Positions 1-64,000 of a stretch of 64,000 bases of DNA are shown piece by piece (the stretch's first letter is position 1; each line of letters opens with the position of its first letter). The DNA comes from Cognatishimia sp. MH4019 (GTDB taxonomy: Bacteria; Pseudomonadota; Alphaproteobacteria; Rhodobacterales; Rhodobacteraceae). The notes under the pieces were generated by a model. That model had not been told where the DNA came from. It did not search any database and saw only the letters and a list, made by a program, of their open reading frames with translations. The translations under genes were made by a program, and so were the position numbers. The DNA is taken from positions 124,001 through 188,000 of the forward strand of contig NZ_JAHTBL010000006.1 of assembly GCF_020177595.1 (NCBI RefSeq). Reading direction: 5' to 3'.

Positions 1-1
1 C

Positions 2-1192
2 ACGCGTCTGTCGGGTTACATGCTGGAAAACGCGCTCACCGCGGGCCTCACCTCCACCGGCATGAACGTGCTGCTTCTGGGCCCCGTGCCGACCCCCGCT
101 GTGGGCTACCTGACCCGCTCCATGCGCGCCGATCTGGGCATTATGATCTCGGCCAGCCATAACCCGCACCACGACAACGGCATCAAGTTCTTCGGCCCCG
201 ATGGCTTCAAGTTGTCTGACGAGGCCGAGATGGAGATTGAAGCGTTGGTGGCTGGCGAAATCGACCCCGCGCAACCTGCCAATATCGGCCGCGCCAAGCG
301 TATCGACGATGGCCGGGGCCGCTATGTCGAATATGCCAAAACCACCTTTCCCCGCCAACAGCGCCTGACCGGCCTCAAGGTTGTCATCGATTGCGCCAAC
401 GGGGCGGCCTACAAAGCTGCGCCCGAAGTCTTGTGGGAGCTTGGCGCCGAGGTGATCCCCGTCGGCACCGCCCCCAATGGCTATAATATCAATGAAGGCT
501 GCGGCTCCACCAGCACCAAGACCGCCGCCGAAACCGTCGTGGCCCATGGCGCGGATGTGGGCATTTGCTTGGATGGCGACGCCGACCGCGTGATGATCCT
601 GGATGAGACCGGAACGGTGGCCGATGGCGATCAACTCATGGCGCTGATGGCCCGCCGCTGGGCCGATCTGGGCCAGCTGCGCGACGACACGTTGGTGGCG
701 ACCGTCATGTCCAACCTCGGCCTGGAGCGCTATCTGCAAAGCAACGGCCTGCGCCTTGAGCGCACCAAGGTTGGCGACCGCTATGTCGTTGAAGCCATGC
801 GCAAAGGTGGCTGGAACCTGGGCGGCGAACAGTCCGGCCATATCGTGATGACCGACTACGCCACCACCGGCGACGGCCTGATCGCGGGCCTGCAATTCCT
901 CGCTGAGATGGCCCGCTCGGGTAAACCCGCCAGCACGCTGGTCAAAAGTTTCGAACCTGTGCCGCAGCTGCTCAAAAACGTGCGCTACGCGGCAGGCCAA
1001 GACCCGCTGAACGCCGCCGCCGTCCTCAAACGCATCGCTGAAGCCGAAGGCCAGCTCACTGGCAAAGGCCGCCTCCTGATCCGCAAATCCGGCACCGAAC
1101 CCCTGGTCCGCGTGATGGCCGAATGCGAAGATGACGCCCTGCTGCATGAGGTCGTGGACGGCATTGTTGCAGAGGTCGAAGCCGCCCTTTAA
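2..1192 (+). CDS. glmM: Phosphoglucosamine mutase, 5'-truncated by window edge
   Basis: Converts glucosamine-6-phosphate to glucosamine-1-phosphate for UDP-GlcNAc, peptidoglycan and LPS synthesis, in the cytoplasm. The reading frame is already open at base 2 ([12 protein letters not shown]), so the N-terminus lies outside the window and the ATG at 20 is internal. The phosphoserine loop [13 protein letters not shown], the metal-binding DGDADR and the C-terminal phosphate-binding RKSGTEP are all present, and the C-terminus is complete. Its stop overlaps the stop of the convergent transporter gene by 4 bp (1189-1192). Identification is secure from the full set of phosphohexomutase motifs. Confidence 0.96.
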
Positions 1193-2091
1193 GCAAACAG
1201 CTTGCGCAAAGTCCCTGCCTGCGAAATCGCGATCCCCACAAGGATCAACGCGAGCGCGCCAAAGAGTTGCGCAGGCAGTTTTTCCGACAGGATCAACGCG
1301 CCAAACAGCACCGACCAGACCGGCACCATGTAGTTGGTCAACGTCATGAAACTGGGTCCGGCTGACCGGATCACCGCCACCTTGATGATGAACGCCACCG
1401 CCGTCGGCACCACGCCCAGATAAAGCAGCGCCAGCCAGCCTTGCGGCGCGACCTCGCGCGGAACGCCTTCCACGAGCAACGCCAAAGGCACCAGAAACAC
1501 CGCTGCCAAAATCAGCGATGCGGTCGACAGCGCCAATTGGTTCACCTCCGGGCAAAGCCGCGTCACAATCGACCCAACCGCGTAGCAAAGTGCCGCCGCC
1601 ACGCAGGCCATTCGCGCCAGCGCTTCGGTGTCCGATGAAATCTCGGAAATCGTGCCAGGCCCGATCAGCCAAACCGTGCCCACAAAGCCAATCGCAAAGC
1701 CGATACCTTTGCGCAATGTCAGCCGATCTCCCGGGACCAGAAAATGCGCCAAGGGCAGCACGAAGATTGGCAAAGCTGCCATCGTCATGCCCGCAAAGCC
1801 CGAGGCGACATGCTGTTGCCCCCAGCTCAGCAACATGAAGGGCCACGCGCTCGACAGCAGCGCGATGCCCAGCGTGAACACCCAAACCTTCCGGTCCGAA
1901 AACGGATGCAACGCCCCGCCGCGCAGCTTCAAAAGCGCGTAAAGCGCGCCTGCGCCGATGACGATCCGGCCTGCGGCCAGCGTCAGCGGCTCAAAGTCGC
2001 GCAGCGCGATCGAGACCGTCATGAACGCACTGCCCCAGATCATCGCAACCCCGACGATCCGCAGCCAATTTATGGCGCCCGGCTTGTCCAT
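1189..2091 (-). CDS. EamA/DMT-family inner-membrane exporter
   Basis: A 300-residue hydrophobic protein with about ten predicted membrane helices, in the two five-helix EamA repeats typical of drug/metabolite exporters. Visible features include the first-repeat WGSAFM near residue 20 and the [17 protein letters not shown] end typical of RhaT/EamA proteins. The start is set at the ATG ending at 2091 because GGGAGG lies 4-5 bases upstream; an open extension to 2142 would run into the ilvC terminator. The substrate cannot be read from sequence; relatives export amino acids or metabolites. It is convergent with glmM and downstream of ilvC on the same strand, but separated from it by a terminator. 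Confidence 0.88.
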
Positions 2092-2105
2092 ACGTCCTCC
2101 CAAAC

Positions 2106-2136
2106 AAAAAGGCGCGACCCGAAGGCCGCGCTTTTC
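2106..2136 (-). terminator. Rho-independent terminator of ilvC
   Basis: Read on the minus strand, GCGCGGCCTTCGGGTCGCGC folds into an 8-bp stem (one G-U pair) closed by a UUCG tetraloop and is followed by CTTTTT. It lies about 20 bp past the ilvC stop and just before the ribosome-binding site of the exporter gene, so it should end ilvC transcription. Confidence 0.82.
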
Positions 2137-2155
2137 TTTCAACGCTTACAAGCGC

Positions 2156-3199
<1,044 letters not shown>

Positions 3200-3313
3200 T
3201 TAATTGTGGCGCACCATAGGGGCGTTTCGCTTAGGATACCCGTATCATTCAGGTATTTTTAGACAAAAGAAGGCATATAGTTATTCGTCAAATTTGATGT
3301 TACGTACATTTTC

Positions 3314-3772
3314 ATGCAAATAGATGATCTAGACCGCCGCCTTCTTCGGCTCACGCAATCCGATCCGACCGCCTCGGTGCCAGCATTGGCAAAGGACGCC
3401 CGTGTGTCGGTTGCCGTAGTCCGCCGCAAGCTGGACAGGCTTGAGGCGGCAGGCGTTTTGAAAGGGCGGCAGGCCGTGATCGACTGGGCCGCTTTGGGAT
3501 ACGCGGTCGAGGTTTCCCTGCGCATCACTATCGACAAGGCACAGCCGCAGGGGTTTGACCAGTTTCTAGCGGCAGCCCGCGACGTCCCCGAAGTGATCGA
3601 GATTCAGACCTTTCTGGGCCGTGTGGATCTGCGTCTGTCTGTGCTGGCGCGAGACATGGCGCATTACCAGGAACTCTACCGTGACCGGATTTTAACCCTT
3701 CCGCATATCGCCGATGTCGAAGCCTTGATGCACGTCGCCTCCGTCAAGTCAGACGAGGGTTTACCGATATGA
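3314..3772 (+). CDS. Lrp/AsnC-family transcriptional regulator (first of pair)
   Basis: A 152-residue feast/famine regulator. The N-terminal AsnC-type winged helix (DDLDRRLLRLTQSDPTASVPALAKDARVS) is followed by a C-terminal RAM ligand/oligomerisation domain containing FLGRVDLRLSVLARDM. Such proteins sense amino acids and form octamers. It is transcribed divergently from ilvC and its stop overlaps the next gene by ATGA (3769-3772), so the two regulators are translationally coupled. Its helix-turn-helix (SVAVVRRKL) departs from the usual SxxTVxxRI pattern, so its DNA site may differ from the partner's. Confidence 0.92.
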   Translation: MQIDDLDRRLLRLTQSDPTASVPALAKDARVSVAVVRRKLDRLEAAGVLKGRQAVIDWAALGYAVEVSLRITIDKAQPQGFDQFLAAARDVPEVIEIQTFLGRVDLRLSVLARDMAHYQELYRDRILTLPHIADVEALMHVASVKSDEGLPI

Positions 3773-4227
3773 TTGATCTGGACCAGACCGACCGCGCCCT
3801 TTTGAAGGCTCTGGTTAACGATGCAGGTGTATCAACAGCCGCCTTGGGCAAACGCTTGGGGTTAAGCCAACCCGCGACGTGGCGGCGGATCAGGCGGCTG
3901 GAACAAGCGGGCGTGATCACGGGATACCGCGCGGTGTTTGATCTGGAAAAACTGGGTTTTGGTGTGTCGGTATTTCTGGGTGTGAAACTGGCCCGCAAAG
4001 GCCGCGTGAGTTTGGAGGATTTTGAACGGGCGGTCACCGCCATTCCAGAGGTCCAATCGGTGCAGCATGTGCTGGGCCTCTTTGATTATCGCCTTCGGAT
4101 TGTCGCCCGCGATTTGGCGGATTTCGAGCGGGTTTTGCGGTGGCGGATCATGACTTTGCCGGGTGTCGGGGATGTTGAGGCTAATGTTCTGCTGTCGGAA
4201 GAACGGCGTCCGGGGCCGATCGGATAA
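3769..4227 (+). CDS. Lrp/AsnC-family transcriptional regulator (second of pair)
   Basis: 152 aa with an AsnC-type winged helix (LDQTDRALLKALVNDAGVS, recognition helix near SQPATWRRIRRL) and a RAM domain with VLGLFDYRLRIVARDL. Start by ATGA overlap with the preceding regulator. The two proteins have equal length and the same architecture, so they are tandem paralogues that could form mixed oligomers. The targets are unknown; ilvC and the downstream aminotransferase are the obvious candidates. Confidence 0.92.
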   Translation: MIDLDQTDRALLKALVNDAGVSTAALGKRLGLSQPATWRRIRRLEQAGVITGYRAVFDLEKLGFGVSVFLGVKLARKGRVSLEDFERAVTAIPEVQSVQHVLGLFDYRLRIVARDLADFERVLRWRIMTLPGVGDVEANVLLSEERRPGPIG

Positions 4228-4328
4228 CGGGGTTTCCGATCCGCGCCACCAACTGCTGCGATGCGGCGAATGTATACCGAAATAGACTTTGCGCACCGGG
4301 GTTTCGCTGCGATACCACATCTCCAAAC

Positions 4329-5468
4329 ATGGAGATCACGATGGCTGCTCTGCTCGACACGATTGACCCTGATGGGCTCGAAGAATTCTCGGTGGTGTTC
4401 ACCGACCGCTCGCTCAACCATATGTCTGCCGCGTTCGGCGATGTGATGCGCGATATCTCTGGGATGCTCAAGGACGTCTACAAGGCCGAGGCCACGGCCA
4501 TCGTCCCCGGCGGTGGCACCTACGCGATGGAGGCGGTCGCGCGCCAGTTTGCCACCAATGCCCATGCTTTGGTCGTCCGCAATGGCTGGTTTTCCTACCG
4601 CTGGAGCCAGATTTTCAAAGCAGGTGGTTTCGCGCGCGAAACCACAGTGGTTAAAGCAAGGTTAACGGGCAACGACCCGCAATCGGCCTTCATGCCCGCC
4701 CCGATTGAGGACGTCACCGCCCGTATCCGTGAGGCCAAACCCGACGTCGTCTTTGCCCCCCATGTTGAGACCTCGGCAGGCATCATCCTGCCCGACGCCT
4801 ATATCACTGAACTGGCCGCCGCCGCCCATGAGGTCGGCGCGATCATGGTGCTCGATTGCATCGCCTCCGGCTGCGCCTGGGTCGATATGGAGACCACCGG
4901 CGTTGACGTTCTGATCTCTGCCCCGCAGAAGGGCTGGTCTTCGACGCCGTCCGCCGGCCTTGTGATGATGAGCGCCCGCGCGAAAGAGCGGTTGGGCAAC
5001 ACGCAGTCCAACTCCTTCGCCATTGATCTGGCGAAATGGGCAGCGATTATGGACACTTACGAGGGCGGCGGTCACGCCTATCACGCCACGATGCCCACCG
5101 ACGGCCTGCGGGCCTTCCGCGACACCATGCTGGAAACCCGCGACTACGGCTTCGAGAAGCTGAAGGAAAACCAGTGGGCTTTGGGCGATGCGGTGCGCGC
5201 CTATCTCAAAGAAAAAGGCGTGAAATCCGTCGCCGCTGAAGGCTACGGTGCGCCAGGGGTTGTTGTCAGCTACACCACCGATCCGGACATCCAGAACGGT
5301 AAGAAATTCGCGGCCCAAGGCATGCAGATCGCCGCCGGTGTGCCGCTGCAATGTGATGAGCCGGAAGATTTCCGCACCTTCCGTTTGGGCCTTTTCGGGC
5401 TGGATAAGCTCCATGATGTCGATGGCACGATGACGCGGCTCACCCGGGTTTTAGATCAGGTTCTCTGA
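4329..5468 (+). CDS. PLP-dependent class-V aminotransferase (alanine-glyoxylate type)
   Basis: 379 aa, fold-type I PLP enzyme of the class-V group. The glycine-rich phosphate loop VPGGGTYAMEAV lies near residues 58-69, the cofactor aspartate in VLDCIASGCAW, and the Schiff-base lysine in SAPQKGWSSTPSAG. The C-terminal domain carries FRLGLFGLDKL. Relatives use alanine, serine or phosphoserine with glyoxylate or pyruvate; the exact substrate cannot be fixed here. It stands alone on the plus strand downstream of the paired Lrp regulators and ends in a strong hairpin. An internal ATG at 4341 (MAALLDTID) is an alternative start. Confidence 0.88.
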   Translation: MEITMAALLDTIDPDGLEEFSVVFTDRSLNHMSAAFGDVMRDISGMLKDVYKAEATAIVPGGGTYAMEAVARQFATNAHALVVRNGWFSYRWSQIFKAGGFARETTVVKARLTGNDPQSAFMPAPIEDVTARIREAKPDVVFAPHVETSAGIILPDAYITELAAAAHEVGAIMVLDCIASGCAWVDMETTGVDVLISAPQKGWSSTPSAGLVMMSARAKERLGNTQSNSFAIDLAKWAAIMDTYEGGGHAYHATMPTDGLRAFRDTMLETRDYGFEKLKENQWALGDAVRAYLKEKGVKSVAAEGYGAPGVVVSYTTDPDIQNGKKFAAQGMQIAAGVPLQCDEPEDFRTFRLGLFGLDKLHDVDGTMTRLTRVLDQVL

Positions 5469-5521
5469 CCTAACGACTTAACATAATACCGACTTCTTTT
5501 GTCCTGAAATACCTTGGGGGT

Positions 5522-5553
5522 CACGGGGGCTAGCCCCCGTGCCGGGTTTTTGG
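5522..5553. terminator. Strong hairpin terminator between convergent genes
   Basis: CACGGGGGCTAGCCCCCGTG is a perfect 20-bp palindrome followed by CCGGGTTTTT. It lies 53 bp past the aminotransferase stop and just beyond the stop of the convergent monooxygenase gene, so it fits termination on the plus strand. Confidence 0.75.
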
Positions 5554-5572
5554 CGTAGCCAGAAAAAGACGA

Positions 5573-6778
5573 CTACCGACCTCGCGCCCCGAGCCCAAGT
5601 TGAATCATTGTCTTTCGGACGGGTGCCACGGAATAAAGCGCGTTCAGACCCATCGCACGGGCATCACGTAAAGGTTGCGCTTCAATTTGTGACGTGCGGT
5701 TCAGAAGATCAACGCCAGCGACGCGGGCGCGCACCTCGGAGTGGCGAGCCTTGTGATAGCTCTCCAGCATTGACACCTCGCCAATCAGATGTGGGGCTTC
5801 GACCGCCAGATTTAAAAGCACGCGCAAATCCCCGAGGCTCATATTCAGACCTTGTGCGCCGATGGGGGGCACGACATGGGCGGCCTCGGCGACGAGGGTG
5901 GTGCGTTCACCATACATTCGCTCGGCCATTTGGCTGATGATTGGCCAGACAGTGCGCTGGGACGCGAGCGTCAGAGGGCCGTACAACCCGCAGGACCGCG
6001 TGGTCATTTCGGCGTTGAAATCGGCCTCAGGCAGGGCGGCAAGGCGCGCGACTTCGGGGCCGTCTTCCATCCAGACGATGGCGGAGGAAGGGACCCCGTC
6101 CCGGTCTGGAAGCGGGACCAGGGTGAAGGGACCGCCAGAGCGATGCACCTCGGTCGAGACATTCTCGTGCGGGATCGGGTGGGTGACGGCAAAGGCGAGG
6201 GCCTTTTGGCCATAGCGTGTCGTTTTTACAGGAATATCAAGCGCTTCGCGGACAGGCGAGCCACGCCCGTCAGCGGCGATGATCATTTTCGCCTCAACTT
6301 TCGTGCCGTCAGACAGCGTCACCAAAGCCTGCCGGGAGCGCGTAAAAACCCGCGCGGTGCCGGTGCCGGGACGGAAATCGACATTGGGCAATTCCGCCAA
6401 ACGCGCTGTCATTTCGCGGCGCAAAAGCCAGTTGGGCAGGTTCCAGCCAAAGGGCAGATCGCCGATATCGGCGGCGTTGAAATCCTTGGTCAGGCGCGGC
6501 TCTGGCGTCTCGCCACCCGCATCGACGATGCGCATGATTTGCAGCGGGCTTGCATGGGGGGCGAGCTTGTTCCAGATGCCTGCGCGATCCAGAAAATCAC
6601 GAGCCGGCTGCAAAAACGCGGTGGTGCGGAGATCGGCACCTGCGGCATCACGCTCGGTGATGGGTGGTGCAGGATCAACGCAGATCACGTTGAAGCCAGC
6701 TGTGCCGAAGGCGGCGGCGGCGGTGAGGCCAGCGACGCCGCCGCCAGAGATCAGAATATCGGTTTTGATACGTTCCAT
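5573..6778 (-). CDS. UbiH/UbiF-type FAD-dependent hydroxylase
   Basis: 401 aa flavoprotein of the aromatic-ring hydroxylase group, likely acting in ubiquinone synthesis. The ADP-binding GGGVAGLTAAAAFG follows directly after the start; the DG motif AADGRGSPVREAL and the flavin-contacting VGPxG-like segment AHVVPPIGAQGLNMSLGDL are visible in order. The start MERIKTDIL (6778) places the Rossmann fold at the usual distance; an upstream ATG at 6814 would add 12 residues. Which ring position it hydroxylates cannot be read from sequence. The gene is convergent with the aminotransferase and 39 bp downstream of the HAD gene, possibly co-transcribed. Confidence 0.9.
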   Translation of the reverse strand: MERIKTDILISGGGVAGLTAAAAFGTAGFNVICVDPAPPITERDAAGADLRTTAFLQPARDFLDRAGIWNKLAPHASPLQIMRIVDAGGETPEPRLTKDFNAADIGDLPFGWNLPNWLLRREMTARLAELPNVDFRPGTGTARVFTRSRQALVTLSDGTKVEAKMIIAADGRGSPVREALDIPVKTTRYGQKALAFAVTHPIPHENVSTEVHRSGGPFTLVPLPDRDGVPSSAIVWMEDGPEVARLAALPEADFNAEMTTRSCGLYGPLTLASQRTVWPIISQMAERMYGERTTLVAEAAHVVPPIGAQGLNMSLGDLRVLLNLAVEAPHLIGEVSMLESYHKARHSEVRARVAGVDLLNRTSQIEAQPLRDARAMGLNALYSVAPVRKTMIQLGLGARGR

Positions 6779-6817
6779 AGGGCTCAACTTAGGCACCGCA
6801 GCGGGCGCGTCCAAGCG

Positions 6818-7471
6818 TCATTCCGCCCCACGTAGACGCTTGAGAAAGCCGGTCAGATCGTCGGTGTGGTGGTGGATATGATCGGCAGGCTGGGCATCAT
6901 CGGCCACATGCACGGTGCGCATTCCCATGGCGTGGGGGGCTTTGAGATTGCGGGGGTCATCCTCGAACATCGCGGCTTGGCTGGGGGTGACGCCGTCTTG
7001 GGTAAAGATCGCCTCGAACGCGGCGCGGTCGGGTTTGGGGCGGTATTGGGCATGCTCGACGCCGTAGACCGCGTCAAAAAGATCCGACAGCCCACGCGCC
7101 GCCAGAACCCTTTGGGCATAGGGTCTTGAGCCGTTTGTGTAGACGATCTTGCGGCCCGGCAGATCGGAGATTTCGGCGGCCAGGCCCGGGTCTTTGGTCA
7201 GGTGGCTGAGGTCGATCTCATGCACGGCATGCAGATAGGGATCGGGATCCACGTCATGCTCGGCCATCAACCCGGCGAGCGTCGTGCCATAGGTCTGCCA
7301 GTAGTGGTGCCGCAGGTGGTTGGCGCGGTCGCGCTCTACCCCCAGAACGTCTTGCACCCAATCCGTCATCTTCACCTCGATCTGATCAAAGAGGCGGGCA
7401 GAGGGGTGATAAAGCGTGTTGTCGAGGTCAAACACCCAAGTATCGACATGTGTAAAATTCTGGCGTGGCAT
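6818..7471 (-). CDS. HAD-superfamily pyrimidine 5'-nucleotidase
   Basis: 217 aa. The HAD nucleophile motif WVFDLDNTLYHPS, motif II YTNGS, the lysine region RPKPD and the acidic motif MFEDDPRNL are all present in the order of SDT1-like pyrimidine 5'-nucleotidases. The start MPRQNFTHVDTW is chosen because the nucleophile aspartate then lies about 14 residues in, as is normal. A longer open frame to 7597 has no conserved content and would overlap the divergent GntR gene. Substrate (UMP/CMP or other phosphoesters) is inferred from family. Confidence 0.88.
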   Translation of the reverse strand: MPRQNFTHVDTWVFDLDNTLYHPSARLFDQIEVKMTDWVQDVLGVERDRANHLRHHYWQTYGTTLAGLMAEHDVDPDPYLHAVHEIDLSHLTKDPGLAAEISDLPGRKIVYTNGSRPYAQRVLAARGLSDLFDAVYGVEHAQYRPKPDRAAFEAIFTQDGVTPSQAAMFEDDPRNLKAPHAMGMRTVHVADDAQPADHIHHHTDDLTGFLKRLRGAE

Positions 7472-7573
7472 GCGCCGAGACCTAAGTCTTATGGCAGGGC
7501 AGGGCAAGCTGTTGTGCTTGATTGACATGAGGCCCCCCGTGTAGGTTGACACAGCAACGCAAGGACATCGTAG

Positions 7574-8227
7574 ATGACGGACGCACGGGCAGAGCATAAA
7601 GACGCGTATTCACTGATCCTCGAGGCGATTGATGTGGGCGTTTACCGGCCCGGCGACCGTCTGGTGGAATCAGAGCTGGCGGAGCGGTTCGGCGTCTCGC
7701 GCACGCCGATCCGCGAGGCGTTGCAGCGGCTTGAAACGCAGTCCTTATTGGCGCGCGACGGACGGTCTTTGATCGTGGCGTCGCTGGATCATTCGCAACT
7801 GGCCGAGCTTTACGTGGTACGTGCCGAATTGGAGGGACTGGCCGCAAGGTTGGCGGCGCGGCATGCTGCCGAAGAAGAGGTGCGGGTCTTGCGCCAGATG
7901 GTCGAGGATGACCGCGCGTTGATCGGGCAGCCTGAAAAGATGAGCCGCGCGAACCGTCGCTTTCACAAGCAAATCCATCTGGCCTCGCATAACCGCTATC
8001 TGGTGCAGCAACTGGATTTGGTGCATCGGTCGATGGCGCTGATGGCCAACACCTCGATCGCCGCGGAAGGGCGCGGCGAAAGCACGATTGCAGAGCATGA
8101 CAGGATTGTGTCGGCGATTGAAGCGCGGGACGGGGACGCGGCGTTCAAGGCGCTTCGGGATCACATCTCGGTCGCTTTTGAAGTGCGTCTGAAGCTGGAT
8201 GCGGGCGAAGTGGAAGCGGCGGAATAA
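7574..8227 (+). CDS. GntR-family regulator, FCD subgroup
   Basis: 217 aa. The N-terminal GntR winged helix (DAYSLILEAIDVGVYRPGDRLVESELAERFGVSRTPIREALQRLE) is followed by an all-helical FCD effector domain with metal-ligand histidines in FHKQIHLASHNR and ALRDHI. It is divergent from the HAD gene (102-bp spacer), so it may control itself and that operon. Its 3' end overlaps the antisense 3' end of the glycosyltransferase fragment by 83 bp. Ligand unknown, typically a small carboxylate. Confidence 0.92.
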   Translation: MTDARAEHKDAYSLILEAIDVGVYRPGDRLVESELAERFGVSRTPIREALQRLETQSLLARDGRSLIVASLDHSQLAELYVVRAELEGLAARLAARHAAEEEVRVLRQMVEDDRALIGQPEKMSRANRRFHKQIHLASHNRYLVQQLDLVHRSMALMANTSIAAEGRGESTIAEHDRIVSAIEARDGDAAFKALRDHISVAFEVRLKLDAGEVEAAE

Positions 8228-9474
8228 GCGCTTTTCTCAAGAGCGGGACTTGCAATGCTGCGCCTTTGATCGGCTGGATTGCGGCGTCATTCTCAAAAAC
8301 GCCATGGTCGGTTTTGTCCCAGTAGAACGGCTTTTTTATCAACTCCCACAAGCCTTTATAGGCCGCGGCTGTGGCCAGTGGAAAATAGGCGGGCAGGGTC
8401 AGAACCCAGCCGCGCAGGTGGCGGTGTTTACGCGATCTGACGCCGATCAGCGATACCGCGATGGTGGCAATCCCCGAAAGCGCGAAGGTGACTTGCAGTG
8501 CGATAAGCAAGGGCAGCGACATCGCGGCGCTGAGCGGGTGCCAGAGACCGAAGAGCATGAGCCAGAAGCTCCACAATACAGGGGATAGCGCTGACTGGAT
8601 CAGGCTGCCGAGGAAGAGAAGCTGGAAGCCCCAGAATTTGCGCGGCCCCAGATCGCGCCAGAGCTGGCGGGGCTTGCGCATATGCACGGCGTAGGTGGCC
8701 GCATAGCCCTTGATCCAGCGGGAGCGCTGTTTGACCCAAGGCCAGGGGCGGCAGTTGGCTTCCTCTTCGGTGACGGTGTCCACAAGATCTGCGCGAAAGC
8801 CGTAACGGGCCAGGCGCATGCCCAGATCGGCGTCCTCGGTGACGTTGTGGGCGTCCCAGCCGCCCAATTGCTCGAGCGCCGTGCGGCGGAAAAAGAGTGT
8901 TGTGCCGCCCAATGGAATGGCGCAACCGAGCTTGGCGAGGCCGGGCAGGATCACGCCAAACCATGTGGCGTATTCGATGGTGAAACAGCGTGACATCCAG
9001 TTGGAGCGGCTGTTGTAAAAGTCGAGGCGGCCCTGGAGGCAAGCCACCTCGGGGCAGCGCGCGTGGAAGGCGCGCGCGACCGTAATCATGGCGCGGGGGG
9101 CGGGGGCGTCTTCGGCGTCAAACACCCCGATGATGGAGCCGCGGGCGAAATCCATCGCGTAGTTCAGCGCGCGCGGCTTGGTTTTGACCGCGCCCGGTGG
9201 CACCTGAATGACCCGCATCCAGTGGGGCAAATCGGTTTTGGATAACGTGGCGCGGGTGCAGGCATCGTCTTCTTCGACAACCAGACAGATGTCGAGGCAT
9301 TCGCGCGGGTATTCGAGGCGTTCCAGACGGCGGACAAGGCGGGTCGCGATCTCGGATTCCTCAAAAAGGGGCACAAGGACCGAGATGACGGGCAGTTGGA
9401 AGGGCAGATCGTGTGGCGGGATCGGATCGCGGGGGGCGGGGTCGGTGTAGCGGATCGCTTGATTTGGCAAAACG
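8145..9474 (-). pseudogene. 3' half of family-2 glycosyltransferase gene split by prophage
   Basis: Encodes the catalytic part of a processive-type GT2 membrane glycosyltransferase: PVISVLVPLFEE, DAEDAP (DXD), GGTTLFFRR, TEDADLGMRLARYG (TED) and the product-binding QRSRWIKG, then four C-terminal membrane helices. There is no normal start: the frame runs back into prophage sequence and meets TGA at the junction; only a TTG (9464-9466) could initiate. The 5' half is at 46931-47667. Joining the two at GATC gives 2067 bp, 689 in-frame codons. The C-terminus after HGVFENDAAIQ is poorly conserved in type and runs antisense through the end of the GntR gene. Confidence 0.88.
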
Positions 9475-9493
9475 GATCACTTGGTTTGTCAAA
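9474..9493 (-). promoter_or_regulatory. Transposase end-binding site at left junction
   Basis: GGATCACTTGGTTTGTCAAA matches, in inverted orientation, the terminal site at 46916-46934 and two internal sites at 46761-46821. The order TCACTTG near the end also resembles the Mu L1 site. Only 20 bp separate it from the stop of the last tail gene, so this is the compact late (attR-type) end of the phage. Confidence 0.7.
9475..9478. repeat. Putative target duplication at prophage junction (GATC, left copy)
   Basis: GATC here and at 46931-46934 flank the prophage, and collapsing them restores the interrupted glycosyltransferase frame. Mu normally makes 5-bp duplications, and no perfect 5-mer is shared by the flanks. 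GATC is also a palindrome inside the matching end sites (GGATCAC at both ends), so the repeat may partly reflect the inverted ends. The boundary is good to about 10 bp. Confidence 0.5.
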
Positions 9494-9515
9494 AAGTTTT
9501 AGGCCTCTTGAGGCG

Positions 9516-10628
9516 CTACCGATCTAGGATTGAGACATACTCGCCGGTCTGCTTCGGGGTGCTCTTGGTCTTCTTTTTCGATTTGGTTGGCTTCTTCTTA
9601 TCACTATTCTCTTCCATGCCAAACTCTGCTTCCACGGTTGTCACTGCGCCACTGCCATCGGTGTAGTCCCAGATATGGGTCACAGAAGCCGCAATCCAGT
9701 CGCCATCGGCATCCGGAGCGACGCCCTGAACCTTGATCGGCGCTTCAGCACGGGCCTTCGGGAAGCCGACAAGATCGCAGCTTAATTCACCTTCACCAGC
9801 CCGCAACTCTTTAACCTTCGCCTCGGCTGCTTTGCGCGCGTCGGCAGCGCTTTGGAAGACCTCTCGAAGCGTCATCGAAGGGCCTTTTAAACCCGCTTTA
9901 AGAGTGATGGTCCGCGTCCGTCCAGCGGCGCGATCCTGCCACTTCGCAATTACCCTTGAATACCGCGAGCGCGGCTTGCGCCGAACCATATATGCGTTGT
10001 CGGCTATCAGCTGCTGGGTTGTGATGAATATTGTCGGCATGGGCTTGCCGGAGACCGTCTTGCCGGATCCACGAGAGGATATTAGCAAGCGGCCGTCTTT
10101 GGGCGCCACAACGGCCCCCAGACGCCGCCCAAGCCGCGTCAGGAAGTGCTGATCGCTTTCCTCCGTCTGCGCGATATAGGCGACCCCGAACGCAGCCAGA
10201 TCACTGGCAATCGCCAGCTTCAGATTGTGTTCGCGGGCGATGGTGCCGCAGATCGCGCCGAAAGTCTGACCCTCCCATGCGCGCGTCTTGGGCTCTTTGA
10301 GGCTTTCCGCATGATCCGCCGCTTTGGCGGTCAAGGTCAGTGTGCGTTCATATCCGTTGCGCTCGATCTCTTCGAAGACGTAGGTGCCGATAAAGATCGG
10401 CGGGCCCCATTCTGCATAGCCAAGACTGAGTTCGTAGGTCGCCCCCTCGCGTGGGGTCTCGATCTGGGGCGCGCTGTCGTCCAGCGTCAGCCTCAACTCG
10501 TCGCTTTCAAACCCCGCCGCGTCCGTCGCCTCGATCCGCAAGATGCGTGCTGAAGGGAAAGGCTTTCCATCCACCAGCAGCTTGAAAATCGGCGTCTGCG
10601 CGATTGGATGAAGGACAGGATCAATCAT
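9516..10628 (-). CDS. P2 gpD-like tail hub/baseplate protein
   Basis: 370 aa. The sequence order (HPIAQTPIFKLLVDGK, then LDDSAPQIETPREG, then TYVFEEIERNG, LTAKAADHAES and ITHIWDYTDG-like ending ASVTHIWDYTDGSGAVTTVEAEF) is that of the P2 gpD/late-control tail family, which forms the hub that caps the spike. The tail end is lysine-rich (about residues 340-360). It is the last gene of the tail operon, overlaps gene X by 8 bp and stops 37 bp from the prophage end. The family name 'late control' is historic; the structural role is favoured. Confidence 0.88.
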   Translation of the reverse strand: MIDPVLHPIAQTPIFKLLVDGKPFPSARILRIEATDAAGFESDELRLTLDDSAPQIETPREGATYELSLGYAEWGPPIFIGTYVFEEIERNGYERTLTLTAKAADHAESLKEPKTRAWEGQTFGAICGTIAREHNLKLAIASDLAAFGVAYIAQTEESDQHFLTRLGRRLGAVVAPKDGRLLISSRGSGKTVSGKPMPTIFITTQQLIADNAYMVRRKPRSRYSRVIAKWQDRAAGRTRTITLKAGLKGPSMTLREVFQSAADARKAAEAKVKELRAGEGELSCDLVGFPKARAEAPIKVQGVAPDADGDWIAASVTHIWDYTDGSGAVTTVEAEFGMEENSDKKKPTKSKKKTKSTPKQTGEYVSILDR

Positions 10629-10830
10629 ATAGCTTCACGGTCTGGATCGGATCAGCCTCAGCCAGGTCCGGAAGTGTCAGGATCGTTCCTTCAGGCAACA
10701 CCAGCGGCAGCTTTGCAAGGCCGCGATTGGCCTCGAAAATCACCTCAGTGGTGCCGTTGTGGCGACCATAGTGGCGATAGGCGATCGCATCGACCGTATC
10801 GCCTTCGATTGTGCGGTAGGTTGTGGCCAT
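10621..10830 (-). CDS. P2 gpX-like tail protein (LysM-like)
   Basis: 69 aa. TYRTIEGDTVDAIAYRHYG followed by VFEANRGLAKLPLVLPEGTILTLP-type residues is the signature of phage tail protein X, a small LysM-like domain that helps join tail and peptidoglycan-contacting parts. The start MATTYRT (10830) is chosen because the domain begins there; the upstream open extension has no such content. It overlaps gpD by 8 bp. Confidence 0.9.
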   Translation of the reverse strand: MATTYRTIEGDTVDAIAYRHYGRHNGTTEVIFEANRGLAKLPLVLPEGTILTLPDLAEADPIQTVKLYD

Positions 10831-10846
10831 AGCTTCCTCTACTCTA

Positions 10847-11323
10847 TTAAATTGGCTGACAAGCCTCTGGGCTGATGACCTCGTTCTGCCAACCACGAAA
10901 CGGATTTTTTCTTGGACCGAGGGGCCGCAGATCAATATCGGCGGCGTTCTCGACAAATAGCTCAAGTCGCAGTTCCGGTGCCTCGGTGGCTAACTTCAAT
11001 TCGCGTTCAGCCATCACAACATACACATCGAACTGTGTGGTTTCACCTGAAAGCAGGCCGCCATCGATAATTCGAAACTCACCCCAATGCCCGTAAGCAA
11101 TTGGCAGCGGGCGTCCGTCAGCCCATAGTTCGTAACCAAGAACAAGACCGCCAATCGGGATTGAGAGATCGTTTGTCAGGGTCAACTCGTATTCGACACC
11201 AGCTGAATAGAACTCTTGAAATGCAACTGAGGCTACGACGTTTTCTGCGATACAGTCAGAAATAGGGTCAGCAAAAGCGGGCGACCCTAAGTTCAAACAA
11301 AGTGCAATTGCCAAACAGCGCAT
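10847..11323 (-). CDS. Secreted protein of unknown function in prophage (candidate moron)
   Basis: 158 aa. A short signal peptide (MRCLAIALCLNLGSPAFADP, likely cut after AFA) precedes a beta-rich domain with two cysteines near the ends (DCIAEN and EACQPI). I do not recognise the family. It lies between the methyltransferase frames and tail gene X. Its ATG is one base after the stop of the overlapping open frame (TGA-T-ATG at 11321-11327), with GGAGAG as ribosome-binding site. Placement inside a tail operon and the signal peptide suggest an accessory gene that changes the host envelope or helps in release. No function is assigned. Confidence 0.75.
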   Translation of the reverse strand: MRCLAIALCLNLGSPAFADPISDCIAENVVASVAFQEFYSAGVEYELTLTNDLSIPIGGLVLGYELWADGRPLPIAYGHWGEFRIIDGGLLSGETTQFDVYVVMAERELKLATEAPELRLELFVENAADIDLRPLGPRKNPFRGWQNEVISPEACQPI

Positions 11324-11324
11324 A

Positions 11325-12251
11325 TCAACTCTCCAAAAGGTTCCTAAGGTGGTCATCTTCCGAGTTCAGCTCGCAAAGCGCAATACGCATGTGCCGCAGC
11401 CAACGGGACCACTCCGTTACCGGCCGCAGAGGATCGGTCCAGCCCGAAGGCCAGCCCATCATCCAGTCCGTGAATGCAGGGTTTAAGCCGAGGGGCGCGC
11501 TCGAGTATTTTTCCCCACTCAGCAAAATCACTCGGAACGGGTGGGAAGATCGGAACGGTTGAGGTGTCCAACCCGCCGCCAGCAGCATGTCCCACATCAG
11601 GGTCCACGCGCTGGCTGCATTCTTGATCCCGATCTGGGTGCCGACCTGGTTTAAATCGGTCTTGAACTGAATGCCCGCTTGGCTGCCCTGAAGCGCTGCG
11701 CGATTGCCCGACCCCTTGAAAGTCGGCGTGGGCCAGAATGAAGACCCTTTCACGGGTATGCGATGCGCCGACTTCCGCCGCTGATACGACGCGCGCTGCA
11801 ACTTGGTAGCCCAGCTCCTGAAGGTCTCGGGTGACGTCTTGCAGGCCAAGGGTAAGATGCCCTGGCACATTTTCGAAGAAGACCCATTCGGGCGCGACCT
11901 CGGCCGTGATGCGCGCGACGTCCGGCCATAGGTGGCGGGGGTCGTTCTGGCCAAGCCTAAGGCCGGAGAGCGAGAACGGTTGGCAGGGATAACCGGCAGT
12001 GAGGATATGAACGCGGTTGCGCCATGGGCGGCCGTCGAAGGTTTTGAGATCGTCCCACACAGGTGCCTGTGCCAGGGACGTGTCCGCCATCCGCGCCACG
12101 AGAGCGGACGCGGCGAAACTGTTTCGCTCGACAAAACACACAGTTCGATATCGGGGTTCGGCAATGTGCAGTCCGAGGTCGAGACCTCCGACGCCTGAAC
12201 AAAGGCTAATGCCTCGGAAGTCATCTTCTCGTCCGGGATGAAAAGCCACAT
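11325..12251 (-). CDS. Second open frame overlapping the C5 methyltransferase (dual coding candidate)
   Basis: A 308-codon frame from ATG at 12251, overlapping almost the whole methyltransferase in another frame of the same strand. AAGGAGG stands 4 bases before this ATG. Motifs in order are SSLPVIPAN, KTSPETFRSWATKL, SFWPTPTFKGSGNR, and LNPAFTDWMMGWPSGWTDP near the C-terminus. I recognise these as recurring in phage proteins found with DNA methyltransferases, but no database was consulted. The stop is one base before the next gene's ATG, as expected of a translated operon member. The same frame is open further upstream to 12653. It could still be a compositional by-product of the methyltransferase gene. 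Confidence 0.55.
   Translation of the reverse strand: MWLFIPDEKMTSEALAFVQASEVSTSDCTLPNPDIELCVLSSETVSPRPLSWRGWRTRPWHRHLCGTISKPSTAAHGATAFISSLPVIPANRSRSPALGLARTTPATYGRTSRASRPRSRPNGSSSKMCQGILPLACKTSPETFRSWATKLQRASYQRRKSAHRIPVKGSSFWPTPTFKGSGNRAALQGSQAGIQFKTDLNQVGTQIGIKNAASAWTLMWDMLLAAGWTPQPFRSSHPFRVILLSGEKYSSAPLGLNPAFTDWMMGWPSGWTDPLRPVTEWSRWLRHMRIALCELNSEDDHLRNLLES
11353..12249 (-). CDS. DNA (cytosine-5) methyltransferase
   Basis: About 298 aa from GTG at 12249 (ATG at 12267 is the alternative). Motif I SLCSGVGGLDLGL binds S-adenosylmethionine; motif IV GYPCQPFS carries the catalytic cysteine near residue 89; motif VI FENVPGH near 125-131; motif VIII-like RERVFILAHAD; and motif X GNGVVPLAAAHAY at the end. 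The target-recognition region between VIII and X is short. It probably protects phage DNA from host restriction. GTG at 12249 and the ATG at 12251 of the second frame share the AAGGAGG at 12256-12262. It begins inside the Com-like gene (overlap about 29-47 bp), so Com may control its translation. Confidence 0.9.
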   Translation of the reverse strand: MAFHPGREDDFRGISLCSGVGGLDLGLHIAEPRYRTVCFVERNSFAASALVARMADTSLAQAPVWDDLKTFDGRPWRNRVHILTAGYPCQPFSLSGLRLGQNDPRHLWPDVARITAEVAPEWVFFENVPGHLTLGLQDVTRDLQELGYQVAARVVSAAEVGASHTRERVFILAHADFQGVGQSRSASGQPSGHSVQDRFKPGRHPDRDQECSQRVDPDVGHAAGGGLDTSTVPIFPPVPSDFAEWGKILERAPRLKPCIHGLDDGLAFGLDRSSAAGNGVVPLAAAHAYCALRAELGR

Positions 12252-12439
12252 GAGGCCTCCTTTCCATCGCACTCGTGGCGCTCTGGTTCGGGGCTCTGCC
12301 GATCTGTGCGAACGGGCCTCAATACATTGATGTTCCGGCAACGCGGGCATTTGATTGACAACACGCCAACCAGCCCATCCGGCTCCATCTTGAATAGCAG
12401 TTTTGCACAATGCGTGCATCTTATTTCCTCTTGCCTCAT
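12221..12439 (-). CDS. com: Com-like zinc-finger translational regulator
   Basis: 72 aa. IRCTHCAKLLFK and IKCPRCRNIN form the four-cysteine zinc finger that defines the Mu Com family, in which Com binds the mom mRNA and opens its translation start. The basic, less conserved tail (about residues 42-72) overlaps the start of the methyltransferase. The layout com-then-modification gene matches Mu com-mom, but the modifying enzyme here is a C5 methyltransferase. In 12221-12251 all three minus-strand frames may be coding. Confidence 0.85.
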   Translation of the reverse strand: MRQEEIRCTHCAKLLFKMEPDGLVGVLSIKCPRCRNINVLRPVRTDRQSPEPERHECDGKEASCGFSSRTRR

Positions 12440-12574
12440 CTGGGCGACTCACCTCAATTTGGCCGTCCCTTCGCGAAGGGTGGAAGCGGCCATAAGGTGT
12501 ATTCTGGTCGGCGGGGTTGGGTGTGAGAATTTGGCCCCGTGCCGAGGGGCGTTTCCGCGCCCTTCGGCCTTCCG

Positions 12575-13369
12575 TTAATCGGTTTGGTTGGACAGCACCT
12601 CCATAATCGCCAGCCGTTCCTGACGATCCATCTTGCCGATCTTCGCCGCCCATCGCGCCTTCTTGCGTTTGATGCGTTCCCGCTCTCGGTAGTTGTCGCC
12701 GAGGTGGCTGTAATCGTGCAGAGCGACTGGTGGCTGGAAATTCATCCAGAGGCTTTCAGGGACGCGCCCATGACGTGTCTGGGCGAGGTAATCGACGCGG
12801 GTGAAGCGGCGCAGAGCATCGTCATAAAGAGCGCTGCGGTACCCGGAGATCATCACCATGCAGCGAGCGTCGGACAGGATCGTCAGCAGCTCCTTATGAG
12901 CCGCATCATCCATTTCGAAGTCATACAGCTCTCCACCCTTCCGCGTCTCCATCAGATAAGGCGGATCGGCATAGACCAGGGTGTCGGGTTGCTCGATCAA
13001 AACGGAATCGGACACCATCGCCTTGAGCGAGGGCAGCAGCTTGAGCGCATCGCCATCCAGAAGCCGAAATTCGCGACCCTTCTCGCCCGCGAGATCAAGG
13101 CATAAATCCAGCGCATCTAGGCTTCGATCAATGCCGATGTTGCGCTCTGCTGGGCGCTTGTTCCGCAGAACCGCACCAGAGCCAAGGAATGCCTCGATAT
13201 AGGTCTTGTGCGGGGGCATGTGATTGATGATCCGCTGATAGGCGCCCGCCGCGTTTTTGCCGCCTGGATACGTCATTGCGCCTGAAGCCTCGCCACTTCT
13301 GACGATCTCGGCCGCACAGCGCAGAGCTGACGATGGCGGAATCGGATATCGCACGTTTTGGCGATACAT
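12575..13369 (-). CDS. D12-class N6-adenine DNA methylase
   Basis: 264 aa from ATG 13369, or 233 aa from ATG 13276, where MTYPGGKNAAGAYQRIINHMPPHKTYIEAFLGSGA begins the conserved domain (S-adenosylmethionine site AFLGSG). Catalytic motif DPPYLMETR follows, then a C-terminal domain ending in a basic helix. D12 enzymes such as Dam methylate adenine. It lies between tail gene U and com with a 135-bp spacer (12440-12574) to com that shows no gene. An orphan anti-restriction or regulatory methylase is likely, since no restriction enzyme gene is adjacent. Confidence 0.9.
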   Translation of the reverse strand: MYRQNVRYPIPPSSALRCAAEIVRSGEASGAMTYPGGKNAAGAYQRIINHMPPHKTYIEAFLGSGAVLRNKRPAERNIGIDRSLDALDLCLDLAGEKGREFRLLDGDALKLLPSLKAMVSDSVLIEQPDTLVYADPPYLMETRKGGELYDFEMDDAAHKELLTILSDARCMVMISGYRSALYDDALRRFTRVDYLAQTRHGRVPESLWMNFQPPVALHDYSHLGDNYRERERIKRKKARWAAKIGKMDRQERLAIMEVLSNQTD

Positions 13370-13393
13370 GCCGGCATCCCTGAGTAGGCGGCT

Positions 13394-13603
13394 TTATCCA
13401 TCGCTATCAGCTCCGTTATGGAGCTGGCACTCCAAAGCCAACGCCTCGTTCGTCAGCTCCGCCAGCCGCGCGCGCAACGCGATGGCCTTGTGTGATTTCG
13501 GCGCCAGCTTTTCGATCCGCCCCGACAGTGCGACGCGCTGCGCGTTCAACTGATCCAATCGACTAATCTCGGGTGCTGCAAAAAGGGGAAGAACTTGCGC
13601 CAT
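13394..13603 (-). CDS. Small coiled-coil protein, unknown
   Basis: 69 aa, start ATG at 13603 in a TGATG overlap with tail gene U. A long amphipathic helix (about residues 13-60, with regular leucine/alanine spacing such as LDQLNAQRVALSGRIEKL) predicts a coiled coil. No family recognised. Its coupling to U suggests it belongs to the tail operon rather than to the modification cassette. Confidence 0.6.
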   Translation of the reverse strand: MAQVLPLFAAPEISRLDQLNAQRVALSGRIEKLAPKSHKAIALRARLAELTNEALALECQLHNGADSDG

Positions 13604-14016
13604 CAAAACACCTGAATGCCGAAGATCGAATATCCCGCGGGCGCGCGGGTCAGTGTGATCTGAGTGGTGATCTTCTGGAACGTGCCGTTCGGCAGCACAT
13701 GGGTCTTCTCAGCCGCCAGTTCTTCAATCAGATAGAAGCCATAGAAATGGCCCGAGCGCGAAATCAACGGCAAGCGGCGCCCGGTGCGCATCCAAAGCCG
13801 CATGAGCTCGATCTGTGCGGGCCCACCGGGCGATAGAACTTCTTTATAGATGACCGCATCCAGCGTGATCGTGCGGTCGCCCGGACCAAGGAACTGTTTT
13901 GTCGGCATCGTGCCGGCGCGGTCCATCGTGGCGATCCGCGCGCCCTCGCGATCCTCAAGGCGCTCTAACGCTTGTGTTGTCAGGGTGATGAAAAAGGGTC
14001 CAAGGGCAAAAAGCAT
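13603..14016 (-). CDS. P2 gpU-like tail terminator/completion protein
   Basis: 137 aa. The opening MLFALGPFFITLTTQALERLEDREGARIATMDR and the later LPLISRSGHFYGFYLIEEL follow the phage tail protein U pattern; in P2 gpU completes the tail at the head-proximal end. It follows the tape measure gene by 6 bp and is followed by a small coiled-coil gene in TGATG overlap. Confidence 0.85.
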   Translation of the reverse strand: MLFALGPFFITLTTQALERLEDREGARIATMDRAGTMPTKQFLGPGDRTITLDAVIYKEVLSPGGPAQIELMRLWMRTGRRLPLISRSGHFYGFYLIEELAAEKTHVLPNGTFQKITTQITLTRAPAGYSIFGIQVF

Positions 14017-14022
14017 ATCAGA

Positions 14023-16251
14023 TCATTCCACGTTCGCGGCGTCATCAAGGCTGCGACGCACGGCACGCTCTGTTTCAGAACCGGCGCGCCGACCTGCATC
14101 TTTGGCTATCTGCGCATTGTTGACGGCTTGCTCGCGCCGGATCGAAATCGGCATGTCCACTTTGACGGCAACATCCAGCTTTGTGTTGCCCTCGAACCTG
14201 CTTTCGACCTGCACATTGGGTTGGCTAGTGCCGTAGGCGAATGGCCCACCTAAAGGCGCGGAGGTCGGTCGGCTTCGTCCCTCTGCAAGAGCGTTTTCAA
14301 GACTATCCTGAGGTGTCCGTATGCGGAGGCGATTGCGCCCGCTTAGGTCGCGATCCGCGCGCTCTTGATCGCTCAAGCCGCCTGCTTTAAAGATCTGACC
14401 CAGATTGAAGTCCGGGATAATGGCACCCCAATCCCACGTCGGCAACACATCGGTCCATTTGAACAGCAGATAGGTGCCCCAGGTGATCGGCCCTCCTATG
14501 ATCGCCAGCCACTTCCATTTGGGGAGCTCATTGACCCACTCGAAGGAGAGAAACTTCTTCCAGTCGATTTCGTAAATAAAATCGTCCCAACCAAGTGGCA
14601 CGATGAGTTTCTTCCAAAGCAACGTGCCTGCAAGAAGAGCCCATCCAATCGGCGAAATAAAGCGGCTGCTCCAAAGAACTGCTTTAATGAGGGTTCGCCA
14701 GCTCAGCATCCCGGCAAGGCGACGCCACGGGAGCGCAGGGATCATCCCCGCCGTCCAACGCAGCGGAACAATCGCCCATTTCAACGGCGTGCGCATCATC
14801 CGCGCAAGGCCGCGGCCACCACGGTAAAGGCCACGAAATGACCGGCCCGCCAGCCGTGCCGAGCGCGCCATTACGGAGATATTCTTGCCCGATTTATCAA
14901 ACTTCAGGAACATCGCGGCCGTCCGGAGTGCGCCGTCGAACATTAGGGCATAACCGAAGCTGACCACGCGTGACGCGATCCCGAACGCTAACAAACCGGC
15001 CGTGCCTTTGACGATTGTCGCTGTCAGCTCTGGATTGGCCGATGTCCAGGCTGCGACGGCATCCACCCCAAAACGCACTTCGTTCATAATATCCGTGATG
15101 ACCGGCAACAGCGCGCCGGATGCACCTAGAAGTGATGTGACCGAATTCTTGAGCTGTCGGAAGCCTTCGTTAAAGCCCTTCATCACCCGCTCGTAATCGG
15201 CATCGATGACGCCATCTGCGCCCAAGGCTTCGGCCTTGATCCGCTGATACTCTTCTAGGTTCGGGATCATCGCGCGCAGGAAATCGAGAACCTGTTTGTC
15301 GGCGAAGAGCTCGCCCATCTTAAACGCATTGCCGCCGGTCATCTTTTCGATCACCTGCAGCATGTGCAGCATCGGATCGGCGCCGCGCGAAAGCGCGATT
15401 TGCATCTCTTTCTCGATATCAACACCAGCTTCCTTGAACTTCTTCACGGTGTCGGTCGCCGTGATCTTGCCAAGGAAGTTGGTCATGTTGGTCGCGGCCT
15501 GATCCTCAGAACCGGCTGACTTCATCGCGATTTGCAGTGCAGCCGACAAAGAGGCGACGGCATCTACGCCTTCCATCTTCAATGACTTTGCACCTGCGGT
15601 GATCTCAGGAAACTTGCGCGCCATAGCGGCCAGCTCGAAGGACCCTTCCTTGCCAGACTTCGCCATAATGTCGAAGGCCTTGCGCAACTCGTCTGGCGAA
15701 ACGTCTAGGTTGTCCATGACGGCAAAACCGGAGTTCGCCAATTCGTTCATGGCCGACTTGGTGGCCTTCGCCGCGCGGCCCGTCGCTTCCATGCCGGCGA
15801 TCGCCTCGTCCAGCCCCATACCTTTGCCGACATAGGCCTCAAGCCCGTCCAGAAGTTGCAACTTGGACTGGCCGGTTGAGAGGCGTAGCTGATCTAGCTG
15901 GCGATCAAGCTCGGCAGCGCGATCCGAGCCGATTTCTGCCAAGTTTGCGAAATCGATCAGCCGCTCTTCGAAGTTACCAGCCGCAACCACAGGCGCACCC
16001 AAGGTAACTGCCATTGCGGCGGCGCCCATCAACCTCCCGCGTGCATCCGAAACGCGGCGTTCGCTTCTTGACATCGCCGCTTCGATTTCAGTTGCGGAAA
16101 ATCCGGTGGTGATCTTGCGCCCCATCTCGCGCCGCATATCGCGGGCGCCCTGAGACATATTGCGCATGGATTGGCGAATTTTGTCAGCGGGGGCGGACCA
16201 CTGATCCATCAGGCGGATCAGCATCGAAAAGCTCAGATCACCCCCGCCCAT
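14023..16251 (-). CDS. Tail tape measure protein (P2 gpT-like)
   Basis: 742 aa, the longest tail gene. The N-terminal third is helical and charged, with a TP901-type tape-measure core (about residues 85-330: GNFEERLIDFANLAEIG, ANSGFAVMDNLDVSPDELRKAFDIMAKSG). A hydrophobic stretch follows (roughly residues 390-640) with many tryptophans and repeated WxW-like segments such as PLRWTAGMIPALPW and LPKWKWLAIIGG. It sets tail length and may enter the membrane at injection. The start ATG at 16251 lies inside the small E' frame. Confidence 0.88.
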   Translation of the reverse strand: MGGGDLSFSMLIRLMDQWSAPADKIRQSMRNMSQGARDMRREMGRKITTGFSATEIEAAMSRSERRVSDARGRLMGAAAMAVTLGAPVVAAGNFEERLIDFANLAEIGSDRAAELDRQLDQLRLSTGQSKLQLLDGLEAYVGKGMGLDEAIAGMEATGRAAKATKSAMNELANSGFAVMDNLDVSPDELRKAFDIMAKSGKEGSFELAAMARKFPEITAGAKSLKMEGVDAVASLSAALQIAMKSAGSEDQAATNMTNFLGKITATDTVKKFKEAGVDIEKEMQIALSRGADPMLHMLQVIEKMTGGNAFKMGELFADKQVLDFLRAMIPNLEEYQRIKAEALGADGVIDADYERVMKGFNEGFRQLKNSVTSLLGASGALLPVITDIMNEVRFGVDAVAAWTSANPELTATIVKGTAGLLAFGIASRVVSFGYALMFDGALRTAAMFLKFDKSGKNISVMARSARLAGRSFRGLYRGGRGLARMMRTPLKWAIVPLRWTAGMIPALPWRRLAGMLSWRTLIKAVLWSSRFISPIGWALLAGTLLWKKLIVPLGWDDFIYEIDWKKFLSFEWVNELPKWKWLAIIGGPITWGTYLLFKWTDVLPTWDWGAIIPDFNLGQIFKAGGLSDQERADRDLSGRNRLRIRTPQDSLENALAEGRSRPTSAPLGGPFAYGTSQPNVQVESRFEGNTKLDVAVKVDMPISIRREQAVNNAQIAKDAGRRAGSETERAVRRSLDDAANVE

Positions 16252-16321
16252 CTGTCATCCCCATCTGTTTATAGATGCGCCCGACTTCCGCATGGTAGCC
16301 AAGCAGATCATCCCAGAACAT
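16238..16321 (-). CDS. GpE/E'-type small tail protein
   Basis: 27 aa (MFWDDLLGYHAEVGRIYKQM and seven more), in the position and with the sequence style of the short E' product of P2-like phages. It starts 2 bases after the stop of E, in the -1 frame relative to E, and overlaps the tape measure start. In P2 E' is made by a -1 frameshift near the end of E; no clear slippery heptamer is visible here, so independent initiation is also possible. Confidence 0.6.
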   Translation of the reverse strand: MFWDDLLGYHAEVGRIYKQMGMTDGRG

Positions 16322-16323
16322 GC

Positions 16324-16782
16324 CTAGGAGGTCTCGTTCGCTCCATTTGAAGGCATACGCGACGTCGGTGAGGACTGAGCGCCAAGGGGCGATAGATCGC
16401 TTTGGCCGCCCGCTTCCTCCTGCATGCGCTGCTGCAACATCTCTTCCAACTGCGCCCGAGCGTTCTCCATCTCGTTGCGCAGCTTCACCGGCAAAAAATC
16501 AATGACGGTCTCCGCAACCTCGGCAAAGTCGTCCTGGTCCAGCGCGTCCAGCACATATTGCGGCTGATCCGTAAATGACTGGATCATCTTATCGAAATTG
16601 AGGCCAGCATCATCGACCCCCTCTTGCAGCTCCCGAACCTCATGGCCCTTCAGGCGACGAACTGTGACGCTGTTCAACGGCTCGCCGTCCACCAGCAATG
16701 GGTAGGTCAAAGGAACTGCACGGAACCGCTCGGGACCTCCGGGCGCGAATTCTACGGTTGGGCGTGTCGCATTCTCGGTCAT
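16324..16782 (-). CDS. Tail assembly chaperone (gpE-type)
   Basis: 152 aa from MTENATRPTVEF (16782). The core VDGEPLNSVTVRRLKGHEVRELQEG followed by an acidic helical region is typical of P2/Mu-type tail assembly chaperones, which guide the tape measure protein. The C-terminal tail is rich in Q, S and P. A longer open frame to 16905 is only read-through of the tRNA gene and is rejected. The E' frame follows. Confidence 0.82.
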   Translation of the reverse strand: MTENATRPTVEFAPGGPERFRAVPLTYPLLVDGEPLNSVTVRRLKGHEVRELQEGVDDAGLNFDKMIQSFTDQPQYVLDALDQDDFAEVAETVIDFLPVKLRNEMENARAQLEEMLQQRMQEEAGGQSDLSPLGAQSSPTSRMPSNGANETS

Positions 16783-16829
16783 CGGTTTTCCTTGGATGTT
16801 AAGCGCCCCATTTGGGACGCTCTGGGTTT

Positions 16830-16904
16830 TGGTTGCGGGGGCGGGACTTGAACCCGCGACCTTCAGCTTATGAGGCTGACGAGCTACCGCTGCTCTACCC
16901 CGCA
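16830..16904 (-). tRNA. tRNA-Met (CAU), initiator-like, with encoded CCA
   Basis: Folds with a 7-bp acceptor (TGCGGGG / CCCCGCA), a D stem GAGC/GCTC, an anticodon stem TCAGC/GCTGA with loop CTCATAA (anticodon CAU), a T arm GCGGG-TTCAAGT-CCCGC, discriminator A and 3' CCA. The D arm and the GGTAGCTCGTCAG and GAAGGTC segments follow bacterial initiator tRNA. However, position 1-72 is a U-A pair and the three anticodon-stem pairs next to the loop are not G-C runs, so the initiator identity elements are altered. It sits in the late tail operon between FII and E and should be co-transcribed. An Ile-CAU identity cannot be excluded. Confidence 0.93.
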
Positions 16905-16914
16905 CTCAGGTGGG

Positions 16915-17415
16915 CTAGAGGCCCATGCCGTTGCGCAGCTCTGCGGACAGGTCCACGCCATCGACGATCAAGATGTGGTTCAACTGATCGATGTGATGGA
17001 TTTTTTCGCCGTCGATCAGGTGCTTGTAATAAAAGATCGACCCGATCTTATATTCATCCTTGAGGACCGACTGCGCCTCCCAACCTGCATATTCCGCGTT
17101 GAGCCGACCATCGAACGAGATGACTTCGTTTTGCTGACTGCCATCGATTTCGGACAGATCAACAGACCGCAGCGTGATGTCGAGACGCTTGCCTGGCAGC
17201 ATCCCCACCTGCTTCATCAGATACTTCTCGCGGGCGTTCACCTTGATACCAGCTTCCATTTTCGCGAGACCAAGAGCGACATCAACCGCCCCAATAAGAC
17301 CACCGGCCTTGACCTCCTCGTAGACATCCTTCACCTGAGGCGGCGTGCAGCCTTCAACGATCAGGTGCTGCGAGACGCCCGCAACAAAGCAGTTGAATTT
17401 GCGTTGGATTTGCAT
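16915..17415 (-). CDS. Major tail tube protein (P2 FII-like)
   Basis: 166 aa from MQIQRKFNCFVAG, with GGAGAA about 8 bases upstream. The segments VKAGGLIGAVDVALGLAKMEAGIKV and YYKHLIDGEKIHHIDQLNHILIVDGVDL agree with the P2 FII tail tube family, which polymerises inside the contractile sheath. It follows the sheath gene by 34 bp and precedes the tRNA by 10 bp. Confidence 0.92.
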   Translation of the reverse strand: MQIQRKFNCFVAGVSQHLIVEGCTPPQVKDVYEEVKAGGLIGAVDVALGLAKMEAGIKVNAREKYLMKQVGMLPGKRLDITLRSVDLSEIDGSQQNEVISFDGRLNAEYAGWEAQSVLKDEYKIGSIFYYKHLIDGEKIHHIDQLNHILIVDGVDLSAELRNGMGL

Positions 17416-17449
17416 CGTCAATTTCTCCTGTGGGTGACGATCTGAAGGC

Positions 17450-18646
17450 TTAGCTCAGCCGGTTGATCTCACTGATGGCATCACGAGCAAGTTCATCGTA
17501 GTAGCCGGTGTTGCGGTTGAACTGGAAGATCAGGCGCTGAAGCGGTGCGGGCGCTTCGGCGTCATAGGACACGAACAGATCACCATTGACCCAGGTCTCT
17601 TTCGTGTTCAGCGCAGGATCGATCCAGACATCGTAGCCAAGCGTCCAGCCGCGGGCGCGCATCTGGCGAAGGAACCCGTTTACGGTTTCTGCAATATCGA
17701 CCAGAAGCTGCAACGAGAACGGCTTGTCGCGGAACGCTTTGTGACCGGCTGCGACGCTGTCCATGATGATGTCGTGAACGCGAACCACCGGGAAAAACTT
17801 GTTCAACGGCTCTGTCCAGGCGGTCTCGTTGCCCCAGAGACGGAAACCATTGTCGCGCACGATCGTCGCGATCTGGTTGCGGGTCAGATAGTCAGCTTCG
17901 GTATCAGGATCGCCATCGTAGTATTCGACAGGACGCGCGACACCTGTGATGCCAAAGAACTCATGGTTCGACGGCGAATGGTTCGGGCCGAGGGTGCGAT
18001 CAACGCGCAGGGTGATCCCTGCCACAGAGGCGCTGGACGGCTTTACAAGCGTCTGGCCCCCGCGGAACACCTTGACGGCGGGATCGGTGATGTAGATGCG
18101 CTCGGAACCCCAGTCCTCACGATACTGAAGCGCAGCTTCCTTGGTGGTGTTCGGGCCATCGGCAAAGATCATGCCGCGACGCCGTGTTGCAATGCCAAGC
18201 ATCTCGGCCACGACCGGATTACGACCATTATCCACGCGCTGGGATGTGAAACCCGGCGCCAACATCAGACGGGGCGAAAGACCGAGCTCGGACTGCGCGG
18301 CCTTGATGGCATGCACGCCGGTTTGCGGACCAGCCGCACCCACGACATTGGCAAGCGTGGCATCGAAGTCAGCGCCTTCTTCAACACGAACCCCGATGGC
18401 GTTCATGCCGGTGCCTTCGGCGGTGATCTGGCTGATGATATCAGGGCCTGTGCCGGTTTCGCCCATACCGTCCAAAAGCTCGGACCCGCCGATCAGCCCC
18501 AGCGGTTCGTTCAGCGGGAACTTGGTATTGTCCGCGTCAGGCGCGGTGAACACAAAGGCGACGGTTGACGCCTGTGCGACCTGAACCGGGCGACCGCCCT
18601 TCAGGTTCTCAAAAGTCCCAATGCCTTTGTGAAAAGCCGGTTGCAT
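17450..18646 (-). CDS. Contractile tail sheath protein (P2 FI-like)
   Basis: 398 aa. Sheath-family segments are clear: KSELGLSPRLMLAPGF-like AAQSELGLSPRLMLAPGF, RIYITDPAVKVFRG, GFRLWGNETAWTEP, and a C-terminal insertion domain with VDIAETVNGFLRQMRARGWTLGYDVWIDP. It forms the outer contractile tube. It is the first gene after the palindrome at 18719-18742, with the start 73 bp downstream of it, so it probably heads its own late transcript. Confidence 0.95.
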   Translation of the reverse strand: MQPAFHKGIGTFENLKGGRPVQVAQASTVAFVFTAPDADNTKFPLNEPLGLIGGSELLDGMGETGTGPDIISQITAEGTGMNAIGVRVEEGADFDATLANVVGAAGPQTGVHAIKAAQSELGLSPRLMLAPGFTSQRVDNGRNPVVAEMLGIATRRRGMIFADGPNTTKEAALQYREDWGSERIYITDPAVKVFRGGQTLVKPSSASVAGITLRVDRTLGPNHSPSNHEFFGITGVARPVEYYDGDPDTEADYLTRNQIATIVRDNGFRLWGNETAWTEPLNKFFPVVRVHDIIMDSVAAGHKAFRDKPFSLQLLVDIAETVNGFLRQMRARGWTLGYDVWIDPALNTKETWVNGDLFVSYDAEAPAPLQRLIFQFNRNTGYYDELARDAISEINRLS

Positions 18647-18718
18647 GTGCTTGCTCCATCCGTCGAGAACGCATCGTTCATGTGATGAAGCCGTTTTTTC
18701 ACACGCGTAGGCAGGCGA

Positions 18719-18742
18719 TTATGGTAGCGCGCGCTACCATAA
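18719..18742. promoter_or_regulatory. Perfect 24-bp palindrome, late promoter operator (copy 1)
   Basis: GGTAGCGCGCGCTACC flanked symmetrically by TTAT and ATAA. It lies in the 154-bp spacer 18647-18800, upstream of the sheath gene. The same 16-bp core recurs at 27918-27933 and 36832-36847, each time before a late gene block. No U-tract follows on either strand, so a terminator is unlikely. Probable binding site for the Mor-type activator. Confidence 0.75.
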
Positions 18743-18800
18743 GGGGATCAGTTTTCGGGAATACCCGTGACATACACGGACCGAGGCAATCGGCCAAGAA

Positions 18801-19163
18801 TTATCGGTGAACCAACCACAGCCAGGATCGCCGCACCAACATCCCCAGATAGGCCATGGCCGTCCGCAAGATCGGCGCACCGTCTGATATCGCAATGGTG
18901 GCCCAAAGCATGTCGGCCTCGAAGTGGCGAGCGCCACTTTCGATTGCGACGTCGTGGAACAAAGCTGCACGCAGATAGAACGGATCGTCAGGCGACCAGA
19001 CCCAACGCGCAAGGCGTGGAACCGAACTTTCGAACTCGCGTCCCGATTCCACCACCACCGTGTGCGGCGATCCCTTCCAAAGCAGGTCCCAGCGCATAAC
19101 GCGTTCAGTCCGGTAGTCGCGCCAGGTTCCAGGCGCGCACCAGCTTGTATCAGGCTCCGCCAC
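18801..19163 (-). CDS. DUF1353-like phage protein
   Basis: 120 aa from GTG 19163, chosen because GGAG lies 7 bases upstream; ATG 19097 is an alternative. The core RWVWSPDDPFYLRAALFHDVAIESGARHFEADMLWATIA follows the DUF1353 pattern, in which an AxxHD motif is conserved, suggesting a hydrolase-like or tail-associated role. Many phages carry it near tail or lysis genes. It is the last gene of its block, overlapping the fibre assembly gene by 14 bp and followed by the palindrome. Confidence 0.65.
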   Translation of the reverse strand: MAEPDTSWCAPGTWRDYRTERVMRWDLLWKGSPHTVVVESGREFESSVPRLARWVWSPDDPFYLRAALFHDVAIESGARHFEADMLWATIAISDGAPILRTAMAYLGMLVRRSWLWLVHR

Positions 19164-19803
19164 CGCTGATCTCCGCCTCTGCCGCTTCCAAGGGCGCACG
19201 GTCACCCGTTAGGGCGGCCTGTTGCACGGCTTGAAACTGAGCGGTCCGCGCGGCGACTGCCGCCTCGAAGTTTGCGCGGATCGCGTCGACGGCAGCGTGA
19301 TCCTCCGCCGCTTCAAGTGCATTGCTAGAGGCATCGGCAATTACGTCTGCCGCCGCCTTCAGCGCTTTGTAAAGTCGGGCGCGCAGCATGACGCGTTCGG
19401 CGATTTGGGCCTCCGTCCGACCCTTGGCGAAGTCGCGGACGAAGAGCATCCGATCCAACGGAGTGCCATCTTTCAGAAAAGCCAGCGCAGCGGGCTTCTT
19501 CTCTGGCCATGATTGCCGCTCACTCTCTGACGGATCGCCTGCGAGCTTCCAGATTGTGGCCTCTGCGTTGCTCTTGAAAAATGCTTTTGTGTCGTCTTTC
19601 AGTTCCGAAATGTCACGGGGCGCTTGTGGCGCGGCAATGGGCTGGCCATTGGTGTCCCCCTCAATCGTAAAGCCCTCTCGCTGATTTTCGAGGAGCTCTG
19701 CGTAAGTGGCATCATCCAATTCGACGGCGTCGCCTGGAATTTGATCCCCGTGAACTGCACGGCTGTAAAAACCTTTGGTTTGCGCTGAAAAAAGCATTGT
19801 CAT
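19150..19803 (-). CDS. Tail fibre assembly-type protein
   Basis: 217 aa from MTMLFSAQTKGFYSR. The N-terminal part (FYSRAVHGDQIPGDAVELDDATYAELLENQREG) is characteristic of tail fibre assembly or chaperone proteins that begin with FYS and contain YAELL. The C-terminal part is helical and alanine-rich (about residues 120-210). It follows the fibre gene by one base, the usual order for a fibre and its chaperone. Confidence 0.75.
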   Translation of the reverse strand: MTMLFSAQTKGFYSRAVHGDQIPGDAVELDDATYAELLENQREGFTIEGDTNGQPIAAPQAPRDISELKDDTKAFFKSNAEATIWKLAGDPSESERQSWPEKKPAALAFLKDGTPLDRMLFVRDFAKGRTEAQIAERVMLRARLYKALKAAADVIADASSNALEAAEDHAAVDAIRANFEAAVAARTAQFQAVQQAALTGDRAPLEAAEAEISGGGA

Positions 19804-19804
19804 G

Positions 19805-20530
19805 TCAGTCTCCGATTGCCAGCCACCAGAAGGGCGCAGATGAAAGTTGGCCAAGCGCTGCGCCATCACCGTTGATGTTTCCGCGAAACACCGCTTGTGT
19901 GTTGGTGATAGAGCCCGCCATCATCACAAGGTGCAAATTGGTGGCATACGTGACGAAGTCATGGGTCGCGGTCACGGACCGACAGCCATTCGGAAACGCC
20001 AGAGGGAAGGTGATATAGGTGTAATTGCTCGCTGTCGCAGACGCGCCCCATTGCATAATCAGACCCGATGGAAAGCGCTGCCAGCCTGTCGCACCAAAAC
20101 CGCCTGACCATTCATCTTTGCGATAAAAACGACCGTCGATTGCACCCCCATCAACGTCCGCCTGCGACAGCTTCCCTGCCAGCGACTGGGTTACGGTCGC
20201 CGCGAAATCAGGATCATTACCGAAGGCGTCACCAAGCTCTTTCAAGGTGTCCAGCGCACCGGGTGCGCCATCCACAAGACCGGCGATTGCAGCATCCAGA
20301 TCGGCTTGTGTCAGACCGTTTGCGACAGCCTGCTGCAGCGCGACGATGGCAGCGCGGTTGTGGGTAGTGCGATTGGCCAGTCCCTGCGCCTGACGGTTCA
20401 TTGTCCCACCACCAGCAGGTGTTACATCGCCACCTGTCGGAAGGTAGCCATTCTCGAGTTTGAAAATGCTATCTTCCCAAGCAGGATCGTCTACGAGATA
20501 GGTCATGTTGTCGGGATCAAAATCAGGCAT
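19805..20530 (-). CDS. Tail fibre protein
   Basis: 241 aa, short for a fibre. The N-terminal part attaches to the baseplate; the middle (TMNRQAQGLANRTTHN... GAPGALDTLKELGDAFGNDPDFAATVTQSL) is the repeat-like shaft seen in prophage fibres; the C-terminal GLIMQWGASATA followed by FPLAFPNGC is a gp53-type receptor-binding tip. It overlaps gpI by 8 bp. Host-range determinant by inference. Confidence 0.88.
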   Translation of the reverse strand: MPDFDPDNMTYLVDDPAWEDSIFKLENGYLPTGGDVTPAGGGTMNRQAQGLANRTTHNRAAIVALQQAVANGLTQADLDAAIAGLVDGAPGALDTLKELGDAFGNDPDFAATVTQSLAGKLSQADVDGGAIDGRFYRKDEWSGGFGATGWQRFPSGLIMQWGASATASNYTYITFPLAFPNGCRSVTATHDFVTYATNLHLVMMAGSITNTQAVFRGNINGDGAALGQLSSAPFWWLAIGD

Positions 20531-21137
20531 TCAAGGCCTCCCAATGATAGCTGGCGCCAAGGGCGATTTCGTCGCCAATGGGCCAGAGGTTGTCGCCAAT
20601 TGTGTATTGAACGCCGCGCACGGTAATCGCCCGCAACCGGCAGTGCTTAGGGGCAACCGCACGAACGATGCTGCCAAGACGGCGCGCTGCGCGCAGAGTG
20701 ATCGGTCGTGTGACTTCGATCCAGTAGTCGGCCCAATGGACCGAGCCATCCGGCCCCAGGCGCCAGGTATCACCTAAAGCGGGTGCACCTCCGATCCGGG
20801 GATATTGGAAAGCCTCGGTTATGATCGCATCACCATAACCCGCCACTTCCAGCGCGCGCTTAATGATCGGCAAGGTGCCTTTGCGGCGCACGATCGAAGG
20901 CCATTCCTTGAGGTAGTTGCGCTGGACCGCCTCTGGCCATTCGGGGTCCCACTCATCCGCGGAAAGCGCGAAGGCCAGATGTGGCAGAACCTCTTTAGGG
21001 CAAGCCATCGGGTTCCAAAGTGTGTCGAAGCAGATACCAACGTCCTCGAGCCGCTCAAACGCGGTTTCGACCAAAGCACGTTCCAGCTTTGTCGCGTTCG
21101 ATGGGAGAAGACCGCTGACCAGTTGTTCGATGGTCAT
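20523..21137 (-). CDS. Baseplate wedge protein I (P2 gpI-like)
   Basis: 204 aa. The P2 tail protein I pattern is clear: ALVETAFERL, then LPHLAFALSADEWDPEWPEAVQRNYL, and RRKGTLPIIKRALEVAG. It joins J at the periphery of the baseplate. ATGA overlap with J upstream (21134-21137) and 8-bp overlap with the fibre gene. Confidence 0.92.
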   Translation of the reverse strand: MTIEQLVSGLLPSNATKLERALVETAFERLEDVGICFDTLWNPMACPKEVLPHLAFALSADEWDPEWPEAVQRNYLKEWPSIVRRKGTLPIIKRALEVAGYGDAIITEAFQYPRIGGAPALGDTWRLGPDGSVHWADYWIEVTRPITLRAARRLGSIVRAVAPKHCRLRAITVRGVQYTIGDNLWPIGDEIALGASYHWEALNA

Positions 21138-22165
21138 GGGCGCCAGCCTTCGGGCAGATGTTCGACAGTGATGACGGGATCGACCAAGCTATCGGCATAT
21201 CCCTTTGAGCCTGGATCAATGTCTTGGGCAGGTTGCGTCAGCGTCAGTTCCTCGACGCCAGGAACCTTCATAGCCGCACCTAACCCAAACCGCTGCACTT
21301 TCGCTCCAATGCGCCGACGCTTATCGCGATGCTCGAGCGCCGCCGCCATCGCCGCCGCTTCGATCGCCACCAAATCGGAACCCGGCGCAACATAAAGTGT
21401 GGCTTCAATCGTGTATGTGTGGAGCGCCGCGGGCTCAGCACGCAATGGCACGTTCAAAGGACGGACGGGATAGATTGCTTGAACAACCCGGTCCAACAGA
21501 GCTTGATCTGCTAAGCCGTATTCGCGGGTGGCCAAAATGCACAATAGGATTTCCGCTGGGCCTACAGGATCGCCATTTGCGCGGACAGGTGCTGCAAATA
21601 AAGCCTTTCCAATTGTGTGCAGGTCCGAGAAAAGACCCGCGCTGTAGGTTGCCTGATCTTCCATACAAAGCGGCACGACATCCGCAATGTCACGTCGGCC
21701 ATCCAGTTCAAGCGCATGATAGATGTAGGACCCCTCTGTGCCCGCGGTCGTATAAGCTTCCGGGGCAAGGGCGAGGCGCGGCCGATAGTCAGCGTCGCTT
21801 TCGAGCACTTCATCTACTGGTGGGATCGCGTCCGGATCACCGGCTTGGACCGTCAACCGACCGGCACCGTAGTAGGTGGCACCGATGTGGTCCAGTTCAG
21901 CCCCTTGGCCGAATGCCAGGGTCAGCGCGTTTTTCTGATCGTTGCCTTCGGCCTTGAGCTGGACGATCCGTTCAGCGAACGCTTCAAGATTGACATGAAG
22001 AGGGTCGCTTTCGAGGTTGATTACCTCGGACAGATCAAGGCCCTTGTCTTCGGCGCGCCGCAACAGGCGCTCTTTGAGAAGCGCCAGTTCATCCTCGAAG
22101 TTCAGCTCCTCAAGAACAGAGAGCGGTTCAAGCGAGGCCAGATTGACAGCAGAAAAGCGGCTCAT
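21134..22165 (-). CDS. Baseplate assembly protein J (P2 gpJ-like)
   Basis: 343 aa of the baseplate J/gp47 family. Typical segments are AEGNDQKNALTLAFGQGAELDHIGATYYG, ALAPEAYTTAGTEGSYIYHAL, and RPLNVPLRAEPA with VEELTLTQPAQDI late in the protein. It forms the baseplate wedge with W and I. It overlaps W by 4 bp and I by 4 bp, so the W-J-I block is tightly coupled. Confidence 0.93.
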   Translation of the reverse strand: MSRFSAVNLASLEPLSVLEELNFEDELALLKERLLRRAEDKGLDLSEVINLESDPLHVNLEAFAERIVQLKAEGNDQKNALTLAFGQGAELDHIGATYYGAGRLTVQAGDPDAIPPVDEVLESDADYRPRLALAPEAYTTAGTEGSYIYHALELDGRRDIADVVPLCMEDQATYSAGLFSDLHTIGKALFAAPVRANGDPVGPAEILLCILATREYGLADQALLDRVVQAIYPVRPLNVPLRAEPAALHTYTIEATLYVAPGSDLVAIEAAAMAAALEHRDKRRRIGAKVQRFGLGAAMKVPGVEELTLTQPAQDIDPGSKGYADSLVDPVITVEHLPEGWRP

Positions 22166-22497
22166 ACCGACACTCCGATCGTGTTTTGAACACCCGTCGC
22201 ACGAACCGTCACATCCACTTCGATACGCCCGTTGCCGCCCGCGTCGATTTCAGCCAGGCGAAACCCATTGAGCTCAACGCGCGGCTCAAAAGCATCAAGG
22301 GCCTCGGCAATAGACACAAAGTGGCTCAGAACAGTTTCGTCATTGCCGGGCCGATCTTGTAGATCTGGCGCGACAGAGCCAAAGGCCCGCCGCTCAACGC
22401 GGGTGTTGATCCGCGTTGTGAAAATCACCTCGAGGGATTGGGCGATATGATCCCATCCCTCAAGGCGACGCCCGGTATGCCGACACATCCCAGCCAT
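22162..22497 (-). CDS. Baseplate wedge protein W (GPW/gp25 family)
   Basis: 111 aa. The order (WDHIAQSLEVIFTTRINTRVERRAFGS, then EALDAFEPRVELNGFRLAEI and VTVRATGVQNTIGV) matches the GPW/gp25 family whose EPR motif (FEPRV) is invariant in contractile-tail baseplates. ATGA overlap with J. Confidence 0.92.
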   Translation of the reverse strand: MAGMCRHTGRRLEGWDHIAQSLEVIFTTRINTRVERRAFGSVAPDLQDRPGNDETVLSHFVSIAEALDAFEPRVELNGFRLAEIDAGGNGRIEVDVTVRATGVQNTIGVSV

Positions 22498-22502
22498 GGA
22501 CC

Positions 22503-22724
22503 TTAGTCTTTAGGCTTCGACGTCTTGGCGGGCGCGGACTTCTGCAAGGGGCTCACGTCGGACTTCTTTTGCAAGACATGCGGCACATAATAGCGCGCCT
22601 CGTCGTCAGTCATCTGGACGACATCGCCCTTCTCCTTCAGGTGCGGCCCGATCCACGAGTTGGTTTGCAGCACATAGTCATGCTTTTGCAGTTTGGGGTC
22701 GGGTTTCTTGGTCGTCTCAGCCAT
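22503..22724 (-). CDS. Small phage protein of the baseplate block, unknown
   Basis: 73 aa from MAETTKKPDPKLQKHDYVLQ, with AAGGAGA 5-6 bases upstream. Charged and lysine-rich; the middle (SWIGPHLKEKGDVVQMTDDEARYYVPHVL) could fold as a small domain in which side-chain patterns resemble head-tail or baseplate accessory proteins. Lies between V and W. No family recognised with confidence. Confidence 0.65.
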   Translation of the reverse strand: MAETTKKPDPKLQKHDYVLQTNSWIGPHLKEKGDVVQMTDDEARYYVPHVLQKKSDVSPLQKSAPAKTSKPKD

Positions 22725-22734
22725 GTTCGTCTCC

Positions 22735-23319
22735 TTAGACTGGGGTGCCGGTGTTGGCGTTTCCGGGAACGATCCCGCTATGCTTGTGGGTGTCGCCGAT
22801 ATCGGTGCCGTTATGGGTGATCTCGCCACTAGTAATCGCGACACCAGCATCGGTGATTTCGATTGTGACGCCGCCGACATTCGCCTCGATCTTGTCATTC
22901 GTGATTTCGACGGATGTTCCAGCCACTTCAATCATTGAGCTGTCATCGATCACCGTGACGGTGACGGATCCGAGTGTGAACGCGAAAGCATCCCCATCTG
23001 CCGTGGGTGCCGCGTTCTGATCGGTGAAGCCGCCATGCACCGCGAGCGCCTTCTCGTCCAGTTCGCCCCCTTGCGCCAGAACGGTCATCAGTTCGCCGAC
23101 GCTTGGCGGGTTCCAAGTCTTGCGCGCGCCGGCACGCTCAGTCCATCTGATCCAGGGCGTAATCAACGGGCTACCGTCATCACCGACGTCTACCTTGACA
23201 CGCTGGTTCGCAGGATCGACCGCGGTCACAACACCAGACCGCACCATGTTGGTGAGCTTGCGGCGATCCTCGGCAATCATGCCCTGTAGGCGCGCGATGA
23301 TTTTTGAGACATCCGCCAT
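22735..23319 (-). CDS. Baseplate spike protein V (P2 gpV-like)
   Basis: 194 aa from ATG 23319. An N-terminal OB-fold-like part (MVRSGVVTAVDPANQRVKVDVGD, then TPWIRWTERAGARKTWNPPSVGE) is followed by a repetitive beta-helix spike (roughly residues 110-175: VTVTVIDDSSMIEVAG, VGGVTIEITDAGVAITSGEI). DTHKHSG near residue 180 supplies the HxH pair that binds iron in P2-type spike tips. It pierces the outer membrane. TGATG overlap with the tail terminator gene. Confidence 0.92.
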   Translation of the reverse strand: MADVSKIIARLQGMIAEDRRKLTNMVRSGVVTAVDPANQRVKVDVGDDGSPLITPWIRWTERAGARKTWNPPSVGELMTVLAQGGELDEKALAVHGGFTDQNAAPTADGDAFAFTLGSVTVTVIDDSSMIEVAGTSVEITNDKIEANVGGVTIEITDAGVAITSGEITHNGTDIGDTHKHSGIVPGNANTGTPV

Positions 23320-23855
23320 CACACATCCTCCGGCATGCGCGTGATGTCGATATCGGTGTTCAGCTCAATTGACTCGGACATCGTCGTATCGGACGGCCCA
23401 GCAGCGCCAATCCCCTCGGACGTGCCAATCGTTATCGCTTGGGTCCAGGACACCGAATGCAGCGAAATCCCCTTGTCATCCAGATCGCCGGAATAGAGCG
23501 CATCAATCCGCAGGTTGCCGGGAAGGCCGATACCGTGACCATCAGAAAACCGATTGAGCTCAATCCGCTCGGCCACGGCTTCGGTCAGATCGATGCCTTC
23601 GTTGGCGCGGCCTTTTCCATCGGTCAAAACGAAGACGGCGAACGCAGCCTCATAGCGGCGCGTGGCGTCTGGCTTTGGCTGTGTGCGGGGGGCCCCAAGA
23701 AAGGCAACGCGCAGCGCGGGGGCCTTGAAGGTCCGCCGCGTCACCTCATCGGCGTTGAAGCGACCGGGACTGATATCGATATCACGCGCGTCAGACAGGC
23801 TGTCTGTTGCTTGCAGATCGGCTTTGATCGCCTCAAGAAGATCGGTAATTTTCAT
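23319..23855 (-). CDS. Mu gp37-like head-tail protein
   Basis: 178 aa. The N-terminal KITDLLEAIKADLQ and the later FAVFVLTDGKGRANEGIDLTEAVAERIELN with GIGLPGNLRIDALYSGDLDDKGISLHSVSWTQAI follow the DUF1834/gp37 family, placed at the tail end of Mu-type head modules and thought to terminate or join the tail. ATGA overlap with gpG upstream. Confidence 0.82.
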   Translation of the reverse strand: MKITDLLEAIKADLQATDSLSDARDIDISPGRFNADEVTRRTFKAPALRVAFLGAPRTQPKPDATRRYEAAFAVFVLTDGKGRANEGIDLTEAVAERIELNRFSDGHGIGLPGNLRIDALYSGDLDDKGISLHSVSWTQAITIGTSEGIGAAGPSDTTMSESIELNTDIDITRMPEDV

Positions 23856-24331
23856 TTGAGCACCTCACGCATGAAGTCCTCGACCACGTCCTCGATCTCG
23901 CGCGCGTTTGCCGGACTGATCCCCAGATAAGGGCGTGCCGGCATGGTAACGCTTTTTGCGAAGACCTTTTTGTTGCCCGCCATGAATGCCAGCGCTTTGC
24001 CGATCTTCGCTTTGATGACGCCGCCAAAATGATGGATCGCGGCATAGATCAACGGTGATCCGATCGTGACCTGCCCAAGGCCGGTCTGGTAATCGATGCT
24101 GTCATGCAATGCGCCCGACGCATAAAGCGGAGCTGAGCCTTTGCGGTTGTGTGGCCACAACTCTCCATTGGGGCCTATCTTTTCCGATTTGAGCCTACGT
24201 CGCGTCTGAAGTTGCACAAGGCGACCGATTACATCCATCAGTTCGAACCGATCGAACCCTGTGACCCGCTCAATTGCTTGGGCGGCACGGTCAAGGCCTG
24301 TGAGTTGCATCTCGACGGCAAGACTGGTCAT
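23852..24331 (-). CDS. Virion morphogenesis protein (Mu gpG-like)
   Basis: 159 aa of the phage virion morphogenesis family: GLDRAAQAIERV, RRRLKSEKIGPNGELWPHNRKGSAPLYASGALHDSI, YAAIHHFGG, and the C-terminal MPARPYLGISPANAREIEDVVEDFM. It acts in head-tail joining or tail assembly. In Mu it lies between F and I, here it lies after gp36. One base is shared with gp36's stop. Confidence 0.9.
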   Translation of the reverse strand: MTSLAVEMQLTGLDRAAQAIERVTGFDRFELMDVIGRLVQLQTRRRLKSEKIGPNGELWPHNRKGSAPLYASGALHDSIDYQTGLGQVTIGSPLIYAAIHHFGGVIKAKIGKALAFMAGNKKVFAKSVTMPARPYLGISPANAREIEDVVEDFMREVLK

Positions 24332-24753
24332 CAGCCGCGCCCCCGACCAAAGCGCCGCGGCCGTGCGGTGAAGTCGGCACCCGACGTGGTGCCGGTCTCC
24401 GATCCCGCAACAGCCGAACTGGGCTCGGCAAGCCCCAGGCCGACACGTCCATCGCTGATCTTCGTCAAAAGCGCCGTTGCTTGGGTGTAGCGGGTTTCAA
24501 TGTTGTCGGTGAGGCGAGTGTGCGAGTTCGCCAGCACATAAGCGGCGATATCAATGCAAGGGCGGCGCAAGACTTTCGGCTGGCCACCAAGGGGAAGGTC
24601 ATACCGTGCGGAAAGATAGCCGTCGATTTCAGCAGAGGCATCGGCCAACGCTTCGTCGATCGCACCGTTCGGATCAGCCACGTCAGCAGGCGTGATGTCC
24701 TCAAGGAACTCAGCGCCATAGATCGCGGTGATATCGTCTCGGGTGGCATACAT
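24331..24753 (-). CDS. Mu gp36-like head completion protein (DUF1320)
   Basis: 140 aa. MYATRDDITAIYGAEFL and EALADASAEIDGYLSARYDLPL with DIAAYVLANSHTRLT are typical of DUF1320. The C-terminal tail is flexible and glycine/arginine-rich (RPRRFGRGRG). Part of the head-completion set gp35-gp36-gp37. The 198-bp spacer upstream (24754-24951) contains a GGTGG-GCTTTCA-CCACC hairpin and no convincing gene. Confidence 0.88.
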   Translation of the reverse strand: MYATRDDITAIYGAEFLEDITPADVADPNGAIDEALADASAEIDGYLSARYDLPLGGQPKVLRRPCIDIAAYVLANSHTRLTDNIETRYTQATALLTKISDGRVGLGLAEPSSAVAGSETGTTSGADFTARPRRFGRGRG

Positions 24754-24951
24754 CGCATTCTCTCCAAAAGCGGTGGGCTTTCACCACCCGCAAGCCGCAT
24801 CACAAGCCTTCAGACACCGCAGTTCGCCGGGTGACCCTTCGCGCTATGGTCTCGCCCCATAGAGGCCTACTCAGAACTGCACCGTAGGGCGGGGTCTCTG
24901 TTTCTTCCCGTTCATCCCTTGGGCTCGCGACCGTTCCTTTCGCTCTGGAAT

Positions 24952-25365
24952 TCACTCAGTGATCGGCGACACCTTCAGGTAGGGATCGCTCTGGATCGCT
25001 TCTTTCTGCTTGGCGTCCAGCTTCGTCACGTCCACACGGACACCTTCGGGTGTGAAGCTCATACCGGCACGACGGCGCGACTTCTTGTGCGTGGTCGAAA
25101 TCAGGACAAATTTGTCGGCATCTTCGACTTCGACGTTCGTTTTGGCACTCGGCAGAGGCGCTTGGCTTTCCGCCGATGCTTGCTTTGTGACTTCCGCCGA
25201 AAGCTTCGCTACCTCTTTGGTCGTAGCCTCACCCGCATCCGCGGCGGTCACATTCTCAGCGGGCGCTGCCTTCGGATCATCCTTGGACGCGGCCTGAACC
25301 GCATCCTTGGGTTCGGCGGGCTTTGCGTCGTTCTTGTCGGTCTGGGTTTTTGCCTTGGGGGCCAT
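24952..25365 (-). CDS. Mu gp35/HI1506-like protein
   Basis: 137 aa from MAPKAKTQTDKN. The first 75 residues are low-complexity, rich in A, K, D and E. The conserved part is at the C-terminus (VLISTTHKKSRRRAGMSFTPEGVRVDVTKLDAKQKEAIQSDPYL), which fits the small HI1506-related family found between the major head protein and gp36 in Mu-like phages. The role is unknown. Confidence 0.8.
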   Translation of the reverse strand: MAPKAKTQTDKNDAKPAEPKDAVQAASKDDPKAAPAENVTAADAGEATTKEVAKLSAEVTKQASAESQAPLPSAKTNVEVEDADKFVLISTTHKKSRRRAGMSFTPEGVRVDVTKLDAKQKEAIQSDPYLKVSPITE

Positions 25366-25444
25366 GGTTCTCTCTCCTGAAGGGGTCGGCTGAATGAAGC
25401 GGGCCGGGAATGCGCGACCGGCCCGCTCTGACAACCGGCCTGCG

Positions 25445-26350
25445 TTAGCTCAGCCAGGGGGTCATCAGGATTTCCGCTTTGCCGTAGTGCGGATTGTCTT
25501 TGCCGCCATCGGTGCGCTTGACCTTGAGGATTTCCTCAGCCTCGGTTTCCAGCTCGGGCGGGATCACCAGCAGGTTCGGCACGATGTTCAGCGGACGGCC
25601 CTGGTCACCTTTGAGCGATGCCATGGCTTGTCGGGCTGCCTTGAAATTCGCCGCCGTCAGCGGTGCCTTCGAGGCAAACGCCAACTGCCAGAACGTATAG
25701 CCCGCGGCACCGCGCGACCGCACGCCGTAAAGGTATTCGTCCTTCAGGAAGACGTGGTCGGAATTGCTGGCATCATCCTTGGTTTCCAGCTCAGCCGCGA
25801 TGCGCTCCTGATAGATGATCGGCTTGACCGCCTTGACGGTGCAAAGCAGATACCATGTCGGACCCGCACCGGCCTGCATGTTCGAAACGGAGACCTCTTC
25901 GCCGTCCACCATTACCGGGTGATCGGTGTCAAAGAAGTTCTGACCATCAAAACAGGTGACGTTGAAGCCTTCCTTGAGAGCGTCGAATACCAGCTCTTCA
26001 GGATGCTCGGCCGCGGCCGTTGCCATGCCTTTGATCGCCATCGAATACGTCCCAAGCTGATCGTCTTCGATCGCTTCGCGCTGGACGGCGATTGTATCCT
26101 CGAACTTGTCGTTCTTCAGCGTGTAGGCTTCGACTTCCAGCCGTTTGATCCGGCGCTCGTCGATCCATTTCTTCATGCCGGGGATTTGGGCCAGCCAGGC
26201 ATAGGTTTCGATGGATGTGTTGGAATTGACCTTTTCCGCGATCATCGACCATTTGGGATCGGCCGCTGTGAAGGCGTTTTGGAAAATGGCTTTGAAGCCA
26301 GTGGTCATCCGTTCGATGACTTGGCGCGTGATGCGCTTTGCAACGGGCAT
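25445..26350 (-). CDS. Major head subunit (Mu gpT-like)
   Basis: 301 aa. MPVAKRITRQVIERMTTGFKAIFQNAFTAADPKWSMIAEKVNS, TYAWLAQIPGMKKWIDERRIKRLE and the C-terminal PNLLVIPPELETEAEEIL are typical of the Mu T capsid protein, an HK97-fold subunit. Preceded by the decoration-type gene (45-bp gap) and followed by gp35 (79-bp gap). Confidence 0.95.
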   Translation of the reverse strand: MPVAKRITRQVIERMTTGFKAIFQNAFTAADPKWSMIAEKVNSNTSIETYAWLAQIPGMKKWIDERRIKRLEVEAYTLKNDKFEDTIAVQREAIEDDQLGTYSMAIKGMATAAAEHPEELVFDALKEGFNVTCFDGQNFFDTDHPVMVDGEEVSVSNMQAGAGPTWYLLCTVKAVKPIIYQERIAAELETKDDASNSDHVFLKDEYLYGVRSRGAAGYTFWQLAFASKAPLTAANFKAARQAMASLKGDQGRPLNIVPNLLVIPPELETEAEEILKVKRTDGGKDNPHYGKAEILMTPWLS

Positions 26351-26395
26351 GTGCGGGGTCCTCTCAGAAGGTTTGTGTGGTCAGGCGATGCCCGA

Positions 26396-26788
26396 TCAGA
26401 TGGTGATCCAGACGCTGGCACCCTCAACGGCGCGCACGCGGCCCGCCTTCGAACGGGCGCCGCCGCCATCAGTTTTCGCGACCGTCTCGTCATCAAGGAC
26501 AAAGCAGTCCTTGCCGATTTCGGTGCGGGTGATTTCATCCGCGCCGGTCGCGCCGCGGAACTTGAATGTGCCAGTGCGCGCCTTGACGGTCAGATCGCCC
26601 TCGGCCGCATCTGCGCTGTCCATCGCAACACCGACCGTGACAACGGCGTTGTCGGCAAAGCCAGCCTTTGCATAGCCAGCGTCTAGGACAACCAAAGCGC
26701 CCTTGTTGATCTTCGCTGCGGCATCGAGGTCGTAAGCGAAAACATCGCCTTGCCGCATTTCGGTGTTGCGTTCTGCATTGGTGGCCAT
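26396..26788 (-). CDS. Capsid decoration-like protein
   Basis: 130 aa. The pattern (FAYDLDAAAKINKGALVVLDAGYAKAGFADNAVVTVGVAMDSADAAEG, then VKARTGTFKFRG, and KDCFVLDDETVAKTDGGGARSKAGRVRAVEGASVWI) resembles phage decoration or DUF2190-type proteins that stabilise the capsid. Position between the scaffold and the major head gene supports this. Confidence 0.75.
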   Translation of the reverse strand: MATNAERNTEMRQGDVFAYDLDAAAKINKGALVVLDAGYAKAGFADNAVVTVGVAMDSADAAEGDLTVKARTGTFKFRGATGADEITRTEIGKDCFVLDDETVAKTDGGGARSKAGRVRAVEGASVWITI

Positions 26789-26827
26789 GTGTCAGGTCCT
26801 TTGGATTGTGTCAGGGGTGGCCTGAGA

Positions 26828-27328
26828 TCAGGCCTTTTCGGCTGCGCGCTGTTTGGCGAAATCCTCTTCGGAGACGCCAAGCATCGCGCACATCTCGCGA
26901 TCATCGTCGCTCAGCCCGTGCGCGTTGATCGTCTTGTCATCCAGGTTCGACGGCTCAACGATTTCGGGCAGGGTTTCGGTGAGCTTTTTGACCTCTTCGA
27001 AACCAGCATCACTGGCCATGGCCAGCGCGACGTAGTGGCCCTTGGATGCAGGCGCGATCTTCTTGGCCTTCACGGCAGAGGCGATCATCGTTTCAACCTC
27101 GCTCTCGCGAGCGGCTTTTTCGCTCTTGGTCAACTTGCCTTCAGCTTCCTCGGCGCGGGCAAGAACCCGGTCATAATCGGCGCGCGGCATGAAATCCTTG
27201 GTCGAGGGCGTCACGGTCGAGGCCTTGGCCGTCGCCAGCTCCGCATCCTTTTCGCGGATTGCGGTCAGGACTTGCTCTTCGGTCGCATCGTCGGACAGAC
27301 CAAGCACCTTAGCGATTTCTTTGAACAT
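26828..27328 (-). CDS. Nested scaffold protein (Mu gpZ-like), internal start of gpI gene
   Basis: 166 aa in the same frame as the protease, from ATG 27328 (MFKEIAKVLGLSDDATEEQV), preceded by CCGGAGACACTCCC, a GGAGA site about 9 bases away. The product is all helical with a long charged segment (RVLARAEEAEGKLTKSEKAARESEVE), as expected of a scaffold. Nested protease/scaffold starts are established for Mu I/Z and lambda C/Nu3; here it is inferred. Confidence 0.6.
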   Translation of the reverse strand: MFKEIAKVLGLSDDATEEQVLTAIREKDAELATAKASTVTPSTKDFMPRADYDRVLARAEEAEGKLTKSEKAARESEVETMIASAVKAKKIAPASKGHYVALAMASDAGFEEVKKLTETLPEIVEPSNLDDKTINAHGLSDDDREMCAMLGVSEEDFAKQRAAEKA

Positions 27329-27880
27329 GGGAGTGTCTCCGGTTTTTCTGGCGCTTGCGCGGGCAAGGGCCTTCATCTGATCGAATGCGGGTCGGTTGAC
27401 CAACGCGACAGCGTCAAGGATCGCGACCTCGCCAGTTTTCTTGTGTGCGCGGAATTCGGGGCTGATAAAGCGCCACTCGCGATCGGCGATTTGCTTTGCG
27501 GCCCGGACCGTCCAGGCGACGCGCGCCCAAATCTCGCCGTCGCGAACCTCTAGTTCTTCGATCCAGCCAGCCGCCGTCTGATCGCCGTTTTCTTCCGGCA
27601 TGAAGGATGACAGATGGTCATAATCGACGAGGATTGGTTTTCCAGCGGAGGTGCGCTGCGCATCAACGAACGCCTGCGGATCGCTCAGCTTGAACGAGCG
27701 ACCATCATTCGTCGCCAACTCGGGTCCAGCAGGGAAGACTTGTATCCATTCCGGCGCGGTGGCCGTCGGTCCGTCCCCCGCGACCTGGAACGCCAACGCG
27801 GTCTCAAGAAAATAGGTCTCGGTTACGGCGGTAGCCGTGCGATGTGAAACATGGTGCAGATGCGACAGGTGCGTATTCAT
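26828..27880 (-). CDS. Capsid protease with scaffold domain (Mu gpI-like)
   Basis: 350 aa from MNTHLSHLHHVSH (27880). The N-terminal part (about 1-180: EWIQVFPAGPELATNDGRSF, ILVDYDHLSSFMPEENGDQTAAGWIEELEVRDGEIWARVAWT, WRFISPEFR) is the Mu I serine protease, with the D-H-L segment typical of the family. The C-terminal part is helical and charged, the scaffold. A likely internal start at 27328 would release the scaffold alone. It is the first gene after palindrome copy 2, which is 38-53 bp upstream. Confidence 0.9.
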   Translation of the reverse strand: MNTHLSHLHHVSHRTATAVTETYFLETALAFQVAGDGPTATAPEWIQVFPAGPELATNDGRSFKLSDPQAFVDAQRTSAGKPILVDYDHLSSFMPEENGDQTAAGWIEELEVRDGEIWARVAWTVRAAKQIADREWRFISPEFRAHKKTGEVAILDAVALVNRPAFDQMKALARASARKTGDTPMFKEIAKVLGLSDDATEEQVLTAIREKDAELATAKASTVTPSTKDFMPRADYDRVLARAEEAEGKLTKSEKAARESEVETMIASAVKAKKIAPASKGHYVALAMASDAGFEEVKKLTETLPEIVEPSNLDDKTINAHGLSDDDREMCAMLGVSEEDFAKQRAAEKA

Positions 27881-27917
27881 GCGCCATGTCTTGCCCGAAT
27901 GCCCAAACACAGACTTT

Positions 27918-27933
27918 GGTAGCGCGCGCTACC
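27918..27933. promoter_or_regulatory. GGTAGCGCGCGCTACC palindrome, late promoter operator (copy 2)
   Basis: Perfect 16-bp palindrome 38 bp upstream of the protease/scaffold start. Same core as copies at 18719-18742 and 36830-36849. Equivalent in position to Mu promoter PI. Confidence 0.75.
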
Positions 27934-28004
27934 TAAAAGAGCGTGCTGCCGTCCATTTCGTCAGAAGTTGGGGATCGCCTCAGTCATACGCAGGCAGGAT
28001 CGTT

Positions 28005-28033
28005 TTTGAAAGCGTTTTGAAAGCATTTGAAAG
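28005..28033. repeat. Three phased TTTGAAAG repeats in a 285-bp spacer
   Basis: TTTGAAAG at 28005, 28016 and 28026, 11 and 10 bp apart, each within a T-run. They lie 72-115 bp upstream of palindrome copy 2 in the spacer 27934-28218. Helically phased A/T tracts bend DNA. The rest of the spacer shows no convincing gene; its end nearest 28218 may hold the transcription end of the head operon. Confidence 0.5.
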
Positions 28034-28218
28034 GCCATAGGGGGTTTTCAGGCATCAGCGGCCCCGAACAAGCCCTGAGCAGCCTTAGAACCGCTCTGAC
28101 GCGGCATCGATTATAAGGGGGTTATTTGAGGCCGGAAGGTCACAACACCCTTCGCGAGATATACCCGGCTCTGTATGGCTCGGCCTCGTTGAACAAATAG
28201 CATCAAATGATCGATGGT

Positions 28219-29442
28219 TCAATCCATTGGGATGTTGCGAGATGTCGGGCCGAATTGCTCCGGCCGGATCCGACGAAGACTTTTCAGGTAGACCTCTCGT
28301 TGATCTTTCGTAAGCCTCAATATGCCTGTCCAAGGCTCCCCCTCAATCATCATCTGCAGCGCGAAGGTGACCTCCGATGTGGCATCCTCGTAAACGGTTC
28401 CACCTTCGGCCATCTGCTGAACGATCGCATAAGCCTTCGGGTCCACCTGAGGTCGCTTTCCGACCTGCTTGTGCGCGTCATGGTTCGAAAGCAAAACGGT
28501 CCGCGTCTTCGCGCCAATCAGTTTCCGGACATGCTCGGGCAAAATCGCGACGGGAAGTGCCATGCGGCCCCGCTCGATATTCGCGGGCGATCGGTCATTG
28601 GCACCATCATAGGGCAGCTCTGCTCTTGCCAGCGCCTGAAAATGTTTCTGCCCAACAAGGTCCCGGACTGCGATGCGGCGCGCATTTTGAGGCAAGGCAT
28701 CCAGGCGGTCTGACAGAAACCGGCGCAGGTTATCGGCGCGTGTGGCGCCTGGGTTGCTTTGCCAACCGGGATCGATCCCCTCGGGCACATTGAAGCGTTC
28801 CCCTGTCACCTTGTTCGTCCAGGGCCTCGTCACAACCTGCGGTGCTGCAGCGGTCGCATCATAACCAAGGACTTCGGCCTCACGCCGTGATATCTGTCGC
28901 ACCCGGCACTGGCATAGCCATCCGTTCGGGGGATAATGCGTGATCCAAAAAGCGTCATCGACCGGCAGGATCACCCCAACCCATTGCAGATGCTCTGGCC
29001 TGCGCCGTTCGGCCACGGACAGTTCATAGACCAGAAAGGGCAGACCGCGCTTTGTGCGCTGAATGCGCTCCCATTCACCTGCGGCCCGCGCCGTGTTCAC
29101 ATTCGCCCAATAGATTGTGCGCAATCGTCGCAACGATCCGAATTGGACGAGTTGCTTACCGTTCGGTCCATCAACGACCTTTCGGCCCCACCAGCCTTTC
29201 ATCCGCAAAGTGGGCATGAGCTGATTAACGAAATCACCATAAGTCGTGTAATTGGCAATCGCATCTCGCGTCGCTGCACGAACATCGTCCAGGATGTCGA
29301 ACCCCGCGGATTTGGCGACTGTAAACGCGAAAGCATGTTCGTTGGGTGCAAAGTCACGCCAGTCGAAGGACGGCTGCGTTCCCTTCGCATCGAAATATCG
29401 CATGACCTCTTCGGGGGCTTCTTTGAAAACGCGATCAGGCAT
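28219..29442 (-). CDS. Head morphogenesis protein (Mu gpF, SPP1 gp7 family)
   Basis: 407 aa. The N-terminal part (FKEAPEEVMRYFDAKGTQPSFDWRD) and the core (IYWANVNTARAAGEWERIQRTKRGLPFLVYELSVAERRRPEH, YPPNGWLCQCRVRQIS) are typical of the Mu F minor head family, with the CxC segment conserved. The C-terminal part is poorly conserved. It overlaps the portal gene by 8 bp and is the last gene before the 285-bp spacer. Confidence 0.92.
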   Translation of the reverse strand: MPDRVFKEAPEEVMRYFDAKGTQPSFDWRDFAPNEHAFAFTVAKSAGFDILDDVRAATRDAIANYTTYGDFVNQLMPTLRMKGWWGRKVVDGPNGKQLVQFGSLRRLRTIYWANVNTARAAGEWERIQRTKRGLPFLVYELSVAERRRPEHLQWVGVILPVDDAFWITHYPPNGWLCQCRVRQISRREAEVLGYDATAAAPQVVTRPWTNKVTGERFNVPEGIDPGWQSNPGATRADNLRRFLSDRLDALPQNARRIAVRDLVGQKHFQALARAELPYDGANDRSPANIERGRMALPVAILPEHVRKLIGAKTRTVLLSNHDAHKQVGKRPQVDPKAYAIVQQMAEGGTVYEDATSEVTFALQMMIEGEPWTGILRLTKDQREVYLKSLRRIRPEQFGPTSRNIPMD

Positions 29443-31003
29443 CGATATCGCCGTCGCCGCGCGCTTTCATCATTTGCTTGGCCAACCGATCGGTCATCGC
29501 TTCGACATTCGGCGAAACCGTATCGAGCTCTTCCAGAAATGCCTCATAGCTGTCAGCTGACTTTGCCGCGGCCAAGATGCTCGCGACCGTCGGGCCGATA
29601 TCGGCTTCCCAGTTTTCGAGCGCTTCAGACACAAGGGCGTCTTCGGTCAGTTCTGACGATGCTCGATGGCGTTCACCGCAAGACGGGCAAACAGGCGGAA
29701 GCTGTGACGCCCTCTCAACACCCGGACCAGGCACAACATTAGACGTGGCAATTTGCAGAACCGGCTCATCGTCGTCCGGCACCCGAAAGCCCATTTTCTT
29801 GTTCACGTCCGCAGAGGCAACCCGTAGGCCCAAAGGCACCAGCGTGCCAAGTGAAGTCGTAAGCGCCTCGATGTCTTCCGCATCCTCGACGGGGAAGCTG
29901 GTTTTGGGTGGCACGCGGTCCCAGCCCCAGTTCAGGCCCACGAATGGCGCGATCAGATCGCGGTTGACGGTCGTTGCCATCTGACGCGCGTCGGCGCGCT
30001 TGATATCACCGCGCACCTCGTCATGTGTTTCCGATTGCGACCGGCTTGAGCCTTCATCCGTGGTCATTGTTTGACCGATGATTGCCTTGGACATTTGCTT
30101 GTCGAGATACTCGGTCATTGCTCCAAAGACAGCATTGCCCTGGCCACCCTTGGCCTCGATAAAATCAATCTCCATGCTTTTGGGAATGATCGCGGCGGCG
30201 TCTGATCCCAGATCGCGCACGGCCCGCAAGAGGACGCGTTTTTCATCTGCGCTTGCGGTGTCGTCGTATTTACCGACGCGCAACGGCATGCCGAAGACCT
30301 CAAGGAACGCGGCCCAATCTTGCAGCGTGTAGGCTTTCAGCATGAAGCACCATGCCGCGATCCGCGCGATGCCGCCGCGCACGGTCAGCCCGGACTTCAG
30401 CTTGGGGCGATGCACGATCCAGCCGTAAGGGTTCAACTCAACGCCATCGGCGTTACCTTCTTCGCGGATCAGCAACTGGCGACCGGTCCGCTTGTCAAAC
30501 TGGAAATGCCGCGGATCGCGATGGATGTATTCTGCAGGCGTCCAACGGTCGGACGTCGCATCCCAGATTGTCTCAATCGCGGAATAGCCCTTTGCGATCC
30601 CGTCCAGAGCGTCATCAATCATGTCTGCAAAATGCGGTTCTCCGATCAGCTCTTCGACAGCCTCAGCAATTTCCTTGTCCGTGGCATCTTTGGACGCGGG
30701 CGTCACGATCGGCTCGATACCCGACACGGCACGCTTTCGCTGGCCAAGGACGGACGCATAATGTCCATCGCGCTCTTCCATTTCTTCGGCAAGGATCAGG
30801 AAGTCGTTATTGTCGCCCTCATTCGCCGCTTTCAAAAGCGACGCTAGCTTACCCGGATCAAGTCCGCCGGCGATGCTGTCAGTCCAAACCGAGCGAACAC
30901 CAGTGCTGGCCGGCGGTGCTTGTTCTTCGGTGAGCATCGCCACTTTGAATGGCTTGCCATCAGAGCCAAGAACCGTGGAATTGCGTGTTGATAGATTAGC
31001 CAC
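29435..31003 (-). CDS. Portal protein (Mu gp29-like, DUF935)
   Basis: 522 aa. The core (AEEMEERDGHYASVLGQRKRAVSGIEPIV, HRDPRHFQFDKRTGRQLLI, LKAYTLQDWAAFLEVFGMPLRVGKYD, AIIGQTMTTDEGSSRSQSETHDEVRGDI) is that of the DUF935 portal family, the dodecameric DNA gate. A C-terminal CPSCGERH forms half of a possible zinc site. Followed by gpF. Confidence 0.94.
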   Translation of the reverse strand: MANLSTRNSTVLGSDGKPFKVAMLTEEQAPPASTGVRSVWTDSIAGGLDPGKLASLLKAANEGDNNDFLILAEEMEERDGHYASVLGQRKRAVSGIEPIVTPASKDATDKEIAEAVEELIGEPHFADMIDDALDGIAKGYSAIETIWDATSDRWTPAEYIHRDPRHFQFDKRTGRQLLIREEGNADGVELNPYGWIVHRPKLKSGLTVRGGIARIAAWCFMLKAYTLQDWAAFLEVFGMPLRVGKYDDTASADEKRVLLRAVRDLGSDAAAIIPKSMEIDFIEAKGGQGNAVFGAMTEYLDKQMSKAIIGQTMTTDEGSSRSQSETHDEVRGDIKRADARQMATTVNRDLIAPFVGLNWGWDRVPPKTSFPVEDAEDIEALTTSLGTLVPLGLRVASADVNKKMGFRVPDDDEPVLQIATSNVVPGPGVERASQLPPVCPSCGERHRASSELTEDALVSEALENWEADIGPTVASILAAAKSADSYEAFLEELDTVSPNVEAMTDRLAKQMMKARGDGDIDA

Positions 31004-31014
31004 TCGTGGTCTCC

Positions 31015-31173
31015 TTACTCATCGGCCAGCCATACCAAGATCGTAATGATGGCGGCCGGAAAGGTTAGTGTTGCGGGATGCCATCCTGTGAGAACGACCC
31101 AAAACTTGAGCAGCAAATAAGAGAGCGCAAAAGATAGGATCACAAAAACGAAGATTATCGAAAGACCTCTCAT
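31015..31173 (-). CDS. Small membrane protein, 52 aa
   Basis: MRGLSIIFVFVILSFALSYL and then a second hydrophobic stretch (TLTFPAAIITILVWLA) give two predicted helices. ATGA overlap with the upstream 43-aa gene and 11 bp before the portal start. No family recognised. Longer in-frame extensions to 31437 run antisense to other small genes and are not used. Confidence 0.6.
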   Translation of the reverse strand: MRGLSIIFVFVILSFALSYLLLKFWVVLTGWHPATLTFPAAIITILVWLADE

Positions 31174-31301
31174 GACAGCCCTATGAATGCCAATATTGTC
31201 GCAATGATGCCAAGAGCTGCACCATTCGAGCCGCGCCTCGATGCCAGTGTCCCGAAGATCCAGCCTAGAACAAACACAAGCGCCACAACCAACCAATCCA
31301 T
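31170..31301 (-). CDS. Small membrane protein, 43 aa
   Basis: MDWLVVALVFVLGWIFGTLA, a basic loop ASRRG, then a second hydrophobic helix ALGIIATILAFIGLS. Starts in TGATG overlap with the HTH-like gene and ends in ATGA overlap with the next, so coupling on both sides argues it is real despite its size. No family recognised. Confidence 0.55.
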   Translation of the reverse strand: MDWLVVALVFVLGWIFGTLASRRGSNGAALGIIATILAFIGLS

Positions 31302-31495
31302 CACCAATACTCCTCTCGTAGAGACAGGCCCTCAACAGCTTCATCAGCCTTTCGAACCGCGTTCGTGGCCCCTGAAATGTTCTGCTGACAAACCCCTTCA
31401 TCCCGAGCGATGGAAGACGCAGGTTCGCCTGCCACACGGCGACTGATCCAGTTCAATAACCTTTCGTCGCTCTGACGGCTGGCCATTCGCGGCAT
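31301..31495 (-). CDS. Small HTH-like protein, 64 aa
   Basis: From MPRMASRQSDERLLNWISRR. The segment AGEPASSIARDEGVCQQNISGATNAVRKAD has the spacing of a helix-turn-helix, like resolvase or sigma-type recognition helices. TGATG overlap with the preceding membrane protein gene. It may be a regulator or a packaging cofactor, since it lies between terminase and portal. Confidence 0.6.
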   Translation of the reverse strand: MPRMASRQSDERLLNWISRRVAGEPASSIARDEGVCQQNISGATNAVRKADEAVEGLSLREEYW

Positions 31496-31677
31496 CAGAC
31501 GGCCCCCCAAATCAATTCGTAAGCGCTGCCGATCACCGTGATGATCCCTATGACGAACAACACAGCCCAAAGCCATTCCAACGTCGGCTCATCTTCGCGC
31601 CGTGCATGGGGTGCAAATGCCAAAGCCATCACCACCGCGACGATCATAATCAGAAGGCCATAAAGAATACCGAACAT
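31495..31677 (-). CDS. Small membrane protein, 60 aa
   Basis: MFGILYGLLIMIVAVVMALA and a second helix (WLWAVLFVIGIITVIGSAYELIW) separated by a charged loop HARREDEPT. TGATG overlap with the terminase stop at 31677-31679. No family recognised. First of four tiny genes placed between terminase and portal. Confidence 0.6.
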   Translation of the reverse strand: MFGILYGLLIMIVAVVMALAFAPHARREDEPTLEWLWAVLFVIGIITVIGSAYELIWGAV

Positions 31678-33329
31678 CACCAAAGCCCTCCGGACCGCCG
31701 AAAGTTTTCCCGAGTGTCACGCCGCCGATCGCCCCAGTCGTCGCCTGCCTCTTCGACATGCGCCGAGGTGTATTCGTATGTGCTGACAGGCTGGCGGCTG
31801 GCGAACCAAGCCAGCGCGCCCGCGACAGCGGTATCGCCATGACGGTTGAACCCGTCAGATCCCTTGAAGCGGAAATTCTTGGGCACGCGGATCACGCCTT
31901 CGACGAACTGAAGCGCCTGGTGATCCTGCAAAACATCATCGTGTCGCGGCAGCACCACCGTGCCGTCGCCAAAGGCCGCGATGTAGGGTGGCATTTCCTG
32001 CCGATACCATTCTTGGGTGAACGACACTTCGACGATCTTCTCGCCGTAGCGCTGTGCTGCGACCTCGGCCAAGTATGCGCCGTTCCCCGTTCGGTCCATC
32101 GCGCCTTTGGCGAACCGTGGCAGGCGATCAAGGATGTAGAACAGAACTTCGCGCTGTTGATCGAACGGCACATTGCGCATCTCGACGATCAGCTTTGTGC
32201 GCCGGACCAGATCATGCCCAATCTCTTGGATGACGATATCGCTGGCATCGCCCGAGCGCGCAAAGTCTTCTCCCATCACGTGCCGCTTGTCGCGGTTCAG
32301 CGATTTCAGAACCGGCTCAAGATGCTTGCGACACCAATCCAGCGCTTCGGCCGTCCGGAAAGCCGCGGGCGCGTTGCGGAAATCATCGTCGAGCGTCCAC
32401 CGTTCAAACGGGATGCCGTCTTCCATACAGGCTTCGATCTGGACACGCGTCAGGGCAGCACCTTCTGCCTCGGCCGGGATCGCGTCCAGCTCCTGGCGCA
32501 TGGCCGCAACGCGCGGTCCATAAGAGCCGCGGATCAGCGCCTCCCAATCGTCTTGAGCCTCTTGCGTCCACGTCCGCCCCTTAATCAGGCACACCCGCTT
32601 GAACAGACCGTTCTCGACGGCGGTGGCAAACGGGATGTGGTGGACCGAGAACGGGTTCTTGCCTGCCTTCGCCTCGACGATCAGCTCGTTAAACGGATTG
32701 AGAATGCTGTTGTGTGTCGAGATGACACGCACTTTGCCGCCCCAGATCAGCAACGCGTTCACCGCATCGATGACTTCGCGCACGTCCTTGTGAAACGCCG
32801 CCTCGTCAATAACGACGATCCCCTGAAGGCCGCGAATGTTAGCGGGGTTGGATGACAGCGCCTCAACCCGGTAGCCGCTGGCAAACTTGATGCGGAAAGC
32901 AGAGATGTTCTTGGTGGTGCCGTCTGGCTGTTCATCCTCGAACAGGAACTCTTCGATTTCGGCCAGCTCCTTTGAGACGATCTTGGCGAAATGCGCGACA
33001 TAGCCAATGAACTCGCGTCCCTTGTCCTTGGTGTCACCGATGTAGAACACGTTGTCGCCACCGGCAGATCGGGCGGACGCGGCTGTGATGGCGCTATCCA
33101 GAGCCTCGGCGAAAGTGATACCTGTGCGGCGGCCTTTTTCAGCCAGTTTCAGATCGCTCGTATCTGCAAGCCATGCTTGCTGGTGAGCCATGAGAATGCC
33201 GTCAGCAAGCGGGTCCAGATCACTGGGGATTTCACCGCCGCGGGTGAAGGTTTCAGGCAAGGCGTCTGGATCGCGGGCGATTACGGGCGGACCGGCCTTC
33301 GCATTCTCTGGGATGTCAGGCTTGTTCAT
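31677..33329 (-). CDS. Large terminase subunit (Mu gp28-like)
   Basis: 550 aa packaging motor. The adenine/Walker A region is KGRRTGITFAEAL (about residue 66), Walker B is IVVIDEAAFHKDV (about 176), and the coupling motif follows in RVISTHNSILNPFNELI. The nuclease part has GEDFARSGDASDIVIQ and GAMDRTGNGAYLAEVAAQRYG with the acidic residues of the RNase-H-like site. Start ATGA overlap with gp27. Confidence 0.94.
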   Translation of the reverse strand: MNKPDIPENAKAGPPVIARDPDALPETFTRGGEIPSDLDPLADGILMAHQQAWLADTSDLKLAEKGRRTGITFAEALDSAITAASARSAGGDNVFYIGDTKDKGREFIGYVAHFAKIVSKELAEIEEFLFEDEQPDGTTKNISAFRIKFASGYRVEALSSNPANIRGLQGIVVIDEAAFHKDVREVIDAVNALLIWGGKVRVISTHNSILNPFNELIVEAKAGKNPFSVHHIPFATAVENGLFKRVCLIKGRTWTQEAQDDWEALIRGSYGPRVAAMRQELDAIPAEAEGAALTRVQIEACMEDGIPFERWTLDDDFRNAPAAFRTAEALDWCRKHLEPVLKSLNRDKRHVMGEDFARSGDASDIVIQEIGHDLVRRTKLIVEMRNVPFDQQREVLFYILDRLPRFAKGAMDRTGNGAYLAEVAAQRYGEKIVEVSFTQEWYRQEMPPYIAAFGDGTVVLPRHDDVLQDHQALQFVEGVIRVPKNFRFKGSDGFNRHGDTAVAGALAWFASRQPVSTYEYTSAHVEEAGDDWGDRRRDTRENFRRSGGLW

Positions 33330-33892
33330 TGCTTGACCCCGAGGACCTCATTGCGGAAGAACTTGGCCTTCTCGGCTGTCAGGCCTTTCTCTTCGGTGAT
33401 CTTCTCGATCGCGTCGTCGACCTGGCTCTCAAACTGTTTCTGGATCGCTCGTTTACGGTCCACAGACAGTTTTTGGGAATTGACCGCCGATTGCAGCGCG
33501 CGCGCCAGCTCCATAGCGTTTTTCGGGGAAGCGGCTTTGCCATCTTCCATCATCTCGAAGATAAGCGTCTTGATCGTCTCAGCCGCCATAATCGTCAGAT
33601 CATCGGTTTGGCTGGGGTCCAGACGCTCTGTCAGCGCAGCGGTGATTGCGCGCACTTCCTCGTGGCGCCGTGCCATCGATGCCAGCCGGATCGAATGGCG
33701 GTTGAAAGCCGATTTGGAAATGGGACCCAGCGACAATTCGGCCAGCTTGTCATTGAACTCGAACCATATCTCGGTTTGGGTCCGGTCGCGCTCTTTCAGC
33801 TCCTGGAAGGCCCATGCCACGATATGATCCGCTTCCGCCGGAAGCAGATCAATCGACGACAGACGCCCTCGTCCTTGGCGTGCGACCGCCAT
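33326..33892 (-). CDS. Small terminase subunit (Mu gp27-like, DUF3486)
   Basis: 188 aa. RQGRGRLSSIDLLPAEADHIVAWAFQELKERDRTQTEI with FNDKLAELSLGPISKSAFNRHSIRLA is the DUF3486 pattern, a DNA-binding N-terminal helix-turn-helix plus a long helical oligomerisation domain. It recognises the phage end before packaging. ATGA overlap with terminase large. Confidence 0.92.
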   Translation of the reverse strand: MAVARQGRGRLSSIDLLPAEADHIVAWAFQELKERDRTQTEIWFEFNDKLAELSLGPISKSAFNRHSIRLASMARRHEEVRAITAALTERLDPSQTDDLTIMAAETIKTLIFEMMEDGKAASPKNAMELARALQSAVNSQKLSVDRKRAIQKQFESQVDDAIEKITEEKGLTAEKAKFFRNEVLGVKQ

Positions 33893-33895
33893 CGG

Positions 33896-34213
33896 TTAGG
33901 CTTTCCGACGCGACGGCTGATTGATCCCTTCAATCACCGCTTTGCGCTTCAGATGATTTTCGCCTTGTTCCGTCAGCTCCGCGACCAACACACTGCCAGC
34001 TTCCGTCAGGACTACGGCTTGCGCCTGCTTTTCCAGCCAGCGCAATTGTGTGTGGACAAACTCGCGGGTTCGGTTGATCGCGAACGCCTCGAGGACTTTC
34101 ATCAGCATTGAAGAGTTTAGCCGACCGTCAGCCTCCTCAGAGAGCGCGCGCAAGATGATAAGACGCACTTCAGCGTTGAAGTGGTCTTCGTAACCGTCGA
34201 AAAGATTGCTCAT
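33896..34213 (-). CDS. Mu gp26-like small winged-helix protein
   Basis: 105 aa. RLIILRALSEEADGRLNSSMLMKVLEAFAINRTREFVHTQLRWLEKQAQ followed by VVLTEAGSVLVAELTEQGENHL reads as a winged helix and matches the gp26/VpaChn25-like family next to gp27 in Mu-like phages. Function unknown, probably packaging-related. Confidence 0.8.
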   Translation of the reverse strand: MSNLFDGYEDHFNAEVRLIILRALSEEADGRLNSSMLMKVLEAFAINRTREFVHTQLRWLEKQAQAVVLTEAGSVLVAELTEQGENHLKRKAVIEGINQPSRRKA

Positions 34214-34590
34214 TTGGGTTGCCCCCGCGATAGGTTTATCAAGAAATCCTCGACGCGCAGAACGCCCGCCTTCGTCGCCTCGGTTGTGGTTCTCAGGACT
34301 TGAATTTCGCCCGACTGCCGCTCTTGCATCAGTTGTAGTTCGTGAATTTCCTCACGCGTCGGCAAGCCTTCGACGTCCTGTTCAAGACGCCCGAGCCGCT
34401 TATCGAGATCGGTCACCTGCGAGCTTAGCTCGGAAAGCTGAGAGCTCGGGACGATCTTGGTGCGATCAGAGCTGAGCCAACCTTTCTGGCGAAGAACAAA
34501 GCCGACGACCAATACCGCGACGACGACCGCCGCCCCAATTGGCCCGCCTTCCTCTAGGATTGGTAAGAGGTAGTTTTCCATGCGAGCCAT
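34210..34590 (-). CDS. Membrane-anchored coiled-coil protein (DUF2730, Mu gp25-like)
   Basis: 126 aa from MARMENYLLP (34590), with AGGATC upstream. One membrane helix (GGPIGAAVVVAVLVVGFVLR) is followed by a coiled coil (SSQLSELSSQVTDLDKRLGRLEQDVEGLPTREEIHELQ...). This layout and position match DUF2730. A spanin-like or lysis-timing role is possible. Confidence 0.78.
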   Translation of the reverse strand: MARMENYLLPILEEGGPIGAAVVVAVLVVGFVLRQKGWLSSDRTKIVPSSQLSELSSQVTDLDKRLGRLEQDVEGLPTREEIHELQLMQERQSGEIQVLRTTTEATKAGVLRVEDFLINLSRGQPK

Positions 34591-34985
34591 GATCCTGAGA
34601 TTGCGCATGCTCCGGCAAGCAAGCTGTAGTTGAGATTGGCGGTGGTCAGCACGCCGGTTGACCAGAAGTTCCAGGCGATCACAGTCCAGGCACCTGCGGC
34701 AAAAGCGAACGCGCAAAAGCGGACTTCAATGGCATGGCGCCAGCGAATGACCATCGCGACAACCTGCGCGGCTCCGATGATGCCAAAACAGCAGGCCCAG
34801 AATATCGGCTCTTCGCCGCCAAAGCCCGCGTAGCTATCGCGCGCCAGAATATCAGGCGTCGTGGCGAAAAAGTTTGACCATGCAAGCAAATTGAGGGCTG
34901 AAAACAGCTCCACAAGCCGCACTTCGTCACGAAAGTTGAACGCAACAAACGCGTCCAAAAGAGCCTTCAAACGGTCTTTAAGCAT
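34554..34985 (-). CDS. Prophage membrane protein, 143 aa
   Basis: From MLKDRLKALLDAFVAF. Four hydrophobic segments (SALNLLAWSNFFA, PIFWACCFGIIGAAQVVAMVI, VRFCAFAFAAGAWTVIAW, SLLAGACAISGSWLAW). Overlaps the zinc-finger gene by 8 bp and DUF2730 by 37 bp. Similar membrane proteins occur in lysis blocks; no family recognised. Confidence 0.65.
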   Translation of the reverse strand: MLKDRLKALLDAFVAFNFRDEVRLVELFSALNLLAWSNFFATTPDILARDSYAGFGGEEPIFWACCFGIIGAAQVVAMVIRWRHAIEVRFCAFAFAAGAWTVIAWNFWSTGVLTTANLNYSLLAGACAISGSWLAWKTTSYQS

Positions 34986-35196
34986 AGATGCGATCCTTCC
35001 GTTCCTTGTCTTGCTGGCAGTCGATACAGCGATCCGCGAAAGGCGCAGCCTGCCGCCGGGCCTCGGGAATTTGCCGCCCGCATTCGACGCAATCAGAGTT
35101 ACCGACCTGCCGCACAGCCGAGCGCGCAACATTGGCCATCCGGTCCCGCTCTTGGGTCACGCGATCTTCGCTTCGTTCGAGGTCCCGCTCATTCAC
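34978..35196 (-). CDS. TraR/DksA-type C4 zinc-finger protein
   Basis: 72 aa from GTG 35196 (GTGA overlap with the preceding gene). An acidic/basic helix (ERDLERSEDRVTQERDRMANVARSA) precedes CVECG and CIDCQ, the four-cysteine zinc finger of TraR/DksA proteins that bind the RNA polymerase secondary channel. Mu-like phages often carry one near the lysis genes. It may tune host transcription. Confidence 0.85.
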   Translation of the reverse strand: MNERDLERSEDRVTQERDRMANVARSAVRQVGNSDCVECGRQIPEARRQAAPFADRCIDCQQDKERKDRIYA

Positions 35197-35534
35197 AGAT
35201 CGTCTCCCTTAACGGTCGCATCCGCAGCAAGTTCGAAGGCCTGTCCGCTTGCGACCAGACACGTCAGCCCGTTCGGACTGCTAACTATGATGGTCCATGA
35301 CCCGCTTTCGTCAGATGCGTAGACCTCAACCAAGGTATCGTTCGCCGCCAGACCATAGGCCTTGCGCCCCTCTCCGTAGCGCTCTGACAGGTGGCCAATC
35401 ACGTCCGCGCGCGGCGCACAGCGCGGACCGTCAATTCCGGGCGAAGCCATAAGCGGCACTTGCAATGCGATGCTCAGAACGATGGCGGCGAACATCGCAA
35501 TCAACCAGTTAAGGAAGGTTTCCAGTTTCAGCAT
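35193..35534 (-). CDS. Signal-anchored protein of lysis block, unknown
   Basis: 113 aa. The hydrophobic N-terminal segment (FLNWLIAMFAAIVLSIALQV) is a signal peptide or anchor, with possible cleavage after LMASP. Two cysteines (PRCAPR and LTCLVA) may form a disulphide. Between holin and zinc-finger gene, so an i-spanin or release-linked role is possible but unproven. Confidence 0.6.
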   Translation of the reverse strand: MLKLETFLNWLIAMFAAIVLSIALQVPLMASPGIDGPRCAPRADVIGHLSERYGEGRKAYGLAANDTLVEVYASDESGSWTIIVSSPNGLTCLVASGQAFELAADATVKGDDL

Positions 35535-35536
35535 GG

Positions 35537-36094
35537 CTATTCTCCCTTCCAGGCTTCAATGGCTTGGTTGCGCTGAGGTGAAATCGCGTCCTGAGCAAGT
35601 TCGCTGTCGGTGCCGGTATCAGCCACGCCCGGCGTGTCATGGCGTAATTTATCCAGACGGCGGATGTTTTCGATTACCTTCGGAACCATCGCAGCTGACT
35701 GGACAACCGATTGCTGGAATTCCTGACTTTTGATCTGGAAGCGGCCACCGAAGTAAAACGCAACGATTGTGCCGGCCAGCCACCAGAGCGGCTCAGGGAC
35801 CAATGCCAAGCCCTGCATCCGTGTTGCAAACCAGATCGGGTCGAACATGGCCGACGCGAACAACAGGAACGTGGCGACAACCATCAAGGGGCGTGGCAAT
35901 CGGTTCAGACCGTCCATAAAACGATCAAACCCTCCGCGGCGCGCATGACGGAACTCGGCGGCGTATTGGGACAGCGCCGCTTCGGCGTAATCCGCTTTTC
36001 GCTGCGCGCCCGCCTCGGCGTTCTCGCGAAACACCTCGGCCGTCTCAGCGATCACATTGCGACCGCCCCCGAATAGCCATTGAAAAAAACGCAT
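35537..36094 (-). CDS. Holin, 3TM GTA-type
   Basis: 185 aa from MRFFQWLFGGGRNVIAETAEVFRENAEAGAQRKADYAEAALSQ, the signature of the three-TM holin family found in gene transfer agents and Rhodobacterales phages. Hydrophobic segments at LMVVATFLLFASAMFDPIWF and PLWWLAGTIVAFYFGGRF. GGGAG lies about 9 bases upstream of the start. It would open the inner membrane for the endolysin gene 69 bp upstream. Confidence 0.85.
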   Translation of the reverse strand: MRFFQWLFGGGRNVIAETAEVFRENAEAGAQRKADYAEAALSQYAAEFRHARRGGFDRFMDGLNRLPRPLMVVATFLLFASAMFDPIWFATRMQGLALVPEPLWWLAGTIVAFYFGGRFQIKSQEFQQSVVQSAAMVPKVIENIRRLDKLRHDTPGVADTGTDSELAQDAISPQRNQAIEAWKGE

Positions 36095-36163
36095 GCTGTT
36101 ATCTCCCAAGCCGTTGCCAAACGCGGTCCATCAGAAGCGAAAACCGCCAATCAAAAGGGGTCA

Positions 36164-36775
36164 TCATCCCCATGCCGCCACCCGTTGCCGGAATTCGGCA
36201 TCACTCATATGAAACTCGGGGCGGATGAACTCTTCGGCACGCTTGATCCAGCCGCCTTTGCCACCAGCGCGGGTGCGGGCAAACTTACGGCTGGCATGCC
36301 GACGATCCGCGATGCGGAAGTAGTAATTGCGGCGGGCGATCCCGTAGGCGTCCACAAGGAATTCCCCGGCACGCTCATAAATGCGCTCAACCGCACCAGC
36401 GGTTTGCGGGCCAAGAACACCATCAACGATCACGGGCTCTTGAAACTCTGCCATCAGACGCTGAAGGATTTTGACGGCATTGGAGCCTGCGTTCACATAC
36501 ATGTCGAAAACGGTTGAGTGCATTGCAGGCGGCAGGAGGCGGATGCGTGGTTGTTCAAAGTAGTGGCGGATGAAGATATCGACGGCCTGATCTTTGGTCA
36601 GCGCCCGCACATCGCGCGCATCCACATCGCCATCACGGTCTAGGTCCATACCCAGACGCCGCATCGTGTGGATCGTCACGCCGAAGTTGGTTGCGCCACC
36701 CGGATCATCGGGGTCGTTCACATAGCCACCTTCGCGCACGATGATTTCGTTGGCGATCTCGCGAACGGTTTTCAT
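36164..36775 (-). CDS. Endolysin, GH108 N-acetylmuramidase
   Basis: 203 aa. The catalytic region IIVREGGYVNDPDDPGGATNFGVTI has the GH108 glutamate of EGGYV; the middle DLDRDGDVDARDVRAL looks like a calcium-binding dockerin-type loop; a peptidoglycan-binding domain follows (LMAEFQEPVIVDGVLGPQTAGAVERI). No signal peptide, so export depends on the holin. AAGGAGGGCAGGATC precedes the start. First gene after palindrome copy 3. Confidence 0.93.
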   Translation of the reverse strand: MKTVREIANEIIVREGGYVNDPDDPGGATNFGVTIHTMRRLGMDLDRDGDVDARDVRALTKDQAVDIFIRHYFEQPRIRLLPPAMHSTVFDMYVNAGSNAVKILQRLMAEFQEPVIVDGVLGPQTAGAVERIYERAGEFLVDAYGIARRNYYFRIADRRHASRKFARTRAGGKGGWIKRAEEFIRPEFHMSDAEFRQRVAAWG

Positions 36776-36829
36776 GATCCTGCCCTCCTTTGGATGACAG
36801 GAAACTATTGGGTTTTGAGGGGAGCGTTA

Positions 36830-36849
36830 TTGGTAGCGCGCGCTACCAA
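36830..36849. promoter_or_regulatory. GGTAGCGCGCGCTACC palindrome, late promoter operator (copy 3)
   Basis: Perfect 20-bp palindrome (TT, 16-bp core, AA) between the mor stop and the endolysin start (about 55 bp upstream). Equivalent in position to Mu Plys. The spacer 36776-36829 shows no gene. Confidence 0.77.
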
Positions 36850-36850
36850 A

Positions 36851-37243
36851 TCAGTCGAAAAGATCAGGCTGGTTTTCGTCTGGGGACAGCTTGGCCTTTC
36901 GCCGAAAAACTGTCGTGCGATGCACATTCATTGTCTGTGCGATCTTGTCCGCAGATACGCCATCGCGGATCATCTGGTCAACTTTTTTGCGCGTCTCGTT
37001 TGCGGCCGACTTCGGACCGACAGGCAGATCAATGACAGCGCCGCCATATCCCGAACGGAAATGCTCGCAAATTTTGTCAGCGCTTTCGCGGCCAACAGCG
37101 TCAACAAGCCAATGCCCGTCGGGCGCTTTCGCAGGGATCGAAACCCGGCTTCCACCACGCACGTTCGAGATCGCGATCGCGGCGTCGATGCCCGCGATAT
37201 CCGCAATCTCGTTCAGCAAAGGGGGAAGCCAGGAATAGCTCAT
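36851..37243 (-). CDS. mor: Mor-family transcription activator
   Basis: 130 aa. The N-terminal dimerisation part (WLPPLLNEIADIAGIDAAIAISNVRGGSRVSIP) and the C-terminal HTH (ICEHFRSGYGGAVIDLP, RDGVSADKIAQTMNVHRTTVFRRKAK) define the Mor/C family that turns on middle and late Mu transcription. Only one member is seen, so it may serve both the Mor and C roles. The first palindrome lies immediately after its stop. ATGA overlap with the ASCH gene. Confidence 0.9.
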   Translation of the reverse strand: MSYSWLPPLLNEIADIAGIDAAIAISNVRGGSRVSIPAKAPDGHWLVDAVGRESADKICEHFRSGYGGAVIDLPVGPKSAANETRKKVDQMIRDGVSADKIAQTMNVHRTTVFRRKAKLSPDENQPDLFD

Positions 37244-37677
37244 GCGGCGCGCGCAACCTCCGCCTCAAGCGGTGCGATCGGCTGCCATTTAATCAGCAGG
37301 CCATCGAAGAAATGGTCCGGTGCAGGCAACTCCCAGAACGCACTCATTTCACGCAAGGATGTGAAGCCGTCTGCCTTCGCGAAGGCTTCAAGATCGGTGA
37401 GGGGGGGATTACGCACCCAACCAACGCGAATGCGCTTGATCTGTCCGGCTTCCCACTGGATCGTGATGGGCCGAACATCCAGACACACCGGATCAGGAAT
37501 GATCTTGCGACAGTGCTTGGTGCGCATCGCATAGTAGAGCTGTAAATTCTCACCGGGATAAGCATGGCGTTTGCGTGGCCCTCGGATCGTTTGCAGCTTT
37601 GCGCCCGGTGCCTTTGGGTCGCGCATGCCAAGTTCGATCGGCTCGATAAACTGCTTTTGAAAGCTGTAAGCGACCAT
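37240..37677 (-). CDS. ASCH/PUA-like domain protein
   Basis: 145 aa from ATG 37677 (TGATG overlap with gemA). MVAYSFQKQFIEPIELG, LQTIRGPRKRHAYPGENLQLYYAMRTKHCRKI, and VCLDVRPITI is an ASCH-type beta fold with a conserved TIR/RKRHA segment, probably nucleic-acid-binding. Common in phage early regions, often of unknown role. Confidence 0.75.
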   Translation of the reverse strand: MVAYSFQKQFIEPIELGMRDPKAPGAKLQTIRGPRKRHAYPGENLQLYYAMRTKHCRKIIPDPVCLDVRPITIQWEAGQIKRIRVGWVRNPPLTDLEAFAKADGFTSLREMSAFWELPAPDHFFDGLLIKWQPIAPLEAEVARAA

Positions 37678-38312
37678 CACAAGGCTCCTTCGGATTTGAG
37701 CGTGCGGACGGTCTCGCCAAAGGTATTCATCACCGTGATCCAGTCGGCATCCTTCAGATCAGGAAGGTTCCGATGCGTGAGCCTGTAAACGAAGCCACGG
37801 AAAGTGTCTCCGGCGTAGGGCGCTTCGCCCTTTATCAGCTCCCACTGCGCGGCAGCGATCTTGAAGCCGGGGGCGCGCATATAGCTTGGGTCCCCGCGAT
37901 GGCCCGACCATTCGACGCCCCGCCGTTCCAACATTTTCTTGAGCGCCTCGATCACAGCGACGGCGTCGTCTTGCTCTCTGATCCAGTTGGCGTGATCTAC
38001 CTTCGCCTGCTTGACGGCAAAATTGTTCAGCGCCGCGTCATCGCGCGACCCGATCAAGCCGAGGTTCCAGCACGAAATCCAAAGCGCCTGTATTTTCTTG
38101 GCGTAGGGACCGGACAAGGTGGACCGTTTTCGCGTGATCTTACCCGCACCCATGTCGTCTAGTGCAGCGAGCAAGGCATTCGACTGCTTATGGCTCAGGC
38201 CGCGCGTTGACCGCTGGCCTGTGTGCTTTTCAACAAAGTCACGCCATGTGTCGTCTTCGTTCAACGAATGCACCTGACGACGCTTGGCGTGAATGGCTCG
38301 AAGCGCGCTCAT
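37677..38312 (-). CDS. gemA: GemA-like regulator (Mu gp16, DUF1018)
   Basis: 211 aa from MSALRAIHAKRRQVHSLNEDDTWRDFVEKHTGQRSTRGLSHKQ, the DUF1018 signature. A C-terminal helical domain with WNLGLIGSRDDAALNNFAVKQAKVDHANWIREQDDA follows. In Mu GemA alters host supercoiling and gene expression. ATGA overlap with the upstream gene. Confidence 0.88.
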   Translation of the reverse strand: MSALRAIHAKRRQVHSLNEDDTWRDFVEKHTGQRSTRGLSHKQSNALLAALDDMGAGKITRKRSTLSGPYAKKIQALWISCWNLGLIGSRDDAALNNFAVKQAKVDHANWIREQDDAVAVIEALKKMLERRGVEWSGHRGDPSYMRAPGFKIAAAQWELIKGEAPYAGDTFRGFVYRLTHRNLPDLKDADWITVMNTFGETVRTLKSEGAL

Positions 38313-38593
38313 TTGGCTGCCCACCTGTCTCCGAGTGTCGGTCGATAGTTGGGATAGATTTGATAATCCTTATACCTGAAGGTGACTTTGCCGAGTGCGT
38401 GATCTGCCTCGGAAGAAGTGACTTGAACGGTCGGAACCTGATTTTGAGCGGCAAACATCAAGCGCACTGCGGCATTGGTGATGCTGACAACCTGTTTGGG
38501 CGTTGCTCCGGCATCAAGGCATTCATCCAGTAGGGCCAGAAGCGCGCGCTCGGTCTCGCTGACTTCGTCGAAAGGTTTTTTTTGGGTATTCAT
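38309..38593 (-). CDS. Early prophage protein, 94 aa, unknown
   Basis: Helical N-terminal half (FDEVSETERALLALLDECLDAGATPKQVVSITNAAVRLMFAA) and a beta-rich C-terminal half (GKVTFRYKDYQIYPNYRPTLG). ATGA overlaps with both neighbours (gemA and the HNH gene). No family recognised. Confidence 0.65.
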   Translation of the reverse strand: MNTQKKPFDEVSETERALLALLDECLDAGATPKQVVSITNAAVRLMFAAQNQVPTVQVTSSEADHALGKVTFRYKDYQIYPNYRPTLGDRWAAK

Positions 38594-39231
38594 CGGTCCA
38601 TCTCCTTCCGGGCCTCGCGCGCGGCGTGCTGAAGCTTAGCGGCGGCAAGGATGTAGGGTTTCAGCTCGGGCTCGGCGTTGTCGTATTTGAGGGATGCCCA
38701 ACGGCCGTTCAGGCGCGGCAACAAAGCGCGCGGGATCGCCAGCCAGTTCTGCGGATCGGTATTGGCCTTGTCGCCATCGATGCACTTCAGGCAATGGCCT
38801 TCAGGAAGCGGTCCGTTCGTATCTTCCCAGCGGATCAGATGGACCGCACGCCACCGTGCCTGCAAAGGCAGATCATCGTTGATCTTGCGCTCGACATAGC
38901 CGTCGCGTGTCGTTCGTTCCGTGCCGATCGGCTTATAGAGCTGCACCGCGACCCCGCGGCGTTCGCCTTTCTTGAACCAGCCCTTTTCGGAACCAGGCGC
39001 GCAGATGCCCTTTTTGCCCTTGTTTGGCGGCACACTGCCTTTCTCAAAACAGCCATTGCGACCGGTGAACCAGCCCATCCGCTTCATCAGGGACTTGAGA
39101 TTGTCCAAAGACACGTCGAGCCGATCAAACTTGTCGCAGAAGTCGGTATGCAGGGCGCGGCGCGGCATTTCGGACCGCGCCTTCAGCCATTCCAGCTCGC
39201 GCTCACTGTAAGGAATAGACCGGCCGCGCAT
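38590..39231 (-). CDS. HNH-type DNA-binding/endonuclease protein
   Basis: 213 aa. The first part is helical and basic with an NKGKK tail-like loop (VPPNKGKKG). The HNH-like core is RAVHLIRWEDTNGPLPEGHCLKCIDGDKANTDPQNWLAI, matching the homing-type HNH fold with the first histidine and terminal N-W, but the usual second histidine before DGD is cysteine-isoleucine (KCIDGD). Activity is therefore uncertain. Standard early gene in many Mu-like phages of this group. Confidence 0.8.
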   Translation of the reverse strand: MRGRSIPYSERELEWLKARSEMPRRALHTDFCDKFDRLDVSLDNLKSLMKRMGWFTGRNGCFEKGSVPPNKGKKGICAPGSEKGWFKKGERRGVAVQLYKPIGTERTTRDGYVERKINDDLPLQARWRAVHLIRWEDTNGPLPEGHCLKCIDGDKANTDPQNWLAIPRALLPRLNGRWASLKYDNAEPELKPYILAAAKLQHAAREARKEMDR

Positions 39232-39470
39232 CAGTCTTCTTTCTTTCCGATCTGGGGCAGATGCGGCAGCACGGCGTCGCCATGCTCGGCGAAGAGTTTT
39301 GCAGCTTTTAGACCGGTATCCGCGACACGCAGAACTTGATCCGAGATACCGACCAAGGCGTCAGCGCGCTTTACTTCCCGTTCGATATCGTCCGAGTTGA
39401 GGTCCTCGTCCGAGAGCCGTTCAAGTTGGGCAAAAAGGTGATCGTTCAGATCTGAAAGTTTGTTCTTCAT
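39231..39470 (-). CDS. Early prophage protein, 79 aa, unknown
   Basis: From MKNKLSDLNDHLFAQLERLSDEDL. Acidic, all helical, including DIEREVKRADALVGISDQVLRVADTGLKAAKLFAEHGD. Starts by ATGA overlap and shares one base with the HNH gene. Such proteins recur between DUF3164 and HNH genes in related prophages; function unknown. Confidence 0.65.
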   Translation of the reverse strand: MKNKLSDLNDHLFAQLERLSDEDLNSDDIEREVKRADALVGISDQVLRVADTGLKAAKLFAEHGDAVLPHLPQIGKKED

Positions 39471-39715
39471 CCGACTATCCATCCTTTGGGAAGTTTGACG
39501 GCCAAAGCGTCCGGCGTGGGTGCGCCTGGCGGTATCGACACGAGGCCGAAAGCCTCGAGCATCGCCGCCATCGCCTTGACCTCGGCAAGGGTGACATTTG
39601 TGGGTCCGCGGAGCGGATCATGGGCAATCTTTCCCAGAGCGCGCCCGGCCCGTTCAACGACGATCTTCTGAGCGTCAGGACGAGCCGGGCGACGGGTTTT
39701 GCGTGCGGCGCTCAC
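39467..39715 (-). CDS. Early prophage protein, 82 aa, unknown
   Basis: Basic N-terminal (SAARKTRRPARPDAQK) and a helical middle (LAEVKAMAAMLEAFGLV). ATGA overlap with DUF3164 and with the next gene. Possible small DNA-binding protein; no family recognised. Confidence 0.6.
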   Translation of the reverse strand: MSAARKTRRPARPDAQKIVVERAGRALGKIAHDPLRGPTNVTLAEVKAMAAMLEAFGLVSIPPGAPTPDALAVKLPKGWIVG

Positions 39716-40365
39716 TCGATTTCCTCCGCATTGGCCAGATTGATCTGCATCGCACGGAATGAGGCCTGAGGGTTGGGCCGTGTCGAGATGCGAACGATCT
39801 CGCGCGAACTGGCGATGCGTTGGCTGTCGGCAACGGCTTCCATTGCCTGCAGGAATGTCGGATGCGTTATGTTCAGCCGCCGCATGGCATAGAGATTGGC
39901 ACGGTTGACCTTGCCCTGCTTGTCGACTTCAAAGCCGTATTCCAGCAAGGCGCGGATTTCGTCTGGAACATCCTTGCCGACATCGCGGATGTAGTCGTCG
40001 ATCAAGTCTTTCGCGATCTTCAGCTCGGGGCCGTATTCGAGATAGTCCTGAACACTGATCTCGACCTTTACGAGGCCGTCGAAGGATTTGAAGCTGACAT
40101 TCCCTTTGCCGCCTTCACGCTTGCCACGGGGCGTGACGCCGTATTGCTCGGCCAGCAAATCCGCCAAAACACTGATGTCGTCGTGTGTGTGGCCACGAAA
40201 CCGCGCGATCTGGTTAGCCAGATCAACCGAAAAGCCGTGGATCGCGCGCACTGTCTCGTCAACCTGTCGGTCCATCGGCTTCATAAGGTCCTTCGGCACC
40301 TTGTGGCCTTGGGCGTTGATGTAATCGGTGAGTTCACCGTGTTCGTCGTAAATGTAGCCAGACAT
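39712..40365 (-). CDS. DUF3164 protein (Mu-like early gene)
   Basis: 217 aa. YINAQGHKVPKDLMKPMDRQVDETVRAI, FKSFDGLVKVEISVQDYLEYGPELKIAKDLIDDYIRD and RRLNITHPTFLQAMEAVADSQRI are the DUF3164 signature. Present in most Mu-like phages between MuB and gemA. Molecular role unknown; it may act in replication or as a host-takeover factor. Confidence 0.9.
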   Translation of the reverse strand: MSGYIYDEHGELTDYINAQGHKVPKDLMKPMDRQVDETVRAIHGFSVDLANQIARFRGHTHDDISVLADLLAEQYGVTPRGKREGGKGNVSFKSFDGLVKVEISVQDYLEYGPELKIAKDLIDDYIRDVGKDVPDEIRALLEYGFEVDKQGKVNRANLYAMRRLNITHPTFLQAMEAVADSQRIASSREIVRISTRPNPQASFRAMQINLANAEEIE

Positions 40366-40379
40366 GGCCGTTCCTTTCT

Positions 40380-40895
40380 TCAGGTGAGGTCTGTGAGTTC
40401 TTCGAGAATTTTGTTCTTCAGGCTGCGATAACCTTGAAGCTGGCTATCGGAGCCCAGCAGATGCCGCGCCATCACCTTCAGATCGTCGGCCTTCCAGACG
40501 CGGTCCTCGTCGCAGAAACCGATAATGTGCCGCGCAAGGCGAAGGGCCTTGTCGCGCTCGCTGGGATTGCCGATGAAAAGCTGATCTTCGCAGTCGATCG
40601 CATTTTCGGCGATCTCACGAAGAGTGGCGAAGTCCTGAACGTAGACTGGGCTGTTTTCCAAGTTCTTCGTCACACGCTTCAGCGCATTCATGATGGTGGT
40701 GTGATCTCGGCCACCGATCGCCATGCCGATCTGCGGCAAGGATGCCTCTGTCAAAGTTCTTGCCAGCGCGCAAAATTCGAACCTTGGCCAAACCAGATGC
40801 GGCTGGCGGCCAGCACCCTTGATCTCACCTTCAGAGACACCGCGGTAATCCGAGATGACCCTGAGAATGATCTTGAGATGCGCTTTGGTGGACAT
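40380..40895 (-). CDS. DnaA domain IV-like DNA-binding protein
   Basis: 171 aa. Residues about 10-75 (ILRVISDYRGVSEGEIKG...PHLVWPRFEFCALARTLTEASLPQIGMAIGGRDHTTIMNALKRV) match the C-terminal DnaA-box-binding domain: a first helix, an arginine/alanine helix, and the signature GGRDHTTI. There is no AAA+ domain; the rest (about 80-171) is helical and not recognised. It ends one base into muB's stop region, so it is co-expressed with the transposition ATPase. It may bind DnaA boxes in host or phage DNA. Confidence 0.82.
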   Translation of the reverse strand: MSTKAHLKIILRVISDYRGVSEGEIKGAGRQPHLVWPRFEFCALARTLTEASLPQIGMAIGGRDHTTIMNALKRVTKNLENSPVYVQDFATLREIAENAIDCEDQLFIGNPSERDKALRLARHIIGFCDEDRVWKADDLKVMARHLLGSDSQLQGYRSLKNKILEELTDLT

Positions 40896-41914
40896 CAGAC
40901 CGCGCCACCGCCACGCAGTTGGTAGGCCGCACGCATATCGTCCGCCTTCAAAGCGCGACCCATCCCGCGGGCAATCATCGATGCCGCCTTGATGGTCTCG
41001 CTCAGCGCCCCAAGCGCACCGGGGCGCGTGGCAATCGCGGTGCCCACACGGCGCACATCCTCGTCAGTGATTTGCCATGCGTCCAAAAGCTGATCGATAT
41101 CTTCGGGATAGGGCTTCATCACGCTGATGCGGTAGCCGATCCTGCGTGTGACCTGAGGCGACGCATGTTTCACATCGCGGCTTGCATAGGGCGTTGTGCT
41201 CTCATTGTTGCCGAGCAGAACCAGACCGCATCGGGCCATGTCGCGGAAGTGCCGCAACTCGTTTACACCGTCCTCGTTCAGATACTGGGCTTCGTCAACG
41301 ATCAGCAAAGCGCTGAAGCCGTCGCGCTTCAATGCCTCAACAATAGCGCCTTTAAGCGTCGCTGAGTTGCGCGTGTCGATGCCAAGCTGAGCACCGATCT
41401 CCGACTTCATGGTATGGATGCTGGCGCTCGATGGGCTCAACACAATGTGGAACACATGAGGCCGGCTTGCCTGAAATGCCTCGGCGGCGCTGGTTTTACC
41501 CAATCCTGCCAAAAGGGTTGCAATCGCGATGGTTGGCAACGCCTGCGCATAGGTGAACGTCTCGAACAGCTCCCGCGCCACGCGCGTTTGAACAAAGCCC
41601 GGCTCAACCGGCAGTGCAGACGCCGCCTCAGAAGCCTCTTGAAAGGACGTAAGGAAGTTCTCGACGCGCTGGGTCGTGTTGTCGTAGCGACCGTTGTAGG
41701 TGCCGTCATACCAGCCTGAGAACGTGCCAATCGCCATATCTGCGCGGCGCGCAACCTCGGACTTCGTCCAGTCGTTTTCGGACGCGAGCTGAGCGACCTT
41801 TGCCGTCGCGGACTTCCACCTCGACTTCAGGTCATCGCTTTCAATCTCTGGAACCTGTTTGGACGGGGACCAGCCCGTGACGATACCCGTCTCTGTCTTC
41901 GTTTGCGCATTCAT
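40895..41914 (-). CDS. Transposition ATPase MuB-like
   Basis: 339 aa. The N-terminal HTH (about 45-70: ENDWTKSEVARRADMAIGTFSGWYDGTYNG) is followed by an AAA+ domain with Walker A LLAGLGKTSA (residues 134-143) and Walker B ALLIVDEAQ (202-210), then sensor I GLVLLGNNE. MuB delivers target DNA to MuA and gives target immunity. GGAG lies 8 bases upstream of the start, 18 bp after muA's stop. Confidence 0.94.
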   Translation of the reverse strand: MNAQTKTETGIVTGWSPSKQVPEIESDDLKSRWKSATAKVAQLASENDWTKSEVARRADMAIGTFSGWYDGTYNGRYDNTTQRVENFLTSFQEASEAASALPVEPGFVQTRVARELFETFTYAQALPTIAIATLLAGLGKTSAAEAFQASRPHVFHIVLSPSSASIHTMKSEIGAQLGIDTRNSATLKGAIVEALKRDGFSALLIVDEAQYLNEDGVNELRHFRDMARCGLVLLGNNESTTPYASRDVKHASPQVTRRIGYRISVMKPYPEDIDQLLDAWQITDEDVRRVGTAIATRPGALGALSETIKAASMIARGMGRALKADDMRAAYQLRGGGAV

Positions 41915-41932
41915 GTGTGGTGCTCCTCAAAT

Positions 41933-43891
41933 TTACGGCGTTCCGTCGCCTTTGCTTTGATTGTTCGGGTGATCGAAGATGTTCGAGACGCCCAGCGACG
42001 CGGCCAACCCGCGCCCGAACGCGTCGGATGTGTCTGTCGGCGGTGCCAGTCCGGCACTTGGTGTGTTTTGCAATCCGACCACTTTGGGCAGTTCCATATC
42101 GAGCGGTTCAGGGTCTGGGATTTGCGCAGCGACCTGAGCGGGCGTCAGGAGACGTCCAAGACGCAGAACTTCGCGGTGCGCCTTCATGAACTGACGCCTT
42201 GTTTTGGCGTGCTGCCGCGCTGCTTCAGCATCGTTGAAGCCAACCGCTTCGATACACTCGACACGGTCGATGAAACGACCATCCATTGTGTAGACGAAGA
42301 TATCGCCGTGCAGGTCTTCTGGATCAAAGCGGACCATCAATTTGCGGCCCGCATGTGCGATCAAATGTTCGCTCCAATAGCGGTTTCCAGCGAGATGAAT
42401 TTCGCCGTTGGTGCGCCGTGCTGTCTTGCCCTCGCCAGCCAAAAGCAGGAATTGTCGCTGAAGCGGGGAAGCGCGGCGCACAACGACGCCAGGACGCTCA
42501 AGGCTTTCCTGAAAGACCTCGGCAAAACTACGCCCTTTGGCCGTTTGCGTGTTGCGGTCTTTGCGCGTGTTGTGGCGCATGATTTCCTGCGCAACGAACT
42601 TACGGAATTCGTCAATCGGAATGGCGCGAGAGCCGTAGTTCTCGGGCTTCGCATCTATCGTGTTTCCGGTAAACGCCCCTTCAAGCGCGGGGTGCCGGCT
42701 GATCCGGTCCACCATATCACGCCACGCGCGCTCAATCGGCTTGGCCTGACCGTGATAAGGCGTCGTATTATGAACCTCGACGTTGAGCTGTGTCAGAACA
42801 CCCTTCGGCTCTTCATCCTTCACCTTGAAGCGGAACCGGTGTTTCATGCCACCAGTGATCCACTTGGACATAAACGCGCGGCCGTTATCGAAGTAAACAT
42901 GGTCTGGAATTCCCCAGCTATCCACCATGTCAGAGATCGCCAAACGGGTCGTTTCCTTGTTCTCGGTCTGTGAGATACGGAAGCTCAGAACCATTCCAGA
43001 GTAGATGTCTTGGAAGCCGATCAGGCATGGCCGACCGATGCTGCCATCATCAAACTTCACAAAGACATCGAAGACGTGACCGTCTGCGTTCACCGCTTCC
43101 ATTGCATGGAATACGCTGCGGTCCCGCGTCTGCGCCGGATAAAGCTGCGCCGCAGCCGATTTGCCTTCGCGCGCCAACTTGATCGCGACAGGCCCGAACT
43201 CAGCATCCAGCCGACGCTTGAGTGTCACCTTCGACGGGATTGGAGCCCATTCATGCGCCTTCGCCGCTTCTTCCATCCGCGCGTAGCAACTGGCAAAGCT
43301 GGGCCCCGCATTGCGCAGATAATCACTGACCAACATATCCCATGCCGCTTGATGGCAGGGCGCCGTCGAAGTGCGGCCTTTGTATTCGGGCAAGAGGGCA
43401 GGCAACCAATCGCTTTTATGAAGGCCGTGAAGCCCTTCAAGCCACCTATAAAGGGTGCGAATGGGTGTCTTCGTTTTGGCCTCGACCAAAGCCCGTGCAG
43501 CACCTTCTGGCATCGTCTGACGCAGCTTTGTGAAGTGCTGAACAACCTTCAGCCTGCGATCGGCTTCCTCGCGCGATGTTCCAGGTGCACTTTGAAAACG
43601 ATGCCAAAGGCTCTCCGAGATCAGCTCGGAACGCTCGTCACGTTCCTCCGACGCCACTTCAGCAATCATGGCATCAGCCACGATCTGGTTGATCACTTCC
43701 GGCGGAAACAGGGTGTAGTGGTATTCCTTGCGGATACCATCTTTACCGCCACCACCGGGAACCTCTCGGCAGCGGTTTTTATCTTCGGTCCAACGGCGAT
43801 CTTCCGCAAACCGGCGCATATTACGGACGGTGCGTGGCAGTGTCGGACAATCAAGTTCGACTATCTCTGATATGGACCACCATTCTTGCAT
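41933..43891 (-). CDS. DDE transposase MuA-like
   Basis: 652 aa. An N-terminal winged helix (WWSISEIVELDCPTLPRTVRNMRRFAE) is followed by end-binding helical domains, then the RNase-H-like core with D270 (VNADGH), D335 (YFDNGRAF) and E387 (AKPIERAW). These fall close to Mu D269, D336 and E392. A beta-barrel and a C-terminal flexible tail that contacts MuB/ClpX follow. It joins the phage ends for integration and replicative transposition. TGATG overlap with the ParB-like gene. Confidence 0.96.
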   Translation of the reverse strand: MQEWWSISEIVELDCPTLPRTVRNMRRFAEDRRWTEDKNRCREVPGGGGKDGIRKEYHYTLFPPEVINQIVADAMIAEVASEERDERSELISESLWHRFQSAPGTSREEADRRLKVVQHFTKLRQTMPEGAARALVEAKTKTPIRTLYRWLEGLHGLHKSDWLPALLPEYKGRTSTAPCHQAAWDMLVSDYLRNAGPSFASCYARMEEAAKAHEWAPIPSKVTLKRRLDAEFGPVAIKLAREGKSAAAQLYPAQTRDRSVFHAMEAVNADGHVFDVFVKFDDGSIGRPCLIGFQDIYSGMVLSFRISQTENKETTRLAISDMVDSWGIPDHVYFDNGRAFMSKWITGGMKHRFRFKVKDEEPKGVLTQLNVEVHNTTPYHGQAKPIERAWRDMVDRISRHPALEGAFTGNTIDAKPENYGSRAIPIDEFRKFVAQEIMRHNTRKDRNTQTAKGRSFAEVFQESLERPGVVVRRASPLQRQFLLLAGEGKTARRTNGEIHLAGNRYWSEHLIAHAGRKLMVRFDPEDLHGDIFVYTMDGRFIDRVECIEAVGFNDAEAARQHAKTRRQFMKAHREVLRLGRLLTPAQVAAQIPDPEPLDMELPKVVGLQNTPSAGLAPPTDTSDAFGRGLAASLGVSNIFDHPNNQSKGDGTP

Positions 43892-44724
43892 CAGGATTCA
43901 GCATCCCGATCCAGTTCATCCAGAAGCGTGCGCAATTCATCCTTATATTCGGCGACAAAATCACGCTTCCAACGCTTCTTCGCCTGCCCCCAAACGGAAA
44001 CCGTTTTCGTGAACCACGCATCGCGCGGCACGGCAGGTTCAGACGGGTCGGCAATATCGCCAACTGCGATCTGCCATTCCTTTACTGACGAGACATCACC
44101 CGATGCGATCCGCGCGGCACACGCATATTGCTGATCTGCTTGCAGTTTCGACAACGCTTTGAGCTGTGCCGCGTTGGACGCAAGAGGCGTGCTTGAGATG
44201 AGCGAAATCGCTTTCGGTTCAAGGCTCTTGACCAGTGCAATAGCGTCCTGAATAGAACGCTGGGAAAGCCCCATCTTTTCGGCGGCGTCTTCCGTGAAAG
44301 TGGCTAAGCGCGAAGTTTGCGTTTTGCCACCTGTATGTTGATTTCCAAGGTCGCCACCCTTCGCGGTTTCAGGGTGCAACTTCTCGTAGACCGACTTACG
44401 CTCAGTTAGAAATATCGCCCGATCAAGCGCTGTCAGTTCGCGCCGGATAAGGTTTTCGTCGATCTCCGCAAGGCGTGCTTCGGCTTCCGACAGCTCAAGA
44501 ATTTTGCATTCCGCTTGGTCTAGGCCAGCGATTGCTAACCCACGGTATCGGTGGGCACCTGCAACCAAAGCAAACTGCCCTTCACCCAACGGGCGCACGA
44601 TAAGAGGCTCCATCAATCCATTCACAAGGATGGATTGCGCGATGGCCTGCGCCCAGTCTTCATCAACAGAACGCAGCCTGTCAGCGACAGTGATACGGGA
44701 CAGCTCAAGTATCTCGATGGTCAA
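43891..44724 (-). CDS. ParB/Spo0J-like nuclease-domain protein
   Basis: 277 aa. The N-terminal ParB core is clear (LSRITVADRLRSVDEDWAQAIAQSILVNGLMEPLIVRPLGEGQFALVAGAHRYRGLAIAG, with the GAHRYR box that binds CTP in ParB). A central HTH follows (EDAAEKMGLSQRSIQDAIALV). No ParA partner is nearby. It lies directly upstream of MuA, a position where Mu has ner. It may bind phage sites and regulate early transcription or end pairing. Confidence 0.88.
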   Translation of the reverse strand: MTIEILELSRITVADRLRSVDEDWAQAIAQSILVNGLMEPLIVRPLGEGQFALVAGAHRYRGLAIAGLDQAECKILELSEAEARLAEIDENLIRRELTALDRAIFLTERKSVYEKLHPETAKGGDLGNQHTGGKTQTSRLATFTEDAAEKMGLSQRSIQDAIALVKSLEPKAISLISSTPLASNAAQLKALSKLQADQQYACAARIASGDVSSVKEWQIAVGDIADPSEPAVPRDAWFTKTVSVWGQAKKRWKRDFVAEYKDELRTLLDELDRDAES

Positions 44725-45128
44725 TTTTTCGCCCCCAGATCAATGTGATCGCCAAAGGCGGCAGCGGCGTTGAACTCGGCAACTTCCTTTTGAAGAGCAC
44801 GCGCCCTCTTACTTAGGCTGTCTTTGATAGTTTTTCGTGCATTTTCCTCGCGCCGCGCCGCTCTGAAATCGTCCCGGGGTAGGACCCGACGGCTTTCTTT
44901 ACCGTTATCCGGCGGATCAATGGGACCCTTTCCAGTGAGAACCCAAGTCAGGTTCAATTGCAAAAATGCGCATATGGATATCAGGTTTTGGTAGCTTGGT
45001 TCGCTCCGTTCGTTCAGCCAGTTATTGTAAGTGGATGGTCTTACACCGAGAGCTTCCGAGAGCATCGCCTCTGAATAGCCTTGCAACTTCATTTCAGTGC
45101 GAATTCGCTCACCAAAACCCAGCTTCAT
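44721..45128 (-). CDS. XRE-type HTH early regulator
   Basis: 135 aa from MKLGFGERIRTEMKLQGYSE. The XRE HTH (about 5-65) shares a pattern with the repressor HTH: G(K/E)R-R then GxSE, N-WLN-R-EP and NL-C. The C-terminal half is a charged coiled coil (DFRAARREENARKTIKDSLSKRARALQKEVAEF). It probably binds repressor-type operators as a Cro/Ner-like factor. ATGA overlaps on both sides. Confidence 0.82.
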   Translation of the reverse strand: MKLGFGERIRTEMKLQGYSEAMLSEALGVRPSTYNNWLNERSEPSYQNLISICAFLQLNLTWVLTGKGPIDPPDNGKESRRVLPRDDFRAARREENARKTIKDSLSKRARALQKEVAEFNAAAAFGDHIDLGAKN

Positions 45129-45460
45129 CTGAACGCCTCCCCAAGCCAAAGCATCCCAAAAATCATCACGAACAGGCAGATCGCGCCGATCACGTCGCCG
45201 ATCCAGCTATCACCCAGACGCACAAGCAGCCGCCACGCACGCGCAAGCATCAGTCGGCAGGAAGAGGAAACCGTTGATGCTTGCACGCGGCCTTGCGGCG
45301 CTTCCGCGAGTGGCGGCTCGAAATCAGGAAAAGCCCCAGAGGGCCGAGCAGGACCCTCTGGGAAGGTGGCTCGGCTGTGATCTCCAAGAGGCGAGGAGAT
45401 GGGACAGTCAGCCGAGCTGGCAATGACGGGGTCTGTCGGTGCGCGCATCATGCTGCCCAC
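45125..45460 (-). CDS. Small early membrane protein, 111 aa
   Basis: The first 65 residues are proline/serine/alanine-rich and low in complexity. A C-terminal amphipathic then hydrophobic segment (MLARAWRLLVRLGDSWIGDVIGAICLFVMIFGMLWL) predicts one membrane helix. Its DNA contains two hairpins (45335-45417), so the N-terminal protein sequence may be shaped by RNA structure; the functional start could lie closer to the helix. Overlaps the upstream gene by 13 bp. Confidence 0.5.
   Translation of the reverse strand: MGSMMRAPTDPVIASSADCPISSPLGDHSRATFPEGPARPSGAFPDFEPPLAEAPQGRVQASTVSSSCRLMLARAWRLLVRLGDSWIGDVIGAICLFVMIFGMLWLGEAFR
45335..45417. repeat. Two strong hairpins inside early operon
   Basis: CCCAGAGGG (45335-45343) pairs with CCCTCTGGG (45354-45362), 9 bp with a 10-nt loop. 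Seven bases later GCTCGGCTG (45369-45377) pairs with CAGCCGAGC (45409-45417), enclosing an inner stem ATCTCC/GGAGAT (45380-45385, 45395-45400). All stems are perfect. Not followed by a U-tract, so simple termination is unlikely. Confidence 0.65.
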
Positions 45461-45723
45461 CGCTTGAATTCTTCGGCCTGTCGCAAAAGTTCGCGGTGAT
45501 AGTTTTCAAGAACCACATCGCGCCCCGCATAATCGATCAACTTATTCAGCCGATCCTTACTAACGGGTCCACCGTTCAGCCCAAACATACAGCGGCGCGC
45601 AGCTTCGGATGGAACACCACTTTCGCGGCACCAAGCCTCTAATGTGATCGTCCGATTACGCAACGCTGACATGATCGCGCTATAAAGCGCCTGTCCGGGT
45701 AGTGGGGTTGGATATGAAGACAT
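45448..45723 (-). CDS. First early gene, small DNA-binding-like protein (Ner/Cro position)
   Basis: 91 aa. LEAWCRESGVPSEAARRCMFGLNGGPVSKDRLNKLIDYAG has helix-turn-helix character and a C-terminal amphipathic helix (ENYHRELLRQAEEFKRW). It is the first gene transcribed leftwards from the control region and faces the repressor, as Ner does in Mu. No family name is certain. Confidence 0.65.
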   Translation of the reverse strand: MSSYPTPLPGQALYSAIMSALRNRTITLEAWCRESGVPSEAARRCMFGLNGGPVSKDRLNKLIDYAGRDVVLENYHRELLRQAEEFKRWAA

Positions 45724-45752
45724 TGCTCGCGCTCCAATATTCTTAGTTTTCT

Positions 45753-45794
45753 TTGTCTAACAACATTAGTTTATGTGTCAACTAATAATATTAT
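45753..45794. promoter_or_regulatory. Operator/promoter region between repressor and early operon
   Basis: The AT-rich spacer 45724-45848 contains ATTAGTT (45765-45771) inverted as AACTAAT (45780-45786) with an 8-nt gap, TTAG/CTAA around 45753-45760, and the palindrome ATAATATTAT (45785-45794). It separates the divergent repressor and early operon and is far less GC-rich than its surroundings. Likely repressor operators overlapping two promoters. Confidence 0.6.
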
Positions 45795-45848
45795 CAACTT
45801 GCGCATGTTTTGTATTCTCGAATCGGATTAAGCCTGCGATGAGGGGGT

Positions 45849-46514
45849 ATGAAAGGTGCTGGAAAACGGATGAGAGCGGCTCTTGAGGCTCGTGGCTTCA
45901 GCGAAGACGCTGTTGCCAAGCGCCTTAATATCAAGAAGAACCGGCTTAATCACTGGCTCAACGACAGGGCAGAGCCGAGATTTGAAAACCTTCTGGCATT
46001 CTGTGAGATTGTAGGTGTCGGAGTTGATGAAATAATTCGGCGAACGGACGACAGCCCGCTTAATTTGAACCTTGATCCAGCGGACAATGAGTTCGTGAAA
46101 ATCAATGTCTATGACGTAGATTTAGCTGCGGGTGATGGGCGGGCAGTGACCAGCGAAGAACCCATTGATCAGCTCGCGTTTCGCTCGGTATGGCTGGATC
46201 GCACTGGCATCAATCCGGCGCATGCATCAATCGTTCGTGTTTCGGGCGATAGCATGGAACCGACACTTGCGGGCGGTGGCATCGTGATGATTGATCATCG
46301 TGACAAAACACCGATTTCCAAGTCCTATATCTTTGCCGTCCGCAGGGGGACCGAAGTTGCCGTAAAACGCGTTGAGCGAGACCCGGAAAATAAAGCGATC
46401 TTGCTTCACAGTGACAACGTCGATGTTCCGACCAAAGTGCTACCTACCACTGAGCTTGAGGACTTTGAGATCATCGGCCGCGTCGTGTGGTCCGCACGCA
46501 CTTGGCCCAGTTAA
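45849..46514 (+). CDS. CI/LexA-type phage repressor (XRE HTH + S24 peptidase)
   Basis: 221 aa, the only prophage gene on the plus strand. N-terminal XRE HTH (about 6-65), then a linker with Ala-Gly (LAAGDG, 93-98) like a LexA/CI cleavage site, then an S24 domain with Ser135 (SGDSMEPTL) and Lys173 (VAVKRV). An SOS-type autocleavage and hence induction by DNA damage is suggested. This differs from Mu c, which lacks the S24 domain. It starts 60 bp after the operator cluster. Confidence 0.92.
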   Translation: MKGAGKRMRAALEARGFSEDAVAKRLNIKKNRLNHWLNDRAEPRFENLLAFCEIVGVGVDEIIRRTDDSPLNLNLDPADNEFVKINVYDVDLAAGDGRAVTSEEPIDQLAFRSVWLDRTGINPAHASIVRVSGDSMEPTLAGGGIVMIDHRDKTPISKSYIFAVRRGTEVAVKRVERDPENKAILLHSDNVDVPTKVLPTTELEDFEIIGRVVWSARTWPS

Positions 46515-46760
46515 TTTACGTCCTAACTCACGGATGTTCGGAAGCCGATCGCATGCCCCGCAAACCTTTGAAAGCAAATTACTTTAACCGTTTCTAACGA
46601 TAGCATGACGAGTAGGGCGCATTTGTCCCTACTTTGGTCGGATTAGCTTTCAAAGCTGGTATGGTTTATCCTGTAATCCGCAGGCATCGAAAGCTTTGCA
46701 AAAAAGAGGTTTGAAGAGTTTTTGAAAAGTATTCGAAGAGTTTTCGAGACCCACACCGAC
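46515..46760. other. Non-coding right-end spacer, no gene seen
   Basis: Between the repressor stop and the transposase site array. AT-richer than the flanks, with short repeats such as GAAGAGTTTTTGAAAAG/GAAGAGTTTTCGAG near 46706-46748 and CTTTGAAAGC-like motifs. In Mu the corresponding zone binds IHF and MuA; here nothing decisive was found. Confidence 0.5.
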
Positions 46761-46780
46761 GTGCCAATCCAAGTGAACCA
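46761..46780 (-). promoter_or_regulatory. Transposase end-binding site (internal, copy A)
   Basis: GTGCCAATCCAAGTGAACCA, identical over 20 bp to 46802-46821 (41 bp apart) and related to the terminal site at 46916-46934. Typical of MuA-type end arrays. Confidence 0.75.
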
Positions 46781-46801
46781 AACGGCCATTCTGCTTGCTC
46801 T

Positions 46802-46821
46802 GTGCCAATCCAAGTGAACCA
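46802..46821 (-). promoter_or_regulatory. Transposase end-binding site (internal, copy B)
   Basis: Identical 20-bp copy of the site at 46761-46780. Confidence 0.75.
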
Positions 46822-46915
46822 TCAAATTCCAGCTCACGCTGACACCGCCCGCCGATTTGCCCTTATTTTCAGGCCTTTCCGCACAATCCCACTTAAAACC
46901 GGATTATCCCGTCAG

Positions 46916-46934
46916 ATTGTCAATCCATGTGATC
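46916..46934 (-). promoter_or_regulatory. Terminal transposase site at right junction
   Basis: ATTGTCAATCCATGTGATC with following C: matches the internal sites as TG(Y)CAATCCA(W)GTGA(W)CC, and is the inverted counterpart of the left-end site 9474-9493. Confidence 0.7.
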
Positions 46935-47667
46935 CGTAACAGTCGGCGTCCTTGCGCAAGGCGATAACGCCCGCGGCGATTTTCAGAGCGATATTGGCCA
47001 GAAGCGTGACGAGGGCGATCAGCACGAGGGTGGCGAAGGTCAGAACGGGGGCTGTCGCGAAGAGGGCCGTTGCGATACCCAGACCGGCGGCGATTTTGAA
47101 AAGCGGGAAGCGCGATTGCCATGTGCGGCAGCTTTCCTCGGCTCGGACGCGGGTTTCGGCCTGATGGGTGAGGGCTGCAACTTCGTGCACGGCGAGCACA
47201 TTTTGCAGGGCGTCTTCATCAGCGAGCACCATCGGCAGATCGGCGAGCGCTTCGGGCAAATGGCGGCGCGTACGCTCCATCGCTTCGGCGCGGTCGGTGG
47301 CGAGCCAGAGCGTGTGATCAAGATCGCGCACCGGCAGCAGACCCAGCTTGAGGCAGCGCGCGGCGCCAATCAGAGCGATGCTGTCGGCGCAAGGGTGCAG
47401 GTCTTCGGCGGCGACGGTGCTGGTGTTGTGGATCGCTTCGCGTGCGGCTTGCAAGGCAGCGGGCGCGACCATGCGGCGGGCGCGCAGGATATGCCACAGC
47501 GGGACATCTTGCCGGCGTTGCAGGGCGCGGGCGTGAAAGAGGTCTTGCGGGCTGATCTGGTCACGCTCAAGCAGCAACGTGCCAAGGGAGCGGTGCAAAG
47601 GTGCACGGCTGGGGACCGCTGGAGGCGGTGTCGGGACGAGCCTGAGAGCCGGGCGGGGCTGGGCCAC
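46931..47667 (-). pseudogene. 5' half of family-2 glycosyltransferase gene split by prophage
   Basis: Starts at GTG 47667 with AAGGAA upstream. Encodes an MshEN/GspE_N-like domain (about 30-160: LGTLLLERDQISPQDLFHARALQRRQDVPLWHILRARRMV and the following helices) and two membrane helices (FKIAAGLGIATALFATAPVL and LIALVTLLANIALKIAAGV). The frame continues a few codons into phage DNA and stops. The catalytic half is at 8145-9474. Upstream is a CtrA-type cluster. Confidence 0.87.
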
Positions 47668-47711
47668 GTTGAGTTCCTTTCGCTACCAAGATCAGGGGTA
47701 GCGAGGGACAG

Positions 47712-47748
47712 TTAACGGGCGGTTAAGTTAAGGTTAACAGGGGGTTAA
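47712..47748. promoter_or_regulatory. CtrA-type TTAA-N7-TTAA cluster
   Basis: TTAA at 47712, 47723, 47734 and 47745, exactly 11 bp apart, giving three chained TTAA-N7-TTAA sites, plus one at 47728. This is the CtrA recognition pattern of alphaproteobacteria. It lies 45-81 bp before the GTG of the split glycosyltransferase. The remaining spacer to 48003 shows no gene. Confidence 0.72.
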
Positions 47749-48003
47749 TTCTGAAAGGGCTGTTTTTGGAGACCCGGATCGGGGTCCGGGGCGTGGAGTG
47801 TGGGATTAGCCGTTTGAGGTTTAATCCGAGGTTTTTGATCTTGAGAGAGGTGTTGGACGTCCGACACCTAGAAGCGGAGGAGCGAAATCTTCACCCCCCG
47901 CCTGAAGATCAATCGAGCAACGCGCAGTGAGGGTCAGACCAGCCACTTCCGTGTGGCAGGTCTGCAGTTTTGACGTTTTGATGCGTGAAAGCTCTTTGAG
48001 GGC

Positions 48004-49209
48004 TTATTGCGCAGCGACCGAAACCTCGGTCTCATCGGCTTCACCGAAGCCCTTGGGAACGGGCAGATCGGGCAGGCCAGCGGCTCGTTTTTGCAAGGCA
48101 CGTCCGATGACCACACGGCTGATTTCTGTGGTGCCGTCCACGATGCGCAGCATTTGAGCGAGGCGTGACAGACGGTCCAGCCCGTAAGGTTGCAACAGCC
48201 CCATGCCACCAAGCACCTGCGTGCAGGTATTGGCCGCCTTTACGGCTGCATCCGGCACGAAGCGTTTCGCATGCGCCGCCATCAGCGGGCCTTCGGGCGT
48301 GCCAAGCGCCTCGGCCGCTTTGCGATAGAGCAGGCGGGACGCTTCAAGATCTGTTGCGACCTCGCCCAGCATCCATTGAATGCCATCCAGATCGAGGTTC
48401 TTTCCACCGAACATCTTGCGGTTTTTGGAATAGGACAGCGCCGTATCCAGCGCCGCCTGCATCAAGCCGCAGCAGCCCGATGCGATGGACACGCGCGCGA
48501 TGTCGATGGCCATAAGCGAGCCCTGCAATCCTTGCCCCACCGGAAGGATGATATTGTCTTCGCTGACCACGACCTTATCGAGATACATTTCGGACATCGG
48601 CAGGAAGTTGTAGGACGGCGTGTCATAGAGCGGACCAAAGCTGATCCCCGGTGCATCTGCGGGAATCGCGATCATCGCCATATCTTTGTGACCGGGTGCA
48701 TCGCTGGTCTTGACCACCGTGAAATAGATATCGGCTTCGGTTGCCAGGCTGACCCAAGCTTTCGACCCGCTGATCGTCCAGGTGCCGTCGCCATTGATCG
48801 TGGCGCGGGTATACATTTTCATCGGGTCCGATCCTGACTGTGGCTCTGTCAGGGCAAAATTCGCCAGCTTGCGCCCCGAGGTCAGATCGTGCGCCCATTT
48901 TTCCTTGAAAGCGTCAGTGCCATAGCCGCAGCCTGCATAGGTGCAGATGTTGTGCATCGAGAGGGCGAAAGCGTAGGCCCCGTCGCCAAGGCCCAGCTGT
49001 TCGTAGACCTGTATGCCTTCGGACAGGGGAAGGCCTTGGCCGCCCCACGCTTCGGGGGCGTAGAGACCTGTCAGCCCCGCAGCACCCGCCGCGTCAGAGG
49101 CGTCGCGCGGCCATGTCTTTGCAGCATTCCAGCGATCGACATTGGGAGCGATGATCTGCGTGGCATGATCATGGGCGGCGGTGAGGATCGTCTTGAGCTT
49201 TTCTGACAT
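48004..49209 (-). CDS. Acyl-CoA dehydrogenase family protein
   Basis: 401 aa from MSEKLKTILTAAHDHA. FAD-linked oxidation of an acyl-CoA. Segments: GLTGLYAPEAWGGQGL, FALTEPQSGSDP (substrate/FAD loop), WTISGSKAWVS, and the C-terminal LGGMGLLQPYGLDRLSRLAQMLRIVDGTTEISRVVIGRAL. The position normally holding the catalytic glutamate (YEGT) reads VDGT, so aspartate replaces it, and the alternative glutamate of isovaleryl-type enzymes is also absent. Substrate unknown. Neighbour of an AraC regulator on the same strand, 180 bp apart. Confidence 0.88.
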   Translation of the reverse strand: MSEKLKTILTAAHDHATQIIAPNVDRWNAAKTWPRDASDAAGAAGLTGLYAPEAWGGQGLPLSEGIQVYEQLGLGDGAYAFALSMHNICTYAGCGYGTDAFKEKWAHDLTSGRKLANFALTEPQSGSDPMKMYTRATINGDGTWTISGSKAWVSLATEADIYFTVVKTSDAPGHKDMAMIAIPADAPGISFGPLYDTPSYNFLPMSEMYLDKVVVSEDNIILPVGQGLQGSLMAIDIARVSIASGCCGLMQAALDTALSYSKNRKMFGGKNLDLDGIQWMLGEVATDLEASRLLYRKAAEALGTPEGPLMAAHAKRFVPDAAVKAANTCTQVLGGMGLLQPYGLDRLSRLAQMLRIVDGTTEISRVVIGRALQKRAAGLPDLPVPKGFGEADETEVSVAAQ

Positions 49210-49389
49210 GCGCGTTGTCCTTCTGATAAGCGGGCACTGTCGCATTTCGCCGTTCGCGGGGAATGTATCGCAAAGCGCGAGATATGCGTCGCTACAGGTT
49301 TGAAGTGATGTTTCTTTGGACAGACTAGCGTTCAGGTCTGGGCTGCTCTATCTCGCGAGGTGACAGTTTATTGTCGAAAAGTGACAAAA

Positions 49390-50418
49390 TCATCCGTCAG
49401 AGAAAGCGCGTCTCCTATAGGAGCTGGGCGTGTTGCCCGTCCATCTCTGGAATGCCTTGTGAAAATTGGCCGCCGAGGAAAACCCGACCTCGTGGGCGAT
49501 GGCTTCGATACTGTGCTGACCGGTCTGCAAGTGGCGGATCGCGATGTCACGGCGCAAGGCGTCCTTGATCGCTTGAAACGATGTGCCATCGATCTCCAGC
49601 TTGCGGATGAGAGTGCGCGGCGTCATGTGCATGGCCTGCGCGGCGGCAGAGAGGTTGGCGCTGTCCCAGTCGGTTTGGCTGAGATAGGTGCGGACGCGCA
49701 AGGATTGGGTATGCTCACGGGATCGCGTGAAGATCCAGTCGCGCGGCGCGTTTTCCAGAAAGAGATCCAGATCGACCGTGCTGCGAACTTGAACTGGGCC
49801 GAGTTCCTTCAGGTCGAAGGAAATCGACGTGGCGTCCCCGCCAAAGCGCACCGGGGCGGGAAAGATCACCGCGTAGTCTTCCTCGAATGCGGGGTGGGCG
49901 AAGGCAAAGGCGACCGCTTTGACCGGCACTTCACGCCGTGCGAGCCACGACATCAGGCCATGGGCCAGTTTCAGGATCAGCATATGGCCAAACCGCTGTG
50001 CCGCGTGGTCGGTCTGTGGGATCAGCCTGAGCTCTAGCGCGCCGTCGGTTTCCAGCAGCTCGAACTGGTGGTCATCAAGCAATAGGTTCCAGAAGGTCGA
50101 GAACCGGTAGAGCGCGGAGGCAAGGGAGGTCGCCTCCCGCACCGAGGTCAGAAGATGCTGCAAGGCGCGGGGCCGGATCGGGCGTGACCAGAGCCCCATC
50201 ATTTCATCGCCCGTCTCGACTGCAGCCAATTGGTAGAGACGCACGATCTGATCGAGCGTGACCCTGCCATGGGGATGGTCCTGATCTGTCAGCAAATCGG
50301 AGCGTTTCAAGAGGGATTCAAAGTGACGATCAGAGCAAAGCGGTCGCAATGCCTTTAGCCAATCCGCAATGAATTGGCTGGAAACGGTCGATAGGAGTGG
50401 CGGTGTATCATAGGTCAT
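49390..50418 (-). CDS. AraC-family regulator with arabinose-binding-like N-terminal domain
   Basis: 342 aa from MTYDTPPLLSTVSSQ. The N-terminal domain (about 20-200) resembles the PF12625-type ligand domain (RLYQLAAVETGDEMMGLWSRPIRPRALQHLLTSVREATSL), and the C-terminal part has two HTH (SAAAQAMHMTPRTLIRKLEIDGTSFQAIK and SIEAIAHEVGFSSAANFHKAFQRWTGNTPSSYRRR). Such regulators often control fatty acid or xenobiotic catabolism; the downstream acyl-CoA dehydrogenase is a natural target, but this is only context. Confidence 0.9.
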   Translation of the reverse strand: MTYDTPPLLSTVSSQFIADWLKALRPLCSDRHFESLLKRSDLLTDQDHPHGRVTLDQIVRLYQLAAVETGDEMMGLWSRPIRPRALQHLLTSVREATSLASALYRFSTFWNLLLDDHQFELLETDGALELRLIPQTDHAAQRFGHMLILKLAHGLMSWLARREVPVKAVAFAFAHPAFEEDYAVIFPAPVRFGGDATSISFDLKELGPVQVRSTVDLDLFLENAPRDWIFTRSREHTQSLRVRTYLSQTDWDSANLSAAAQAMHMTPRTLIRKLEIDGTSFQAIKDALRRDIAIRHLQTGQHSIEAIAHEVGFSSAANFHKAFQRWTGNTPSSYRRRAFSDG

Positions 50419-50598
50419 GCTGCGCCTGTCGCTATCATCGAAAGGGGCCGCGAAAAACACTTTAGGAGAGACTTCGTGAACGTGGGAGATACGTCTGGCA
50501 TGTCTGCGCGCAGACGCAGCTTTGCAAAGGGCGGCATGTGTTGACGGGCAGTTGCGATTGTTCTGGCGCGGTTGGGTGTGCGGATCAATGGTCTTGGC

Positions 50599-51231
50599 TC
50601 AGATCTCGTCCTCTAGGTCTTCGATGGCATCCAGCACGAGCAGGAGACGGGTCTCTCCGGTGCCTTCTATGGGCGGAGAACGATGAAGCAAGCCAGAGGG
50701 TGGTGTCTCAGGCCAGAGGGTTCCGCGCAGCAGGATGGGCGCGCCCGTGGCGACAGAGAAGATGCGCGCAGGGTCGCGACCTTCGATGGACGTTCCGTAT
50801 TGCGTTCCCTGCCCACGATAGGTGCAGACAAGCCGCGCGGTGATTGCATCAATATGGAACTTGCGACAGGCATTCGATGTCACCGGTTGGAGCCGGAGCC
50901 GTAGGTAAGGCGTTAGCATCAGACGCGCAAAGATGTCAGCGAGCGCTGCGATGTCGCTGATCAGTTGTTCGCGTTCGGGGCAGATCGGGGTTTGGGCGAT
51001 GTCGCAGAGTTCTGTCACCGCCGTTTCGACCATGGCAGGGCGCAAGATGATGCGCCCTTCGGGCAGTGTCGCGGGGTCGAGGTGGTTGATCCATTTCTGG
51101 AACCCGGCGGCAGGTTGCCTCCGCCAGATTGCCGCCGCGCATTGCGGGTCCAGGAATGCGGTCAGGTCCTCCGGCTTGTCTGCAATCCTCACGCCGATGG
51201 CCGCGTTCTGGAGCGGTTTCTCTGCCAGCAT
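50599..51231 (-). CDS. DUF1826 protein
   Basis: 210 aa from ATG 51231 (TGATG overlap with the CobW gene). IADKPEDLTAFLDPQCAAAIWRRQ, and RKFHIDAITARLVCTYRGQGTQYG followed by a C-terminal LHRSPPIEGTGETRLLLVLDA. Histidines in KFHID and LLHRSPP could bind metal. The family is known next to COG0523 (CobW) GTPases. A metal-linked accessory role is inferred. Confidence 0.85.
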   Translation of the reverse strand: MLAEKPLQNAAIGVRIADKPEDLTAFLDPQCAAAIWRRQPAAGFQKWINHLDPATLPEGRIILRPAMVETAVTELCDIAQTPICPEREQLISDIAALADIFARLMLTPYLRLRLQPVTSNACRKFHIDAITARLVCTYRGQGTQYGTSIEGRDPARIFSVATGAPILLRGTLWPETPPSGLLHRSPPIEGTGETRLLLVLDAIEDLEDEI

Positions 51232-52442
51232 CACGCCGCTTCCTCGGAACGCCGCCAGTTTGGAAATGGATCAGGGTAATCCGGCAGGTTATCCGGCCCG
51301 GTCGCAACCACCGCAGGGACCAGACAGGCATCAAGACGGTCTTTCAGCGTTGGCCAGTCGATCCCTGCGCCGATGAAGACGATCTCTTGTCGTCTGTCGC
51401 CCCAAGGCTCTTGCCAGTGCTGCTGGAGATAGGCGCGGGCGCTCTCGTGTTCGGGCCAGCGGTCTTTTGGCACCGAGGCCCACCATGTGCCAAGTGGCGT
51501 GACGCCGGACAGCGCGCCTGCAAGCGAGAACTCGGCCACCCACTCGGGGCGCGTGGCAATCCAGAAATGGCCTTTGGCGCGGATCACGCCCGGAAGCGGG
51601 CCATTCAGCACATTCAGGATCTTTTCCGGAATGAAAGGCTGCCTTGCGCGATACACGAAAGACGCGACGCCGTATTCCTCGGTCTCTGGCGTATGATCGG
51701 CGAAGCCGTAAAGCTCCTTGGCCCACATCGGATGCTCGTGGGCCTTTTCGAAATCAAACATGCCCGTGTCAAGAATTGTGTCGGCGGCGACATCAGAGTG
51801 GTCAGTCTCGATAATTCTGGCATCAGCGTTCAGACTTCGGATGATTTTGCGAGCAGCATCAGTGCGCTGAGGACCGGCATCCGTCACCTTGTTCAGGATC
51901 ACGACATCTGCAAACTCGATCTGATCTGTCAGAAGGTGGACGAGTGTGCGCTCGTCTTCTTCGCCCAGCGTTTCGCCGCGGTCGCTGAGAAAGTCATGGC
52001 TGGAGAAGTCTTCAAGCAGGTTCACGGCATCGACCACCGTTACCATCGTGTCGAGGCGCGAGACATCTGAAAGGCTGTCCCCGAATTCATCACGAAAATC
52101 AAACGTGGCGGCAACCGGGAGCGGTTCGGAAATGCCGGTGGACTCAATCAACAAATAGTCGAAGCGATTTTCAGCGGCGAGCTTGCGCACTTCATCGAGA
52201 AGATCGTCGCGGAGCGTGCAGCAAATGCAGCCATTCGACATCTCCACGAGCGTCTCGTCTGTGCGGCTCAGTTCTGTATCAGCCCGCACCAGATCGGCGT
52301 CGATATTCACCTCGGACATATCATTGACGATAACCGCGACGCGGCGCCCTTCGCGGTTGTTCAAAACCCGGTTCAGGAGGGTTGTCTTACCTGCACCCAA
52401 GAATCCGGAAAGCACCGTGACGGGAAGGCGATTATCTGACAT
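51231..52442 (-). CDS. CobW/COG0523 GTP-binding metal chaperone
   Basis: 403 aa from [14 protein letters not shown]1 [15 protein letters not shown], the family metal site [12 protein letters not shown] (CxCC), G3-like ESTGISEP, G4 LNKVTD, and the C-terminal CobW domain ending HxW-like ([18 protein letters not shown]). COG0523 proteins insert or distribute zinc or cobalt. Preceded by GGAGCG. Divergent from an Rrf2 regulator. Confidence 0.93.
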
Positions 52443-52470
52443 AGAGACGCTCCAATTCTGATCTGATAGA

Positions 52471-52524
52471 TTACGCAACTTACGCAGTTACTTTACTAAT
52501 GCAACTGTGAAAGTTACGAATAAC
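52471..52524. promoter_or_regulatory. Operator-like repeats between CobW and Rrf2 genes
   Basis: TTACGCA at 52471 and 52480, and a dyad GTTACGAATAAC at 52513-52524 (GTTA-N4-TAAC), in an AT-rich 105-bp divergent spacer. Zur-type boxes in alphaproteobacteria have GTTAT-N3-ATAAC-like dyads, so a zinc box is possible; Rrf2 autoregulation is the alternative. Confidence 0.45.
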
Positions 52525-52547
52525 GCCCGTTTGGAGAAAAACCGCAC

Positions 52548-52973
52548 ATGAAGCGCAACTCTCGTTTGTCCCTTGCCCTGCACACTTTGAGCCACATGGC
52601 GGGCAGCCCTGACCGTTTGCGGACGTCTGCAGAAATTGCCGAGCATTCGGGCACCAATCCTGTCGTCGTGCGTCGCGTGTTGGGAAAGCTGCGACAGGCG
52701 GGACTGCTGATTTCCGAAAAAGGGCATTCAGGAGGCTGGCGTCTTGCGCTCAAGCCCGAAGATATCACGCTGGCGGATGTTTATCTGGCGTTGGATGAAC
52801 GGATGGTTGCAACAAATGAACCCAGCGAAGCATCGGTCTGTTCTGTGGAATATGCGCTGCATGAACGCGTGTCCCGCGTTCTTGAGGAGATCGAAGAGAG
52901 CCTTGTTCGCAAATTGAGTGAAACAGTGATCTCTGACGTGCATGGCGTCAAAGAAGACGGCGAATATCAGTAA
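52548..52973 (+). CDS. Rrf2-family transcriptional regulator
   Basis: 141 aa. The Rrf2 winged helix (SRLSLALHTLSHMAG, TSAEIAEHSGTNPVVVRRVLGKLRQAGLLISEKGHSGGWRLAL) is clear. The C-terminal part has a single cysteine (ASVCSVEYAL) instead of the three of IscR/NsrR, so an iron-sulphur cluster is unlikely to be bound alone. Divergent from the CobW gene, a probable target. Confidence 0.9.
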   Translation: MKRNSRLSLALHTLSHMAGSPDRLRTSAEIAEHSGTNPVVVRRVLGKLRQAGLLISEKGHSGGWRLALKPEDITLADVYLALDERMVATNEPSEASVCSVEYALHERVSRVLEEIEESLVRKLSETVISDVHGVKEDGEYQ

Positions 52974-53234
52974 GCGATAGCGTGAGGCCACCCGCGCTTT
53001 GGGCGATCAATTGGCTGCGCCGGGCATCCCCTTGATTGATGCGCCGGTGTCGAGGCGCCTCAGCTACAGCAGATCGCGACCGGGTGGACGTCGGCGGCGG
53101 ATCGGTTGCCCGATAGAGATCACACGCAAATCTACGAGACCCTCAAAGGCTCTTTTTAAGGCGTGTTTAAGATGTGCTGCCGCGATAGGCTTTGCAAAAC
53201 CTGACTGCCGGTTGGGGTCATTGAGGAGCGCGAC

Positions 53235-53984
53235 ATGACGCAAGAGGACGCTGGAAACTGGCGCGCAGGCATTGGTCGGTCGTTTGATATCTACTACCGT
53301 GATGCCGCGCGAACGCGTCGGATGGATGCTTTGAACAGACGCTTTGTGCGGCCTGGGGGGCTGGTCTTCGATGTGGGCGCGCATGTCGGCGATCGCACGG
53401 CCAGCTTTCTGCGACTGGGGGCGTCGGTTGTGGCGCTTGAGCCACAACCTCGCGTGTTCCGGGCACTTCGGTTGCTTCATGGGCGTCAGGCGAAAGCGAC
53501 GCTTTTGCCATGGGCGGTGGGTCAGGACGAAAGCCAGATCGTGTTTTATCTGAATAGGCGTAACCCGACAGTTGCGACCGCGTCGGCGGAGTTTATCGAC
53601 GCCGCGTCAGGGGCACAGGGATGGGAGGGACAGGTCTGGGACCAGAGCGTGACCGTGCCGATGACCACGCTGGATGCGTTGATTGCGCGATTTGGCTCGC
53701 CGGATTTCATCAAGATCGATGTGGAGGGGCATGAGGCCGATGTTCTTGCAGGGCTAAGCGTCGCGGTTCCGGCCTTGTCGTTTGAGTTTACGACGATCCA
53801 GAAGACCTGTGCGCATGACTGCATTGATCGGCTGTCCGCGCTGGGACCGTATCACTTTAACCTCAGCCTTGGCGAAGAACATGCGTTGCGCTACCCCGGA
53901 TGGGTAACGACCGAGGTGCTGAAAGACGAGATTGAGGCGTTACCGGAGGCTGCGAATTCGGGCGATGTCTATGCGCGGCTATAG
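53235..53984 (+). CDS. FkbM-family SAM-dependent methyltransferase
   Basis: 249 aa. FDVGAHVGDRTASFLRLGASVVALEPQPRVFRAL is the SAM-binding region, VPMTTLDALIARFGSPDFIKIDVEGHEADVLAGL the family signature. Relatives methylate sugar or polyketide hydroxyls. Convergent with a glycosyltransferase, with a 6-bp end overlap, so a glycan modification is plausible. GAGGAG precedes the start. The 261-bp spacer before it (52974-53234) holds no clear gene. Confidence 0.9.
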   Translation: MTQEDAGNWRAGIGRSFDIYYRDAARTRRMDALNRRFVRPGGLVFDVGAHVGDRTASFLRLGASVVALEPQPRVFRALRLLHGRQAKATLLPWAVGQDESQIVFYLNRRNPTVATASAEFIDAASGAQGWEGQVWDQSVTVPMTTLDALIARFGSPDFIKIDVEGHEADVLAGLSVAVPALSFEFTTIQKTCAHDCIDRLSALGPYHFNLSLGEEHALRYPGWVTTEVLKDEIEALPEAANSGDVYARL

Positions 53985-55028
53985 GGGTAGATCATCCAAG
54001 ACCGACCCGGCAATTTTGGCCGTCTCCAGCCAGGTCGGTAAATTGCGGCCTGCGTCTTGGGAGGCGGTCGCCAGTTGCGCCCGATGTGCCGGGTCAGAAA
54101 GGAGAGCCTCAAGCGCTTTGGCGAAGGCCTGCGGATCATCTGATGGGACAAGGTGGCTTGCGGCTTTCGGTACCGTATCGGGCACGGCGCCGGTGGCGCA
54201 ACTGACGATGGGAAGCCCGGCTGCGAGGGCTTCGTCAAAGACCAGGCCATAGCCCTCATAGCGTGTAGCAAGAGCAAAAACTGACGCTTGGCTATAGAGT
54301 TGCGCCAGCGTGTCGTCCGAAACGCGCCCGGCGATCTGGACGCGGGGCGTGAGGTCGAGATCATGCACAAGCTGCGCCAGCTCGGCGGCGTGTTGGGTGT
54401 CGTAAGGAGCACCGACGATCACTGCGCTCCACTCAAGACCCCGCAGTTCAGCGAGACTTTTCAGCACGATATCATGGCCTTTGCGCGGGTGCTGGATGCC
54501 CACCGACAAGATCAGGGGCGGATCAGCAGGGGCCGGCGGCAGCACCGGGCGATCTGTGCCGGGGCGCGCAATGGTGATGCGGTCGGGCGCGACATCGTAG
54601 CGGTTGGTAAGGATTTCTGCGGTGTGTGGGCTGGGCACCAACACATGAGAAATCAATGCCAGATTTGCGCGCTCGATCTGAAACAGGAAGTCGCGCCGCC
54701 CCGCATCCAGCCCGCTTTCAAGCGCGAGCGGGTGGTGGACCATCGCAACGGTCGGCACATGCAGGCGATACAGAGCGTCACTGTCGATCGTCGCCGAAAG
54801 AAAACCGTCGAGGATGACAGCGCGGTCAGGCTCCAAGGCGCAGAGCTGAGCGATCAGGTCTGCCATATCGGTGGGCGTTGGATCGGGGAAAGAGCTTCCG
54901 ATCTGAAGGTGTTGGACATCCCGACCCCGTTCACGCAGACCTTCCAGCAGGCGACGTTCGTAGTAGTATCCGCCGGTCGGCTGGGTGATATCGCCAGGGA
55001 TCGCGAAAGCGGCAGGGCGCAGGCTCAT
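53979..55028 (-). CDS. Group-1 (GT4-type) glycosyltransferase
   Basis: 349 aa from MSLRPAAFAIPGDITQPTGGYYYERRLLEGL, in ATGA overlap with the permease gene. Acceptor side GDITQPTGGYYYE, donor side LILSVGIQHPRKGHDIVLKSLAEL and YEGYGLVFDEALAAGLPIVSCATGAVPD (E-x7-E type). It transfers sugar from a nucleotide donor. Its coupling to an ABC importer operon is odd and may be read-through arrangement only. Confidence 0.91.
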   Translation of the reverse strand: MSLRPAAFAIPGDITQPTGGYYYERRLLEGLRERGRDVQHLQIGSSFPDPTPTDMADLIAQLCALEPDRAVILDGFLSATIDSDALYRLHVPTVAMVHHPLALESGLDAGRRDFLFQIERANLALISHVLVPSPHTAEILTNRYDVAPDRITIARPGTDRPVLPPAPADPPLILSVGIQHPRKGHDIVLKSLAELRGLEWSAVIVGAPYDTQHAAELAQLVHDLDLTPRVQIAGRVSDDTLAQLYSQASVFALATRYEGYGLVFDEALAAGLPIVSCATGAVPDTVPKAASHLVPSDDPQAFAKALEALLSDPAHRAQLATASQDAGRNLPTWLETAKIAGSVLDDLPL

Positions 55029-56608
55029 GACAGTTGCTCGGGGGCGTAGGTGGCGAGTACGCGCCGTTCGATCATGCCGACAAGTCCGTAGCCAAGCGCG
55101 GAGAGGGCGGAGACGATGACGACCGAGCTCCATAGCATATCGTAGTCGGACAGGGATGCGGAGAGCGCCATGAGGCTGCCGATACCAGAACCCGTGGCAA
55201 GCCACTCGGCCACGGTGATCGCGAGGACAGACGCTGGTACTGCCATACGTGCAGCCGCGAAAAAGGCTGGTAGCATCGCCGGAATGCGGACGCGGATCAG
55301 GCGGGTGACGGGGCCTGCGGCGTAGCTGTCGAACACATCCAGCACCTGTCCGGGCGTTTGGCGCAAGCCGTGCAGGCAGGCGACGAGTGTGGGAAAAAAG
55401 ACCATGATCGCGACGAGGGTGATGGTTCCGGTGGCGCCGCGACCCAGCAGAAGAACGACCAACGGGGCAGTTGTGACAATAGGAACGGATCGCAGCGCGA
55501 TGGCAAGTGGCATGGCCGTACTCGACAGGGCTGGTGCGAGGACCAGAACGATTGCAAGGCCCGCGCCGGCGACCAGTCCCGTGAGATAACCGGGGATTAA
55601 AAAGAGCGCCGTTTCCGAAAGAGCGCCGCCAAGCGTGGCGCGGGTTGCTGCTGCATCAGCGGCAATAAAGAGCGCGTCGAAGACCTGTGTAGGCCCTTTG
55701 GCGAAGAACGGATTTAGATTGAAGATCCACAGAGCGCTGGTCCAGATGGCGAGTGCAAGCAGCGTGACCAACACCGCATCCCACCACGCTGTTCTTTGAG
55801 TGCGGGCGGATTGGGGTGTAGCGAGTATAACGGGTGGATCGCTTAACAAGACGCGCCGCGCGAGCGACCCGATTGCGACATAGGCAAGGATGGCGACGGC
55901 AGTGGCAACGGTTGCGACGGCCCATGTCATCTCGACATCCAAAGCGCGCAGGGCGCGGATAGTGAGGACGCCCATGCCTTTTTCGGCCCCGGTAAACTCG
56001 CCCACCATTGCGCCGAGAAAGGCGGCGGGGGCTGCGATCTGCAGGCCTGTGAAAAAGTAAGGAAGGGCGGCCATTGCCCGCACATGGATCAAGGCAGCAA
56101 AGCGTCCGCGACCATAGCTGCGCACCAGATCGAACCAGCTGTCAGGGGCAGCGCGCAGACCTACAAGCAACGGGATGAGTGTGGTATAGTAAACGGCGAG
56201 TGCCGCCAGAATGATCTGCGGTCCGGATCCCGGCCCGAAAAAGACCCGCAGAATGGGGCCTGTGGCGACGAGCGGCAGGCAGAAAACCAGCAAGGCCAGC
56301 CCGGTCACGATGCGTTCACTGCGCGGCCAGAGCAGCGCCACCCCCGCCAAGAGCAAGGCCGCCAGATTGCCGATTAGAAATCCAGCAGCGGCATTGCCAA
56401 GCGTTGTCCAAAGCGCGCGGCCCATCAGTTGCCATTCGCGTAGCAGGTAGCCGATCACCTCGCTGGGGGCGGCCAGCACGAAGGCGGCGGTCAGCAGATG
56501 TCCGGCCAGTTCCCATCCTGCAAGCACTATGAGAATGCCGAGCCATGGGGTCGCCCTGGACCCGCGTAATTGCCCTGTGGCCGGGCTTTCTACGGTTAGG
56601 CTTGTCAT
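55025..56608 (-). CDS. ABC importer permease, two permease domains fused
   Basis: 527 aa, twice the normal size. Each half has a BPD_transp_1 domain with an EAA-like loop: RSYGRGRFAALIHVRAMAALPYFFTGLQIAAPAAFLGAMVGEF (first) and DSYAAGPVTRLIRVRIPAMLPAFFAAARMAVPASVLAITVAEW (second). About 11-12 membrane helices. A single chain can provide the full pore with the downstream ATPase. ATGA overlaps on both sides. Confidence 0.9.
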   Translation of the reverse strand: MTSLTVESPATGQLRGSRATPWLGILIVLAGWELAGHLLTAAFVLAAPSEVIGYLLREWQLMGRALWTTLGNAAAGFLIGNLAALLLAGVALLWPRSERIVTGLALLVFCLPLVATGPILRVFFGPGSGPQIILAALAVYYTTLIPLLVGLRAAPDSWFDLVRSYGRGRFAALIHVRAMAALPYFFTGLQIAAPAAFLGAMVGEFTGAEKGMGVLTIRALRALDVEMTWAVATVATAVAILAYVAIGSLARRVLLSDPPVILATPQSARTQRTAWWDAVLVTLLALAIWTSALWIFNLNPFFAKGPTQVFDALFIAADAAATRATLGGALSETALFLIPGYLTGLVAGAGLAIVLVLAPALSSTAMPLAIALRSVPIVTTAPLVVLLLGRGATGTITLVAIMVFFPTLVACLHGLRQTPGQVLDVFDSYAAGPVTRLIRVRIPAMLPAFFAAARMAVPASVLAITVAEWLATGSGIGSLMALSASLSDYDMLWSSVVIVSALSALGYGLVGMIERRVLATYAPEQLS

Positions 56609-57405
56609 TGCGCGGCCAAAGGGCGGTCGGCGGCCGCCATGCCATCGGAGAGTGCTGTGAAGACCTGTTCAATCAGATCGGTCGCCGCCGTTTCGCGCAC
56701 CATTTCGGCCATGCGCGGCCGGGGCAGAGCGATGTCGATATCTGCAACGATCTTTGCCGGGCGCGGGGAAAGCACGATGACGCGATCCGAGAGCAGCACG
56801 GCCTCGCTGACGGAGTGGGTCACAAGGACGGTTGTGGTGCCTTGGGCCTCCCAGATGCGGGGCAAGTCCTGGGCAAGCTGTTGGCGGGTCAGCTCATCCA
56901 CAGCGCCGAACGGCTCATCCAGCAGAAGGAGGCCGGGTTTCGTCGCCAAAGCCCGCGCGATAGCGGCGCGTTGGCGCATGCCGCCCGAGAGCGCAGCAGG
57001 GCGCGTGTCTCCGAAGCCGTCCAAGCCGACCAGCGCGATTAATTGATCAATCGCAGAAGCGTCGATGGGACGGCGTGCAAGGCTCAAGGCCAGCTCGATA
57101 TTCCCGCGCACGCTGCGCCAGGGCAAAAGGGAGGGGTCCTGAAAGGCGACCGACAGCCCGGCTTTGCGCAACGTCTCTGCTGGTGGCGCGCCGTCGATTT
57201 GCACCTCCCCAGAGCTGGGCGTCTCAAGCCCCGCGATCATCCGCAGGACTGTTGATTTGCCACATCCCGACGGGCCGACCAGCGCTGTGGTCTGGCCCGC
57301 CGCAAATGTCAGATCAAGGGACTGGACGGCCTCTGTTCCGCTGTCGAAGACCTTTGCGAGGCCGGTGCAGATGACCTCAGGGGGTGGGGTTCGATCAGGC
57401 GCCAT
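56605..57405 (-). CDS. ABC importer ATP-binding protein
   Basis: 266 aa from MAPDRTPPPEVICTGL with AGAGG upstream. Walker A GPSGCGKST, Q-loop FQDPSLLPW, signature LSGGMRQRAAIARAL, Walker B LLLLDEPFGAVD, H-loop VTHS. SsuB/TauB/ThiZ type. ATGA overlap with the permease and 11-bp overlap with the binding protein. Confidence 0.94.
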   Translation of the reverse strand: MAPDRTPPPEVICTGLAKVFDSGTEAVQSLDLTFAAGQTTALVGPSGCGKSTVLRMIAGLETPSSGEVQIDGAPPAETLRKAGLSVAFQDPSLLPWRSVRGNIELALSLARRPIDASAIDQLIALVGLDGFGDTRPAALSGGMRQRAAIARALATKPGLLLLDEPFGAVDELTRQQLAQDLPRIWEAQGTTTVLVTHSVSEAVLLSDRVIVLSPRPAKIVADIDIALPRPRMAEMVRETAATDLIEQVFTALSDGMAAADRPLAAQ

Positions 57406-58390
57406 GGACCTCTTCAAGAATAGAGCGGTCCCAGAGGTCGGGCGTCACGTCGCGGCCCAGAAGCGCAAGGGTTTCGATATTGGCAGCGACGGTATCATCG
57501 CTCCACCAGCCAAAGCCATTGGCATCTGTCAATTCCGAGAACATGAGCGGCACCTGACGTGCGGCCTGCAATTTCTGGGTTTCCAGATCGAGGCCTGCAT
57601 CAGGATACATCTGCAGCGTGAGCGCCGCAGCCGCGTCAGTATCGGTGCGATAGGCGTCCCATCCGCGAACCTCGCCTGCCATGAGTGCAACCAGTTCGGC
57701 GCGCCGATTGGCAAGGCTGTCCTCGGTCGCGATATAGGTTTGCGAATGCACTGCGTAGCCGTGATCGGCCATCAGCATGGTCAGGTTTTCGACGTTTTGC
57801 ATGGTCATGGCGACCGGCAGATCAGTTTCCCAGCAAAGCAGGCAATCGACCTCTCCAGCCAGCATGGGCTGGGCGGAGTATTGCGTTGGCACTATCTCGA
57901 TCCCGTTGATGTCGACATTGTTCAGTGTGCAGAGCGCTTGCAGGACAGGCTTGTTGGCAAGGGCCATGCCGATACGTTTGCCGATGAGATCGGCGGGTTC
58001 ATTGACCGGGTTTGCCGGAAGGGACGCAATGACGAAGGGGTTCTTTTGCATCGCCACCCCGAGGATCTTGAAAGGTGCACCTTGTTCGACCGCGGCGGCG
58101 GTGTAATCAGCCGCAGAGATGCCAACCAGCGCGGTGCCTGCGACGACGGGTGGCTCAACCGGGGCGTTCGGGCCACCCGGCAGAAGCGAGACGTCCAGAC
58201 CAGCCTCGGACCACCAGCCGTTTTCCTTGGCGATGTAGCTTCCTGCAAATTGCGAGGAGTGCAGCCATGAAAGCTGCAGGCCTACAGCGGTTTGCGCCTG
58301 CGCGCGTCCGGGTGCAAGGCCGAGGGCGACTGTTCCGGCAGCGGCGGCTCCGGTTGCTAAAAAACTGCGTCGGGTGATGGTCAATGGCAT
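57395..58390 (-). CDS. Periplasmic substrate-binding protein, NMT1/THI5-like (ThiY/RibY type)
   Basis: 331 aa. A twin-arginine signal (TRRSFLATGAAAAG, likely cut after AQA) precedes WLHSSQFAGSYIAKENGWWSEAGLDVSLLPGGPNA, the pyrimidine/riboflavin-precursor binding pattern, and LIGKRIGMALANKPVLQALC. Likely ligands are thiamine-precursor pyrimidine, riboflavin or a similar aromatic; no riboswitch was seen upstream. First gene of the importer operon. Confidence 0.88.
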   Translation of the reverse strand: MPLTITRRSFLATGAAAAGTVALGLAPGRAQAQTAVGLQLSWLHSSQFAGSYIAKENGWWSEAGLDVSLLPGGPNAPVEPPVVAGTALVGISAADYTAAAVEQGAPFKILGVAMQKNPFVIASLPANPVNEPADLIGKRIGMALANKPVLQALCTLNNVDINGIEIVPTQYSAQPMLAGEVDCLLCWETDLPVAMTMQNVENLTMLMADHGYAVHSQTYIATEDSLANRRAELVALMAGEVRGWDAYRTDTDAAAALTLQMYPDAGLDLETQKLQAARQVPLMFSELTDANGFGWWSDDTVAANIETLALLGRDVTPDLWDRSILEEVHGA

Positions 58391-58497
58391 TGGGCTATCC
58401 TTTTAACTGTCCTTAGGAATGCTAGGCGAGGGTCGGAAACTGGCAAGGGCGGGGGCCGCGTCCAATCGTCCGTTTTCGGGCAGGCGTTTTTGCGCCG

Positions 58498-59439
58498 CTA
58501 TAAATTCACCCCCGATGCACGGGGTTTGAGCCGCAAGAATATCACACCCGGCAAGACCGCGACGATGAAGCACAGGCCAAAGGCCACGCTGCTGGCCAAC
58601 CCGCCGCTTGCGGTTGCGCCTGCGAGAGGCAAAAGTGCGGCTGCAGCGCCTTCGCGCAATCCCCAGCCAGAGACCGAGATCGGGATCAGCATCGTGAACA
58701 GGATCAGCGGCACGAGCGCCACAATGGCGGAGAGCGGCAGCGCGACGCCAACAGCATAGGCGCAAAACGCAAAAGCCGAAAGATTGCACAGGGTCGTCCC
58801 GATGCTCAGTGCGATTTGGCCGGGCAGCACTTTGCGGTCCGCAAGGGTCTTTCGCAGAGCTGTCGAAATTGCGCTGGCACCCCGCCCGGTAACGCCCTGG
58901 AAGCGCGTAGCGGCGAGCACCAGCGGCGGTAAAAGAAGACCCGTAAGCAGCAAGGCTGCAACGACGAGCGCCAGCCAACGGGGCCAGTCCAGCCCGCCGG
59001 GAACAAGGCTTGTCGCCAGAAACCCTGCCGCCAAGGTAAGAAACATCGCGATCTGCCCGATGAGCCGTTCGATCACCACGGCTTGTCCTGACGCCAAGAG
59101 CCCTGCTTGCTCGCGCGCGCGGTAGGCGCGACCTGCATCTCCGATCATGCCGCCGGGGAGTGATTGGTTTATGACTTGCGCGAGGTAGTATTCACGGATC
59201 GCATGGCCTGTCCCAAAGGACATCCCCAGTTGCAAGGCTGTGAGCCGCCAGCGCATCGCAGACAGGATGGTTTGCAGGGTCAGCATCGCAACGGCAAGGA
59301 CTAGCCACACCCAATTGGCCTGTGCAAGGCTGCGGGCGGCGGCTGGTCCATCCGCGGCACGCCAGAGCAAAGATAGAAGAAGGGCCGCGATGCTCAATTG
59401 GAGCACCGGCCATATCCAGGGCGAGAGCTTGCGGATCAA
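58498..59439 (-). CDS. LPG-synthase-TM / flippase-like membrane protein (PF03706 type)
   Basis: 313 aa with about eight membrane helices. LPGGMIGDAGRAYRAREQAG and VSGWGLREGAAAALL are the two conserved segments of the lysylphosphatidylglycerol-synthase TM/UPF0104 family, several of which move lipids or lipid-linked glycans. It lacks the synthetase domain. ATGA overlap with the sulfatase-fold gene. Substrate unknown. Confidence 0.88.
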   Translation of the reverse strand: MIRKLSPWIWPVLQLSIAALLLSLLWRAADGPAAARSLAQANWVWLVLAVAMLTLQTILSAMRWRLTALQLGMSFGTGHAIREYYLAQVINQSLPGGMIGDAGRAYRAREQAGLLASGQAVVIERLIGQIAMFLTLAAGFLATSLVPGGLDWPRWLALVVAALLLTGLLLPPLVLAATRFQGVTGRGASAISTALRKTLADRKVLPGQIALSIGTTLCNLSAFAFCAYAVGVALPLSAIVALVPLILFTMLIPISVSGWGLREGAAAALLPLAGATASGGLASSVAFGLCFIVAVLPGVIFLRLKPRASGVNL

Positions 59440-61082
59440 CTGCTTTCGTCCTTTGGGGGCAGGCTTGAGAACGCATCGAGTATGAGGTTGCGCATGTCGC
59501 TCATCGCGCGCGGAGAGGCCGTTTCCGTGGGCAAAAGACCGTCAGCCCAGCCCCAAGCGGCCGCACGCGCGACAAGGTGATCGGGGCCGATGAGGTGGAT
59601 CGGGACGTCGGGGCGCTCATCCAGCGCGACAAAGCCTGTGGCCTGATGATCGCCGACGACAAGGATCAGAGGTGGGTCATCGGCGTGCAGAGCGATATAG
59701 TCAAAGACCACGTTGAGCGCGTAATCCACTGCTTGACGATATTGATCGCGGACGCGGTCGCGGTCTCGCCAAACGACATCCGGCGGATCGCCTGCCTCGG
59801 CCATCGGGTTGAAGATTTCGCCTTTTCCGATGGCCTCCCAATCAACAAGTCTTGGCACGGGCAGCCATGGCGCATGAGAGGAGCCAAGGGCCATTTGGAC
59901 GAAGACGGGCCTGTCGTCCTGACCGTTGCGCAGGAGGCGGTCCATGGCGGCGAAAGTGAATTGATCTGGCATCGTGACCCAATTGAACGGCAGCCCTTCA
60001 TAGCCGAGATCTGCGGCGGCGAGCACGGTTTCAAACCCCATGAATGCGGCTTCGGGCCAGTCGAGCGTGATCTGCGGCATCACGGCGGCTGTGTGAAAGC
60101 CCGAGTTCTGCGCGATGTGAAAAAGGGTCTGCCTCTCGCTGGCGAGCACTGCGCCATAGCTGGTCTGATCGGCCACCCAAAGCCCGTTGGCAAAGGTTGC
60201 ATGGCTGAGCCAGCTTTGGCCGCCGCGCGTCGGGGCGCGCAGAAGGCCTGAGCGCATCTCAAGGCCGAGGTCGCGGAGCCGTGCTTCGGAGCGGGTCAGC
60301 GTTGCCCGGTGGGTTTGCGCGTAAAGCGGCGTGTCGAGGCTGGCGCGGCCATAGCTTTCCACGAAAATCACCAGTACATCGCTGTCGATGGTGTCCAATA
60401 GCCCGGTGCGACCTGCATAAGGGTCTTGTGCTGCGGCCACAGAAAAGGCGCGCAGATCGGCAAGCGTGTCACGTACCATCAATGTGCGCTCTACCCCGAC
60501 GCGGGCTGTGAACGCAGCGCCGGGGATGGGGGCGGGCAGGTTCCAGCGGCCCATTGTCTGGCCAATCTCGGCCACGGCGATCGCGCCAAAAAGAATGGCC
60601 GCTCCGACCGTCAGGCCTGTATGCACACGCTCGATTTTCAACCGCGCCCAGACGCCTGTCGCCCACCAGAGGGCAACGGCCACGAGCGCAACGGCGGCCA
60701 AGGCGGCGACGACGCCTGCGGCTGTCAGAGCGGGTCCAACGGCGCCGTTTGCCAGACGCAAACCAGCCTCGATCAGCGGCAGATCGGAAACCGGGTTGAA
60801 GCCACGGGCGAGGGCCGTGAACATTGCAAAGTCAGCGGTTTTGAGCAGGGCGATCACAAGCAATGTGCTGACAAGAGCGATGCGCAGCCATTGCGCCCAC
60901 CGGCCAGAGCCCAATGCGACAAGTGCGAGCAGAATCACTGGAAGCTCGAGCGGAAACAGCAGCAGGGCGTCCCAATTCATCGCGGCGGGGTGGTTGGGTT
61001 GGACCAGCACAAGGTGCAGGACCATCGCTGCTAAGACCAGCCTCACCACCAGTCCTTTCACGAACGGGACCGCCGCAGCCAT
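59436..61082 (-). CDS. Membrane-anchored sulfatase/phosphoglycerol-transferase-fold protein
   Basis: 548 aa from MAAAVPFVKGLVVRLVLAAM. About five N-terminal membrane helices precede a periplasmic alkaline-phosphatase-fold domain (VIFVESYGRASLD metal motif, LLRAPTRGGQSWLSHATFANG nucleophile region, LILVVGDHQATG metal motif). This is the layout of OpgB/LtaS-like phosphoglycerol or phosphoethanolamine transferases. The opgH-like gene 1.5 kb away makes glucan modification attractive but unproven. Overlaps the upstream CDP-alcohol gene by 25 bp. Confidence 0.85.
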   Translation of the reverse strand: MAAAVPFVKGLVVRLVLAAMVLHLVLVQPNHPAAMNWDALLLFPLELPVILLALVALGSGRWAQWLRIALVSTLLVIALLKTADFAMFTALARGFNPVSDLPLIEAGLRLANGAVGPALTAAGVVAALAAVALVAVALWWATGVWARLKIERVHTGLTVGAAILFGAIAVAEIGQTMGRWNLPAPIPGAAFTARVGVERTLMVRDTLADLRAFSVAAAQDPYAGRTGLLDTIDSDVLVIFVESYGRASLDTPLYAQTHRATLTRSEARLRDLGLEMRSGLLRAPTRGGQSWLSHATFANGLWVADQTSYGAVLASERQTLFHIAQNSGFHTAAVMPQITLDWPEAAFMGFETVLAAADLGYEGLPFNWVTMPDQFTFAAMDRLLRNGQDDRPVFVQMALGSSHAPWLPVPRLVDWEAIGKGEIFNPMAEAGDPPDVVWRDRDRVRDQYRQAVDYALNVVFDYIALHADDPPLILVVGDHQATGFVALDERPDVPIHLIGPDHLVARAAAWGWADGLLPTETASPRAMSDMRNLILDAFSSLPPKDESS

Positions 61083-61813
61083 ACGATATCCAGGGCGAAG
61101 GACCACACCAGCGCAACTGCGACCAGCGGCACAAGAGCGATGGCGATGGTTGCGGGCAAGAGCGGGGCCTGCATCGCGATCAGGGCGGCCAGTTGGAGCA
61201 CGCACACAACCTTGCGGCTGAACCGCTCTGGCAAGTCGCGTTGCATCCATGGCAAGGCATAAGACGCGGCGATGAAGGCGTATCGCGGGATGCCAAGCAG
61301 CAGGGCTGCCGCGCCAATCTCAGGCGTCAGCGCGGCATTTATGGCAAGGGTCAGAGCAAGCAGCGAGTCGACTTCGACATCGAAGCGCGCGCCGAACTCC
61401 GAGGTCAGGCCTTGCTTGCGGGCGAGCCATCCGTCAACGCCATCCAGCGACAAGGCGATAACCGCGAGGCCAAAGAATGCCCAAGATGGACCGCCCCCCG
61501 TCAGTAGATGGGCGCTTAGTGCGCAGACCAGCATCAGCCGCGCCAGCGTCACGTAATTGCACAGCCCCAGACGGTCATGGTGGTAGTCGCGCTGCAAGAA
61601 CCGGCCAGCCATTGCTGCGGCCCCAGCAAACAAGACAACCGAAAAGCCGATAGACCCCGCTGTCGTTCCGGGCAAAGCTGCGGCCAGCGCCAGAACGCCG
61701 AGCCCGCCCATAAAAGCGGCGCGCACGAAAGCGTCGGTTACGCCATGGGGCGCACCCCAAGGTAGGCGTCGGCGCGTTTTTCGAAGAAGATCTGTCTGCG
61801 TAAAAGCCATCAT
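61058..61813 (-). CDS. CDP-alcohol phosphatidyltransferase family protein
   Basis: 251 aa with about six membrane helices. The signature reads DGVDGWLARKQG-x4-FGARFDVEVD, that is DGx2ARx8Gx3Dx3D, which binds CDP-alcohol and metal. It joins a CDP-activated group to an alcohol such as glycerol phosphate or inositol. First gene of a three-gene overlapping operon with the sulfatase-fold and flippase-like genes. Two ATGs in tandem (61813, 61810). Confidence 0.9.
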   Translation of the reverse strand: MMAFTQTDLLRKTRRRLPWGAPHGVTDAFVRAAFMGGLGVLALAAALPGTTAGSIGFSVVLFAGAAAMAGRFLQRDYHHDRLGLCNYVTLARLMLVCALSAHLLTGGGPSWAFFGLAVIALSLDGVDGWLARKQGLTSEFGARFDVEVDSLLALTLAINAALTPEIGAAALLLGIPRYAFIAASYALPWMQRDLPERFSRKVVCVLQLAALIAMQAPLLPATIAIALVPLVAVALVWSFALDIVWLRRSRS

Positions 61814-61916
61814 TGAAAGATCGCGCTGACTTTGCCACTGTCAAGGAAAGATAACATAGCGCACCCGTCGCTTATATCGTCGGGCGGTGCGCCGCTTATC
61901 AAACCATGAGGGTGCA

Positions 61917-62474
61917 ATGGCAAATCCGGATACCCAATACCCAAGTCCCGCACGTTTTATACATTGGACGATGGCCGCCTTGATATTGGCCACGATTCCC
62001 GTCGGCGTTCTGATGACGCAAGAGGGGCTGGAGCGGTCTTTTCAAAACAGCCTCTATATTTTTCACAAGAACGTCGGTGTTCTGCTTCTGGTGCTGATTT
62101 TGATCCGCATCTTTTATCGTCTGACCCATAAGCCTGCGCCTCTGCCCAGCGATATTCCCGATTGGCAGCACCGTATTGCAGGGCTGTCTCATGCGGCGCT
62201 TTACGCGCTTTTGCTGATCATGCCCATCGCAGGCTATATCCGCGTCAGATCGGGCGGCTTCCCCATTGAGGCGCTTGATGCGCTGGGGGTGCCGTCGCTG
62301 GTGCCGCGCTCGGATGCGTTGGCGGAGGTCGCCAAATCCATCCACTACTTTGGCAGCTTTGCCATTGCGGGCTTGATCGCCATGCATATTGGCGCTGCTC
62401 TTTATCACGGCATCCTCCGCAAGGACGGCGTTTTTTCGCGCATGTGGCCACCATTCGGGGGCAGTGCCAGCTAG
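61917..62474 (+). CDS. Cytochrome b561 (YodB-like)
   Basis: 185 aa from MANPDTQYPSPARFIHWTMA, with GAGG 5-6 bases upstream. Four membrane helices carry haem histidines in RFIHWTM, YIFHKNVG, GLSHAALY and GLIAMHIGAALYH. It moves electrons between quinol and a periplasmic acceptor. Divergent from the CDP-alcohol gene (about 100-bp spacer). Confidence 0.92.
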   Translation: MANPDTQYPSPARFIHWTMAALILATIPVGVLMTQEGLERSFQNSLYIFHKNVGVLLLVLILIRIFYRLTHKPAPLPSDIPDWQHRIAGLSHAALYALLLIMPIAGYIRVRSGGFPIEALDALGVPSLVPRSDALAEVAKSIHYFGSFAIAGLIAMHIGAALYHGILRKDGVFSRMWPPFGGSAS

Positions 62475-62579
62475 CCCTGCTTGTCGTTCCGGCGTTGCGC
62501 CATACCTTCCTTGGGATTAGGAGCGCCCTTTACGCACCTCTCTTTCAAGGTTTGCGCCTCAAGGAATTTGAACGCCACG

Positions 62580-64000
62580 ATGTCTCTGACAGAGATACAT
62601 AGCACCACATCCGGCCCGCTCACCGGCCGGATCACGCCGCTTGCGTTTTATGCAGGCGCGACAGTCTTGATGGCGTCTGCCATCGTTCTGGGCTTCGCGG
62701 CGGGTGTATCTGAATGGTCCTTTGGCGCAGTACTTGCGCTTCCCTTGATCACACTTACCGCGCTTTGGATATCCGGGGGCGCTGCGACAGGTTTGCTTGG
62801 TCTTTTGACCGCCTCGCCGCGCGCGATACCGGTTCCGGAGGCGTGGACCCCATCCGAGCGCACAGCGATCCTTGTGACGGTTTGTGGTGAAAATCCGGTG
62901 CCGATTGCAACGCATCTGCGGGCTTTGCGCAGAAGCCTCGACACCTCTGGGACCGGTGACGCGACGCAGATATTCGTCCTGTCCGATACCTCGCGCGACG
63001 ATCAGATCGCGACGGAGGAGGCAGCTTTCGCACCGTTGCAGCAGGCTGGCGTGCTGCGCTATCGGCGGCGCGCAATCAACACTGGGCGTAAGCCGGGCAA
63101 TATCGGCGACTGGTTTCAGACGCACAGCGATGCGTTTGGCTATATGATGGTTCTTGATGCTGACAGCCAGATGTCGGCGCACCGTATTCGCCGGATGATC
63201 TGGCAGATTGAGCGGCAACCGCGCGTCGGCCTCTTGCAAGCTGGTATTGCTTTGATCCCCGGCACGACCCGGTTTGGTCGCCATCAACGCGTGGCTTCGC
63301 GCGTATTGTCGCGCAATTTCGGGCGCGGCTTTGCGGCGTGGACCGGGGAGAGCGGGAATTACTGGGGTCACAATGCGATCATGCGAACAGCCGCTTTTCG
63401 CGACGCAGTTCTGCTTCCCACGCTTTCAGGCGCTGCCCCATTTGGCGGCGATATCCTGAGCCATGACTTCATCGAAGCCGCGTGGATGCGCCGCGCTGGT
63501 TGGGCGATTGCGCTTGATCCTGATCCCGTCGGTAGCGCGGAGAGCGCACCGCAAACCCTGGGCGAGTTTCACCGGAGAGATCGGCGCTGGTGCCAAGGCA
63601 ATTTGCAGCATCTGCGCTTGCTGTTCACACCTGGTTTATGCCCGATCAGCCGCGTCCATCTGGCTGCGGGTATCCTTAGCTATCTTGCTGCGCCGCTCTG
63701 GCTGATGCTTGTGGGATTGATCGCTTCAGGCCTAGTGCCGGTGAGCGGGGTGGTGCCGCTTCTGTTGGTTGCTTTCGTGCTGATCTTGCCGAAACTCTGC
63801 GCGATGATAGATTGGCTAGGGCGTACACGGACGCTGCGCCGTCGCATGGTTGCGATGCGTGCTTTGGTCGGCGAGCTTATCGTCTCCAGCCTGATTGCGC
63901 CGCTTGTCATGGTGCGTCATGCAGGTGCCGTGGTATCGGTTTGTCTGGGGCGCGATTGCGGTTGGAAGTCTGGTCGCGCACGTCGGTTTTATGTGCCTGA
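62580..64000 (+). CDS. opgH: OpgH-like glucans biosynthesis glucosyltransferase, 3'-truncated
   Basis: About 473 residues visible, open to the window end. N-terminal membrane helices, then GT2 core: VLDADSQMSA (DxD), GESGNYWGHNAIMRTAAF, GGDILSHDFIEAAWMRRAGW (general base region), RRDRRWCQGNLQHL (R/QxxRW), then membrane helices and GRDCGWKSGRARRFYV. These match MdoH/OpgH, which makes the backbone of osmoregulated periplasmic glucans from UDP-glucose. The upstream opgG usually seen is not in the window. Confidence 0.9.
   Translation, partial: MSLTEIHSTTSGPLTGRITPLAFYAGATVLMASAIVLGFAAGVSEWSFGAVLALPLITLTALWISGGAATGLLGLLTASPRAIPVPEAWTPSERTAILVTVCGENPVPIATHLRALRRSLDTSGTGDATQIFVLSDTSRDDQIATEEAAFAPLQQAGVLRYRRRAINTGRKPGNIGDWFQTHSDAFGYMMVLDADSQMSAHRIRRMIWQIERQPRVGLLQAGIALIPGTTRFGRHQRVASRVLSRNFGRGFAAWTGESGNYWGHNAIMRTAAFRDAVLLPTLSGAAPFGGDILSHDFIEAAWMRRAGWAIALDPDPVGSAESAPQTLGEFHRRDRRWCQGNLQHLRLLFTPGLCPISRVHLAAGILSYLAAPLWLMLVGLIASGLVPVSGVVPLLLVAFVLILPKLCAMIDWLGRTRTLRRRMVAMRALVGELIVSSLIAPLVMVRHAGAVVSVCLGRDCGWKSGRARRFYVP

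Follow-up and report, generated by a model that had tools for sequence, protein, structure and literature searches.

A Mu-like prophage C5 cytosine methyltransferase probably encoded as two subunits in overlapping full-length reading frames

We analyzed a 64,000-nucleotide stretch of Cognatishimia sp. MH4019 DNA (the window) and identified two overlapping full-length frames, alpha and beta, that very probably encode one heterodimeric C5 cytosine methyltransferase of the M.EcoHK31I kind, with a shared initiation site that is probably released by Com. Alpha would provide the SAM-binding and catalytic domain (motifs I-VIII) together with the motif X helix, making up the large domain, and beta would provide the small domain, consisting of the target-recognition region and motif IX. 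Ribosomes would initiate at either of the two start codons behind a single Shine-Dalgarno, so that both subunits come from one site, and the phage Com would probably free that site as Mu Com frees mom. From the computational results below we infer that both chains are translated and associate into an active enzyme, with the part of each chain that passes through the partner's domain being passive and disordered. The enzyme would most likely methylate phage DNA against host restriction.

Layout of the locus

The alpha and beta start codons lie two bases apart on the minus strand and have one Shine-Dalgarno in common (Table 1). An earlier note, made from the sequence alone, had placed AAGGAGG (12262-12256) ahead of an ATG (12251) opening a 308-codon frame and an overlapping GTG (12249) opening the methyltransferase frame, and all of these coordinates were correct. 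The C5 motifs that it listed for the methyltransferase frame are present in alpha. As it observed, a single base separates beta from the next gene, with the beta TGA at 11327-11325 and the next ATG at 11323, but this spacing is not conserved, since the end of beta varies among relatives. What the note missed is that the frames look like two halves of one enzyme, that selection switches between them, and that com overlaps their start. Beta is the +1 frame of alpha, and alpha third codon positions are beta second positions; therefore a silent change in alpha almost always alters the beta amino acid. The gene that follows beta (10847-11323, minus strand) has a signal-peptide-like start, is found in few relatives, and its product had no match in Pfam, PHROGs or NCBIfam.

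Table 1. Features of the alpha/beta locus, in window coordinates
Feature	Coordinates	Strand	Basis
Alpha, C5 cytosine methyltransferase frame, 298 aa, GTG start, motifs I-VIII and X	11353..12249	-	PF00145, phrog_363, match of model to HhaI
Beta, +1 frame, 308 aa, ATG start, predicted target-recognition region and motif IX	11325..12251	-	phrog_1008, phrog_27243, openness, selection
Shine-Dalgarno AAGGAGG, common to alpha and beta	12256..12262	-	GGAAAGGA-type purine run kept in Com-bearing relatives
Beta N-terminal motif MWLFIP, selected as protein	12234..12251	-	Family pattern [MVL]x0-1 W [LIC] [YFH] [LIV] P
Alpha catalytic segment, residues 9-177	11719..12225	-	Selected in alpha frame; beta open here, free to vary
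Beta folded segment, residues 177-275, predicted recognition region and motif IX	11427..11723	-	Selected in beta frame; alpha disordered
Beta motif IX, LNPAFTDWMMGWPSGWTD	11433..11486	-	hhalign 93.8%; alignment to HhaI LHPRECARVMGYPDSYK
Alpha motif X, GNGVVP	11404..11421	-	Read in alpha frame
com, Mu-like zinc-ribbon translational activator, 72 aa	12221..12439	-	PF10122, phrog_6417
Putative Com-binding hairpin, 4-bp stem, 5-nt loop ending in GA	12269..12281	-	Covariation
Putative translation-inhibition structure	12244..12295	-	12290-12295 pairs with 12259-12260 (Shine-Dalgarno) and 12244-12247 (just past the starts); consensus fold

Openness, selection and the shared start

Searches of viral contigs, genomes and annotated phages with alpha or beta yielded 167 distinct loci in which alpha could be analysed. 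The +1 frame was free of stops over the catalytic and C-terminal regions in 155 of the 167, while the +2 frame had ~8 stops on average over the same stretch. Most of these loci were reached through beta, which may bias the set toward an open +1 frame; in a search with alpha only, unbiased in this respect, the frame was open in 26 of 29 loci. No other long ORF of the window had a +1 frame open for more than 156 codons. When synonymous codons were shuffled keeping the alpha amino acids, 39 stops were expected in 23 clusters and none was seen (log10 P about -24, with clusters formed at 80% identity and treated as independent, although clusters and pairs are not fully independent). In the reverse shuffle, the openness of alpha over the beta-selected region given the beta codons had a log10 P of about -18. 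These two tests indicate that each frame avoids stops where the other is selected, and the second frame is more than chance. In two relatives (L002:3647-3649 and L011:3649-3651) a TAG replaces the invariant Trp codon of beta (AASAWTLMW), with ATG TGG two codons on and beta otherwise open past it; inactivation, readthrough or restart are candidate readings. This interruption of beta counts against the two-subunit reading.

We assessed which frame is selected by codon-position variation in 71 disjoint homolog pairs and in four groups of relatives. Over motifs I-VIII, alpha position 3 varied more than position 1 in 71/71 pairs (rates 0.212 vs 0.083). From motif VIII to ~42 codons before the alpha end the relation was reversed, position 1, which is the beta wobble position, being more variable in 64/71 pairs (0.229 vs 0.106). 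Over the last 33 codons, including the motif X region (GNGVVP), the alpha wobble was again more variable in 49/64 pairs. The selected frame thus alternates along one DNA from alpha protein to beta protein and back to alpha protein, and in the four groups likewise the most variable codon position shifted along the gene. Since the selected frame switches along the gene, the overprint can be dissected residue by residue. The parts of beta under selection are its first six residues and residues ~177-275. The codon-position comparison that the earlier note had proposed found protein selection on beta over the predicted recognition region and motif IX. Of the beta motifs named in that note, LNPAFTDWMMGWPSGWTD stands, while SSLPVIPAN is largely forced by the conserved motif IV DNA of alpha and is not selected itself. 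Some alpha residues are also kept inside the beta-selected part (FPPGPGD..W, and the DG.A.R.DR stretch ahead of GNGVVP), and ~50 codons look truly dual-coded.

The proposal of an overprinted pair with a single initiation region was borne out by the beta start motif, which was found at the same offset from the alpha start in 152/155 loci. This motif opens with [MVL], followed directly or after one further residue by W-[LIC]-[YFH]-[LIV]-P or a sequence close to it (WIIPS in L007), and the alpha start codon lies either 4 bases before or 2 bases after that of beta in nearly all loci. Among 62 distinct sequences, the same bases read as 16 closely related pentapeptides of the WLYLP type in beta and as 40 different strings in alpha, and entropy peaked at the beta wobble positions in most codons. 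Because the beta N-terminus is kept as protein while the alpha reading varies, beta would be made from the shared start rather than an internal one, and we take these sequence patterns as evidence that it is translated from there.

Probable two halves of one enzyme

The catalytic half is readily recognized in alpha. Residues 11-176 matched positions 1-163 of the 324-position PF00145 profile, thus only the first half of alpha was covered, and the chain matched phrog_363 with an E-value of 6e-57. The C5 catalytic residues PC and ENV as well as motif VIII are present; motif IX was not found in alpha but in beta. AlphaFold2 predicted residues 9-177 and the motif X helix with confidence and left residues 178-277 disordered, and the model of residues 9-177 matched the M.HhaI structure (E 4.5e-13).

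Beta matched phrog_1008, a family named DNA methyltransferase (E 7.6e-16), in line with the suggested resemblance to methyltransferase-associated proteins, and also phrog_27243 (E 4e-9). Pfam and NCBIfam gave nothing meaningful for beta, PDB sequences had no match to it either singly or as a profile, and its model found nothing below E 0.47 among PDB folds. The window beta had no tblastn match among INPHARED phages, where relatives were reached with other family members as the query. By sequence comparison LNPAFTDWMMGWPSGWTD is C5 motif IX: the beta profile matched LNPDWVEWLMGYPISWTD of a Candidatus Megaera methyltransferase exactly at its motif IX (hhalign 93.8%). In that enzyme motif IX is read in the alpha frame, and the PF00145 match is full length. 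By phmmer its motif IX stretch aligned to LHPRECARVMGYPDSYK of M.HhaI, although this second stretch is weak alone. Euratis gp34 and Firecracker gp5 each have the recognition region, motif IX and motif X one after another in a single frame, in the canonical order. The stretch ahead of beta motif IX is highly variable in length and sequence between relatives, as in recognition regions. AlphaFold2 predicted beta residues 1-138 as disordered and 177-290 mostly with confidence. The alpha and beta models are therefore complementary, each chain being predicted as disordered where its partner folds. From its position, its variability in length and the attached motif IX, the folded part of beta would be the recognition domain.

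A different reading is that a single chain is made by programmed frameshifting, starting at alpha, slipping +1 after motif VIII and possibly slipping back for motif X. It is consistent with the order of the selected segments, which is that of a canonical C5 methyltransferase (I-VIII, recognition region, IX, X), yet it needs two opposite shifts and leaves unexplained the openness of beta over the catalytic segment (159/167 loci), the conserved beta start motif and the openness of alpha through the recognition region. We consider it improbable. Slightly less probable still is that the second frame encodes an independent overprinted protein, such as an anti-restriction or regulatory factor, and not a methyltransferase subunit. 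The selected N-terminus of beta and the lack of a solved structural relative would fit such a protein, but beta has the C5 motif IX that alpha is without, relatives join its region to motif X in one frame, and the precedent of M.EcoHK31I fits a subunit (PMC3404938). That beta is a chance ORF of a G+C-rich gene, open through composition and codon bias, can practically be dismissed: out-of-frame ORFs are common at high G+C and beta is not selected as protein over motifs I-VIII, but its frame is open in 155/167 loci including L007 at 38% G+C, the substitution pattern is reversed over the beta segment, stops are avoided at a log10 P of about -24, and in another C5 methyltransferase of the same genome (L024, ~36% identity) that frame contains 13 stops. 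For the C-terminal part of beta, chance was refuted by the codon-position pattern in 64/71 pairs.

We also sought a free-standing beta through phrog_1008 and phrog_27243, and the hits inspected all overlapped an alpha frame. The earlier note had counted an absence of homologues outside overlapping loci against the second frame; partly overlapping relatives do exist, but no truly free-standing beta was found in these searches. The partly overlapping pairs are Mycobacterium phage Firecracker gp6/gp5 and Streptomyces phage Euratis gp33/gp34 (L070:1511-2456, L071:1814-2873), in both of which motif X is in the second frame and both genes of the pair are annotated as methylases. In the Candidatus Megaera plasmid methyltransferase (L072:1281-2303) the alpha frame contains motif IX while a recognition-like GLLPTPLAS stays in the +1 frame, and this locus is possibly an intermediate or a frameshifted copy.

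Com and the closest known systems

The com product matched PF10122 (Zn_ribbon_Com) with an E-value of 1.2e-8 (34.7 bits against a curated cut-off of 22.9) and phrog_6417, a translational regulator family, with an E-value of 8.6e-11. Its 3' end overlaps the alpha and beta starts, and in most Com-bearing relatives com stops at +31 relative to the beta start. Because com ends 31 bases into beta, 12221-12249 is read in three frames. A hairpin just upstream (12269-12281) is common to 20 relatives, with both-sided changes in 3 of its 4 pairs, and the covariation score of the whole proposed structure was 0.179 compared to 0.060 in shuffled alignments (0/500). In the consensus fold, an outer helix would mask part of the Shine-Dalgarno together with the bases directly after the starts; this helix is nearly invariant and so is without covariation support. 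Mu Com binds a hairpin that has an accessible GA and lies beside the structure holding the GUG start of mom, and it activates translation (PMC6483171). The likeness to Mu com-mom extends to a zinc-ribbon com gene that overlaps the start of a gene for DNA modification and to a putative GA-loop hairpin upstream of a GUG start (PMC6483171), but here the downstream gene is a two-frame C5 methyltransferase and not mom. The com overlap, the covarying GA-loop hairpin and the mom parallel together make Com control of the alpha/beta pair likely.

M.EcoHK31I is a two-polypeptide m5C methyltransferase (YGGCCR) whose 176-aa small subunit is reportedly encoded in another frame inside the gene of its 309-aa large subunit. 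Going by that account, it resembles the present locus, in which beta is encoded within alpha in another frame; here, however, beta starts at the initiation site of alpha itself and is full length (308 codons), and the locus is in a Mu-like prophage with com upstream. Compared by description, the division of motifs is also alike, with motifs I-VIII and X in the larger chain and motif IX in the smaller (PMC3404938). On the other hand, the predicted TRD of M.EcoHK31I was placed in the larger subunit (PMC3404938), while here the recognition region would be in beta, since this part is selected in beta and alpha is disordered there. Because of this difference, and as the published TRD is only a predicted one, we treat the locus as a variant rather than a plain member of the M.EcoHK31I kind. 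The difference also suggests that in M.EcoHK31I-type enzymes the recognition domain may have been credited to a subunit that does not carry it. M.AquI is likewise divided into a catalytic subunit with motifs I-VIII and a partner that has the recognition region and motif IX, but motif X belongs to its small subunit (PMC3404938) and not, as here, to the catalytic chain. The Euratis gp33/gp34 and Firecracker gp6/gp5 pairs look AquI-like.

In Escherichia phage vB_EcoS_fTaEco01 (Kagunavirus) the depositors annotated a cytosine methyltransferase and a nested putative methyltransferase in another frame (TE1_031/TE1_032), therefore the phenomenon has already been seen in annotation; there beta starts inside alpha, whereas here it starts at the alpha initiation site. 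No account of nested methyltransferase pairs in phages turned up in full-text literature searches. Relative to the literature examined, the recognition region in beta, a full-length beta from the alpha start and, apparently, the Com control are new. The evidence indicates that the two-frame arrangement, rare and known from M.EcoHK31I, occurs widely among phages, with the two genes seldom annotated together.

In bacteria it is rare for two same-strand frames to overprint each other over their full length and both to give protein-like products. Extending the reading beyond this locus, we think it reasonably probable that a broad group of phage C5 methyltransferases is made of two full-length chains that share an initiation site, one frame providing catalysis and the other DNA recognition, that recognition can diversify partly silently for the catalytic subunit, and that in Mu-like phages the genes form a Com-controlled com/alpha/beta operon in three frames. 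An arrangement of this kind would account for the many phage 'DNA methyltransferase' proteins that have no methyltransferase domain, and for the tendency of annotation, in the records examined, to report one of the two frames. In Hades, for example, the record annotates one methyltransferase gene where the alpha and beta frames are both present. Such enzymes would also be naturally split methyltransferases for engineering.

The prophage setting is Mu-like, the window genes including Mu transposase, MuB, Mu portal, Mu F protein, sheath and baseplate J. No restriction enzyme was recognized among the adjacent genes examined. A D12-class adenine methyltransferase gene lies directly upstream of com (12575-13369, minus strand), and genes of this class were also seen in ~10 of the fetched loci, in some of them near the com/alpha/beta cassette. 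A tRNA-Met (CAT) gene is located at 16830-16904 (minus strand) within the prophage tail region, between the tape-measure and sheath genes.
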